A stretch of 39,714 nt of DNA from Clostridium sp. (lineage in GTDB: Bacteria; Bacillota; Clostridia; Clostridiales; Clostridiaceae). The notes under the pieces were generated by a model that saw only the letters and a program-made list of their open reading frames with translations, was not told where the DNA came from and searched no databases. The stretch spans positions 1 through 39,714 of the forward strand of contig NZ_JAENWM010000032.1 in the NCBI RefSeq assembly GCF_016650035.1, in the 5' to 3' direction. Shown here piece by piece: positions 1 through 39,714 of the stretch. The position numbers and the translations under genes are program-made. Numbering within the stretch: position 1 is the stretch's first letter; each line of letters opens with the position of its first letter.

Positions 1-177
1 GCAACAACTGTTGGTGCAAACAGAATAGTTCCTACAATTTCAATACCATACCCATTAGGACATCCAGGTACTAGTAAGATGGAACAATGGAAATTACGTT
101 ATCATAGAGTAGGTGTAGCATTAGATGCTCTAGCTACAGATGTTGAAGAACAAACAGTATTTAAAGTAAAACTGTAA
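1..177 (+). CDS. Glycine/sarcosine/betaine reductase component B gamma subunit, C-terminal fragment (partial)
   Basis: The first 58 codons are open from the window edge to TAA and read ATTVGANRIVPTISIPYP early on. This matches the C-terminal segment of the GrdB/GrdF/GrdH selenoprotein family and closely resembles the same segment of the second family member at 4644-5942 (VGANRIVPTIAIPYPVGNP). The selenocysteine region would lie upstream, outside the window. The piece ends in a tail that differs from the second copy, so the two are paralogues rather than a recent duplicate. It is followed by a hairpin at 188-220 and then a BCCT transporter gene. The family is clear; whether it is the betaine, sarcosine or glycine form cannot be told from this fragment. 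Confidence 0.85.
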   Translation, partial: ATTVGANRIVPTISIPYPLGHPGTSKMEQWKLRYHRVGVALDALATDVEEQTVFKVKL

Positions 178-187
178 ACTTTAATCA

Positions 188-220
188 AATAAGCCTCATT
201 ATAATAACGTGAGGCTTATT
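188..220 (+). terminator. Hairpin after the component B fragment
   Basis: An 11-bp perfect inverted repeat (AATAAGCCTCA, 11-nt loop, TGAGGCTTATT) begins 11 bases after the stop codon. The T-run after it is short and partly inside the stem, so termination may be incomplete, allowing read-through into the BCCT gene. Confidence 0.6.
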
Positions 221-270
221 TAACTAATAAAGTTTGTGATATACTTAACAATACTAAGAGGGGGAAATAT

Positions 271-1794
271 ATGAAGAAGGGTACTAACGTGATTGATAAG
301 AAGGGAAAAGGACAAGACGTCTATTTTATATCTCTAGCTTTAACCTTTATTATAGTTATTTGGGCAATAGTTGCAAAAGATAATTTTACTAATGTTTCAA
401 ATGGTTTACTTAAGTTTTTAACAGAAAATTTTGGATGGGCATATCTTGTATCGATGGTTATATTTGTTGGATTTTCTTTAACACTAGCATTTAGTAAGTA
501 TGGGAAGATTAAGCTAGGTGCGAATGATTCTAAACCTGACTACAGTAATGCTTCTTGGTTTGCAATGCTATTTGGAGCAGGAATGGGTATAGGACTTGTG
601 TTTTGGGGAGTATCAGAACCATTATCACATTTTATTGCACCACCTAATGGTATAACACCAGGAACTGAGGCAGCAGCAAATTTTGCAATGAAAGCTTCAT
701 TTATGCATTGGGGATTTCATCCTTGGGCAAATTACGCAATTATAGGCCTTGCTTTAGCATATTTTCAATATAGAAGGAATAAGCCTGCTCTTATAAGCAG
801 TATATTTGAACCACTTATAGGGGAAAAAGGGGTAAAAGGACCCTTAGGAAAAACTATAGATGTTCTTGCTATATTTGCAACAGTGGCAGGGATAGCTACG
901 TCATTAGGTCTTGGAACTATGCAAATAAATAGTGGGCTTAATTATTTATTTCAAATTCCAGAAACTCACACTGTACAGATACTAATAATATTAATAATCG
1001 CAATATGTTATATATGGACAGCAGTTAGTGGAATTGACAAGGGTATAAAAATAATTTCGGATGTTAATTTATATTTGGCAGGAGCCTTAATAGTTCTTGC
1101 ATTTTTAGTAGGACCAACACTAAAAATGATAAATACATTAACTGGTGGTATGGGTTTATACTTGAATGATATATTAAAAGATAGTTTAGCCATTAGCGCA
1201 TTTGGAGATAATTCTTGGCTAAATGGATGGAGAATATTCTATTGGGCATGGTGGATTGCATGGGCACCATTTGTAGGATCCTTCATAGCAAGAATATCTA
1301 AGGGCAGAACAATAAAAGAATTCGTCTTAGGGGTGGTTGTTGCTCCATCTGTGGCATCATTTATATGGTTTTCAGTATTTGGCGCAGCAGGCATAAACTT
1401 AGGAATTACAGGAGCTATGAGCATGGATTCTTTAAAGCAAATTGTAGCATCTCCTGAAACAGCACTTTTTATTATTATGGGTCATTATAAGTTTGGAACA
1501 ATATTATCATTGATTGCAACAGTTTTGCTGGTAACTTTCTTTATTACATCGGCTAACTCTGGTACCTTTGTTTTAGGAATGTTTTCATCAGGTGGAGATT
1601 TAAATCCATCAAATAGCAAAAAAATAATATGGGGAGTGGTCTTAGCACTATTGGCAGGTGCATTGTTACTAAGTGGAGGATTACAGTCACTTCAAACTAT
1701 TTCAGTGGCGGCAGCTTTCCCATTTATTTTCGTAATGTTATTTGCATGTGTATCCCTATGGAAAGCTTTAAAAAGCGAAGATATATCTTCTTAA
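271..1794 (+). CDS. BCCT family transporter, glycine betaine/choline type
   Basis: This 507-residue membrane protein has about 12 hydrophobic segments, the normal length of the betaine-choline-carnitine transporter family. Near residue 95 it has the glycine-rich stretch FGAGMGIGLVFWGVSEPL; GMGIG is characteristic of sodium-coupled members such as BetP. The family signature WAWWIAWAPFVGSFIARIS lies near residues 328-346. It lacks the long regulatory N- and C-terminal tails of osmosensing BetP. The ATG follows GAGGGGG at a good distance. It sits between two component B reductase genes, so its likely job is supplying betaine or a related methylated amine for reduction rather than osmoprotection (inference from context). 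It is followed by a strong terminator. Confidence 0.93.
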   Translation: MKKGTNVIDKKGKGQDVYFISLALTFIIVIWAIVAKDNFTNVSNGLLKFLTENFGWAYLVSMVIFVGFSLTLAFSKYGKIKLGANDSKPDYSNASWFAMLFGAGMGIGLVFWGVSEPLSHFIAPPNGITPGTEAAANFAMKASFMHWGFHPWANYAIIGLALAYFQYRRNKPALISSIFEPLIGEKGVKGPLGKTIDVLAIFATVAGIATSLGLGTMQINSGLNYLFQIPETHTVQILIILIIAICYIWTAVSGIDKGIKIISDVNLYLAGALIVLAFLVGPTLKMINTLTGGMGLYLNDILKDSLAISAFGDNSWLNGWRIFYWAWWIAWAPFVGSFIARISKGRTIKEFVLGVVVAPSVASFIWFSVFGAAGINLGITGAMSMDSLKQIVASPETALFIIMGHYKFGTILSLIATVLLVTFFITSANSGTFVLGMFSSGGDLNPSNSKKIIWGVVLALLAGALLLSGGLQSLQTISVAAAFPFIFVMLFACVSLWKALKSEDISS

Positions 1795-1822
1795 GCTAGA
1801 GTGGGCATATCTTAATAGATAA

Positions 1823-1853
1823 AAAAAACTAGGATATTTTCCTAGTTTTTTTT
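1823..1853 (+). terminator. Rho-independent terminator after the BCCT gene
   Basis: A stem around AAACTAGGA / TCCTAGTTT with a 5-nt loop is flanked by A-run and T-run. It ends in eight T, so it could act in both directions. Confidence 0.85.
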
Positions 1854-1940
1854 GTATCTTGAATTTATAAACCATGGACCTTTAAAGAAAACTAAGAACA
1901 AATTTAGCAAGAATATAACTTCTAGTTGCATTCTACGGGG

Positions 1941-1957
1941 TCGTGTCAGACACCTAA
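1941..1957. repeat. REP-like palindrome
   Basis: The short palindrome GTGTCAGACAC lies in a gene-free stretch (1860-2090) between the BCCT terminator and the GntR gene. Such motifs are often dispersed in clostridial genomes, and a related palindrome pair lies at 21073-21129. No transposase is nearby. Confidence 0.35.
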
Positions 1958-2105
1958 AAAAGAGGGGCTATGTAAAGTAGGAGAAAATGAAATTAGAGCT
2001 AGTAAAATCGTGTTTCAGCTCTGAGGTTCCGTAAAGCACCTTGTGTATTTTGATAAAAACAAATATAATAAGTAATGAGAATTTAATTTAAGGGGAATGA
2101 TTATA

Positions 2106-2744
2106 GTGGTTAGCAAATTGGATACAGAGAATATATATGAAATATTAAAACAGAGAATAATACATCTCAAGTATGATCCAGGGCAAGTTTTAAATGAGGT
2201 AGATATAGCTGCTGAGTTTAATATAAGTAGAACTCCCATAAGACGCGTGTTTCATCAATTACATAATGACAAACTCTTAAACATAGTACCAAGATTTGGA
2301 GCTCAAGTGACACCCATTGATTTTAAACAGATGAAATGTATATTTGAATTAACAAGGGAACTTGGTCCATTTGCAACTAGGCTTGCTGTGGAAAGAATAA
2401 GTGATGAGAACATTAAAGAACTTGAAGAAATAATGGCAAGGCTTGAAAGCTATGATATAAGCAAAGATTATCAAAGTGCTATAAATGATGATAATCGATT
2501 TCACACTATCATATTTTCGAGTTGTGATAATCCATGGCTTCAAGATAGTTTAACACAACTACATTATCATACAGAAAGGTTGTGGCATTATTGCGAACGC
2601 TATTTCGATAGCATGGATCTTTTCACTAATACTTTAGGAAAGGTATTAGAAGCAATAAAAGAAAAAGATACAGAAAAAGCAGAGAAATACGCCAGAGATC
2701 ATATAGATGAATTTGTACTAAAGATAAAAACAGATATGCTTTAG
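2106..2744 (+). CDS. GntR family transcriptional regulator (FadR/FCD-like)
   Basis: The N-terminal winged helix (residues about 5-70) shows typical GntR features: YEILKQRIIHLKYDPGQVLNE, then IAAEFNISRTPIRRVFHQL as the helix-turn-helix. The rest, about 140 residues, is a helical effector domain of the FCD type (ELTRELGPFATRLA; DDNRFHTIIFSSCDNPWLQD). The GTG at 2106 is preferred: the in-frame ATG at 2097 directly abuts its Shine-Dalgarno AAGGGG, while the GTG is spaced about 10 nt. The gene is monocistronic, with a 20-bp terminator stem after it. It lies directly upstream of grdX and the reductase genes in the same direction, so it probably senses a reductase substrate or product and controls that operon (inference). 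Confidence 0.88.
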   Translation: MVSKLDTENIYEILKQRIIHLKYDPGQVLNEVDIAAEFNISRTPIRRVFHQLHNDKLLNIVPRFGAQVTPIDFKQMKCIFELTRELGPFATRLAVERISDENIKELEEIMARLESYDISKDYQSAINDDNRFHTIIFSSCDNPWLQDSLTQLHYHTERLWHYCERYFDSMDLFTNTLGKVLEAIKEKDTEKAEKYARDHIDEFVLKIKTDML

Positions 2745-2754
2745 AAGTATTAAT

Positions 2755-2802
2755 AAAAACCTAATTTTAGATGATAAACCTCATCTAAAATTAGGTTTTT
2801 TT
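2755..2802 (+). terminator. Strong rho-independent terminator after the GntR gene
   Basis: A 20-bp perfect stem starts AAAAACCTAATTTTAG, has a 6-nt loop, and ends in seven T. It separates the regulator from the grd operon, which must therefore have its own promoter in 2803-2916. Confidence 0.92.
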
Positions 2803-2930
2803 AATTTTCTGAAAATTATTAATAATTTTACTGAAATATACTTGAAATACAATCAAAATACATGTAGAATGATAAGTGAAGACAATTGAGAAATATTTAA
2901 CAAAAACATAATGATAAAGGGGGGTAGTAG

Positions 2931-3314
2931 ATGTTATTCCAAATAGTAACTAACAATCCAAAAGTTAAAAGTACTTATAGTGACGTAATCTTTGTAGAAG
3001 GAAGTTTTGAAGATGTACTAGTGAAGGCACGTGATTTTGTACATTCAGGTTATAAACTAATTAATCATCCACTAGGTGCAAGTTTAAGAATGTTATTTTC
3101 TCCCTATCGTTCCATAATAATCGGTGAAAAGCAACAAAAGGCAGAGGACATGCATATAGCGACCATAGAAAACAGTATAGAAAACTATAGAAAGCATATG
3201 GAGGTGAGGTCACCAGATATAAAAAACTCAGAAGATTACGCTATGATTGATAGTGAACTATTAAAATCATCATTAGATGAGCATGAAAGAAATTTGTTAT
3301 TAAAAAACAACTAA
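2931..3314 (+). CDS. grdX: GrdX family protein
   Basis: This 127-residue soluble protein matches what is known of GrdX, a small protein of unknown function found at the head of glycine/sarcosine/betaine reductase operons. Recognisable stretches are IVTNNPKVKSTYSDVIFVEG, HPLGASLRMLFSPYRSIII and a charged C-terminal helical region. The ATG follows AAAGGGGGG. The next gene begins 20 nt after its stop, so it is co-transcribed with the component B genes. Its role is not established; position suggests assembly or regulation of the reductase. Confidence 0.88.
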   Translation: MLFQIVTNNPKVKSTYSDVIFVEGSFEDVLVKARDFVHSGYKLINHPLGASLRMLFSPYRSIIIGEKQQKAEDMHIATIENSIENYRKHMEVRSPDIKNSEDYAMIDSELLKSSLDEHERNLLLKNN

Positions 3315-3334
3315 TAAAATGGAGGTGATTTTCC

Positions 3335-4621
3335 TTGAAACTTGAATTAGGAAGAATTAATATTGTGGACATACAGCTAGGAAATGAAACTACTGTAAAG
3401 GGTGGTATCTTAACTGTAAATGAAAAGGAATTAATTTTAGAACTTAAGAAAGACGAGAATATCATAAATGTAAAGGTTGACATGGCTAGACCTGGTGAAA
3501 AGGTAAGAATAATTCCTGTTAAAGACGTTATTGAGCCAAGGGTGAAAATCGAAGGTGAAGGTAATGGATTTCCTGGTGTAACAACTAAGATAGCTCAGCT
3601 AGGATATGGAAAAGTTAATGTGCTTTATGGCGCAGCAATTGTAACCGTTGGAGATATAGTAGGTTTCCAGGAAGGTGTAGTTGATATGTGGGGAGAAGGC
3701 GCAAAGTGGACGCCATTTTCAAAAACATTTAATATAGTTTTGGATATTGAACCAGTAAAAGGACTAGCTCCACATGCTCATGAGAAAGTTGTTAGGCTTG
3801 CAGGACTTAGAGCCGCAGAATTTATTGGAGAAGCAGGAAGAAATGTAGAGCCAGATGAAATATTGACTTATGAAATGGGAAGTTATGCTGAGGAAAACAA
3901 GAAATATCCAGGCCTTCCAAAAGTAGCTTACGTAGAGATGCTTATTTCTCAAGGTCTACTTCATGATGGATATATTTATGGCGTTAATAGTCAACTTATA
4001 TTACCTACACTTTTGCATCCAAATGAAGAGTTAGATGGTGCAGTAATTAGTGGAAACTGTGTTGCAGCCTGTGATAAGATAACTACTTACCAACATCAAA
4101 ACAATACTGCAATTCTTGATTTATATAAAGAGCATGGAAAAACTATAAATTTCCTAGGTGTAATACTTACGCCAGAATTAACTACACTTGAAGGTAAATT
4201 TAGAACTTGTGATTATACAGCCAAGCTATGTAAGACCCTTGGAGCAGATGGAGTAATTATATCTGAAGAAGGATATGGTAATCCTGACTCCGATCTTCTG
4301 ATGATATGTAAGAGATTAGAAGTTGTAGGAATAAAGACTGTATTAATTACTGACGAATGTTCAGGTCGTGATGGTATGTCTCAACCACTAGCAGATACAA
4401 CAAAAGAGGCAATAGCAGTTATATCTACAGGTAATGTAAGTCATGTGGTTATACTACCACCTGCAGATAGAGTAATAGGAAATTCTTCCTCAATTGAAAC
4501 ACTTGCAGGAGGATGGGAAGGCTCAGTAGAAGCTGATGGAACTTTGAAGTGTGAGTTAAATGCAGTAATTGGAGCAACATCAGAAATAGGATATCACAAC
4601 TGTACAGTTAAATTATATTAA
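3335..4621 (+). CDS. grdI: Sarcosine/betaine reductase component B, alpha/beta-subunit proprotein
   Basis: This 428-residue protein belongs to the GrdE/GrdG/GrdI family. These are made as one chain and cleaved at an internal cysteine that becomes the pyruvoyl group binding the amine substrate as a Schiff base. The cleavage motif is visible as SGNCVAACDK, with Asn241-Cys242, at the position expected for the family. Other family features are PGEKVRIIPVKDVIEPRVK, GDIVGFQEGVVDMWG and EEGYGNPDSDL. It starts at a TTG preceded by GGAGGTGAT. The gamma-subunit gene starts 22 nt after its stop. The betaine assignment (grdI) over sarcosine (grdG) rests only on the neighbouring BCCT transporter and is uncertain. 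Confidence 0.87.
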   Translation: MKLELGRINIVDIQLGNETTVKGGILTVNEKELILELKKDENIINVKVDMARPGEKVRIIPVKDVIEPRVKIEGEGNGFPGVTTKIAQLGYGKVNVLYGAAIVTVGDIVGFQEGVVDMWGEGAKWTPFSKTFNIVLDIEPVKGLAPHAHEKVVRLAGLRAAEFIGEAGRNVEPDEILTYEMGSYAEENKKYPGLPKVAYVEMLISQGLLHDGYIYGVNSQLILPTLLHPNEELDGAVISGNCVAACDKITTYQHQNNTAILDLYKEHGKTINFLGVILTPELTTLEGKFRTCDYTAKLCKTLGADGVIISEEGYGNPDSDLLMICKRLEVVGIKTVLITDECSGRDGMSQPLADTTKEAIAVISTGNVSHVVILPPADRVIGNSSSIETLAGGWEGSVEADGTLKCELNAVIGATSEIGYHNCTVKLY

Positions 4622-4643
4622 GAAATTAGGGAGGAGGATGAAT

Positions 4644-5942
4644 ATGAAATTTAAAGTGTTATACTATGTAAATCAATTTTTCGGTCAAATTGGTGGCGAA
4701 GAAAAGGCTGATGTAGAGCCAATATTTAAGGCTGAAACTGTTGGACCAGCACTAGGATTTAATTCTATGCTTGAAGGAGAAGGGGAAGTTATTGGAACTC
4801 TAATTTGTGGAGATAACTACTTCAATGAAAATAAAGAAGAAGCACTAGAATATATTATGAAAGTTATGAAAGAGCAGAAACCAGATATAGTTGTTGCAGG
4901 GCCAGCATTTAATGCAGGTAGATATGGAATGGCTTGTGCTGGGGTTGCGAATGCTGTAGTAGATCAACTTGGTATTCCTGTAGTTACAGGTATGTATATA
5001 GAAAATCCAGGCTTAGATGTGTGCAGGGGTAAGGCATTGGTTGTTAGTGTACCAGATTCTGCTGTTGGAATGCGTAAAGCGTTACCTACAATGGCTAAAC
5101 TTACATTGAAACTAATGAGGAAAGAAGAAATCGGATCTCCAGAGGAAGAAGGGTATATATCTCAAGGTAAGAGACTTACTGTATTCTCTGATAAAAGAGG
5201 ATCAGAAAGAGCAGTAGATATGCTACTGGCACGATTAAATGATGAACCATTTAAAACTGAGCTTCCAATGCCAGTATTTGATAAAGTTGATCCAGCAGCA
5301 GCTATCAAAGATTTAAGCAAAGCAACTATAGCTTTAGTAACTAGTGGTGGTATGGTTCCATTTGGTAATCCTGATAGAATTCAATCTGCTAGTGCGCAAA
5401 AATGGGGTAAGTATGATGTAAGTGGAATAGATGCGCTTACTGGCAGTTACTGCACTATACATGGTGGATTTGATCCAGTATATGCAAATGAAGTGCCTGA
5501 TAGAATAGCACCTCTTGATATGTTAAAAGAATTTGAAAAAGAGGGAGTTATCGGCAAAGTATATAAGTATTTCTATACTACAACAGGTACTGGGACTTCT
5601 GTTGGTAATGCAATAACATTTGGTACTGAAATAGGAAAAGAACTAAAAGAAGCTGGAGTAGACGGAGTTATATTAACGTCAACATGAGGAACTTGTACAC
5701 GTTGCGGTGCAACGATGCTAAAAGAAATTGAAAGATACGGTATTACTGTAGTTCATATGTCCACTATAACAACTATATCTGAGTCAGTAGGTGCTAATAG
5801 AATTGTTCCAACTATTGCAATTCCTTACCCTGTTGGTAATCCTAATCTTCCAAAGGATGAAGAATATAGATTAAGAAAGAAAATGGTTGCGAGAACTTTA
5901 ACTGCATTAAGTACTGAAATAACAGAAATAACTCAATTTTAA
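4644..5942 (+). CDS. grdH: Selenoprotein component B gamma subunit of sarcosine/betaine reductase (UGA read as Sec)
   Basis: The frame runs from ATG 4644 to TAA 5942 with one in-frame TGA at 5685-5687, giving 432 residues with selenocysteine at about residue 348. Context around the TGA is LTST-U-GTCTRCGATMLKEIE, the UxxCxxxC redox motif of GrdB/GrdF/GrdH. The N-terminus (YYVNQFFGQIGGEEKADVEP) and VGANRIVPTIAIPYP near the end are also family hallmarks. In this family the selenol attacks the substrate carbon and passes a Se-carboxymethyl group to protein A. ATG 4644 is chosen over ATG 4638 because the latter overlaps the GGAGGAGG ribosome site. A recoding hairpin follows the TGA. The substrate (betaine or sarcosine) is uncertain. 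Confidence 0.93.
5685..5714 (+). promoter_or_regulatory. Bacterial SECIS element of the component B selenoprotein
   Basis: TGA at 5685 is followed, 12 nt later, by a perfect 6-bp stem (CGTTGC / GCAACG, 5700-5714) with loop GGT. The apical loop starts 18 nt after the UGA and opens with G, as expected for a bacterial SECIS that recruits SelB. Confidence 0.82.
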
Positions 5943-5966
5943 TAAGATTTACGTTATTTAAATAAC

Positions 5967-6022
5967 AAAGGGACTGGCTAATAATGATTTTAAATAATCA
6001 TTATAAAGTAAGTCCCTTTTTT
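5967..6022 (+). terminator. Terminator at the end of the grd operon
   Basis: AAAGGGACT pairs with AGTCCCTTT around an inner AT-rich hairpin (TAATGATT / AATCATTA), followed by a T-run. It begins 24 nt after the selenoprotein stop. Confidence 0.85.
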
Positions 6023-6158
6023 CTAAAACCAGCGGATACGTTAATATATGATAAACTATATAAATCAAAAAATGAGATATGGACATTAATAGAATTATTA
6101 ACGATTGCGATATTCTGCAATCCTCTAAAAATAATATTTATATGGAGATGAACAACGA

Positions 6159-6434
6159 ATGGAAAGTAAAATCAAAAGAATGTACATTATGGATTTAGCT
6201 CTTGTTTTTTTCTTTGTATTTTTTATGTGGGGAATTTTAGGCAGTGTAATAGTTAACATAAGTAAAATAGTATCTAATTCAGGATATAAAATCTTAATTG
6301 TCTCAGTAGGGGTAACTACAGGAACATTAGCAACCAATGCTTTAATAGGAGTAATAAAACATCTCAAGAAAAATAGAAATCAGTTATATAGTGAAGATAT
6401 CTTATGTTCTATAGAAAATAGTAAGAATTCTTAA
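6159..6434 (+). CDS. Small membrane protein, two transmembrane segments
   Basis: This 91-residue protein has hydrophobic segments at about 10-34 and 44-68 and a basic, polar tail. A ribosome site GGAGATGAAC precedes the ATG. I do not recognise the family. It is the first of three small membrane proteins ahead of an APC permease, all in one direction with gaps of 47-76 nt, so it is probably part of that transport operon. A role as transporter subunit or accessory factor is an inference from position. Confidence 0.65.
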   Translation: MESKIKRMYIMDLALVFFFVFFMWGILGSVIVNISKIVSNSGYKILIVSVGVTTGTLATNALIGVIKHLKKNRNQLYSEDILCSIENSKNS

Positions 6435-6510
6435 TTTAGAATTTAGAAAGTATTAAAAAAAACACAATATGATTAAATGAAATATAAAAAAACAAGGAGG
6501 AGTAAGGAAA

Positions 6511-6843
6511 ATGAAGAATAAAAGTAAGAACAGTAAAAATAAATTTTTAGAAGTATTTGATGTATTATTTATTATGATTCTTTGTTTTGCAACACTTTTT
6601 ACTGCTTTAATAATACAGGGAAAAGCATCTGAATCAAGTTCGAGTGGAATGGATTACACATTTCATGGCATAACTTTTCTAATAACTATTTTGGGATTAG
6701 TAATTTATGTAGTCTACATGATTAATCAATCAGATAAACAATTGAAAGATATGATTAATAAAGTCTATAGTAACAAAATAGATAATAGCAGAGCTGATGT
6801 TATAGAAAATGAGGATGAATTTGCAACAGAGAAGATAAGTTAA
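6511..6843 (+). CDS. Small membrane protein, two transmembrane segments, acidic tail
   Basis: This 110-residue protein has a lysine/asparagine-rich N-terminus, a hydrophobic segment at about 15-35, a Ser-rich extracytoplasmic loop (KASESSSSGMDY) and a second hydrophobic segment at about 50-70. A charged cytoplasmic tail ends in ENEDEFATEKIS. A strong ribosome site (AAGGAGGAGTAAGG) precedes the ATG. The topology resembles the preceding 91-residue protein but sequence similarity is not obvious. Function unknown; it is likely part of the APC permease operon. Confidence 0.66.
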   Translation: MKNKSKNSKNKFLEVFDVLFIMILCFATLFTALIIQGKASESSSSGMDYTFHGITFLITILGLVIYVVYMINQSDKQLKDMINKVYSNKIDNSRADVIENEDEFATEKIS

Positions 6844-6893
6844 ATTTAATCTAAAAGCTAGTATTTTAAAAACGAGACAGAAGGAGGAGAAAA

Positions 6894-7007
6894 ATGAGTT
6901 TTTGGTCAAGAATGAATTATGTTGTTTGGGGACTTTGTGGTTTAATAGTATTCTTAATTTCTAAAGATGTTATAAAAATAGAGAAAGAACGTTCTAAATC
7001 AAAATAA
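6894..7007 (+). CDS. 37-residue single-pass membrane protein
   Basis: A short frame begins at an ATG preceded by AAGGAGGAG at ideal spacing and ends at TAA. The product starts MSFWSRMNYVVWGLC, has one hydrophobic span at about 8-23, and ends in a charged basic tail (EKERSKSK). The strong ribosome site and placement 47 nt before the permease start argue that it is real. Small one-pass proteins commonly accompany secondary transporters; that role is inferred here. Confidence 0.62.
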   Translation: MSFWSRMNYVVWGLCGLIVFLISKDVIKIEKERSKSK

Positions 7008-7054
7008 AATACAAAAGTATATTAATTATTTCGTGAAAGGTAGGATTTAAAAAA

Positions 7055-8443
7055 ATGAAGGAATCTGTATTTGAAAATGAAGAAAAAGATAAAGAATCGC
7101 AGTTATCGAAAGTTTTAGGGGTATTGCACGTTTGGGCATTAGGTGTAGGGATAGTTCTAGTTGGAGAATTTATGGGATGGAATTTTGGTATTACTAAAGG
7201 TGGTTCTTTGGGAGCAATCATTGCTTGCTGGATAGCTGGGATACTTTTTATTTCTTTAATCATGGTAAATACAGAAATTGGTACTGTTATTCCAGAAGCG
7301 GGAGGACAATATGCCATGGCAAAATATCTATTAGGACCGCTTGGAGCTTTTAATATAGGACTAATGATGGTTTTTCAATATGTAATGCTAGAGGCGGCGG
7401 ATGCATTAGTAGTAGGTGAAATAATACAAACATTAAGTCCGGATGTGCAAGCTTTACCTTATATTATTTTAAGTTTGTTAGCATTGACATATCTTAATTA
7501 TAGAAGTGTCTACCTAACATTAAGTTTTAACTTTATTTTTGCACTAATTGCATTTATAACAATATTTATTTTGTTATTTTCCACGAAATTTTATTCATCA
7601 TCAGAGAGTCTACTGCAGCTATCGCAATTAACTAATGGATTACCTTATGGATATATAGGTATAGTGGGCGCTATGCAATTCGGTATATGGTTTTTTTTGG
7701 GGATAGAAGGCACTGTAGTAGCTGCTGAGGAATGTCGTTCAGCAGGACGTTCTATTCCAGTGGGAGCAACTGTTGGGTTAGTAACTCTGCTTATTGGAGG
7801 AACAACAACTTGGTTTATATGCTCAGGCATGGTAGATGCTAATATACTAAAAAATTCAGTTTATCCTCTTTTTGATGCTGCAAAGGGAACAGGTAGTGCA
7901 TTTGTTGCAAATGCACTTTTTATAGGGACAATGTTTGCTTGCTTAGCTAGTGCTAATGGATGTATCACTGACTCAAGTAGAGCTTGGTATGCGATGTCAA
8001 AAGATTTATTGATACCAGATTTTTTTGCTGTTGTTCATCCTAAGTATAATACACCTTATAGGGCAATATTATTTTTACTTCCGATAGCTATAGCTTTTGG
8101 ATTTACTGGGTTACTTGATCAAGTAGTTACTTTTTCAATACTTTCTGCATTATTAATATATATGTTTACAGCATATATGATGTTTAAATTCAGAAAAATG
8201 TATCCTATAGGGCATATTCAACGTAGTTATATAGCACCGATATATCAGTTGCATGTAATAATTATTATAGGTATTTCATTAACAACATTTATTGGTATGT
8301 ATTTTGGTTATTGGATAAATCTTGTGTCAGGTTGTATGTTTTATCTTATAGCATCCCTTTGGTTTGTTTTACATAGATATAAATATTTAGATATTAAAGA
8401 ATTTATTTCTTGTGACGCATGGCCTCGTCCAAAGGGATATTAA
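7055..8443 (+). CDS. APC superfamily permease, ethanolamine-permease-like
   Basis: This 462-residue protein has about 12 hydrophobic segments. The N-terminal region VLHVWALGVGIVLVGEFMGW followed by NFGITKGGSLGA matches the ethanolamine permease (Eat) branch of the APC superfamily. Other APC features are PEAGGQYAMAKYLLGPLG and FLGIEGTVVAAEECR. The substrate may be ethanolamine, an amino acid or another small amine. No ethanolamine-utilisation genes are in the window, and the block follows a methylamine/amino acid reductase locus, so a Stickland-type substrate is equally plausible. The ribosome site is weak (GAAAGG). Confidence 0.82.
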   Translation: MKESVFENEEKDKESQLSKVLGVLHVWALGVGIVLVGEFMGWNFGITKGGSLGAIIACWIAGILFISLIMVNTEIGTVIPEAGGQYAMAKYLLGPLGAFNIGLMMVFQYVMLEAADALVVGEIIQTLSPDVQALPYIILSLLALTYLNYRSVYLTLSFNFIFALIAFITIFILLFSTKFYSSSESLLQLSQLTNGLPYGYIGIVGAMQFGIWFFLGIEGTVVAAEECRSAGRSIPVGATVGLVTLLIGGTTTWFICSGMVDANILKNSVYPLFDAAKGTGSAFVANALFIGTMFACLASANGCITDSSRAWYAMSKDLLIPDFFAVVHPKYNTPYRAILFLLPIAIAFGFTGLLDQVVTFSILSALLIYMFTAYMMFKFRKMYPIGHIQRSYIAPIYQLHVIIIIGISLTTFIGMYFGYWINLVSGCMFYLIASLWFVLHRYKYLDIKEFISCDAWPRPKGY

Positions 8444-8472
8444 AAATATAAATTTAATTGGAGTGATTTGTT

Positions 8473-8739
8473 GTGAAAAATGCATCAAAAAAACAGTTGC
8501 CATCTTATATTATAGTAATTTCATCCATTATTATACCAGGATCAGGGCATGTTCTATCAGGTAAACCACTGAGAGGATTTCTTATGATTTGCTGGATGTT
8601 TGTTTTTGGGTACATTACCTTTCAGTTGACTACGGAAGTAACATCATTTATAGGTCGTTTTTCTGGAGCTTTTGCAGTTTGGGTGCTTTCGGTTTTAGAA
8701 GTAGATAAATTAGCACGCAAAAAATATAATAGAAACTAG
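8473..8739 (+). CDS. Small membrane protein downstream of the APC permease
   Basis: An 88-residue protein starts at GTG 8473, 29 nt after the permease stop, behind GGAGTGATT. It has two or three hydrophobic segments and the motif IIPGSGHVLSGKPLRGFLMI. A 'PGxGH ... GkxxrGf' motif is typical of small integral membrane proteins of TM2/DUF5683-like type. It is followed by a terminator, so it is the last gene of the 6159-8739 operon. Its molecular role is unknown. Confidence 0.62.
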   Translation: MKNASKKQLPSYIIVISSIIIPGSGHVLSGKPLRGFLMICWMFVFGYITFQLTTEVTSFIGRFSGAFAVWVLSVLEVDKLARKKYNRN

Positions 8740-8750
8740 GAATAATCCAC

Positions 8751-8786
8751 AGCTAGCTTGTATTTCATCTACAAGCTGGCTTTTTG
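8751..8786 (+). terminator. Terminator after the permease operon
   Basis: A 12-bp stem (AGCTAGCTTGTA / TACAAGCTGGCT, one G-T pair) with a 7-nt loop is followed by TTTTT. Confidence 0.88.
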
Positions 8787-8848
8787 CATTTATCATATTA
8801 AGCAGTTTGAATAAATCATATGTTTATTACAGGATAAGTTCATTGATG

Positions 8849-11800
8849 TTATATGGTACCTAGAACCAATACTTTTTCTATAAATATGCTTACCATTTCA
8901 GGATCAAATTGAATACCTGCATTTTTTTTTAACTCGTCTATTGCAACTTCTTCTGATAGTGCTTTTTGATAACTTCGCTCACTAGTCATTGCATCATAGG
9001 CATCCGCTATAGTTATGATTCTTGACACAAATGGTATCTCATCGCCTTTTAAGCCTTTAGGATATCCTTTCCCATCCCATCTCTCATGGTGATACAATAC
9101 ATAGTTAGCCATATCAGCCATATCATTTACTGTATTTAGTATTCTGTAACCTATTTCTGGATGACGCTTAATTTCTGACCACTCATCATCTGTAAGTTTA
9201 CCTGGTTTATTTAGTATATTTTCATCTATAGCAATTTTCCCTATATCATGGAGTAACCCTACTACTTTAAGTTCTTGAATTTCTTTTTCAGTTAAGTCAA
9301 GGGCGTTTCCCATGCTTTTGCATAGTGATGAAACTCTATGAGAGTGTTCTTCTTCCCTTCTGTTTTTTTCGTGTAGAGTATTAATTATTGCTTTAATTGT
9401 CTTGCCCCTCATACTTGGACCTTCAAAATTTTTTTTTGTATACATATGATCTTCTGCATTTTTGAATATCTCATCAATTTTTTCTTCCATTTTATTCTTA
9501 GTTTCATATCCAAAAGAAATAGAAATGGTAATGGATGCTAATTTCTCTTTTAATGACAAATTATTGATACGTTTAATGATTTTTTCTGCCTCAAGAGTAT
9601 CTGTTTTAGGTAATATAATAACAAATTCATCCCCTCCAAGTCTGGCTATAATATCATCAGATCTACATCCCTTATTCATAATTTCAGCTACTTTCTTTAG
9701 AAGTTGGTCACCAGTGGCGTGTCCAAAAGAATCATTAATAAGCTTTAACCCATTTACATCACCCATAACTATGGTCATAGGAAGGTTTATTTCGTTATCA
9801 AGTCTCTTTAACGCATCTTCGTAGAATCTGCGATTATATAGTCCCGTAAGTTGGTCGTGATAACTTAAATACTCAATTTCTTCTTCCCTTTGTTTTTTCT
9901 CGGGAAAATCTCTAAACACCAACACCACACCTACAATCTTCCCGTCTTGTTGCATAATAGGCGCCGAACTATCTTCAATAGGTCTAGCAATACCATCTTT
10001 TGAAATTAATATGGTGTTTTTACCCAGTTCATGTACTTTTCCACTTTTAAGTACTTTTTCAACTATATTTTCGCTCTTTTCTAGTGTGAATTCATTAACA
10101 ATATTAAATACTTCTTCAATAGATTTTCCAATTGCTTCTTCTTGAGTCCATCCAGTTAAGTATTCAGCAATCCTATTTAAAAATAGTATATTACCCTTAT
10201 TATCGGTGGAAATTACTCCATCTCCTACTGATATTAATGTGGTTTCTAAAAATTCCTTCTCTTGTTCAAGCGCTGTTTTCAATCTTTGCTGTTCAGTTAC
10301 ATCAATTGCTACGCTCATTGCCATTTTACGTCCATCTTGCAATTTGCCGATATATGCAGAATGAAAATCCCATATCAGTACATTCTCATCTTTTGTTTTA
10401 ACATGAAATTTGCCATAATATTGTCTTTTACTGAGCCTATATAATGAATTAATTATAGCTTCAAGTTCTTCTTTATTCATTCCATATGCCTTTTTTGCCC
10501 AGACTGCAGTTGTTGGAATGTCACTCAATGTATATCCTGTGATATCCGTCCAAGTTCTGCTTATTTTTAGAACTTCTCCGCCCTCGGCGTGTAACATAAT
10601 TGGTATTGGTGCTTCTTCTAATGCATTCCTAAACTGTCTTTCACTTTCCTTTAGTTTTTCCTCATCTTTTTTACGTTGCGTTATATCCATACCTACTCCG
10701 GTAAGGTAAGTTTTCCCATCCAAAATTAAACGTACTCCATTTGATAATACGTGTAGCTTCCCACCACCTTTAACAATCAAATCTGCTTCTACCTTTCCAC
10801 TTCCCGTACTGAATACTTCTTTAACACTTGCGGCTACTCTTATAGCATCTTCCCCTTCAAACCATTTATCAAGGGTCATGTGAGATAATTCATCCGTTGA
10901 GTACCCCGTCATTTCTTCATGTTTCTTGTTCCACCTTATAAGCCTACCTGACTCATCATAAACATAAAGATAACCTGGAACACTTTCCAATAGTGCTTCT
11001 ACAAAATTTTTTTCTTGGCTTAAAACCTTTTCTGTCCGTTTAAGTTCAGTAACATCCAGAACAAAGCAGGTTAATCCTATCACATTCCCATCAGTAGAGT
11101 ACATAGGAGACCAAAAATCTTGCCAAAATAAACGGGAAATATTTTCATCACCAAATTCTTCAATTTGAGTAAAACTTTCACCAGCTAAAGCACGATCAAA
11201 ATTTGATTTTGCCTTTTCGTGGTCTTCATGTGTACCAATCACATCTAGCATATTCATTCCTATTTGGATTTCTTTTCCCCATATTGATTTAATTGTATTC
11301 TTGTGTTTGATATTAAATGCAAGATAGCAATAATTATGATCAAGTGCAAATACAATTATTTCAGGAGAACTTTCAAGAATGGCCGAAAGCAGATTATTGG
11401 CCTGGTCTAGCATTTTATTTGTCTCTTGCAGTTGTGAATTAATTTCTCGCTGTTTAAATGTTCGCTGCGCTACAGTTTTTTCAATCCTGAGTTTATCACT
11501 ATAAATTTTAGTATTTGTTGTGTCCGATACAATTGAAAATAACAAAGTGTTTCCTTCTAAATTTATAGGTGTAGAATGAACTTCTACATCCCTGACTTGT
11601 CCATCGGATAGCTTATGCTTAAAGTAGAACCGATTTCTCTGTTCATCTTTGGCTATATTCATTTCTTTAATTACTTGTTCTTTTGTAATTATGTTAAAGT
11701 CAGTAATTTTCAATTTAATCATTTCATAATAAGGATAACCATAAAAGGAGCAGGCTGCTAAATTACAATCTTTAATTTCAGATGTCTGAGGATTAATTAG

Positions 11801-11890
11801 AAGCATTATTTCTTGATTGTTTATAAATAGACGCTTATAAAAAGAAGCATCATTTGCTGTATTGATATTTTCATTTTCATTATTATTCAT
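8849..11890 (-). CDS. Multi-PAS GGDEF/HD-GYP cyclic-di-GMP protein
   Basis: A 1013-residue cytoplasmic protein with no clear membrane span. It has about five PAS-type sensor domains (residues about 15-130, 165-285, 290-405, 415-540, 545-665). Next is a GGDEF domain with the intact motif GGDEF at 752-756 and an intact RxxD inhibitory site (RSDD) five residues before it. The C-terminal HD-GYP domain has HDIGK at 881 and HHERWDGKGYP near 930. Both catalytic motifs look intact, so it may both make and degrade cyclic-di-GMP. A possible heme or flavin in a PAS domain cannot be told. A degenerate copy of the dispersed element (11956-11982) lies about 65 nt upstream in its orientation. Confidence 0.93.
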   Translation of the reverse strand: MNNNENENINTANDASFYKRLFINNQEIMLLINPQTSEIKDCNLAACSFYGYPYYEMIKLKITDFNIITKEQVIKEMNIAKDEQRNRFYFKHKLSDGQVRDVEVHSTPINLEGNTLLFSIVSDTTNTKIYSDKLRIEKTVAQRTFKQREINSQLQETNKMLDQANNLLSAILESSPEIIVFALDHNYCYLAFNIKHKNTIKSIWGKEIQIGMNMLDVIGTHEDHEKAKSNFDRALAGESFTQIEEFGDENISRLFWQDFWSPMYSTDGNVIGLTCFVLDVTELKRTEKVLSQEKNFVEALLESVPGYLYVYDESGRLIRWNKKHEEMTGYSTDELSHMTLDKWFEGEDAIRVAASVKEVFSTGSGKVEADLIVKGGGKLHVLSNGVRLILDGKTYLTGVGMDITQRKKDEEKLKESERQFRNALEEAPIPIMLHAEGGEVLKISRTWTDITGYTLSDIPTTAVWAKKAYGMNKEELEAIINSLYRLSKRQYYGKFHVKTKDENVLIWDFHSAYIGKLQDGRKMAMSVAIDVTEQQRLKTALEQEKEFLETTLISVGDGVISTDNKGNILFLNRIAEYLTGWTQEEAIGKSIEEVFNIVNEFTLEKSENIVEKVLKSGKVHELGKNTILISKDGIARPIEDSSAPIMQQDGKIVGVVLVFRDFPEKKQREEEIEYLSYHDQLTGLYNRRFYEDALKRLDNEINLPMTIVMGDVNGLKLINDSFGHATGDQLLKKVAEIMNKGCRSDDIIARLGGDEFVIILPKTDTLEAEKIIKRINNLSLKEKLASITISISFGYETKNKMEEKIDEIFKNAEDHMYTKKNFEGPSMRGKTIKAIINTLHEKNRREEEHSHRVSSLCKSMGNALDLTEKEIQELKVVGLLHDIGKIAIDENILNKPGKLTDDEWSEIKRHPEIGYRILNTVNDMADMANYVLYHHERWDGKGYPKGLKGDEIPFVSRIITIADAYDAMTSERSYQKALSEEVAIDELKKNAGIQFDPEMVSIFIEKVLVLGTI

Positions 11891-11955
11891 GGATTAATTC
11901 CCCCGTAATCTCAAATTTAGATGTTATTTTCAGTAAAATATTAATTTAATATACT

Positions 11956-11982
11956 ATTCTACATATGTCGACAAATACCTCT
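11956..11982 (-). repeat. Dispersed intergenic element, degenerate copy E
   Basis: Read on the minus strand it begins AGAGGTATTTGTCGACATAT and continues ATGTAGAAT. About 19 of 27 positions match copy D without gaps. TTTGTCGAC resembles the Spo0A box TTTGTCGAA. It points to the PAS-GGDEF-HD-GYP gene, 65 nt away. Confidence 0.45.
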
Positions 11983-12055
11983 TTAGACTATCTTTTTTTA
12001 TTTATAATAGAAGTAGTTGTCTCAAAGCTAAAGTGTTTTTTATTGTTAGAACATA

Positions 12056-12116
12056 TTTACAAAAATGTTACTCTATATAGAGGAATTTGGGAATTAATGT
12101 AGAATTATAGTTTGTG
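12056..12116 (+). repeat. Dispersed intergenic element, copy A
   Basis: This 61-nt stretch matches copy D (37627-37687) at about 52 of 61 positions without gaps. The core is GAATTAATGTAGAATTATAG. It points toward the 7TM-PAS-GGDEF gene, about 205 nt downstream. Confidence 0.75.
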
Positions 12117-12321
12117 GATGCTTCCGTTTATACCAGCGTCAATTATGAATATATTTTTCTTTACTATAGTTCATAGCATCGGAGCCTTAAAATTTAAAAA
12201 ACCATTAATTGCTGGAATCTTATTAACCATTTTCCAATCTAATATAGCAAAGTGCAAAACTGAAAATAGAAATGAAGAAATAGGGATTTATGTATAAAAT
12301 ATAGAAAGGCGGAGAGTGGTG

Positions 12322-13974
12322 ATGATAAGTGGGGAAAATATTAAAATCATATTATTTACAATATTGTGTATATGTTTAATTTTTTATTTATCGATTGGTG
12401 TCTATAGTTATAAGAAAGATAAAAGATCAAAAATTAATGTAATATTTTTGATAATATGTATTTCTATTTCCTTTTGGTGCATAGGTTATGCGTTTATGTT
12501 AATTTCTCCTAATATAGAAATTGCGAATATATGGAGATTAGTTGCTTTATTTGGTAGTTGTTTTTTTAATGGCTTGATTTTGACATTCGTTCTTTCTCTT
12601 AAAAACATAGAGAATAAAAAATCCGACATTAAAATACATCTTTTAGTATATATACCATCAATAATATTTTTCGTATATAATTTACCATATGAACCTTCTA
12701 AGATAATAAGTAATGAATCTTATGGTTTTGTAAGTAATTTATATTTTACTACAACCAGCGGTAATATCTTCAGTATATATCTTGCAGTGTTACTTATAAC
12801 GGATTTTGTAATAGTATATTTAATAATGAAAAATTCTAGAAAGAATAGAGTCAAGAAACAAATGAAAATTATTATGATTACCAGTATAATTAGTTTTTGT
12901 CTGGGTTCAATAACAGATTTTATTTGTCCACTTCTTGGCATTAGGATTTTCCCATTTGGACTTATAGCAATGTTAATTGGAATGGTTGGAATGTGGTATG
13001 CAATTAATAAGTATAAAATGATGTCAATTTCTAATAGAATTGTATCAGATTATATCTTTCAAGCTGTAAATGAACCAATCTTCATATTGGGTGAAGATTT
13101 TCTTGTGAAAAATTGTAATCAGGCAACACTAAAAATAACTGGCTATAATTATGAAGATTTAAATCAAATTTCACTTCAGTCAATAATAAATTTTAGAAAT
13201 ATTAACTTTAATACTTTGAAACAAGTTGAAGAGGCTAAAAACATAGAAGTTGATTTACATAGGGTTGGTGAGGAAGATCTTGTATGTGAATTATCAGCAA
13301 CAATTATGCATGATGAATATAAAGACACATTAGCTATACTAACTCAATTACACGATATTTCTGAAAGAAAAAAAATAGCTAAAATTCAAAAGGAAGCTAA
13401 TTTAAGATTAGAAGAAATGAATCTTAAACTTAAAAATAATATTATCGATAGGTTACAGGCACAAGAGCAAATACGTCATTTTGTATATTATGATGCACTA
13501 ACTGGAGTGTCTAACAGAAAGAAGATGTTAGAAGAAATTGATTTATTACTTAAAGATAAGAATGAAAAATTTGCAATTCTCTTTATAGATTTGGATAAAT
13601 TTAAAAGTGTTAATGATAATTATGGTCATCAAGCTGGAGATGATATTCTTAAAGCTACAGCACTCAGATTAAAAAGTATTATTGAATCAACTGATACAAT
13701 TAGTAGAATTGGTGGAGATGAATTTATAATAATATTAAGAAATTTGAAGTCAACTCAAAATGCTAAAAAAATTGCAAAGACTGCATTGGACCAGTTAAAC
13801 AGGGCCTTTATTTATAAGAATAATAAATTATTTATTGGAGGAAGTATAGGCATAAGTATATTTCCTGAGCATGGGATTGATGCAGATACGTTAATTAATA
13901 ATGCTGATTTATCTATGTATGAAGTTAAGCGGGAGGGTGGAGATAGATATAGAGTATATTCTAATTCCAATTAG
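12322..13974 (+). CDS. 7TM-PAS-GGDEF diguanylate cyclase
   Basis: The protein is about 550 residues long. The N-terminal 225 residues hold about seven hydrophobic segments, resembling the 7TM sensor region of some histidine kinases. A PAS domain follows (about 240-355, FILGEDFLVKNCNQATLKIT), then a short coiled coil and a C-terminal GGDEF domain starting FVYYDALTGVSNRKKM, with GGDEF at 464-468. The inhibitory RxxD site is lost (ESTD), so product inhibition is probably absent. The ATG at 12322 is preferred over GTG 12316/12319 on spacing from AAAGGCGG. It is divergent from the other c-di-GMP gene. Confidence 0.92.
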   Translation: MISGENIKIILFTILCICLIFYLSIGVYSYKKDKRSKINVIFLIICISISFWCIGYAFMLISPNIEIANIWRLVALFGSCFFNGLILTFVLSLKNIENKKSDIKIHLLVYIPSIIFFVYNLPYEPSKIISNESYGFVSNLYFTTTSGNIFSIYLAVLLITDFVIVYLIMKNSRKNRVKKQMKIIMITSIISFCLGSITDFICPLLGIRIFPFGLIAMLIGMVGMWYAINKYKMMSISNRIVSDYIFQAVNEPIFILGEDFLVKNCNQATLKITGYNYEDLNQISLQSIINFRNINFNTLKQVEEAKNIEVDLHRVGEEDLVCELSATIMHDEYKDTLAILTQLHDISERKKIAKIQKEANLRLEEMNLKLKNNIIDRLQAQEQIRHFVYYDALTGVSNRKKMLEEIDLLLKDKNEKFAILFIDLDKFKSVNDNYGHQAGDDILKATALRLKSIIESTDTISRIGGDEFIIILRNLKSTQNAKKIAKTALDQLNRAFIYKNNKLFIGGSIGISIFPEHGIDADTLINNADLSMYEVKREGGDRYRVYSNSN

Positions 13975-14057
13975 TGAAGCAACTTTAGATTATTTCTTAA
14001 CTTGAATAGTAAATGCTGAAGAGCTTATTAAGAAAATTGCTCGTTAAGCTCCCATGT

Positions 14058-14101
14058 TATGCAATTAAGACTGTAGCTAATGATACAGTCTTAATTGCAT
14101 A
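14058..14101. terminator. 18-bp perfect inverted repeat between convergent genes
   Basis: TATGCAATTAAGACTGTA and its exact complement are separated by an 8-nt loop, between the ends of the GGDEF gene and the DUF3841 gene. There is no T-run on either side, so it is an atypical terminator; it could also be an mRNA 3'-end stabiliser. Confidence 0.5.
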
Positions 14102-14116
14102 ATACCACTAGGATTT

Positions 14117-14713
14117 TTAACCTTTATAGTATATTATATCCACAATCATATCTTCTCTTATTTCCCATATATTTGCCTGCAAACTAAATGCATTAATGTC
14201 TTCTACTTCAAATACTCTCATCCAACTGTCCATAACTTGCCTTTTTTCTAAGGGGTAAAGGTGGGACAATTTTCCTTCTATAAAAGAATAGGTATCTTTA
14301 AAACCTCTATTTTCCATATTTTGGGCATATAACTTTTCATCCTCTATATCCTTTGGGATATAATGATGGTTTAGAACATAATCCCATTTTGCACCGTCAA
14401 AATAGATAATTTCTGATGCATCCACCTCTAAAACATATACTACGGTATTTTCTATAGGACGTAACATATTTTTTTCACTTATAGAGCACCAGGTGGGAAA
14501 TGTAACACCTTGGGGTTTTGAAACAATTTTACTTGCAGCATTGACAAACCACATATAAGCATTTATATAATGCTCAGACATATCATCGAATTGTTGCACA
14601 ATATATTCCTTTTTATTCCTGTGTACTCCCTGGTTTTTTAAATTTTCCAAGCTCTTTATATCTTGTCTAGTTCAAAGAGTCACTTTATTAGAAATATTTT
14701 CTAAATTTGACAT
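14117..14713 (-). pseudogene. DUF3841 family protein interrupted by an early in-frame TGA
   Basis: The open part (14117-14650, 177 residues) looks like DUF3841: FPTWCSISEKNM, VYVLEVDASEIIYFDGAKWD and VMDSWMRVFEV are recognisable. The best start is ATG 14713, behind GGAGGTAATTTGC. From it the frame reads MSNLENISNKVTL, then TGA at 14674-14672, then TRQDIKS and on into the long frame. This family usually has an aromatic residue followed by T near the start, so a TGG-to-TGA change is the simplest explanation. No clear SECIS hairpin follows, so selenocysteine is unlikely. Internal re-initiation at TTG 14650 would give a shortened protein; otherwise it is a recent pseudogene or a base-call error. 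Confidence 0.75.
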
Positions 14714-14967
14714 GCAAATTACCTCCAATTCACTTTTTATTCATCTATAGGAAATATTGAGTATTTACTTAATTATACAATAAAATCCTATGAATTTCAA
14801 ATATTAAGTAAAATTAAATGCAACCTGTATAATTTTGCTTATAGCTGTAATTGCTAATAAAAACAATAAAAAAAGTAGTAGGGATTATCTGAAAATTACT
14901 TTTATTAGAGTAACAAAATAACGAAATCGGAATAATATAAAGCGTGAATATTATTTTGGAGGTACTT

Positions 14968-15477
14968 ATGTACAACTATAGTTCTAAAGACTATGAAAAT
15001 TATGGACAGAAAATGCCAATGAGGGATATGCCTATGATGGATATGCCTATGTCGAATATGCAAATGATGGATATGCCTATGATGCATATGGCTATGATGA
15101 ATATGATGATGATGATGAATATGCCAAAGTGTGATGAATATGATGATGATGACGATGAAAGTGACAAAGATTTAAAAAGCATGTATCCTAAGATTCATAC
15201 CAGGATATATCCCATGGTAAAGTATCATTGTGATATGATGGAGTCAATGCATGGCACAATGTATTGCCCAAGTAAGCAGGAATTGGATCATATTTGTAAA
15301 GAAATATGTGACAGATACGAGAAACACGATAGAGAAGACGACGAAGATTGCAATGATGATAATTTGAGGCAAATTGGAAGAGGTTTATTTGGGGATTTAG
15401 TCAAAATACTGTTTATCAGAGATTTACTTGGAAGAAGAAGAAGAAGAAGAAGATTTAATCATGGATATCAGGATTAG
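14968..15477 (+). CDS. Methionine-rich protein with acidic centre and poly-arginine tail
   Basis: A 169-residue protein starts at ATG 14968, behind GGAGGT. Residues about 17-52 are methionine-dense with DMPM/NMQM/DMPM/MMHM repeats and a run of five Met. An acidic stretch (DEYDDDDDES) follows, then a conserved-looking domain (YPMVKYHCDMMESMHGTMYC and CKEICDRYEKHD). The end is basic with seven consecutive Arg. Six Cys and several His suggest metal binding or cross-linking. It lies beside sporulation genes and resembles the low-complexity proteins of spore coats, so a coat or spore-surface role is likely but inferred. It has its own terminator. Confidence 0.72.
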   Translation: MYNYSSKDYENYGQKMPMRDMPMMDMPMSNMQMMDMPMMHMAMMNMMMMMNMPKCDEYDDDDDESDKDLKSMYPKIHTRIYPMVKYHCDMMESMHGTMYCPSKQELDHICKEICDRYEKHDREDDEDCNDDNLRQIGRGLFGDLVKILFIRDLLGRRRRRRRFNHGYQD

Positions 15478-15520
15478 CGGACGATAGTATGATTAAATGA
15501 GCCTATTAATATAGTATCAA

Positions 15521-15558
15521 AAAGTAAACACCGTCATTATGCTGGTGTTTACTTTTTT
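15521..15558 (+). terminator. Terminator after the Met-rich gene
   Basis: A 12-bp stem (AAAGTAAACACC / GGTGTTTACTTT) with an 11-nt loop is followed by a T-run. It separates this gene from spo0A. Confidence 0.88.
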
Positions 15559-15595
15559 AATATAATTTTATAAAATAGGAGGATTTACCAATAAC

Positions 15596-15609
15596 TTGTA
15601 GAATTTATA
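15596..15609 (+). promoter_or_regulatory. Possible Spo0A-box-like sequence upstream of spo0A
   Basis: TTGTAGAATTTATA lies 43 nt before the spo0A start. It differs by one base from the box TTGTCGAAT and shares TGTAGAAT with the dispersed element core. Autoregulation by Spo0A would be normal; this site is only a sequence resemblance. Confidence 0.35.
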
Positions 15610-15651
15610 AATATTAGAGCATGAAAATGAAGGATAAAGGGGATTATAATT

Positions 15652-16467
15652 ATGGAAGAAACAAGAACAAAAATAATTATTGCTGATGACAACAAAGAAT
15701 TTTGTAATATTTTTAGTGATTATCTATTAACGCAAAAAGATATGGTCGTTACTGGCATCGCAGAGAATGGAGTAGAAGTATTAAGATTGATTGAAGAAAG
15801 AAAACCTGATTTAGTGGTACTTGATATAATTATGCCTATGCTTGATGGGCTGGGCGTTTTAGAGAGGCTAGATACAATGAATTTAGATCCAATGCCTCAT
15901 ATAATAGTTTTGTCAGCAGTTGGTCAGGATAAAATAACACAAAGAGCCATGTCGCTAGGAGCAGATTATTATGTTGTAAAACCTTTTGACATGGAAGTAT
16001 TGATTAGAAGAATAAGACAGCTGACAAATAAAACTATAGATAATGACGATGTGAAAATAATACCTAATGCTTATAACACCGAAATTAAAATAAATAGAAA
16101 TCAATCAGTTGATGTTGATATGATAGATCAAATAACTAATATTATGCATGAAATTGGAATACCTGCTCATATAAAAGGATATATGTTTGCAAGGGAAGCA
16201 ATAAGTATGGTAGTAAATGATGTTGAACTTTTATCAGCGGTAACAAAAGAATTGTATCCATTAATTGGTGAAAAATTTAATACTACTGCTAGTAGAGTAG
16301 AAAGAGCAATAAGACATTCAATAGAGGTTGCATGGAACAGAGGACAAATAGAAACTATTAATAAAATTTTTGGGTATTCTATTCGTAATGGAAAAGCAAA
16401 GCCTACTAATTCAGAATTTATAGCGATGGTAGCTGACAAGCTAAGATTACAAAATAGGGTTAGCTAA
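15652..16467 (+). CDS. spo0A: Stage 0 sporulation protein A (Spo0A), sporulation master regulator
   Basis: A 271-residue response regulator with a receiver domain (1-125): acidic pocket IIADDNKE, phospho-acceptor Asp58 in [12 protein letters not shown], switch residue Ser in VLSAVGQ and Lys in VVKPFD. The C-terminal Spo0A DNA-binding domain follows: [20 protein letters not shown] and the recognition helix region [20 protein letters not shown]. It acts in the cytoplasm as a phosphorelay-controlled transcription factor starting sporulation. The classic spoIVB neighbour is not present here; instead it lies next to a Met-rich gene and a sigK-type gene. It could be a relocated sole copy or an extra copy; the window cannot decide. 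Confidence 0.95.
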
Positions 16468-16817
16468 TTGTATTTACAATGAGAAACTTATGATATTTAA
16501 TAAAGTTGAGATATGTGGAGTAAATACTTCAAAGCTGCTATACAAGATCCTGTGTCTTTAGTTCAACCAATTTATCATGATGGTGGAGATGAAATAGGTA
16601 TATCCCAAGCGTAGGTATCTAGAGTGGGAAAAAATGCATTAAAGCACATGAAAAAATATGTATAGGGGCCTCCAGTGAGGCCGTTTTTGTAAATTCATTA
16701 AAATTTAAAATGCAAAAGACTATTTTCATGTAGCTCTGCAATTTAAAATTATATGTACATGCAATATTATTTAAATTAATCATAGTATAGTAATAAGCTA
16801 AACTAGGAGGGACGCTT
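16468..16817 (+). other. Gap between spo0A and sigK with a short relic frame
   Basis: A 33-codon frame from ATG 16513 to TAG 16614 (MWSKYFKAAIQDPVSLVQP...) has no convincing ribosome site and resembles a fragment of a longer protein that I do not recognise. A terminator hairpin follows at 16667. The remaining AT-rich sequence probably carries the sigK promoter, not identified. Confidence 0.35.
16667..16690 (+). terminator. Terminator between spo0A and sigK
   Basis: A 6-bp GC-rich stem (GGCCTC / GAGGCC) with loop CAGT is followed by GTTTTTG. It separates spo0A from sigK. Confidence 0.75.
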
Positions 16818-17537
16818 TTGTTTTTCATAAATAGTTTATTAGATATGCTTTCCAATATTACATTTTTAACAGCTTATATAACTGGCAGTAGTTCATTTCC
16901 TCAACCATTATCTGAAGAGGAAGAGAAATCCTATTTAACAAAATTTAATGAGGGAGATTTAGTAGCTAAAGGAATACTCATTGAACGGAATTTGAGGCTA
17001 GTAGCACATATAGTGAAAAAATACTCATATCAAGGAAAAGACGTAGATGATCTCATATCTATTGGAACTGTGGGACTTATTAAAGCAATTGAAGCTTTTG
17101 ATATAAGTAAGGGCGTAAGGCTTGCCACCTTTGCTTCAAGGTGCATAGAAAATGAGATTCTCATGCTTATTCGTAATAATAAAAAAACGAAAGGGGATTT
17201 GTACCTACAGGATCCTATTGGCACTGATAAAGAGGGAAATGAGATATCCCTTATGGATGTATTAAGTTGTGATGAAGATTCTATTTTTGAGATAGTAGAA
17301 AGTAAAATGCAAAAGCAAAAGCTTTATGATAACATAAACTTTAATTTAATGGATAGAGAAAAAACAATAATTCAAATGCGCTATGGATTACTTGATGGTA
17401 ACCCTAGAACTCAAAGAGAAATTGCATTGATTCTAGGGATTTCTAGGTCCTATGTTTCTAGAATTGAAAAGAGAGCCTTAAAAAGGCTTAATAAGGAATT
17501 TAATAGCACTAACAAAAACGGGTTAAATATAAAATAA
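16818..17537 (+). CDS. sigK: RNA polymerase sporulation sigma factor, SigK type
   Basis: A 239-residue sigma-70 family protein starting at TTG 16818 behind AGGAGG. A hydrophobic N-terminal stretch of about 25 residues (FINSLLDMLSNITFLTAYIT), then FPQPLSEEEE, fits the removable pro-sequence of sigma-K. Region 2 reads NLRLVAHIVKKYSYQGKDVD and LISIGTVGLIKAIEAFD. Region 4 has TQREIALILGISRSYVSRIE as helix-turn-helix. Sigma-K drives late mother-cell genes. The gene is uninterrupted by a skin element. With spo0A, the Met-rich gene and the SASP gene it forms a small sporulation group. A paralogous sigma-E/K relative cannot be fully excluded. Confidence 0.9.
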   Translation: MFFINSLLDMLSNITFLTAYITGSSSFPQPLSEEEEKSYLTKFNEGDLVAKGILIERNLRLVAHIVKKYSYQGKDVDDLISIGTVGLIKAIEAFDISKGVRLATFASRCIENEILMLIRNNKKTKGDLYLQDPIGTDKEGNEISLMDVLSCDEDSIFEIVESKMQKQKLYDNINFNLMDREKTIIQMRYGLLDGNPRTQREIALILGISRSYVSRIEKRALKRLNKEFNSTNKNGLNIK

Positions 17538-17676
17538 ATTGTAAATATAACAAATTAATCCTTGTTTATTTTATTATATTAAAACAACCATAAATTACTA
17601 TGAGTATTTCTTATAATAATGCACAAAATAACAATGCAAATGAAAATCATTATTAAATAAAAAGGAGGCAATTTAT

Positions 17677-17862
17677 ATGTCAAATAGAAAATTAGTTCCA
17701 CAAGCAAAAGAAGGTTTAAATAAATTTAAAATGGAAGCAGCTAAAGAAGTAGGAGTTAATCTTTCAGAAGGATACAATGGAGATTTAACTTCAAGAGAGA
17801 ATGGATCTGTAGGCGGACAAATGGTTAAAAAAATGGTTGAGTCTTACGAAAAGAACTTATAA
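17677..17862 (+). CDS. Alpha/beta-type small acid-soluble spore protein
   Basis: A 61-residue protein with both conserved SASP regions: LNKFKMEAAKEVGV, where the germination protease cuts in this family, and LTSRENGSVGGQMVKKMVE, the DNA-binding helix region. It coats spore DNA, protects it from UV and heat, and is degraded at germination. A strong AAAGGAGG site precedes the ATG. Expression under sigma-G is expected from the family, but no clear promoter was identified. A terminator-like hairpin follows. Confidence 0.95.
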   Translation: MSNRKLVPQAKEGLNKFKMEAAKEVGVNLSEGYNGDLTSRENGSVGGQMVKKMVESYEKNL

Positions 17863-17879
17863 TTAAAGTATAAACATTA

Positions 17880-17937
17880 AAGGGTATCTATAGGGTAGAC
17901 ACATTTTTTAAAGTGTTGCCATATAGGTACCTTTTAA
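17880..17937 (+). terminator. Terminator-like hairpin after the SASP gene
   Basis: An imperfect long stem pairs AAAGGGTATCTATA with TATAGGTACCTTT around an inner hairpin, followed by TTTTAAAT. Confidence 0.6.
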
Positions 17938-17971
17938 ATATATTGAGAAGAATTTGTTTCATTTTATCTAA

Positions 17972-18715
17972 TCAAACTATTATAGTCTGAATATTATGCT
18001 TCTGAAGTATATTTACCTTTTCCTGTGCAATAGCCTTATCAGTGATTACAATACCAACCTTAGAAAGTTCCGTTACGGAAGTAATTCCAGTGTTATCAAA
18101 CTTTGAGGACTCGGCAAGTATGATAATCGTCTCGGCCCTTTGACACATTTCCCTGCCCACCTCTGCTCTAAGAAAATCTCCGCAGGTAAATCCTGATTTT
18201 TCAGAGAATCCATCCATACCTATAAAAGCTTTGTCTACGCATATTTTACTTAAGCAAAGCTTCGTAAGAGGACCAACCATTGCTTCTGATTCGCTTTGAA
18301 ATTCACCACCGATAACCGTCAATTTCACATTTTCATATTGATTCAGCGTGTAGGCTATAAAAACAGAATTAGTTATAATATGTACATTGATGTTATCGGC
18401 AAGTTCTATCGCCAAAAGAGCATTGGTGGAACCTGCCTCAATTAATATAGTCTCTCCGTTTGCAACAAGTTTAGTGGCTTCCTTTACAATTCTAAGTTTT
18501 TCTTCATAACGAAAACGCATTCTCTTTTCTATAGAATTTGAGGCAATCTGCGTTGCACCACCGTGAGTCCGTTTTAACAATCCTTGGTTTTCAAGAGCAG
18601 TTAAATCTTTTCTAATGGTCACTTCGGAGACTCTAAGCAGTCTTGAAAGTTCTATTACCGTCACCTTAGGTTTTTTAGATAGGATATCAAATATTTCATT
18701 TTGCCTTTCATTCAT
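17972..18715 (-). CDS. DeoR family transcriptional regulator
   Basis: A 247-residue protein with an N-terminal DeoR helix-turn-helix (ERQNEIFDILSKK; VSEVTIRKDLTALENQGLL; RTHGGAT). A C-terminal DeoRC sugar-phosphate sensor domain follows (ETILIEAGSTNALLAIELA; GGEFQSESEAMVGP; KAFIGMDGFSEKSGFT). It is divergent from a Gfo/Idh/MocA dehydrogenase gene, a common regulator-target arrangement, and a promoter with an inverted repeat inside its spacer lies between them. The effector is probably a phosphorylated sugar or polyol intermediate. Confidence 0.92.
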   Translation of the reverse strand: MNERQNEIFDILSKKPKVTVIELSRLLRVSEVTIRKDLTALENQGLLKRTHGGATQIASNSIEKRMRFRYEEKLRIVKEATKLVANGETILIEAGSTNALLAIELADNINVHIITNSVFIAYTLNQYENVKLTVIGGEFQSESEAMVGPLTKLCLSKICVDKAFIGMDGFSEKSGFTCGDFLRAEVGREMCQRAETIIILAESSKFDNTGITSVTELSKVGIVITDKAIAQEKVNILQKHNIQTIIV

Positions 18716-18827
18716 AATATTACCACCTCAGATTTACATTAAATTTACATAGAATATATCAATATCATAGTATAAAGTTTATATGTTGTCAATATTGATT
18801 CGTTCAAATTATAAAACGAAACATGTA

Positions 18828-18856
18828 TTGATTCCATATGAAACATATGGTATGAT
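18828..18856 (+). promoter_or_regulatory. Promoter with an operator-like palindrome in its spacer
   Basis: TTGATT (-35, 18828) and TATGAT (-10, 18851) are 17 nt apart. The spacer is exactly the inverted repeat CCATATG-AAA-CATATGG (18834-18850). It faces the dehydrogenase gene at 18954 and is a likely binding site for the divergent DeoR regulator. Confidence 0.62.
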
Positions 18857-18953
18857 ATTGCCATAAAGGGGCTTATTATTACTAAAATAAACAACAAAGA
18901 AAGTGAATTGTTTTTCAAACGAAATATAAAATGAACTTAAAGGAGAAGATTTT

Positions 18954-20015
18954 ATGAGTAAAAAAATAAATGTAGGATTGATAGGTTATGGAGTATCAGG
19001 AAGAGTTTTTCATGCACCCATAATCAGTAGTGTACCTGGATTAAATTTATATAAGATTTATGAAACAAATGAAAAAAATATAGAAAATATAAAAAAGAAG
19101 TACCTAAATATTCTTGTTACTTCTAATATAGATGAGTTTTTCCAGGATGAGAATATAGATTTGGTTGTCATAGCGGTTCCAAACACAGCACACTATAATT
19201 TAGCAAAAAGGGCTTTAGAAGGTGGTAAGAATGTAGTGGTTGAAAAACCATTTACAATTAATACAAAGGAAGCAGATGAAATAATAGAACTTTCAAAATT
19301 AAAAAACAAGTTATTAACTGTACATCACAATAGAAGATGGGATAGTGACTTTAAAACTGTGAAAAAAGTTATTCAAAGCAATCTGCTTGGAGATATAGTC
19401 GAATACGAAGCTCATTATGATAGATTCAGAAACTATATTAAACAAAATGCTTGGAGGGAAAAAAAATTACCTGGATCAGGGATTCTATATGATTTGGGAT
19501 CTCATCTTATAGATCAGGCTCAGTGTCTTTTTGGTCTTCCTAAGGAAATATTTGCAGATTTGAGAGTTCAAAGGGAAGACGGGGAAAATATTGATAATTT
19601 TGAGGTGATTTTAAGTTATGATAACTTAAAGGTTACACTAAAGGCAGGTATGCTTGTAAAAGAAATAGGACCTCATTTCACTATTCTAGGTAATAAGGGG
19701 TCGTTTATTAAGTATGGTATGGATGTGCAAGAAGAAAATTTGAAAAATGACTTAATACCAAAGAATATTGAAGGATGGGGTAGAGAACCTAGTTCTTTAT
19801 GGGGAAACATAAATACAGAAATAAATGGGTTACAATTAACTGGTAAGATAGAAAGTGAACTAGGTGATTATAGAGAATTTTACGAAAATGTATATCGTTC
19901 TATTTTAGGAGAGACTGAATTAGAAGTAAATCCTAAGCAGGCAAGAAATACAATAAGAATAATAGAATTAGCAGAGAAAAGTAGTTTGGAAAAAGCATGG
20001 GTAAAATTCGAATAA
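18954..20015 (+). CDS. Gfo/Idh/MocA family oxidoreductase
   Basis: A 353-residue NAD(P)-dependent dehydrogenase. The N-terminal Rossmann fold shows VGLIGYGVSGRVFHAPIIS. The EKP motif (VVEKPFT) has its Lys at residue 98, the residue that binds cofactor and substrate in this family. The C-terminal alpha/beta domain includes GSGILYDLGSHLIDQA, where the His is a usual catalytic residue. The FHAP feature resembles the YvaA/IolW branch, which acts on inositol or sugar derivatives; the substrate here is not known. Expected to act in the cytoplasm. Good ribosome site AAAGGAGAAG; DeoR-type control is likely. Confidence 0.9.
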   Translation: MSKKINVGLIGYGVSGRVFHAPIISSVPGLNLYKIYETNEKNIENIKKKYLNILVTSNIDEFFQDENIDLVVIAVPNTAHYNLAKRALEGGKNVVVEKPFTINTKEADEIIELSKLKNKLLTVHHNRRWDSDFKTVKKVIQSNLLGDIVEYEAHYDRFRNYIKQNAWREKKLPGSGILYDLGSHLIDQAQCLFGLPKEIFADLRVQREDGENIDNFEVILSYDNLKVTLKAGMLVKEIGPHFTILGNKGSFIKYGMDVQEENLKNDLIPKNIEGWGREPSSLWGNINTEINGLQLTGKIESELGDYREFYENVYRSILGETELEVNPKQARNTIRIIELAEKSSLEKAWVKFE

Positions 20016-20094
20016 AGATAAATTAATTTCAACTATATTAGGAGGTAAATGCCATAACCTATCTGGTATAGTAATTTTAAATATAGTATCTTAT

Positions 20095-20184
20095 TTATTT
20101 TTTTTTACCACCCCAAGTCTTGCCCACTGTCCATACTGTTATTAATGCGCCTAGAATGATAGCCACCATTCCTGTTCTATCCAT
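20095..20184 (-). CDS. 29-residue single-pass membrane protein
   Basis: A short frame on the minus strand from ATG 20184, preceded by AGGAGG with 7-nt spacing, to TAA. The product begins MDRTGMVAIILGALITV, is one hydrophobic span followed by a Trp/Gly-containing stretch, and ends in three Lys. Upstream are a TATAAT box (20228-20223) and an inverted repeat at 20201-20219, so it has its own promoter. It points toward the end of the dehydrogenase gene. Function unknown. The ribosome site, promoter and hydrophobic character support it as real. Confidence 0.6.
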   Translation of the reverse strand: MDRTGMVAIILGALITVWTVGKTWGGKKK

Positions 20185-20200
20185 TGGAATACCTCCTCTC

Positions 20201-20228
20201 GTTTAACTACAAGTTAAACCTAATTATA
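20201..20228 (-). promoter_or_regulatory. Promoter -10 and inverted repeat for the 29-residue protein
   Basis: On the minus strand, TATAAT (20228-20223) is followed by GTTTAAC-TTGTA-GTTAAAC (20219-20201) just before the ribosome site. The position, at the expected transcription start, fits an operator or a 5' hairpin. Confidence 0.45.
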
Positions 20229-20258
20229 CCATAATACCTATAAAATAGATCAAATTGG

Positions 20259-20284
20259 AAATTAATGTAGAAATATAGTTTACT
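20259..20284 (+). repeat. Dispersed intergenic element, copy B
   Basis: It contains ATTAATGTAGAAATATAGTT and points to the CopZ-like gene, about 187 nt downstream. It shares GATTAAATAAA downstream with copy C. The surrounding gap (20016-20471) also holds the 29-residue gene and its promoter; no other content was recognised. Confidence 0.65.
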
Positions 20285-20471
20285 TAAGATTAAATAAACA
20301 TATAAGAGAAAATGAGAGAAGTTGGAGTTAATATTTTTATGCTAAATATTTGAAATTTATATTGATATTCTGTATAATTAAATAAGGACATACTTGTGGA
20401 AAATTGCGAATTAAATACTTGAAGTTAAATAATATAATGGAAAAAATTAATTGTGGGGGTAAATATAAACT

Positions 20472-20966
20472 ATGAGAAAAGAAACTTTGAATGAATGTTG
20501 TTGTGAAAATAAAATAAAGTCTTCTTGTGAGGCAGAAAAAAATAACTTGTGTCCTGTATGTAAAAAACAGGGGACTCTTGTAAAGAATATTACAGTAAAG
20601 CATATTGTACTTGACGAGTCAATGGAACTGGTTGGTGAGGACAACTATTTCTTATGTATGGATGATGAATGTGATATTACATACTACAATCCAAAATCAA
20701 ATGTGAAATTTAATAAGCAACAAGTAAAAATTCCTATCTGGTTTAAGAAAGATGCAAATCCTAAATATGCATGTTACTGTAGTGAAGTAACAGAAGAACA
20801 AGTTATAAATGCGGTTGTAAAAGATGGGGCTACGAATATGAAAGAGGTTTTAAAGATTACTGGAGCAATGACTAATTCACAATGTCAAAAGAAAAATCCT
20901 TTAGGCAAGTGTTGTCATAAAGTAATCCAGGAGGCAATAGATAAAGTACTATCCATGAAAGAATGA
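20472..20966 (+). CDS. CopZ-like zinc/[2Fe-2S] protein (putative metallochaperone)
   Basis: A 164-residue cysteine-rich protein. The N-terminal part has CCC, then CPVCKKQGTLVKNITVKHIV, like the zinc-binding domain of Archaeoglobus-type CopZ. The C-terminal part (about 98-160) is a BFD-like [2Fe-2S] domain with YACYCSEVTEEQV and SQCQKKNPLGKCC. Archaeal CopZ delivers copper to a P-type ATPase, but here the usual C-terminal heavy-metal-associated domain and any ATPase gene are absent. A general Fe-S or redox role is equally likely. Copy B of the dispersed element lies upstream. Confidence 0.8.
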   Translation: MRKETLNECCCENKIKSSCEAEKNNLCPVCKKQGTLVKNITVKHIVLDESMELVGEDNYFLCMDDECDITYYNPKSNVKFNKQQVKIPIWFKKDANPKYACYCSEVTEEQVINAVVKDGATNMKEVLKITGAMTNSQCQKKNPLGKCCHKVIQEAIDKVLSMKE

Positions 20967-21072
20967 GAATTTTAAATATTTTTGTTAATCTATTAATGCT
21001 TATTTATCCCGAATTTCCTCTAAACCCCTATTAGTCTAATAGTACACCAGATTTTGATACATCAGTTACAAT

Positions 21073-21129
21073 ATTCGACAGGTGACAGTCACCATTATGA
21101 GGCACATTCGACAGGTGACAGTCACCATT
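21073..21129. repeat. Two direct copies of a 24-nt REP-like palindromic unit
   Basis: The unit ATTCGACAGGTGACAGTCAC (plus CATT) occurs at 21073-21096 and 21106-21129, separated by 9 nt. Each contains GGTGAC-A-GTCACC. Two copies are too few for a CRISPR array. A palindrome of similar size lies at 1941. Confidence 0.7.
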
Positions 21130-21207
21130 GTGGGGGTAGCAAAGTGAATAATTTGTCGATAATTCGTTAGGAATGAACAAACTATAGAAATGATAAGGAG
21201 AATAAGT

Positions 21208-21699
21208 ATGGGTATAAGATTGGCTGAACATAAAGACTTTGAATCATTGGTGGAAATATATAATCAAGCAATTGTAACACATCGTTGTACTGCAGATATG
21301 GATATATTTTCTGTGGAGGAAAGGATTTCCTGGTTTGTGCAACATGAATCATTAGAGTATCCAATTTATATATACGAAGTTGATAACAAAGCTGTAGGGT
21401 ATTTATATTTTACTGGTTATCGTCCAGGAAGAAGAGCTATGAAATATACTGCAGAGATTAGCTATTATATTCATAATGATTATCAAAAACAGGGAATAGG
21501 AACAAAATTTATGGAATTTGCAATTAAAGAGAGTGAAGAATTGAACTTTAGAAATTTAATTGCAATATTGTTAGAATGGAATATTCCAAGTATAAGGTTG
21601 CTCGAAAAATTTGGATTTAAGGAATGGGGATGTCTACCTGGGATTGCAGATTTCGATGGTGAAATATGTTCGCATTTGTATTATGGATTAAAGATATAA
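21208..21699 (+). CDS. GNAT family N-acetyltransferase, phosphinothricin acetyltransferase-like
   Basis: A 163-residue protein from ATG 21208, chosen over ATG 21190 because AAGGAG ends 8 nt before it. The GNAT fold is complete. The start (IRLAEHKDFESLVEIYNQA) is typical of the Pat/YncA branch, and DYQKQGIGTKFMEFAIKES includes the acetyl-CoA pyrophosphate loop (Q-x-x-G-I/x-G). IPSIRLLEKFGFKEWG is the conserved C-terminal stretch. This branch acetylates small amino compounds such as phosphinothricin or methionine sulfoximine. The substrate here is not known. No operon partner; the MATE gene converges on it with 1 nt between stop codons. Confidence 0.88.
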   Translation: MGIRLAEHKDFESLVEIYNQAIVTHRCTADMDIFSVEERISWFVQHESLEYPIYIYEVDNKAVGYLYFTGYRPGRRAMKYTAEISYYIHNDYQKQGIGTKFMEFAIKESEELNFRNLIAILLEWNIPSIRLLEKFGFKEWGCLPGIADFDGEICSHLYYGLKI

Positions 21700-21700
21700 G

Positions 21701-23062
21701 CTATACTTTTGATTTATTGTCTAAATTTCTCTTATAAAATATAAAAAATGATATACTAGTTATAATTACAGCTGTAATATCTGCTACTGGTTCTGCTAAT
21801 AAAACAGCAAATAATTTATCTTCAAAGAAATTTGGAAGAATAAATATAAGAGGTATTAGCAAGATCATCTTTCGTAACAATGCCAGAAGCAATGAAATTT
21901 TAGCTTGTCCTAAAGCTAAAAAACATCGCTGACAAGCTATTTGAGCACCGAATATAAATGTACCTATAAAATAAATTCTAATGGACCAAACGGTAATGTT
22001 TATAAATTCTGGGGTACTGTTAAATATAGAAACAATATTTTCAGGAAATAACATTAAAATACTTGTCATGACTAGACTGTAAGTTAAGCAACAGGTTATT
22101 AAAAGTTTAATGGTAGCTTTTACTCTATCTAAGTTTTTAGCTCCGTAATTATAACTTATTATAGGCTGAGCGCCTTGAGCTAACCCTATTAATGGTAGAA
22201 AAATAATTTGCATTATACTGGCCATTATGGTCATAGCCCCTACAGCTAAATCTCCGCTATAAGCTTGAAGTTTTGTATTTAAAGAAATTAAAACTAAGCT
22301 TTCAGTGGATTGCATAATAAATGGTGAAACACCTAAACTAACAATAGGAATTATTATCTTCAAATTTGGCATTAAAAATTCCTTATGTATTCTTAAAATG
22401 GTTTTTTTACCGAATAAAAATTTTAAAACAAATAGTGCAGAAAACATTTGAGCAATTATTGTTGCTAAAGCAGCACCCTGTACTCCCATGTTAAAAGTGA
22501 AAATAAGTATAGGATCAAGAACTATATTTATTGTAGCACCAATCATTACAGTGAACATACTTATTTTTGTAAAACCTTGTGTATTTAAAAAAGCATTCAT
22601 GCCTAAAGCTATCTGAACAAAAACTGTTCCAATTAGGTATATGGTTATGTAATCTTGTGCATACCCAATAGTTTGATCACTTGCTCCAAAAGTATAAAGA
22701 ATTGGATCCTTAAAAATTAAAAACACTATAGTTAAGATTAAGCCTATAATAATAAGCATAGAAAAGCTATTACTTAGTATTTTCTCAGCTTCCTTATTTT
22801 TCTTTTCACCCATTTTTATAGCGGCAATGGGTGCCCCTCCCATACCAATTAAAGCACTAAAAGCTGATATTATAAGAATTATAGGAAAGGATATACCAAC
22901 TCCAGCCATGGCAATTTCGCCACTTGGAAGTTTACCTATAAATATTCTATCCACAATATTATATAAAACATTCACTAATTGAGCCAAAATGCATGGTAAA
23001 GCAAGTTTGAATAATAGTTTGCCTATTTTACTATTTTCAAAATCTGAAGTAATTGAATTCAT
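21701..23062 (-). CDS. MATE family efflux transporter
   Basis: A 453-residue protein with about 12 hydrophobic segments in two similar halves. The first half has LFKLALPCILAQLVNVLYNI and VDRIFIGKLPSGEIAMAGVG, typical of the DinF/MepA branch. The second has FLPLIGLAQGAQPIISYNYG. These proteins export drugs or cationic metabolites using sodium or proton gradients. The ATG follows AAGGAGATT. A hairpin (23125-23140) lies about 65 nt upstream and may be an operator. The regulator is not evident, and no MarR or MerR gene is directly adjacent. Confidence 0.92.
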   Translation of the reverse strand: MNSITSDFENSKIGKLLFKLALPCILAQLVNVLYNIVDRIFIGKLPSGEIAMAGVGISFPIILIISAFSALIGMGGAPIAAIKMGEKKNKEAEKILSNSFSMLIIIGLILTIVFLIFKDPILYTFGASDQTIGYAQDYITIYLIGTVFVQIALGMNAFLNTQGFTKISMFTVMIGATINIVLDPILIFTFNMGVQGAALATIIAQMFSALFVLKFLFGKKTILRIHKEFLMPNLKIIIPIVSLGVSPFIMQSTESLVLISLNTKLQAYSGDLAVGAMTIMASIMQIIFLPLIGLAQGAQPIISYNYGAKNLDRVKATIKLLITCCLTYSLVMTSILMLFPENIVSIFNSTPEFINITVWSIRIYFIGTFIFGAQIACQRCFLALGQAKISLLLALLRKMILLIPLIFILPNFFEDKLFAVLLAEPVADITAVIITSISFFIFYKRNLDNKSKV

Positions 23063-23415
23063 AAAAAAATCTCCTTAATTTTAATTGTTCTAACAATATT
23101 ATTATATAGTAAAGATCTAATAAGTGCCACCCAGGTGGCAAGTGGCATGTTTTAAAACGGAAAAAGGATTTGTAAATCATAAATCATAAAATTCAATACT
23201 TAAATAAAAGTAAAAAAATTAGTTAACCAATCCATTGGCTAACTAATTTTTATTTCATATTATTTTTTCATTAGCAAGTAAAGAATTGGATTCCGCTAAA
23301 GAAAGTTTTAGTTTATTAAGATTATATGGCACCTATAATTTTAATGAATTTGAGAACAATATATATAAGACCGTCACTTTAGTGATGGGAGGTTCATGGA
23401 AAGGAACAAAAAAAT
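23063..23415. other. Divergent gap between MATE and PrsW genes with two hairpins
   Basis: TGCCACC-CA-GGTGGCA (23125-23140), followed by a partial repeat AGTGGCA, lies upstream of the MATE gene and may be its operator. A second hairpin (23215-23250, 11+4 bp with one mismatch, loop TCCA) is flanked by T-runs in both directions. It could be a terminator or attenuator, although no gene ends nearby. A weak third hairpin (CCGTCACT / AGTGATGG) lies at 23371-23388. Confidence 0.5.
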
Positions 23416-24234
23416 ATGGAAAAAAAAACAAGTAAAAAACGTTATAAATGGTGGAGACTATTAATAAAAGGGTTAATAATATATATATTAGGTTTAGAAG
23501 TTCTGGTATTAACGCAAAACCCAAATCTATTTCCATCAATAGTGATGCTAGGCAACTTCCTTATACCAGTTATCTACGTGGCCTTTTTATATCAAAAAAG
23601 AACTTTAAGCAATGTAAGTATGCCTATGACTCTTGCAGGTTTCTTTTATGGTGGATTTTTAGGAGTGTTTGCAGCGGCAATGCTTGAACCAATTTTTATC
23701 CATAACTTAAATTTATCAACAACTATATTTGTAGGCATAATTGAAGAATTCGTAAAAATCGTTGCAGTACTAGTTATTTTCAGAAATAGAAACCATGACC
23801 TTCAGCTAGATGGGTTAATTATTGGAGCAACCGCGGGAATGGGCTTTGCAGCATTAGAGAGTTCAGGATATGCCTTTACTACATTTTTAAACAGTGGTGG
23901 AAGTTTATCATCCACTGTTTATATAACACTACTCAGAGGGATATTATCGCCACTAGGACATGGTACTTGGACAGCTATTTTAGCAGCAGTACTTTTAAGA
24001 GAAAGTGCTCCGAGAAAATTTACATTAAATTTAAGGGTCATTGGAGCATATGTTACTGTGGTTGTGCTGCATGGACTTTGGAATGGAATTCCATCTCTTA
24101 TTGAAATATTTACATCTTCTAAAGCTGTTATTTTTATTGGACAATGCATCATTGGTCTTCTTGGCATACTTATATTAATTAGGTTGTGGTTTAAAGCAAA
24201 AAAACAGGCGCGAGAACGATTATCAGGGAATTAA
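23416..24234 (+). CDS. PrsW family intramembrane metalloprotease
   Basis: A 272-residue membrane protein with about eight hydrophobic segments. The family motifs are all present: GIIEEFVKI with Glu110-Glu111, SPLGHGTWTA with His182 and VLHGLWNG with His219, matching the EE..K, H...H and H features of PrsW-type (CAAX-like) proteases. PrsW of Bacillus subtilis cuts an anti-sigma factor; no such target is in the window. A second upstream ATG (23396) behind GGGAGG lies in another frame and joins this one only if the A9 run changed length. Confidence 0.88.
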   Translation: MEKKTSKKRYKWWRLLIKGLIIYILGLEVLVLTQNPNLFPSIVMLGNFLIPVIYVAFLYQKRTLSNVSMPMTLAGFFYGGFLGVFAAAMLEPIFIHNLNLSTTIFVGIIEEFVKIVAVLVIFRNRNHDLQLDGLIIGATAGMGFAALESSGYAFTTFLNSGGSLSSTVYITLLRGILSPLGHGTWTAILAAVLLRESAPRKFTLNLRVIGAYVTVVVLHGLWNGIPSLIEIFTSSKAVIFIGQCIIGLLGILILIRLWFKAKKQARERLSGN

Positions 24235-24353
24235 TAATTTTTAGTTTTCTATTAGAACCTCCGAAGTTGTTGTTAATATTGCTAGTATATTTTCATCAAT
24301 TTATCCTAATCATAAAGTAATAAAATAAAATTACATGTGAGGATGGTGAAGAA

Positions 24354-24803
24354 ATGAAAAACACTAAAATTGCTTCAATATTAGTTAGTGTCAGTATGAC
24401 CATTATAGTATTTTCTGGTTGTAGTGGTCGTACAAAAATACCAAATGTTGTTACGAAACAAGAAATGAATAATACTATAAAACCTAACTCAACAGCAATG
24501 ACAGAACTTTATTCTAAGACTCTTGAAGAGTTAGTTACTGCAAAGACAATAACACAGACCCAGTCTAGAAAAGTGCTTGCATCAATAACAAACAATATGA
24601 CACCTGATACAGTAACAGTACCTAATTCAGTAACAGTACCTAATGCAGTAACGACACCTAACACAGTAACGACACCGAATACAACACCTATTATTAATGG
24701 GATAAGCTCATTAGTAAAAAGTAAAGTAATTACCCAAGCACAAGCTAATACAATAAACCTCAAAATTCAAGAAGCTATGAAAAAGATTCAAAGTAATAAG
24801 TAA
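24354..24803 (+). CDS. Lipoprotein with a Pro/Thr/Val hexapeptide-repeat linker
   Basis: A 149-residue lipoprotein. The signal peptide ends in a lipobox-like VFSGC (Cys near residue 23), so it is anchored outside the membrane. Two similar helical segments containing ITQxQ (TITQTQSRKVL and VITQAQANTINLK) flank a linker of five 6-residue units (PDTVTV, PNSVTV, PNAVTT, PNTVTT, PNTTPI) from 18-nt DNA repeats at 24603-24692. The linker length probably varies by repeat slippage. The function is unknown; the ITQAQ segments occur in other clostridial secreted proteins as I recall. A terminator follows. Confidence 0.8.
   Translation: MKNTKIASILVSVSMTIIVFSGCSGRTKIPNVVTKQEMNNTIKPNSTAMTELYSKTLEELVTAKTITQTQSRKVLASITNNMTPDTVTVPNSVTVPNAVTTPNTVTTPNTTPIINGISSLVKSKVITQAQANTINLKIQEAMKKIQSNK
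24603..24692 (+). repeat. Five 18-nt coding tandem repeats in the lipoprotein gene
   Basis: The units begin CCT/CCG plus AAT/GAT and read ACAGTAACAGTA or close variants. They preserve reading frame, so copy-number changes alter linker length without breaking the gene. Confidence 0.85.
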
Positions 24804-24836
24804 GTATTTATAATTTTATAAAAATAAGTATATGAG

Positions 24837-24863
24837 ACTAGAGCGGAATGCTCTAGTTTTTTG
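24837..24863 (+). terminator. Terminator after the lipoprotein gene
   Basis: An 8-bp stem (ACTAGAGC / GCTCTAGT) with a 5-nt loop is followed by TTTTTG. Confidence 0.85.
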
Positions 24864-24931
24864 ATTGTACATTAATATGAGTTCCATTTTTATAAACACA
24901 AGCTGTGTTGCTTAGAGAATATAGATTATTG

Positions 24932-25008
24932 TTGACAATTATAATTGTCAATGGTACACTTTAAATGACAATTAAGTTTGTCAATATGAAATATAAACTT
25001 GTCAAAAG
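24932..25008 (+). promoter_or_regulatory. Promoter with repeated TTGTCA operators for the XRE gene
   Basis: A perfect 20-bp palindrome TTGACAATTATAATTGTCAA (24932-24951) contains a consensus -35 (TTGACA), 17 nt from the -10-like TACACT. A second palindrome TGACAA-TTAAGT-TTGTCA lies at 24966-24983, and a single half site (CTTGTCAA) just before the ribosome site. The arrangement fits autorepression by the XRE protein. Confidence 0.72.
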
Positions 25009-25017
25009 GAGGATTAT

Positions 25018-25233
25018 ATGCCATTAAAGAACACCCTGAAAGTACAAAGGGCTATGTTAGGGATAAACCAAGCTAAATTAGGTCAAATGGCTGGGGTATC
25101 AAGGCAAACTATCAGCCTAATTGAAAGAGGTGATTACAATCCCTCAATAACCTTAGTGCTTAAGTTAGCACGATTATTTGATGTCACAGTTGAAGAGATT
25201 TTTTGCTATGAGGAGGATGGAAATAATGAATAA
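25018..25233 (+). CDS. XRE family transcriptional regulator (small, Cro/C1 type)
   Basis: A 71-residue protein, almost entirely one helix-turn-helix domain: LGINQAKLGQMAGVSRQTIS as the DNA-binding core, then LIERGDYNPSITLVLKLARL and VTVEEIFCYEED. This is the YozG-like type often paired with a membrane protein. The ATG follows AAAGGAGG. Its stop overlaps the start of the next gene (ATGAATAA), showing coupled translation. The palindromes upstream are its probable operator. Confidence 0.93.
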   Translation: MPLKNTLKVQRAMLGINQAKLGQMAGVSRQTISLIERGDYNPSITLVLKLARLFDVTVEEIFCYEEDGNNE

Positions 25234-25957
25234 GAAAACCATATTTAAAATGATACTTTTATTGGTGATTAGTAGCATAGTTGGAGCACTTTTTACACTT
25301 GGGTTATTGAAATTAAATGAATCAGAATTCATGAGTATTGGAGGTCAAGTTGGGAATTTTTTTATAAATAATACTGTAGAATTACATTTAGGATTAATTA
25401 TATTCCTCTACTTCCCAGCAGTATATTTATATTTTAGAGGAAAGAAATGTTATAGCCAAATAAGTAATATATCAGATGAAGAAATTGATGAATTTGAAAA
25501 AGTCGGTTCTAAGTCTTTTGATTTAGCCATGTTAATAACCAATGTATTCTTAATACTTAATTTTATGTTGTTTGGAATGACTTTCAATAAGACTAGCAGT
25601 AACTCCAATATAATGATATTTCTATTTATGTTTAGTACCATAGCAGTTTCAGTTTTGAATATAATTACTATAAAGTATATACAAAAAAATGATAATAGAT
25701 TAAAAGGTGATCCAACTTCATTTAGATTTGATAAGGAATTTTTAGAAAGTTGTGATGAAGCTCAGGTGTCAAGAATTTATAAGTCTGGGTATCGTGCATT
25801 TCAATTCTCAAAAAACGTATCATTAGGGTTTGTAATATTTACTATATTACTCAACTTTACCTCTAATACTGGCGCATTCCCAGTATTCTTGAGCTGTATG
25901 ATTATGTTAATACAAGTAACATCGTATAATTATTATGCTATGAAAAACGAAAAATAA
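25226..25957 (+). CDS. Six-segment membrane protein paired with the XRE regulator (DUF3169-like)
   Basis: A 243-residue protein from ATG 25226 behind AGGAGG. It has about six hydrophobic segments (near residues 5-28, 50-70, 95-117, 127-150, 195-212 and 217-237) and a charged central loop (SNISDEEIDEFEKVGSKSFD). The pairing with a small XRE protein and the length fit the DUF3169 family, from memory only. Its start overlaps the regulator's stop. A role in sensing or transport is possible; the molecular function is unknown. Confidence 0.72.
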   Translation: MNKKTIFKMILLLVISSIVGALFTLGLLKLNESEFMSIGGQVGNFFINNTVELHLGLIIFLYFPAVYLYFRGKKCYSQISNISDEEIDEFEKVGSKSFDLAMLITNVFLILNFMLFGMTFNKTSSNSNIMIFLFMFSTIAVSVLNIITIKYIQKNDNRLKGDPTSFRFDKEFLESCDEAQVSRIYKSGYRAFQFSKNVSLGFVIFTILLNFTSNTGAFPVFLSCMIMLIQVTSYNYYAMKNEK

Positions 25958-26013
25958 TCAATGATTAAGTGAAGGTACAATCATAAGACAAATACGAGTG
26001 GGGGAGGGTTTAG

Positions 26014-26322
26014 GTGAGTTCAACGTGGATTGCGATATATATGCCATTCTTTATACTATTATTTCTTGTTTTACCACAACAACGTGAAATAAAAAAATCA
26101 ACAATTCTAAAAATAAAGAAAAGGAAGGGGTTAATAATTATGACGAACGAGGTAATTAAAAAGTACATAGGAAAAACATGCAAGATATCTACAGGGTCAT
26201 TTGGTAGAGAAGTAATTGGGGAAATAATTGATGTAAATGAAAATTGGATTGAGGTTGAGACTAAAAAAGGTAAGGAGCTTATAAATGCTGATTTTATACA
26301 AAGTATTAAAATAAAGCAATAA
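26014..26322 (+). CDS. Small protein with N-terminal membrane segment and DUF6897-like domain
   Basis: The 102-residue frame starts at GTG 26014. Residues 4-20 are one hydrophobic segment ending in LPQQREIKK, then a basic stretch. The C-terminal 60 residues (KYIGKTCKISTGSFG; VNENWIEVETKKGKELIN; IQSIKI) are a small beta-rich domain of the DUF6897 type. An internal ATG at 26140 has a good ribosome site (AAGGAAGGGG) and would make the soluble domain alone, so two products are possible. The layout loosely resembles YajC but the sequences differ. Function unknown. Confidence 0.7.
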   Translation: MSSTWIAIYMPFFILLFLVLPQQREIKKSTILKIKKRKGLIIMTNEVIKKYIGKTCKISTGSFGREVIGEIIDVNENWIEVETKKGKELINADFIQSIKIKQ

Positions 26323-26382
26323 GTACATTACCAATAATACATTTATTTGCAAGTCCCCCCGAGCCAAGAATGTAACTTCTAG

Positions 26383-27201
26383 TTATAACAGTTTTCTAAT
26401 AGGTATTTGTATTTCAGATACATATTCATTTTCAGAATCTGAAAAGTCATAATCTACTATATTTTTTTCGATAGAGTCTCCCAATATTTCGTATCCATTT
26501 TCTTCAATCCATTCAATAAGAACAGTATAGTGATTTTCGATATTTTTATAGGGTCCTAAAAAAACAACACAAGCAAACTCATTTTCTGGAATCGTTATCA
26601 AATCCAACTCTATTATATTTTCAGTTGACAAGATTTCGATGAAATATTTAAATTTATTAAAATTTCCACTTGTCATGTTTTCTCTTGAAAGAGAAGTGTA
26701 TACTTGACCTTCAATAAGCCAGGAACTGAGCTTTAAATACTTTTCGTTTTTTTTAACGGATTCTTTAAGTTCGTACTCGTCTTTACTATCTTTAATGTCT
26801 AGAATCACCCCAATTCTTTGCGGCAAGCGCTTTATCTTTACAATATTCAGCTCATGTTTTATATTTCCGAGTAGCTCAAGTTTTGTATTTATTTTGTTTT
26901 TTAAATTGACTAATTTATTTATTTTTACATCAATTTCCTCTTCCTTATTTTTTAGTAAGGTCATTAAGTTATTTGTATTTTTATTATTCATATATTTTTT
27001 AATATCTTGTAATGAAATATCGAGATTTTTAAAAAATAGGATTCTGCTTAGTTTGAAAAAATCCCGAACACTATAGAATCTGTATTTATTTACAACATCA
27101 CAATTAGGTTTTAAAAGATCGATTTTGTCATAATGCCTTAAGGTATCTGTACTTATATTAAAAAGCTTGGCTAATTCTCCAATTAAAAAAGTATCCTTCA
27201 T
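26383..27201 (-). CDS. MerR family transcriptional regulator with effector-binding C-terminus
   Basis: A 272-residue protein. The N-terminal MerR helix-turn-helix reads IGELAKLFNISTDTLRHYDK and LLKPNCDVVNKYRFYS. A coiled coil spans about residues 78-112. The C-terminal 150 residues form a probable GyrI-like effector domain (ASP-type, with GPYKNIENHYTVLIEWIEEN). No metal-binding cysteine pattern, so a small-molecule multidrug type (BmrR/BltR) is more likely than a metal sensor. Its target is not evident; the RidA fusion is divergent from it, with 200 nt between. Confidence 0.88.
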   Translation of the reverse strand: MKDTFLIGELAKLFNISTDTLRHYDKIDLLKPNCDVVNKYRFYSVRDFFKLSRILFFKNLDISLQDIKKYMNNKNTNNLMTLLKNKEEEIDVKINKLVNLKNKINTKLELLGNIKHELNIVKIKRLPQRIGVILDIKDSKDEYELKESVKKNEKYLKLSSWLIEGQVYTSLSRENMTSGNFNKFKYFIEILSTENIIELDLITIPENEFACVVFLGPYKNIENHYTVLIEWIEENGYEILGDSIEKNIVDYDFSDSENEYVSEIQIPIRKLL

Positions 27202-27404
27202 AATTATGTCACTTCCATTCTATAAATATTAAACTACTTATCACTATTATTATAAACCATAAAGTAATATTAAAGCTATTTAAAAAAATGTTGTGCAAAA
27301 AGAATAATAATACCTATTGACATTAGAGCTAGTCCAAGGTTTATGATTTGCTTAGATGAATTTTAATGATTCTATCAATAATATTACAAAAGGGGAATAC
27401 TATC

Positions 27405-28676
27405 ATGAGCGGATATAACGCAGTATTAGCAAGAAATACGGAAAATGCTCCAAAAGGTATCGGTCCATATTCACAAACGGTAGCTTACTCTCATTACAAT
27501 AATCTTTCAGCTCAATTACCTATCGATCCGAAATCTGGTGAATTGGTAACTGGTGGTGTAAAAGAGCAGGCTGACCAGTGTTTTAAAAATATCAAGGCAA
27601 TTGTAAATAGCATCGGCCATGTTATGAGCGATGTTGTTAGAATCACTGTATTTGTTAAGAATATCAAAGATATTGATGCTGTAGACGAAGTTTATAAAAA
27701 ATTCTTCACAAGCTATGTTCCTACACGGACTATAGTCGCAGTTGCAGCTTTGCCTATGAATGCTTTGGTGCAAATTGATGCACTTGTTACAAACGGCGAA
27801 GGTACAATTCCAAACGCACCACAATCAGGCGACCTCATAAAGCTTACAAATAACACTGCTAATGCGCCAACAAGTGCTCTATCTACGCAAGCTGTAGCTT
27901 TTTCTCATTACAATAATATTTCAGCACAATTACCTATCGATGCAAAATCTGGTAGACTTATAGTGGGCGGTGTAAAAGAGCAAGCTGGACAGTGCTTAAA
28001 GAATATTAAGGCAATTTTAGAAAGTATCGATGTTCCTTTTGACGATATTGTTAAAATTAACATATTCCTTAAAAACTTCTCGGATATTGAAGCCGTAAAT
28101 GAAGTTTATACAACATTTTTCCCAGACTCAGCTATCGCAAGAGCCGTAGCTTATGTACCTGCACGGACAACAGTTGCAGTTTCAGCTTTACCTATGGATG
28201 CTTTGGTACAAATTGAAGCAGTGGTGTCACACGGAGATGGTACACCACCACAACTTGTTGAAGACAGACATGGACTAATTATAGAAGCAAACAATACGGA
28301 AAATGCACCCAAAAGTTCACTATCTACACAAACTGTAGCTTTTTCTCATTACAATCATATTTCAGCTCAATTACCTTTAGATCCAAAAACTGCTGATATG
28401 GTAGCGGGTGGTGTAAAAGAGCAGGCTGGACAGTGCTTAAAAAATATCAAGGCAATTATAGAAAGTGTCGATCACGTTATGGATGATGTGGTTAAAGTGA
28501 ATATCTTCCTTAAAAATATTGTAGATATTGATGCTGTAGACGGAGTTTACACAACATTCTTCCCAGGCGGTGTTCCTGCACGAACAATGGTTGGAGTATC
28601 AGTTTTACCTAACGATGCTTTAGTGCAAATCGATGCAGTTGTAGCAAATGCTGAAGGAACACCTCCACAAGCATAA
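27405..28676 (+). CDS. Triple RidA (YjgF/YER057c) domain fusion protein
   Basis: A 423-residue protein from ATG 27405 (better spaced from AAAAGGGG than ATG 27366) with three consecutive RidA domains, about 1-140, 150-295 and 300-423. RidA proteins normally have about 125 residues and form trimers with active sites between subunits, deaminating reactive enamines and imines. Each unit keeps HYNNxSAQLP-like, GGVKEQAxQC and xPxRTxVxVxxLP motifs with the substrate Arg. Only domain 1 has the classic GPYSQ; domains 2 and 3 read ALSTQ and SLSTQ. The usual late Glu is Asp in domains 1 and 3, and Glu in domain 2. A single-chain pseudo-trimer is the likely result. Confidence 0.93.
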   Translation: MSGYNAVLARNTENAPKGIGPYSQTVAYSHYNNLSAQLPIDPKSGELVTGGVKEQADQCFKNIKAIVNSIGHVMSDVVRITVFVKNIKDIDAVDEVYKKFFTSYVPTRTIVAVAALPMNALVQIDALVTNGEGTIPNAPQSGDLIKLTNNTANAPTSALSTQAVAFSHYNNISAQLPIDAKSGRLIVGGVKEQAGQCLKNIKAILESIDVPFDDIVKINIFLKNFSDIEAVNEVYTTFFPDSAIARAVAYVPARTTVAVSALPMDALVQIEAVVSHGDGTPPQLVEDRHGLIIEANNTENAPKSSLSTQTVAFSHYNHISAQLPLDPKTADMVAGGVKEQAGQCLKNIKAIIESVDHVMDDVVKVNIFLKNIVDIDAVDGVYTTFFPGGVPARTMVGVSVLPNDALVQIDAVVANAEGTPPQA

Positions 28677-28764
28677 TAGGCATTTGTTTGAAAATACAGG
28701 AACTATCAAAGTTACTTGTTAATGATGAAGGTGAATGCGAAATTGTATATCATAATCATAAAAA

Positions 28765-28807
28765 GGGGCTGTCTCAAATAAAAATTGAGGCAGCCCCCCG
28801 TTTTTTA
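28765..28807 (+). terminator. Terminator downstream of the RidA fusion gene
   Basis: A 13-bp stem (GGGGCTGTCTCAA / TTGAGGCAGCCCC, one G-T pair) with a 7-nt loop is followed by six T. The rest of the 28677-29009 gap holds no gene that I can see; it includes the 14-nt repeat AGCGTAGCGAATAT at 28810. Confidence 0.9.
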
Positions 28808-29009
28808 ACAGCGTAGCGAATATGATTATTTTGTAATATTTGTAAAAAAGCAATATACCTTGCGATAAAGTCTTTTATTTTCTTGTAAGTGGTTTCTACA
28901 ATAAATATCTTTTTTATAATATGCTTATGTGATATTATTTATAATGTTAGGTAATATAATCTATCTGTAAAAACTCATAATTTTAATATATTGAAAGGAT
29001 GTGATCTTT

Positions 29010-29315
29010 ATGCAATTTTTAGTTACTGCTTATGATGGAATTGACGAAGAATCTATTGAAAGAAGGCTTACCGCTAGAGATGAGCACTTAGCGCTTGTGG
29101 AGTCTATGTTTAACAGTGGAACACACTTGTATGCAGCTGCTATAACGGACGATAATGATAAGATGATAGGTTCAGTTCTTATAGTTGACTTTCCTTCTAG
29201 ATGCGAGCTCGATGAATGGCTTAAAGTAGAACCATATGTACTGGGAAAGGTTTGGGATAAGATTGAGATTAAACCTTGCAAGGTAGGCCCTATATTTTTA
29301 GCGTTACATAAATAG
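29010..29315 (+). CDS. YciI family protein
   Basis: A 101-residue protein from ATG 29010, preceded by AAGGATGTGAT. The alpha/beta ferredoxin-like YciI fold is recognisable: FLVTAYDGID, LTARDEHLALVESMFNSGT, GSVLIVDFPSRCELDEWLK. YciI-like proteins bind small ligands and some are dehydrochlorinase- or muconolactone-isomerase-like; the catalytic Asp/His pair is not certain here. It is a single gene with its own terminator. Role unknown. Confidence 0.85.
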   Translation: MQFLVTAYDGIDEESIERRLTARDEHLALVESMFNSGTHLYAAAITDDNDKMIGSVLIVDFPSRCELDEWLKVEPYVLGKVWDKIEIKPCKVGPIFLALHK

Positions 29316-29331
29316 AGCGCAGTCTCAAAAA

Positions 29332-29370
29332 AGCTCTAGACTTTTTGATTTTAAGTCTAGAGCTTTTTAT
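29332..29370 (+). terminator. Terminator after the YciI gene
   Basis: A 12-bp perfect stem (AGCTCTAGACTT / AAGTCTAGAGCT) with a 9-nt T-rich loop is followed by TTTTTATTTTT. Confidence 0.9.
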
Positions 29371-29463
29371 TTTTAATTAAAAAATGAAAATCCATAACTG
29401 GAACTTGCATGTATTTTGACTTTTCGCTCAATCTGTTGGGGAGTTTTATGAGCGTAGCGAATA

Positions 29464-29508
29464 TACTATTAAAGGAATTTAAAAGTTAATATAGAATTAT
29501 AGTTTATG
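29464..29508 (+). repeat. Dispersed intergenic element, copy C
   Basis: The core AGTTAATATAGAATTATAGT points to the selenocysteine glutaredoxin gene 120 nt downstream. About 33 of 45 positions match copy A, and GATTAAATAAA downstream is shared with copy B. Confidence 0.65.
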
Positions 29509-29628
29509 ACTGATTAAATAAAGTTTGAAATTGTTAAGTAAATATTATCTAATAATATTTATTTTCAAAATTAAATTTTGTTAATTAGGGTATAATATAC
29601 AAGAAAATAATATTTAGGAGGCGGTAAA

Positions 29629-29862
29629 ATGAAAAAAGTCATTATTTATTCAACAACTACATGACCATGGTGTACAAAGGTAAAGGATTACCTAAATTCT
29701 AAAAATGTACCCTATGAGGATTATAATGTTGGTAAAGACCATGAAAAAGCAATGGAAATGGTTAACAAGTCAGGACAACAAGGTGTTCCAGTTCTTGATA
29801 TTGAGGGACATATTGTAGTGGGCTTTGATCAAAAAAATATTGATAATTTACTAGGATTGTAA
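29629..29862 (+). CDS. Selenocysteine-containing glutaredoxin (UGA read as Sec)
   Basis: From ATG 29629 (behind TAGGAGGCGG) the frame has a single in-frame TGA at 29662-29664 and ends at TAA 29862, giving 77 residues. It reads KKVIIYSTTT-U-PWCTKVKDYL; U-P-W-C is the glutaredoxin CPxC active site with Cys replaced by Sec at residue 12. GVPVLDIEGH gives the cis-proline (residue 54) of the thioredoxin fold, and the end reads GFDQKNIDNLLG. Clostridial selenocysteine glutaredoxins are known. They reduce disulfides or support selenoenzymes. The UGA truncates the frame, so standard gene callers would miss it. A terminator follows. Confidence 0.92.
29662..29693 (+). promoter_or_regulatory. Bacterial SECIS element of the glutaredoxin
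   Basis: TGA is followed by a perfect 6-bp stem (AGGTAA 29678-29683 / TTACCT 29688-29693) with loop AGGA. The loop begins 19 nt after the UGA and has G at its second position. Distance and loop match the component B element at 5685. Confidence 0.72.
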
Positions 29863-29867
29863 TAATG

Positions 29868-29903
29868 AAAAAGATAATAGGGCTTGCCTTATTATCTTTT
29901 TTA
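29868..29903 (+). terminator. Terminator after the glutaredoxin gene
   Basis: AAAAGATAATA pairs with TATTATCTTTT around a GC-containing loop, followed by a T-run. Confidence 0.85.
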
Positions 29904-30004
29904 AAGTAAGGGGTTCTTTATTGGTGAAGCAACAATATATTTAAGTGATGATAATTTAGGATAAAATATAAATTAAATATAGGTTAAGAAGTGGGGTGCA
30001 CAAA

Positions 30005-30598
30005 ATGAAAATTATAGATTCAGAAATTGAATATATTAGTGGGAACGTAAATGGGCTAGTTAATGTAGCTAATATGGACAGTAGCTTTATTTTTGATTTA
30101 AAGTATGCAACAAAAGATAATTTTACTAAAACAGAAGTATATCCATTGAAAGTATGTGTTCTCCAGAGAGAAACAGCATTGAAATTAATAAGTGCGAACA
30201 ATGAATTTAAAAAACTGGGATATAGAATAAAAATATGGGATGCCTATAGACCAATGTATGTACAAAAAATTTTTTGGGATATTGTTAAGGATGAAAAATT
30301 TGTAGCAAACCCTAAGAATGGTTCAAGACATAATAAGGGTACTGCAGTTGATATAACTCTTGTTGATGATTTAGGAATAGAACTTAAAATGCCTTCAAAA
30401 TTTGATGACTTTTCTGACAAGGCTTGCAGAAATAATGAAAGTATGGATGAAGAAGAGAGAAAGAATATTAATTTGCTAACAGAAGTTATGAAGCGACATG
30501 GCTTTATAACAATAGATAGCGAATGGTGGCATTTTGATGATATTAATCACTATAAATATGAAATTACTGACATAAATCTTGAACATTTTCTTACATAA
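30005..30598 (+). CDS. D-alanyl-D-alanine dipeptidase, VanX/DdpX family
   Basis: A 197-residue zinc metallopeptidase from ATG 30005, about 6 nt from GGGGTG. Catalytic features are intact: SRHNKGTAVDITL gives zinc ligands His109 and Asp116, and EWWHFD gives catalytic Glu173 and zinc ligand His176, with spacings matching VanX (H116, D123, E181, H184). The stabilising Arg is in WDAYRPMYVQ. No signal peptide, so it is cytoplasmic. In vancomycin resistance VanX removes D-Ala-D-Ala, but no VanA/VanH genes are here. The adjacent dipeptide importer and LD-carboxypeptidase resemble the E. coli ddpXABCDF arrangement, suggesting use of imported D-Ala-D-Ala as nutrient. Confidence 0.92.
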   Translation: MKIIDSEIEYISGNVNGLVNVANMDSSFIFDLKYATKDNFTKTEVYPLKVCVLQRETALKLISANNEFKKLGYRIKIWDAYRPMYVQKIFWDIVKDEKFVANPKNGSRHNKGTAVDITLVDDLGIELKMPSKFDDFSDKACRNNESMDEEERKNINLLTEVMKRHGFITIDSEWWHFDDINHYKYEITDINLEHFLT

Positions 30599-30815
30599 TA
30601 ATCGTATAAAACGACTTTATTTTTTATGATTAATCAGCTTTTTAATAATCACACTATTGCAAAATATGAATATTTTTTAAGCATATATTGCAATTGAGCT
30701 GAATTAGTGTATAATTACTATAAATATAGTTCTTAAGATGTTAATTGAGTATTGCATTAATAGCAGGATAGATTCATAAACTAATTGTACTATATAAAAT
30801 AAGGGGGGCAATAAA

Positions 30816-32423
30816 ATGAAAAAAAAATCTGCAATAAGTTTTTTAATGGTTCTACTAAGTATTATTATAATTAGTTCTTTTACCGGTTGTTCAAAAGAAG
30901 ATACCACAAATTATTTAAAGGTTTCAATGAGTGCAGACCCTGGAACCGCTGATGCTCAAAAAACTACAGATTCTTATGCACTTCCATTAAATATTTTTGA
31001 TAGGCTTGTGGAAATTGAAACAACTAGCCCAGGTCAATCTAAATTGGTTGCGGGACTTGCTGAGACTTGGGAAGCTTCTACGGATGGTCTGGTATATACT
31101 TTTCATCTAAGAAAAAATGTTAAATTTCATAATGGTGAAATATTTAAGGCAGATGATGTATTATATACATTTGATAGAATGCTAGATCCCAAAACTAAAG
31201 CATTAAACACAGATTTTTTAAATATGATAGCAGGTGCCAACGATAGATTAGATGGAAAAGCGACATCAGTTAGTGGACTTAAGGTAATTGATGATAACAC
31301 AATACAGATAACAATAGAAAAACCCTTTGGACCATTTCTTGCTAATTTAGCAACTCCTGCAGGGTCCATCTATAATAGAAAAGCTACAACAGAAGCCGGA
31401 GATCAATTTGGGCTAGATCCTAAAAAAACAATTGGAACAGGACCATTCATGTTAGAATCCTGGAAATTAAATGACAGCTGTATTGCTGTTGCATTTAAAG
31501 ATTATTTCAGAGGTGCTGCAGAAATTGAAGGAATTAATTTTAAAATAGTTCCCGATGTAGAAACCGAAAGAATGCTTTTTGAAACTGGAGAATTGGACAT
31601 TTTTGATTGTGACAATGCAAGATCACAAATACCATATTTTGAGGGTAGTGATGAATGGAAGAATCAAATTGTTAGCGGCCCAAGAGTTGGTGTATACTAT
31701 TATTCAATTAATCAGAGTATAAAACCTTTCAATGATGTTAGAGTTAGAAAAGCTATGCAAATGGCTATTGATAGGAAGACAATTTTGGATAAGCTTTATT
31801 ATGGAAAGGGTAAAATTGAAAATGCAATTATGCCTCCAGGACTTTTGGGATATAATCCTGACGTTTCACCAATAACTTTTGATGTTGCGAAAGCCAAATC
31901 CCTACTGGCAGAAGCAGGATTTCCAAATGGGTTTACTATGGATATTGCAATGGTAACTGATAGTTCAAGTGCATTAAAGATAAATGAAGCGGTTCAATCT
32001 ATGCTAGCAGATATTGGAATAAAAGCTAACATACTTCAAAAGGACTCAGCAAGTTATTATGCTGAAAGAAAAGAAGGGAAACTACCAATGTATCAAGCAG
32101 ATTGGTCTGCAGACTATAATGATCCGGATAACTTTATATATACTTTTTTCTCGGAAAAAAATTCAGTAGCAAGATCATTTAATTATAAAGACGATGACGT
32201 GTTCGCTAAACTTGACACTGCACGTTCAATGGTCAATCAAGAGGAAAGAATTAAACTTTATCAAGAGCTTGAAAAGACAATTGTTTCAGAGGAGGCAGCT
32301 TGGATACCACTTTTCTCACTTGATCATTTATTTGTTGTTCAACCTAGGGTGAAGAATTTTAAAGTATCTTGGAATGGTTGGAGTAACATGCCGTATTACA
32401 GTATTACTCTTGAAGGAAAATAG
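30816..32423 (+). CDS. Peptide ABC transporter substrate-binding lipoprotein
   Basis: A 535-residue SBP family 5 protein (DppA/OppA/DdpA). The signal peptide ends at a lipobox-like FTGC (Cys near residue 26), so the mature protein is lipid-anchored outside the membrane. Family features are VAGLAETWEASTDGLVYTFH, LRKNVKFHNGE, GTGPFMLESWK and DVRVRKAMQMAIDRKTIL. It would deliver peptides to the permease encoded next. The ATG follows AAGGGGGGC. A hairpin after the gene probably lets it be made in excess over the rest of the operon. Preference for muropeptides or D-Ala peptides is inferred from neighbours. Confidence 0.93.
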   Translation: MKKKSAISFLMVLLSIIIISSFTGCSKEDTTNYLKVSMSADPGTADAQKTTDSYALPLNIFDRLVEIETTSPGQSKLVAGLAETWEASTDGLVYTFHLRKNVKFHNGEIFKADDVLYTFDRMLDPKTKALNTDFLNMIAGANDRLDGKATSVSGLKVIDDNTIQITIEKPFGPFLANLATPAGSIYNRKATTEAGDQFGLDPKKTIGTGPFMLESWKLNDSCIAVAFKDYFRGAAEIEGINFKIVPDVETERMLFETGELDIFDCDNARSQIPYFEGSDEWKNQIVSGPRVGVYYYSINQSIKPFNDVRVRKAMQMAIDRKTILDKLYYGKGKIENAIMPPGLLGYNPDVSPITFDVAKAKSLLAEAGFPNGFTMDIAMVTDSSSALKINEAVQSMLADIGIKANILQKDSASYYAERKEGKLPMYQADWSADYNDPDNFIYTFFSEKNSVARSFNYKDDDVFAKLDTARSMVNQEERIKLYQELEKTIVSEEAAWIPLFSLDHLFVVQPRVKNFKVSWNGWSNMPYYSITLEGK

Positions 32424-32428
32424 TTTGC

Positions 32429-32465
32429 TTTGGGCTATCTTTTTTAAGATAGCCCAAAATTTTTA
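32429..32465 (+). terminator. Hairpin between the binding-protein and permease genes
   Basis: A 13-bp perfect stem (TTTGGGCTATCTT / AAGATAGCCCAAA) with a TTTT loop is followed by ATTTTTAA. It is probably a partial terminator that gives excess binding protein over membrane components. Confidence 0.82.
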
Positions 32466-32502
32466 ATGAATAATAAAAAACTATCCAACAGGGGGGGATT
32501 TA

Positions 32503-33423
32503 ATGTTAAAGTACATTATAAAGAAAATTATATACTCTATTCCTCTTTTACTAGGAATATCACTTTTGACATTTGTTTTGCTTAACGTTGTTCCAGGGGA
32601 TCCAGTTGCACTTATGATGAAAGAACATGTAAGTCCAGATGTTATAGCACATGTTAGAGCCCAAATGAACTTAGATGATCCAGCATATATAAGATTTTTT
32701 AGATTTATTTTTAACGCATTAAAGGGTGACCTTGGAATATCTTATAAATTAAATCGTCCGGTAACTTCACTTTTGATTGGTGCCTTTCCAAATACACTAA
32801 TTCTAGCATTAAGTGCTGCGGTGGTTTCATGGGTAATAGGAATTCCTGCAGGTATATTATCGGCAGTTAGAAGAAATTCATTTGCAGATAATTTTGTTAT
32901 GGGTTTTTCATTACTTGGCGTATCAATGCCAGTATTCTGGGCAGGACTAATTTTTCAATATATATTTGCAGTGAAACTCCGTATACTTCCGGTTTCGGGG
33001 TTTAATGGTCCTCAATATGTTATTATGCCTGCAATTGTACTTGGTTGGAGTGCGGCTGGTACAATAGCAAGACTTACAAGGTCTTGCCTCTTAGAAGTTA
33101 TGAGAAATGATTATATTCGTACTGCAAGAGCCAAGGGTCTTAATGATATAAAAGTAATTGTTGGACATGCATTAAAAAATTCAATGTTGCCAGTTGTAAC
33201 AGTTATGGCACTTCAGGTAGCTGGACTTCTTTCAGGAGCAGTTATCACCGAAAGCATATTTGGTATACCAGGTATTGGACGTATTGCGGTAAATGCAATT
33301 CAGACTAGAGATATGCCCCTACTGCAGGGGGCTGTTATGTTTACAATATCTTTAGTTATAATAGGTAATCTAGTTGCAGATATTTTATATGCTTATTTGG
33401 ATCCAAGAATTAAATACAATTAA
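32503..33423 (+). CDS. dppB: Peptide ABC transporter permease, DppB type
   Basis: A 306-residue membrane protein with six hydrophobic segments. The start KYIIKKIIYSIPLLLGISLL and the early PGDPVALMM are typical of DppB/OppB. The EAA loop that contacts the ATPase is MRNDYIRTARAKGLNDIKVI. It forms a heterodimer channel with the next gene product. The ATG follows CAGGGGGGG. Gene order A-B-C-D-F with short gaps is that of Dpp/Ddp operons. Confidence 0.94.
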   Translation: MLKYIIKKIIYSIPLLLGISLLTFVLLNVVPGDPVALMMKEHVSPDVIAHVRAQMNLDDPAYIRFFRFIFNALKGDLGISYKLNRPVTSLLIGAFPNTLILALSAAVVSWVIGIPAGILSAVRRNSFADNFVMGFSLLGVSMPVFWAGLIFQYIFAVKLRILPVSGFNGPQYVIMPAIVLGWSAAGTIARLTRSCLLEVMRNDYIRTARAKGLNDIKVIVGHALKNSMLPVVTVMALQVAGLLSGAVITESIFGIPGIGRIAVNAIQTRDMPLLQGAVMFTISLVIIGNLVADILYAYLDPRIKYN

Positions 33424-33441
33424 TAGGGGGTGCAAGTGGAC

Positions 33442-34338
33442 ATGATGGGTAAAATGATTGAAAAAGATACATTAGAAGAACTAGATGACTATGAAAATGA
33501 GAATGCATTTAAAGAATTCTTTAAATCTATGAAAAAAAATAAATTAGCTGCGGTTAGTGGAATAGTAATTATTTTGGTGATATTAATGGCAATTTTTGCA
33601 CCAATTATAGCACCATATGACCCTTATAAAGTCAACTTGAATAATCAATTTTTAACGCCAAGTCTGAAACATTGGATAGGGACAGATATGTATGGAAGAG
33701 ATGTTTTGTCTAGGATAATATATGGAGCACGTATTTCTTTGATGATCGGACTTGTTCCCACCTTAATTTCAATGATAATAGGAACTATTCTTGGAATTAT
33801 ATCTGGATATTATGGTGGTAAAATAGATTTTATTATAATGAGTGTTGTTAATATGGTTCTTGCATTTCCATCGCTACTACTTGCAATGGTGGTTATGTAT
33901 ACTTTAGGTGCTAGCTTAATTAATATATTTATTGCGTTAAGTATCGTTGGATGGGGGGGCACAGCTAGAGTTGTTAGGGCTCAAACCTTATCCATTAAGA
34001 ATAAAGAATTCATTGAATCAGCAAGGGCCATTGGTGTTAAGAATTCCCTTATTATGCTAAAGCATATTTTCCCCAATTGCATACCACAACTACTTGTCCT
34101 ATTTACCTTAAATATTCCACAATCAATATTATCAGAGGCTAGTCTAAGCTTCCTAGGAATTGGAGCACAACCTCCTGCATCAAGTTGGGGACTTATGGTA
34201 TCCAATGGAAAGGAATTTTTATTCAATGCACCTTGGGTTGCCATATCGCCAGGTATTGCTATTTTAATCTTTGTTCTTGCATTCAATTTCTTTGGCGACG
34301 GATTAAGGGATTCAATTGACCCTTATTTAAAACAATAG
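33442..34338 (+). CDS. dppC: Peptide ABC transporter permease, DppC type
   Basis: A membrane protein of about 298 residues. The long polar N-terminus is followed by KKNKLAAVSGIVIILVILMA, then HWIGTDMYGRDVLSRIIYGA, a classic DppC/OppC signature, and the EAA loop FIESARAIGVKNSLIMLKHI. It has six hydrophobic segments. Several in-frame starts exist (GTG 33430, GTG 33436, ATG 33442, ATG 33445); ATG 33442 is best placed after TAGGGGGTG. It is the second channel half with dppB. Confidence 0.93.
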   Translation: MMGKMIEKDTLEELDDYENENAFKEFFKSMKKNKLAAVSGIVIILVILMAIFAPIIAPYDPYKVNLNNQFLTPSLKHWIGTDMYGRDVLSRIIYGARISLMIGLVPTLISMIIGTILGIISGYYGGKIDFIIMSVVNMVLAFPSLLLAMVVMYTLGASLINIFIALSIVGWGGTARVVRAQTLSIKNKEFIESARAIGVKNSLIMLKHIFPNCIPQLLVLFTLNIPQSILSEASLSFLGIGAQPPASSWGLMVSNGKEFLFNAPWVAISPGIAILIFVLAFNFFGDGLRDSIDPYLKQ

Positions 34339-34358
34339 AGTAGGAAGGAGATAATATT

Positions 34359-35339
34359 TTGGAAAATATTGAGGAGCTTCTTAAAATAAATAATTTAAAA
34401 ACCTATTTCAATACTGATAAAGGAATAGTACCTGCTGTAGATGGAGTAAGTCTAAGTGTTAAGAGGGGACAAATTATTGGAATTGTTGGGGAATCAGGGT
34501 GTGGAAAGAGCGTAACTTCACTATCAATTTTAAAGCTAGTTTCGGAGCCTGGCAAAATCGTAGGCGGTGAAATAATTTTTGAGGGTGAAGATCTTGCAAA
34601 TAAAACTATTAAAGAAATGCAAGGAATTAGGGGAAATTCAATTTCTATGATTTTTCAAGAACCAATGACCTCACTAAATCCAGTTTATACTATTGGGAAA
34701 CAGGTAGCTGAAGCAATTCTAATTCATAAAAAAGATATCACAAAGGCGCAAGCTAAGAAAAGTGTAATTGAAATGTTTAAGTTAGTTGGTATTCCAGAAC
34801 CTGAAAAAAGATTTAATGCATATCCTCATCAGTTGTCGGGTGGTCTTAGGCAAAGAGTTATGATTGCCATGGCATTGATTTGTCGCTCAAAGCTTCTCAT
34901 TGCAGATGAACCAACAACGGCGCTGGATGTTACAATTGAAGCTCAGATATTAAATTTAATGAAGAAGCTTCGTGATGATATAGGCACTTCAATAATAATG
35001 ATTACTCATAATCTGGGGGTTGTTGCGGAACTTTGTGATTACGCATATGTTATGTATGCTGGCAAAATAATGGAACATGCTGAAATTTTTGAATTATTCA
35101 AAAATCCCATGCATCCATATACGGTTGGACTGCTTAAGTCAATTCCAAAAAAGGATGAAGATTTGGAAAGAAAAAGATTATATTGCATAAAAGGTATGGT
35201 TCCCAACTTATTATCACTTCCAAAGGGTTGCAGATTTAGACCAAGATGCGAAGACGCAATGGAAATATGTGCTGAAAAAGAACCAGAAATTATTGATATA
35301 GGTAATGAACATAAGGTTAGATGTTGGAAATATTTATAG
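34359..35339 (+). CDS. dppD: Peptide ABC transporter ATP-binding protein, DppD type
   Basis: A 326-residue ATPase: Walker A GESGCGKS, Q-loop QEPMTSLNP, signature LSGGLRQRVMIAMAL, Walker B LLIADEPTTALDVT, switch His in MITHNLGVV. The C-terminal oligopeptide domain has CRFRPRCEDAMEICAEKEPE with cysteines that can hold an Fe-S cluster in some family members. The signature Gln is Leu (SGGLRQR), as in several DppD proteins. It starts at TTG 34359 behind GGAAGGAG. Confidence 0.95.
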   Translation: MENIEELLKINNLKTYFNTDKGIVPAVDGVSLSVKRGQIIGIVGESGCGKSVTSLSILKLVSEPGKIVGGEIIFEGEDLANKTIKEMQGIRGNSISMIFQEPMTSLNPVYTIGKQVAEAILIHKKDITKAQAKKSVIEMFKLVGIPEPEKRFNAYPHQLSGGLRQRVMIAMALICRSKLLIADEPTTALDVTIEAQILNLMKKLRDDIGTSIIMITHNLGVVAELCDYAYVMYAGKIMEHAEIFELFKNPMHPYTVGLLKSIPKKDEDLERKRLYCIKGMVPNLLSLPKGCRFRPRCEDAMEICAEKEPEIIDIGNEHKVRCWKYL

Positions 35340-35352
35340 TAGGGGTGATATT

Positions 35353-36324
35353 GTGAATAACGTACTTGTAAAAGCTGTAAATGTTAAGAAATATTTTTCA
35401 GCGGATGGCGGAGTTATAAACAAAAAAAATGCAAAAATACATGCAGTAGATGATGTAAGTTTTGAAATTTATGAAAGAGAAACACTTGCACTTGTTGGAG
35501 AGTCTGGGTGTGGGAAAAGCACTTTAGGTAGAGCCCTTATTAGACTTCTCGATATCACAGAGGGAGAAGTCTATTTTGAAAACCAAAATATTTTTAAGTT
35601 AAAAGAAGCTGAAATGAGAAAACTTAGAAGGCAAATGCAAATCATTTTTCAAGACCCATATGCCTCATTAAATCCAAGAATGACAGTAAAAGATATAATA
35701 ATGGAGCCAATTCTAACGCATAAAATTTTCAAAGGTAAGGATGCGGAAGATAGGGTTTCGGAGTTGTTAGAGCTTGTAGGTCTTAGACATTCATTTATGT
35801 CAAGATATCCGCATATGTTTAGCGGTGGACAAAGACAAAGAATTGGAATAGCAAGGGCGCTGGCACTAAATCCTAAATTCATTGTGTGTGATGAACCTGT
35901 TTCTGCTTTAGATGTTTCTATTCAATCACAAATAATAAATCTTCTTGAAGATTTACAAGAAAAGAATAATCTAACATATCTTTTTATATCCCATGACCTT
36001 AATGTTGTAAATCATATTTCAGATAGAGTTTGTGTTATGTTTTTAGGGAAAATAATGGAAATGGGACCAACTAAGGATGTTTATAAAAATCCAATTCATC
36101 CATATACAAAATTTTTAATTGCAGCCGCTCCAATACCAGATCCGAATACAAGATTTAGAGAAAAATTAATTCTAGAGGGAGACATTCCAAGCCCTATAAA
36201 CTTACCATCTGGTTGTAGATTTCATACAAGATGTCCATATGCGAGAGATATATGCAAAGTTGAAGAACCTGAAATAAAGCAAATTGGTAATCGTACATAT
36301 TCATGCCATTTCCCATTACAATAG
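35353..36324 (+). CDS. dppF: Peptide ABC transporter ATP-binding protein, DppF type
   Basis: A 323-residue ATPase: Walker A GESGCGKS, Q-loop FQDPYASLNPRMTV, signature FSGGQRQRIGIARAL, Walker B FIVCDEPVSALDVS, switch His in FISHDLNVV. The C-terminal oligopeptide motif is CRFHTRCPYARDICKVEEPE. GTG 35353 behind AGGGGTGAT is the start; the frame extended upstream to 35305 would overlap dppD by 35 nt and lacks a ribosome site. It is the paired second ATPase. Confidence 0.95.
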   Translation: MNNVLVKAVNVKKYFSADGGVINKKNAKIHAVDDVSFEIYERETLALVGESGCGKSTLGRALIRLLDITEGEVYFENQNIFKLKEAEMRKLRRQMQIIFQDPYASLNPRMTVKDIIMEPILTHKIFKGKDAEDRVSELLELVGLRHSFMSRYPHMFSGGQRQRIGIARALALNPKFIVCDEPVSALDVSIQSQIINLLEDLQEKNNLTYLFISHDLNVVNHISDRVCVMFLGKIMEMGPTKDVYKNPIHPYTKFLIAAAPIPDPNTRFREKLILEGDIPSPINLPSGCRFHTRCPYARDICKVEEPEIKQIGNRTYSCHFPLQ

Positions 36325-36370
36325 GAAAAAATTTTATGCCAGTAAGTGTGCCTTAAGAAAGGAGTATTTT

Positions 36371-37312
36371 ATGAATAAACCAAAAGCATTAAAAATAGGA
36401 GATACAATTGGCCTTGTAGCACCCTCTGGAGCATTAAGACAGGATGATGTACTTGAAAAATCCATCAAAGTACTGAGGGAACAAGGATTTAATCTAGTAA
36501 TAGGAGAAAGCTGCGGCAAAAAATATGGATATCTTTCGGGGAATGATGAGATAAGAGCTAAAGATATAAACAGAATGTTTGAGAATAGTAATATTGATGC
36601 AGTTTTCTGTTTAAAAGGTGGTTATGGAACCCCAAGAATTCTTGATAAGTTAGACTATGATTTGATAAAACAGAATCCTAAGATTTTCATAGGCTATAGT
36701 GATATAACTGCAATTCATATAGCCCTAAATCAAAGATGTGACCTCATTACCTTTCATGGTCCTATGGCTGCTTCAGATATGATAGAGAATTTTAATGAGT
36801 TTTCAAAAGAAAGTTACCTTAATGCAATAACTTCTATTAAACCTTTAGGACAAATGAATAATCCAATAGGCTTTGAGATTAAGTCACTGGTACCTGGAAA
36901 GGCTAGTGGTAAAATAGTAGGTGGAAATCTATCATTAATTGCAGCAACAATTGGGACTCCCTACGAAATAGATACAAAGGGTAAAATTCTATTTTTAGAA
37001 GACATAGATGAATTTACTTATTCTGTAGATAGGATGCTTACTCAGCTTAGACTTTCAGGAAAGCTTAAAGATTGCACGGGCATAATTTTAGGCGATTTTA
37101 GAAATTGCTTGCCTCAATATGAAGATTTTGATCTTACACTGATTCAGGTATTCAATGATATTATAGTGGAAGCTAAAAAACCCACTATATATAATTTTAT
37201 GGCAGGTCATTGCACTACTAAGATTACAATTCCTCTTGGTACAGAGGCTTTACTAGATGCTGATAGTTGTACTCTTACAATTACAGAAAGTGCGTTGAAA
37301 TATGCAAACTAA
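36371..37312 (+). CDS. ldcA: LD-carboxypeptidase (peptidase S66, LdcA/MccF-like)
   Basis: A 313-residue protein from ATG 36371 behind AAAGGAG, 46 nt after dppF. Catalytic residues of the S66 family are present: Ser110 in IGYSDIT, Glu210 in LEDIDE and His280 in AGHCTTK, with spacing close to P. aeruginosa LdcA (115/217/285). KIGDTIGLVAPSGALRQDD at the start is typical. No signal peptide; cytoplasmic. It would remove the terminal D-Ala from imported tetrapeptides (L,D-bond), completing a muropeptide recycling set with the VanX-type dipeptidase. MccF-like microcin immunity is an alternative but lacks context here. Confidence 0.92.
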   Translation: MNKPKALKIGDTIGLVAPSGALRQDDVLEKSIKVLREQGFNLVIGESCGKKYGYLSGNDEIRAKDINRMFENSNIDAVFCLKGGYGTPRILDKLDYDLIKQNPKIFIGYSDITAIHIALNQRCDLITFHGPMAASDMIENFNEFSKESYLNAITSIKPLGQMNNPIGFEIKSLVPGKASGKIVGGNLSLIAATIGTPYEIDTKGKILFLEDIDEFTYSVDRMLTQLRLSGKLKDCTGIILGDFRNCLPQYEDFDLTLIQVFNDIIVEAKKPTIYNFMAGHCTTKITIPLGTEALLDADSCTLTITESALKYAN

Positions 37313-37394
37313 TAAAACTTCGACACTATTTGGGTACTTCTATGGGTCTTTGCGAGGCCTTGGCTGAGCTTGATATTAAATGAGTAGATTAGAA

Positions 37395-37440
37395 AGAGAT
37401 GGAGCCATCAGATATATATCTGATGGCTCCATTTCTTTAG
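37395..37440 (+). terminator. Terminator after the peptide-recycling operon
   Basis: Near-perfect 17-bp arms (ATGGAGCCATCAGATAT and its complement) form a long stem, followed by TTCTTTAG. It is strong, although the T-run is broken. Confidence 0.82.
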
Positions 37441-37626
37441 ATGTATATTAAAATTATATTCAATTAAAGGGGGACTTTAATTAAAAAAAATCAATTGCTT
37501 TCTATGTACTTATAATAACAATTCTATGTGTCATTGAAGTGACAAAACTAAAGATTAATTGTAAATAAAAAAAATGATTTTAAAAGATTTACTGGGATTG
37601 AAGCTTCTCTAAATTTTCAACATTTA

Positions 37627-37687
37627 TTTACAAGAATGGCAATCTACATAAAGGTATGTGGGAATTAATGTAGAATTATAGTATGTG
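37627..37687 (+). repeat. Dispersed intergenic element, copy D
   Basis: This 61-nt copy matches copy A at about 52 of 61 positions. The core is GGAATTAATGTAGAATTATA. It points to the MBL lipoprotein gene 94 nt downstream. Confidence 0.75.
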
Positions 37688-37781
37688 TGAAGTTAAATAT
37701 TTAGAGTGTGTCTATTTATAGATGACTTAATATTATTGGAGCTAATAAGAAATTAACGCTGCAGCTAAAAAGGGGATAAGT

Positions 37782-39026
37782 ATGGTAAATATAAAAAAAC
37801 ATTTAGGTTTTCTTTTAGGGTTAATGCTTATATTCAGTTTAATTGGCTGCTCAAGTACACCTGAAAATACTGTACCAACATTTGCGATTCAAGAGGCACA
37901 GAAAAACATCATACCAACAGTGACCACTCAACAAGTAGACGAAACCAAGAATATAACTATAGAAGCATCTAAACAGAAAGAAATTACAGATAGTAATGAT
38001 AATAAAGCTATAACAGGTCAACTTAAAGTTCATTTTATAGACGTAGGCCAGGCAGATAGTATATTAGTACAACAAGGCAACTCAAGTATGCTTATTGATG
38101 CGGGGAATAATGGTGATGCCCAAGTTGTTAAAAATTATTTAGATAGTCAAGGAGTTAAATCTCTTGATGCCGTAATTGGTACTCATGTACACGAGGACCA
38201 CATTGGAAGTATGGCCTATATTATCGATTCATTTCAAGTAGGGAAAGTGTTCTTTCCAAAACAGACGTCAACTACGAATACTTTTAAAGATTTTGTAAGT
38301 TCGGTCAAGAATAAAGGACTAGAATTAACGGTGCCATCAGTAGGAAGTACATTTAAAATAGGTGATGCGACTGTTACTATATTATCACCTAATGGAGCAG
38401 ACTATGAAGATGCGAATGATTACTCTATAGTTGTAAAAGTTAATTTTGGAAATACTTCATTTCTATTAACTGGAGATGCAGAAGCTGTTTCAGAAAGTCA
38501 AATGTTATCTAAAGGTCTAGATTTATCGGCAACGGTACTTAAAGTAGGACATCATGGAAGTGAATCTTCTACAGGACAAAGTTTCTTAGATAAGGTAGAT
38601 CCTAAGTATGCTGTAATAAGCGTTGGTAAAAATAACAGCTATGGACATCCTACACAAGAGACTATGAGTAGACTAGAGGCTAAGAATATACCAGTTTATA
38701 GAACAGATGAAAATGGAACAGTTGTTGCTACTTCTAATGGAACTAATGTAAGCTTTAATGTGACTCCTGGTAGTTATAATGCTGCTGATTCTACAAGTGT
38801 TAGTTCAACATCTAATTCTCCAGCAATTGTTCCCCAAACAACTATTTTACCTAATACAGAACAGCAGTATGTTGACGCTAAAGGTGCCGGACTTATAAAA
38901 GGGAATGAAAGCTCCAAAATCTATCACTTGCCCGGCGGTTCATATTATAGTAGGACAAAAGCTGAATTTTGGTTTAAGACGGAAGCGGAAGCGCAAGCAG
39001 CTGGATATAGAAGATCATCTAGATAG
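37782..39026 (+). CDS. ComEC-like MBL-fold lipoprotein with C-terminal 'sunset'-type domain
   Basis: A 414-residue secreted lipoprotein. The signal peptide ends at SLIGC (Cys near residue 23). A metallo-beta-lactamase domain (about 85-325) resembles the C-terminal domain of the DNA-uptake protein ComEC: HFIDVGQADSILVQ, HVHEDH zinc motif at residues 135-140, LLTGDAE, KVGHHGS and SYGHPTQET. A Thr/Ser-rich linker follows, then IKGNESSKIYHLPGGSYYSR and EFWFKTEAEAQAAGYRRS, a small domain common at the end of secreted nucleases and MBL proteins. It may hydrolyse nucleic acid or phosphodiesters outside the cell. A DUF3006 gene follows directly. Confidence 0.9.
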   Translation: MVNIKKHLGFLLGLMLIFSLIGCSSTPENTVPTFAIQEAQKNIIPTVTTQQVDETKNITIEASKQKEITDSNDNKAITGQLKVHFIDVGQADSILVQQGNSSMLIDAGNNGDAQVVKNYLDSQGVKSLDAVIGTHVHEDHIGSMAYIIDSFQVGKVFFPKQTSTTNTFKDFVSSVKNKGLELTVPSVGSTFKIGDATVTILSPNGADYEDANDYSIVVKVNFGNTSFLLTGDAEAVSESQMLSKGLDLSATVLKVGHHGSESSTGQSFLDKVDPKYAVISVGKNNSYGHPTQETMSRLEAKNIPVYRTDENGTVVATSNGTNVSFNVTPGSYNAADSTSVSSTSNSPAIVPQTTILPNTEQQYVDAKGAGLIKGNESSKIYHLPGGSYYSRTKAEFWFKTEAEAQAAGYRRSSR

Positions 39027-39040
39027 GAGTTGTATAATAC

Positions 39041-39253
39041 ATGAAAGTTATTATTGATAGGTTTGAAGGTAATTTTGCGGTATGCGAAAAGGAAGATAAG
39101 CAAATGTTAGATATTAAGAAATCTAAAATCCCTATTGTAGCTAGAGAGGGAGATGTTCTTAATATTACTAATGATAAGATAACAATAGATTTTGAAGAAA
39201 CTAAGGAAAAACGTAGAGAAATTGAAAAATTAACTGAAGATTTATGGAAGTAA
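39041..39253 (+). CDS. DUF3006 family protein
   Basis: A 70-residue protein of the DUF3006 type, which often sits next to ComEC-like MBL genes as here (14-nt gap after the MBL stop). It starts MKVIIDRFEGNFAVCEKED and includes REGDVLNITNDKITIDFEET. It lacks a signal peptide and is probably soluble. Function unknown; co-transcription with the MBL lipoprotein is likely. Confidence 0.85.
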   Translation: MKVIIDRFEGNFAVCEKEDKQMLDIKKSKIPIVAREGDVLNITNDKITIDFEETKEKRREIEKLTEDLWK

Positions 39254-39286
39254 AGAATAACTCCATTGGCTAGCGTGCCCTGATAA

Positions 39287-39430
39287 CAGTTGGCTTTTGC
39301 CAATGACCATTTACGAATATTTTCGGTGTTATATGGTGCCTTGAGACCACTAGATTTAATCCAACCTTATAGGTTAGAGATGGGAATTAAGCTAAAACAG
39401 AATTTGTATTTAGCAGATAAAAATATATGT
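39287..39430 (+). pseudogene. yaaA (peroxide stress/DUF328) gene remnant
   Basis: The frame reads [20 protein letters not shown] then [19 protein letters not shown], matching the conserved middle of YaaA. Upstream and downstream parts are missing, and the frame continues into unrelated sequence. At about 45 recognisable residues of a family of about 250, it is a relic with no ribosome site or proper start. Intact yaaA, if present, would be elsewhere. Confidence 0.72.
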
Positions 39431-39488
39431 TGCAGAATCATTCTGAAATCTAAAATAGAGACAAAGGTTTTAAAAAGGAGGTTAAATA

Positions 39489-39714
39489 ATGAACTTAAAG
39501 AAGATCCATCATGTAGCAATTATTTGTTCCAATTACGAAATATCTAAAGAGTTTTATGTTAATATTTTAGGGTTGGAAATTATTAGTGAAGTATATAGAA
39601 AAGAGAGGGAATCATATAAGCTAGATTTAAGCGTTGGAGGGAATAACCAAATAGAATTATTTTCTTTTCCACAATCACCTAAAAGATTGAGTTATCCAGA
39701 AGCAAGAGGACTAA
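39489..39714 (+). CDS. VOC family protein (glyoxalase/YaeR-like), N-terminal part
   Basis: The frame starts at ATG 39489 behind AAAAAGGAGG and runs off the window edge after 75 codons. It reads [20 protein letters not shown], then [19 protein letters not shown] and [12 protein letters not shown], typical of vicinal oxygen chelate proteins of the YaeR/SMU1112c type. The first metal-ligand His and Glu are present (HHVA; QIELF). The substrate is unknown. Confidence 0.87.

Follow-up and report, generated by a model that had tools for sequence, protein, structure and literature searches.

A probable selenocysteine glutaredoxin of the YruB family in a Clostridium genome

The DNA analyzed here, a stretch of 39,714 nucleotides referred to below as the window, is contig C122 of the 3.97-Mb, 167-contig genome of a Clostridium sp., and comparison with related sequences indicates that one of its small genes very probably encodes a selenocysteine (Sec)-containing redoxin of the YruB/Cp9 kind (Table 1). 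Glutaredoxins with Sec are already known from a few bacteria, and the window gene adds a convincing further example of this type. A well-supported selenoprotein that plain open reading frame (ORF) calling drops is gained in this way.

Table 1 Features of the window that are discussed in the text
Feature	Position	Strand	Basis
Predicted YruB-family glutaredoxin, 77 aa, Sec at residue 12 (UPWC), TAA stop	29629..29862	+	Sequence, family searches
In-frame TGA read as putative Sec, nucleophilic Cys position	29662..29664	+	Codon comparison with relatives
Shine-Dalgarno sequence AGGAGG	29616..29621	+	7 nt 5' of ATG 29629
Intrinsic terminator-like hairpin and T tract, 3' of the glutaredoxin gene	29866..29903	+	Fold
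Bacterial SECIS-type hairpin, stem AGGTAA/TTACCT, loop AGGA, 19 nt from TGA to loop	29678..29693	+	Sequence, fold, conservation
Glycine/sarcosine/betaine reductase selenoprotein B, in-frame TGA 5685-5687; separate selenoprotein	4638..5942	+	Family search, fold
YciI-family gene, 5' of the glutaredoxin gene; relevance putative	29001..29315	+	Family search, relative's locus

The TGA at codon 12, within the motif TTTUPWC, is the sole in-frame stop of the glutaredoxin frame, and homology to glutaredoxins runs on past it to residue 77 of the predicted product, MKKVIIYSTTTUPWCTKVKDYLNSKNVPYEDYNVGKDHEKAMEMVNKSGQQGVPVLDIEGHIVVGFDQKNIDNLLGL. The coordinates, the number of codons and the single TGA in place of the nucleophilic Cys, as given in a preliminary description of this DNA, were exact on re-reading, and the strong ribosome site that it reported was found again. 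The gene's own terminator, also claimed there, agrees with a predicted fold of 17 bp (−17.9 kcal/mol) followed by T's, even though the pattern scanner does not include this hairpin in its list. The same scanner listed no plus-strand promoter-like site for the gene, and by eye a TATAAT without a good −35 element was seen at 29591-29596. A plain listing of table-11 ORFs down to 20 aa yields from this frame only a 36-aa C-terminal remnant (29752-29862); therefore, routine gene calling would be expected to skip the glutaredoxin or shorten it, as had been anticipated.

The Sec machinery, whose absence from the genome the preliminary description had named as decisive counter-evidence, is complete on contig C130. 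The selD, selA and selB genes form one cluster there, all over their NCBIfam cut-offs, and the tRNA-Sec gene (selC) follows selB with 61.4 bits against a gathering score of 47. The first gene of this cluster (L096, 253-1281) itself contains an in-frame TGA, which falls in the SelD stretch MEKRLTELSKTSGUAAKIG, so that the genome holds at least three TGA selenoprotein genes, namely, those for the glutaredoxin, SelD and the reductase selenoprotein B. Among related genomes, selB was over the cut-off in 9/9 named genomes with the TGA form vs 0/9 with the Cys form only; counted by rows with scorable selB, it was present in 14/14 TGA rows vs 16/37 Cys rows, G055 being left out because its selB match is cut by a contig end (the tRNA-Sec of this genome scored 63.5). 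On the three well-supported Sec/Cys contrasts of the tree described below, selB differs in 0.8 on average; these contrasts are too few, and the association with selB is therefore not independent proof.

The TGA is shared by homologues in other genomes. A scan of the genome_contigs collection returned 59 related loci, nine with TGA at codon 12 (Tissierella creatinophila, Gudongella, two Soehngenia, an unclassified Bacillota, two other Tissierellales, Acetomicrobium and a Synergistaceae) and the other 50 with Cys, and a search of 60 genomes of relatives found a homologue in 37 and an inner TGA in six, the genome under study included; an additional TAA counted for G041 proved to be the normal stop of that gene. 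When these were pooled, after removal of matches that miss codon 12 and of identical copies, 93 distinct rows were obtained, 15 with TGA (own plus 14 fetched) and 78 with Cys, so that the Cys homologues whose search had been proposed do exist; the TGA loci span Bacillota and Synergistota. G008 and G010, two genomes of the same genus, lack a selB over the cut-off, and their homologues, which are 61-63% identical, have Cys. The genome under study also has two intact Cys paralogues, both on C144, as well as another glutaredoxin on C33. Plasmid and phage records gave 40 and 22 matches, respectively, all below 60% identity; the one examined among them, from Acetoanaerobium noterae, has the Cys form.

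In a tree of 94 short proteins over 77 columns, in which many forks are unresolved, the distribution of Sec and Cys needs eight changes, at least three of them forced by supported branches. Two cases are of special use. Acetomicrobium hydrogeniformans has a Sec copy (L042) and a Cys copy (L037) on one contig, with the full hairpin only in L042, and G039, which has Cys, a broken hairpin and selB, groups with the Sec genes of G041, G047 and G052. Together, these genes offer a compact natural series on when and why selenium replaces sulfur.

The hairpin downstream of the TGA is positioned as the preliminary description had it, with six base pairs, the loop AGGA and the first stem base at +14 after the TGA. 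Its length, its loop and the 19-nt distance from TGA to loop fit the bacterial SECIS geometry as set out in the accessible part of PMC13188914, and its energy, −5.0 kcal/mol, falls short of the −7.5 required by the model in the same part of that paper. A 51-nt piece folds to −7.9, a value equaled or surpassed by 62 of 200 shuffles (z −0.39). Synonymous recoding with the codon usage of the window (200,000 draws) produced all six pairs in exact register in 26.7% and some bSECIS-like hairpin in 19.1% of the draws. As stand-alone proof of Sec, the hairpin was therefore rejected in view of the exact-register frequency and the fold z-score, and its weight is judged, from the aligned sequences, to come from conservation across relatives rather than from the stem alone.

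This conservation is pronounced. All six pairs are formed in 14/15 TGA genes vs 1/48 Cys homologues that share 45% identity or more (30 of the 78 Cys rows lie below this threshold and were left out), a contrast with a Fisher p of 6e-12 if relatedness is ignored. In the 14 TGA genes, standard pairs occupy 84/84 stem cells, with one compensatory GC-to-AU double change in three sister rows that is probably a single event. The codons GTA AAG GAT are identical in all 14 TGA genes of the hairpin set and TAC is kept in 13 of them, whereas only one of seven Cys genes with a similar peptide keeps all four codons. The exception is L080, which is distantly related, has TGA in a UPHC motif and lacks this hairpin in the register in question; it was left out of alignment A1 (14/15 TGA rows). 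Across the three supported contrasts of the tree, hairpin and Sec coincide in 2.8 on average; with so few contrasts, a sign test does not reach significance.

Family searches place the product among the glutaredoxins (Pfam PF00462, E 2.6e-18, 66.4 bits vs a cut-off of 22.9) and, with C in place of U in the query, in the NCBIfam YruB family (TIGR02196, 97 bits, above the cut-off of 88.55). The Grx3 model (53.4 vs 90), the NrdH model TIGR02194 (43 vs 85.75) and all three UXX-star models (NF041212, 54.8/66; NF041114, 39.5/72; NF041211, 31.5/100) remained below their cut-offs. The UXX-star selenoproteins are likewise small glutaredoxin-like (seleno)proteins, but the window redoxin keeps its resolving Cys and differs from them in these scores. 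NrdH redoxins combine a glutaredoxin-like fold with dependence on thioredoxin reductase (TrxR); no nrd genes were seen by eye among the ORFs of the window.

Among solved structures, the best match is 7c10 (E 2.5e-15; 42% identity over 76), which carries CPHC at residues 13-16 (C13/C16), and 7c12 carries CPHS. Their motif and numbering suggest that 7c10, 7c12 and 7c13 are probably cGrx1 of Clostridium (Alkaliphilus) oremlandii, the PDB table naming no organism. This protein is a native selenoprotein of which a C16S mutant was crystallized, according to the available portion of PMC7642778, and U13C/C16S forms are described as well (PMC4479559). The window product resembles cGrx1 as a full-length homologue from an anaerobe with Sec first in UPxC and a conserved resolving Cys. 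It differs in having UPWC where cGrx1 has UPHC and in falling in another, weakly resolved part of the tree; moreover, cGrx1 serves a Sec-MsrA (PMC7642778, same portion), whereas the MsrA match of the genome studied here is without TGA. The second close system is the Cp34-Cp9-Cp20 system of Clostridium pasteurianum, as presented in the consulted sections of PMC3720550, the redoxin Cp9 of which is also small and has the motif CP[YW]C. Cp9 uses Cys instead of Sec and is encoded between a TrxR and a peroxiredoxin (Prx) gene; the window gene lies outside any such Cp34-Cp9-Prx arrangement, has no neighbor of this kind and is followed by its own terminator-like hairpin. That Cp9 and the YruB proteins are one kind is our reading of the motif and the gene order.

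Earlier surveys bear out the preliminary statement that Sec glutaredoxins are known from a few clostridia. A Sec glutaredoxin family is tabulated in the accessible pages of PMC1794560, with Alkaliphilus metalliredigenes (two), Geobacter sulfurreducens and Moorella thermoacetica named, and cGrx1 adds to it (excerpt of PMC7642778); Grx UxxC appears among the listed selenoproteins in the part of PMC13188914 cited above, and ten environmental Sec glutaredoxin sequences are counted in the available text of PMC1088965. A literature search with the active-site motif words gave matches that, among those listed, were unrelated by title, and no claim of an unreported subgroup is made.

The window contains a second Sec-related locus. 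At 271-5942, a reductase B cluster comprises a glycine-betaine BCCT transporter (NF047988, over the cut-off), a GntR-type regulator and a GrdX-like protein (both assigned by eye, the latter without a Pfam match), a PF09338 protein and a PF07355 protein with the TGA at 5685. The B subunits of this cluster are below the glycine-, sarcosine- and betaine-type cut-offs alike, and the hairpin of the reductase gene, CGTTGC-GGT-GCAACG, has a spacing similar to that of the glutaredoxin. Elsewhere, at the start of contig C6 (L120, C6:1-3055), a grdX gene (NF038093), which is the second grdX of the genome, stands together with trxB (over the cut-off) and a trxA-like gene (by eye), and C6 ends 193 bases past trxA. 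The set grdX-trxB-trxA is the usual donor set of glycine/betaine-type reductases. GrdA (PF04723) was not found in the own genome (G000), either in a first search in which no control gave a signal or in a second one over ten genomes, own included, seven of which had it; given how close the locus lies to the contig end, its absence is perhaps an assembly gap.

These data allow three other explanations to be weighed. If the gene were a pseudogene, or the TGA a sequencing error in a Cys glutaredoxin, a single base between TGC or TGT and TGA would suffice, and the genome does have the two intact Cys paralogues on C144 and the further glutaredoxin on C33. This explanation would, however, have to account for the identical TGA in 14 other fetched loci of Bacillota and Synergistota, for a frame with no other disabling change, for the conservation of synonymous codons 3' of the TGA, and for a genome that holds Sec machinery as well as two further TGA selenoproteins, and it is considered highly improbable.

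The two remaining explanations accept the recoding and concern the partners of the protein. A classical glutathione-dependent glutaredoxin would be compatible with membership in PF00462 and with the naming of glutathione as the reductant for cGrx1-type motifs in the portion of PMC7642778 already mentioned. Nevertheless, the genome has no PF04262 glutamate-cysteine ligase (the E. coli control was positive), and the sequence falls well short of the Grx3 model while exceeding the YruB cut-off, which makes glutathione dependence rather unlikely. In addition, a VGFD sequence close to the C-terminal end is reminiscent of NrdH rather than of the GG-DD of glutaredoxins. Still less probable is a role as partner of the glycine/betaine reductase cluster, for example, in reducing its selenoproteins. 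The two genes share the window, the use of Sec and a similar TGA-to-stem spacing (12-13 nt), and seven of the nine other genomes with a TGA glutaredoxin that were searched have GrdA, so that co-occurrence does not exclude such a link. On the other hand, the genes are 23.7 kb apart, the expected donor set is that on C6, and no grd gene was seen by eye within 3.5 kb of the glutaredoxin at the 14 fetched Sec loci, as far as each reaches. The connection that the preliminary description drew from a common SECIS geometry was not supported, as both hairpins simply fit the general bacterial model. A link between the glutaredoxin and the reductase is thus regarded as unlikely.

The reading of the gene product as a selenocysteine redoxin of the YruB/Cp9 kind leads to the following proposed mechanism. 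The UGA at codon 12 would be decoded as Sec by SelA, SelB, SelC and SelD, directed by the downstream hairpin; the comparison of relatives strongly supports this decoding, with the insertion itself being inferred. By analogy with the family and with C. oremlandii Grx1, the selenolate of Sec12 would attack a disulfide, sulfenic acid or selenenyl-sulfide of the client, and Cys15 would resolve the mixed bond. A TrxR-like flavoprotein, and not glutathione, would then return the oxidized redoxin to its reduced form. In C. pasteurianum, an NADH-dependent TrxR supplies electrons to Cp9, which hands them on to a peroxiredoxin, as stated in the sections of PMC3720550 consulted.

With duplicate regional loci and matches below 35% identity left out, 13/68 Cys loci, including that of one C144 paralogue of the genome studied here, have a TrxR-like gene no more than 400 nt from the Cys homologue; at the 15 Sec loci, that of the window among them, no such gene was found within this distance. 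The difference between Sec and Cys loci in this adjacency is too thin to be claimed. Since the 15 Sec loci have no TrxR neighbor, the donor is deduced from the Cys relatives, and it is quite likely a TrxR-like flavoprotein. On C144, one Cys paralogue adjoins a TrxR-like protein, which at 340.7 bits narrowly misses the cut-off of 343.45, and the other adjoins a peroxiredoxin. A TrxR-like protein encoded on C68 was compared with the flavoprotein next to the G008 Cys homologue; no significant similarity was seen, and orthology of the two was rejected.

As clients, peroxiredoxins and methionine sulfoxide reductases, and not the glycine/betaine reductase, are proposed, a choice that may prove right or wrong with about equal chance. 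Neither the only MsrA match of the genome nor any of its seven AhpC-TSA (peroxiredoxin) matches contains a TGA. A tandem Sec-MsrA as in C. oremlandii is accordingly not repeated here, and a Sec peroxiredoxin in the same genome was likewise rejected. Combined, these proposals describe a Sec version of the Cp9 redoxin that would be independent of glutathione, fed by a TrxR-like protein and engaged in methionine-sulfoxide and peroxide repair, with several switches between Sec and Cys in anaerobes and the SECIS element kept or lost accordingly; this complete picture is advanced only tentatively.

The neighborhoods of the TGA glutaredoxin genes provide a hint as to the clients. In G041, G047 and G052, which have the TGA form, and in G039, which has Cys, a gene for a GAF protein, one DNA-methylase-like gene and the glutaredoxin gene follow each other on the same strand. 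The GAF protein of G052, the only one tested, is homologous to free methionine-R-sulfoxide reductases (fRMsr) and matches PDB 3ksf, 1vhm and 3mmh, of which 3mmh is named methionine-R-sulfoxide reductase; the GAF (fRMsr-like) gene near the TGA glutaredoxin may thus point to a client. Locus L104 of G029 carries a distantly related redoxin gene (5421-5648, minus strand) with TGA in UPHC and no AGGA hairpin; a thiol peroxidase gene is found at a distance of ~1.1 kb, on the other strand and with one gene between. The YciI-family gene of the window has a counterpart 5' of the TGA glutaredoxin gene in the order-level relative G055 (56% identical protein). Other neighbors of TGA glutaredoxin genes vary and include Hsp20, DUF134, Mrp, glucose-6-phosphate isomerase and, by eye, an RND-type transporter.

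Some additional observations are recorded here in their own right. The block of a GAF protein (fRMsr-like in L102, the one locus tested), a DNA-methylase-like protein and the glutaredoxin is seen in L101, L102, L103 and L105 with DUF4438 nearby, the glutaredoxin having Sec in three of these loci and Cys in one. In the window itself, positions 27366-28676 encode one protein with three tandem RidA (PF01042) domains, and positions 14944-15477 encode a methionine-rich repeat protein (MPMRDMPMMDMPMSNMQMMDMP) that is perhaps related to the spore coat.
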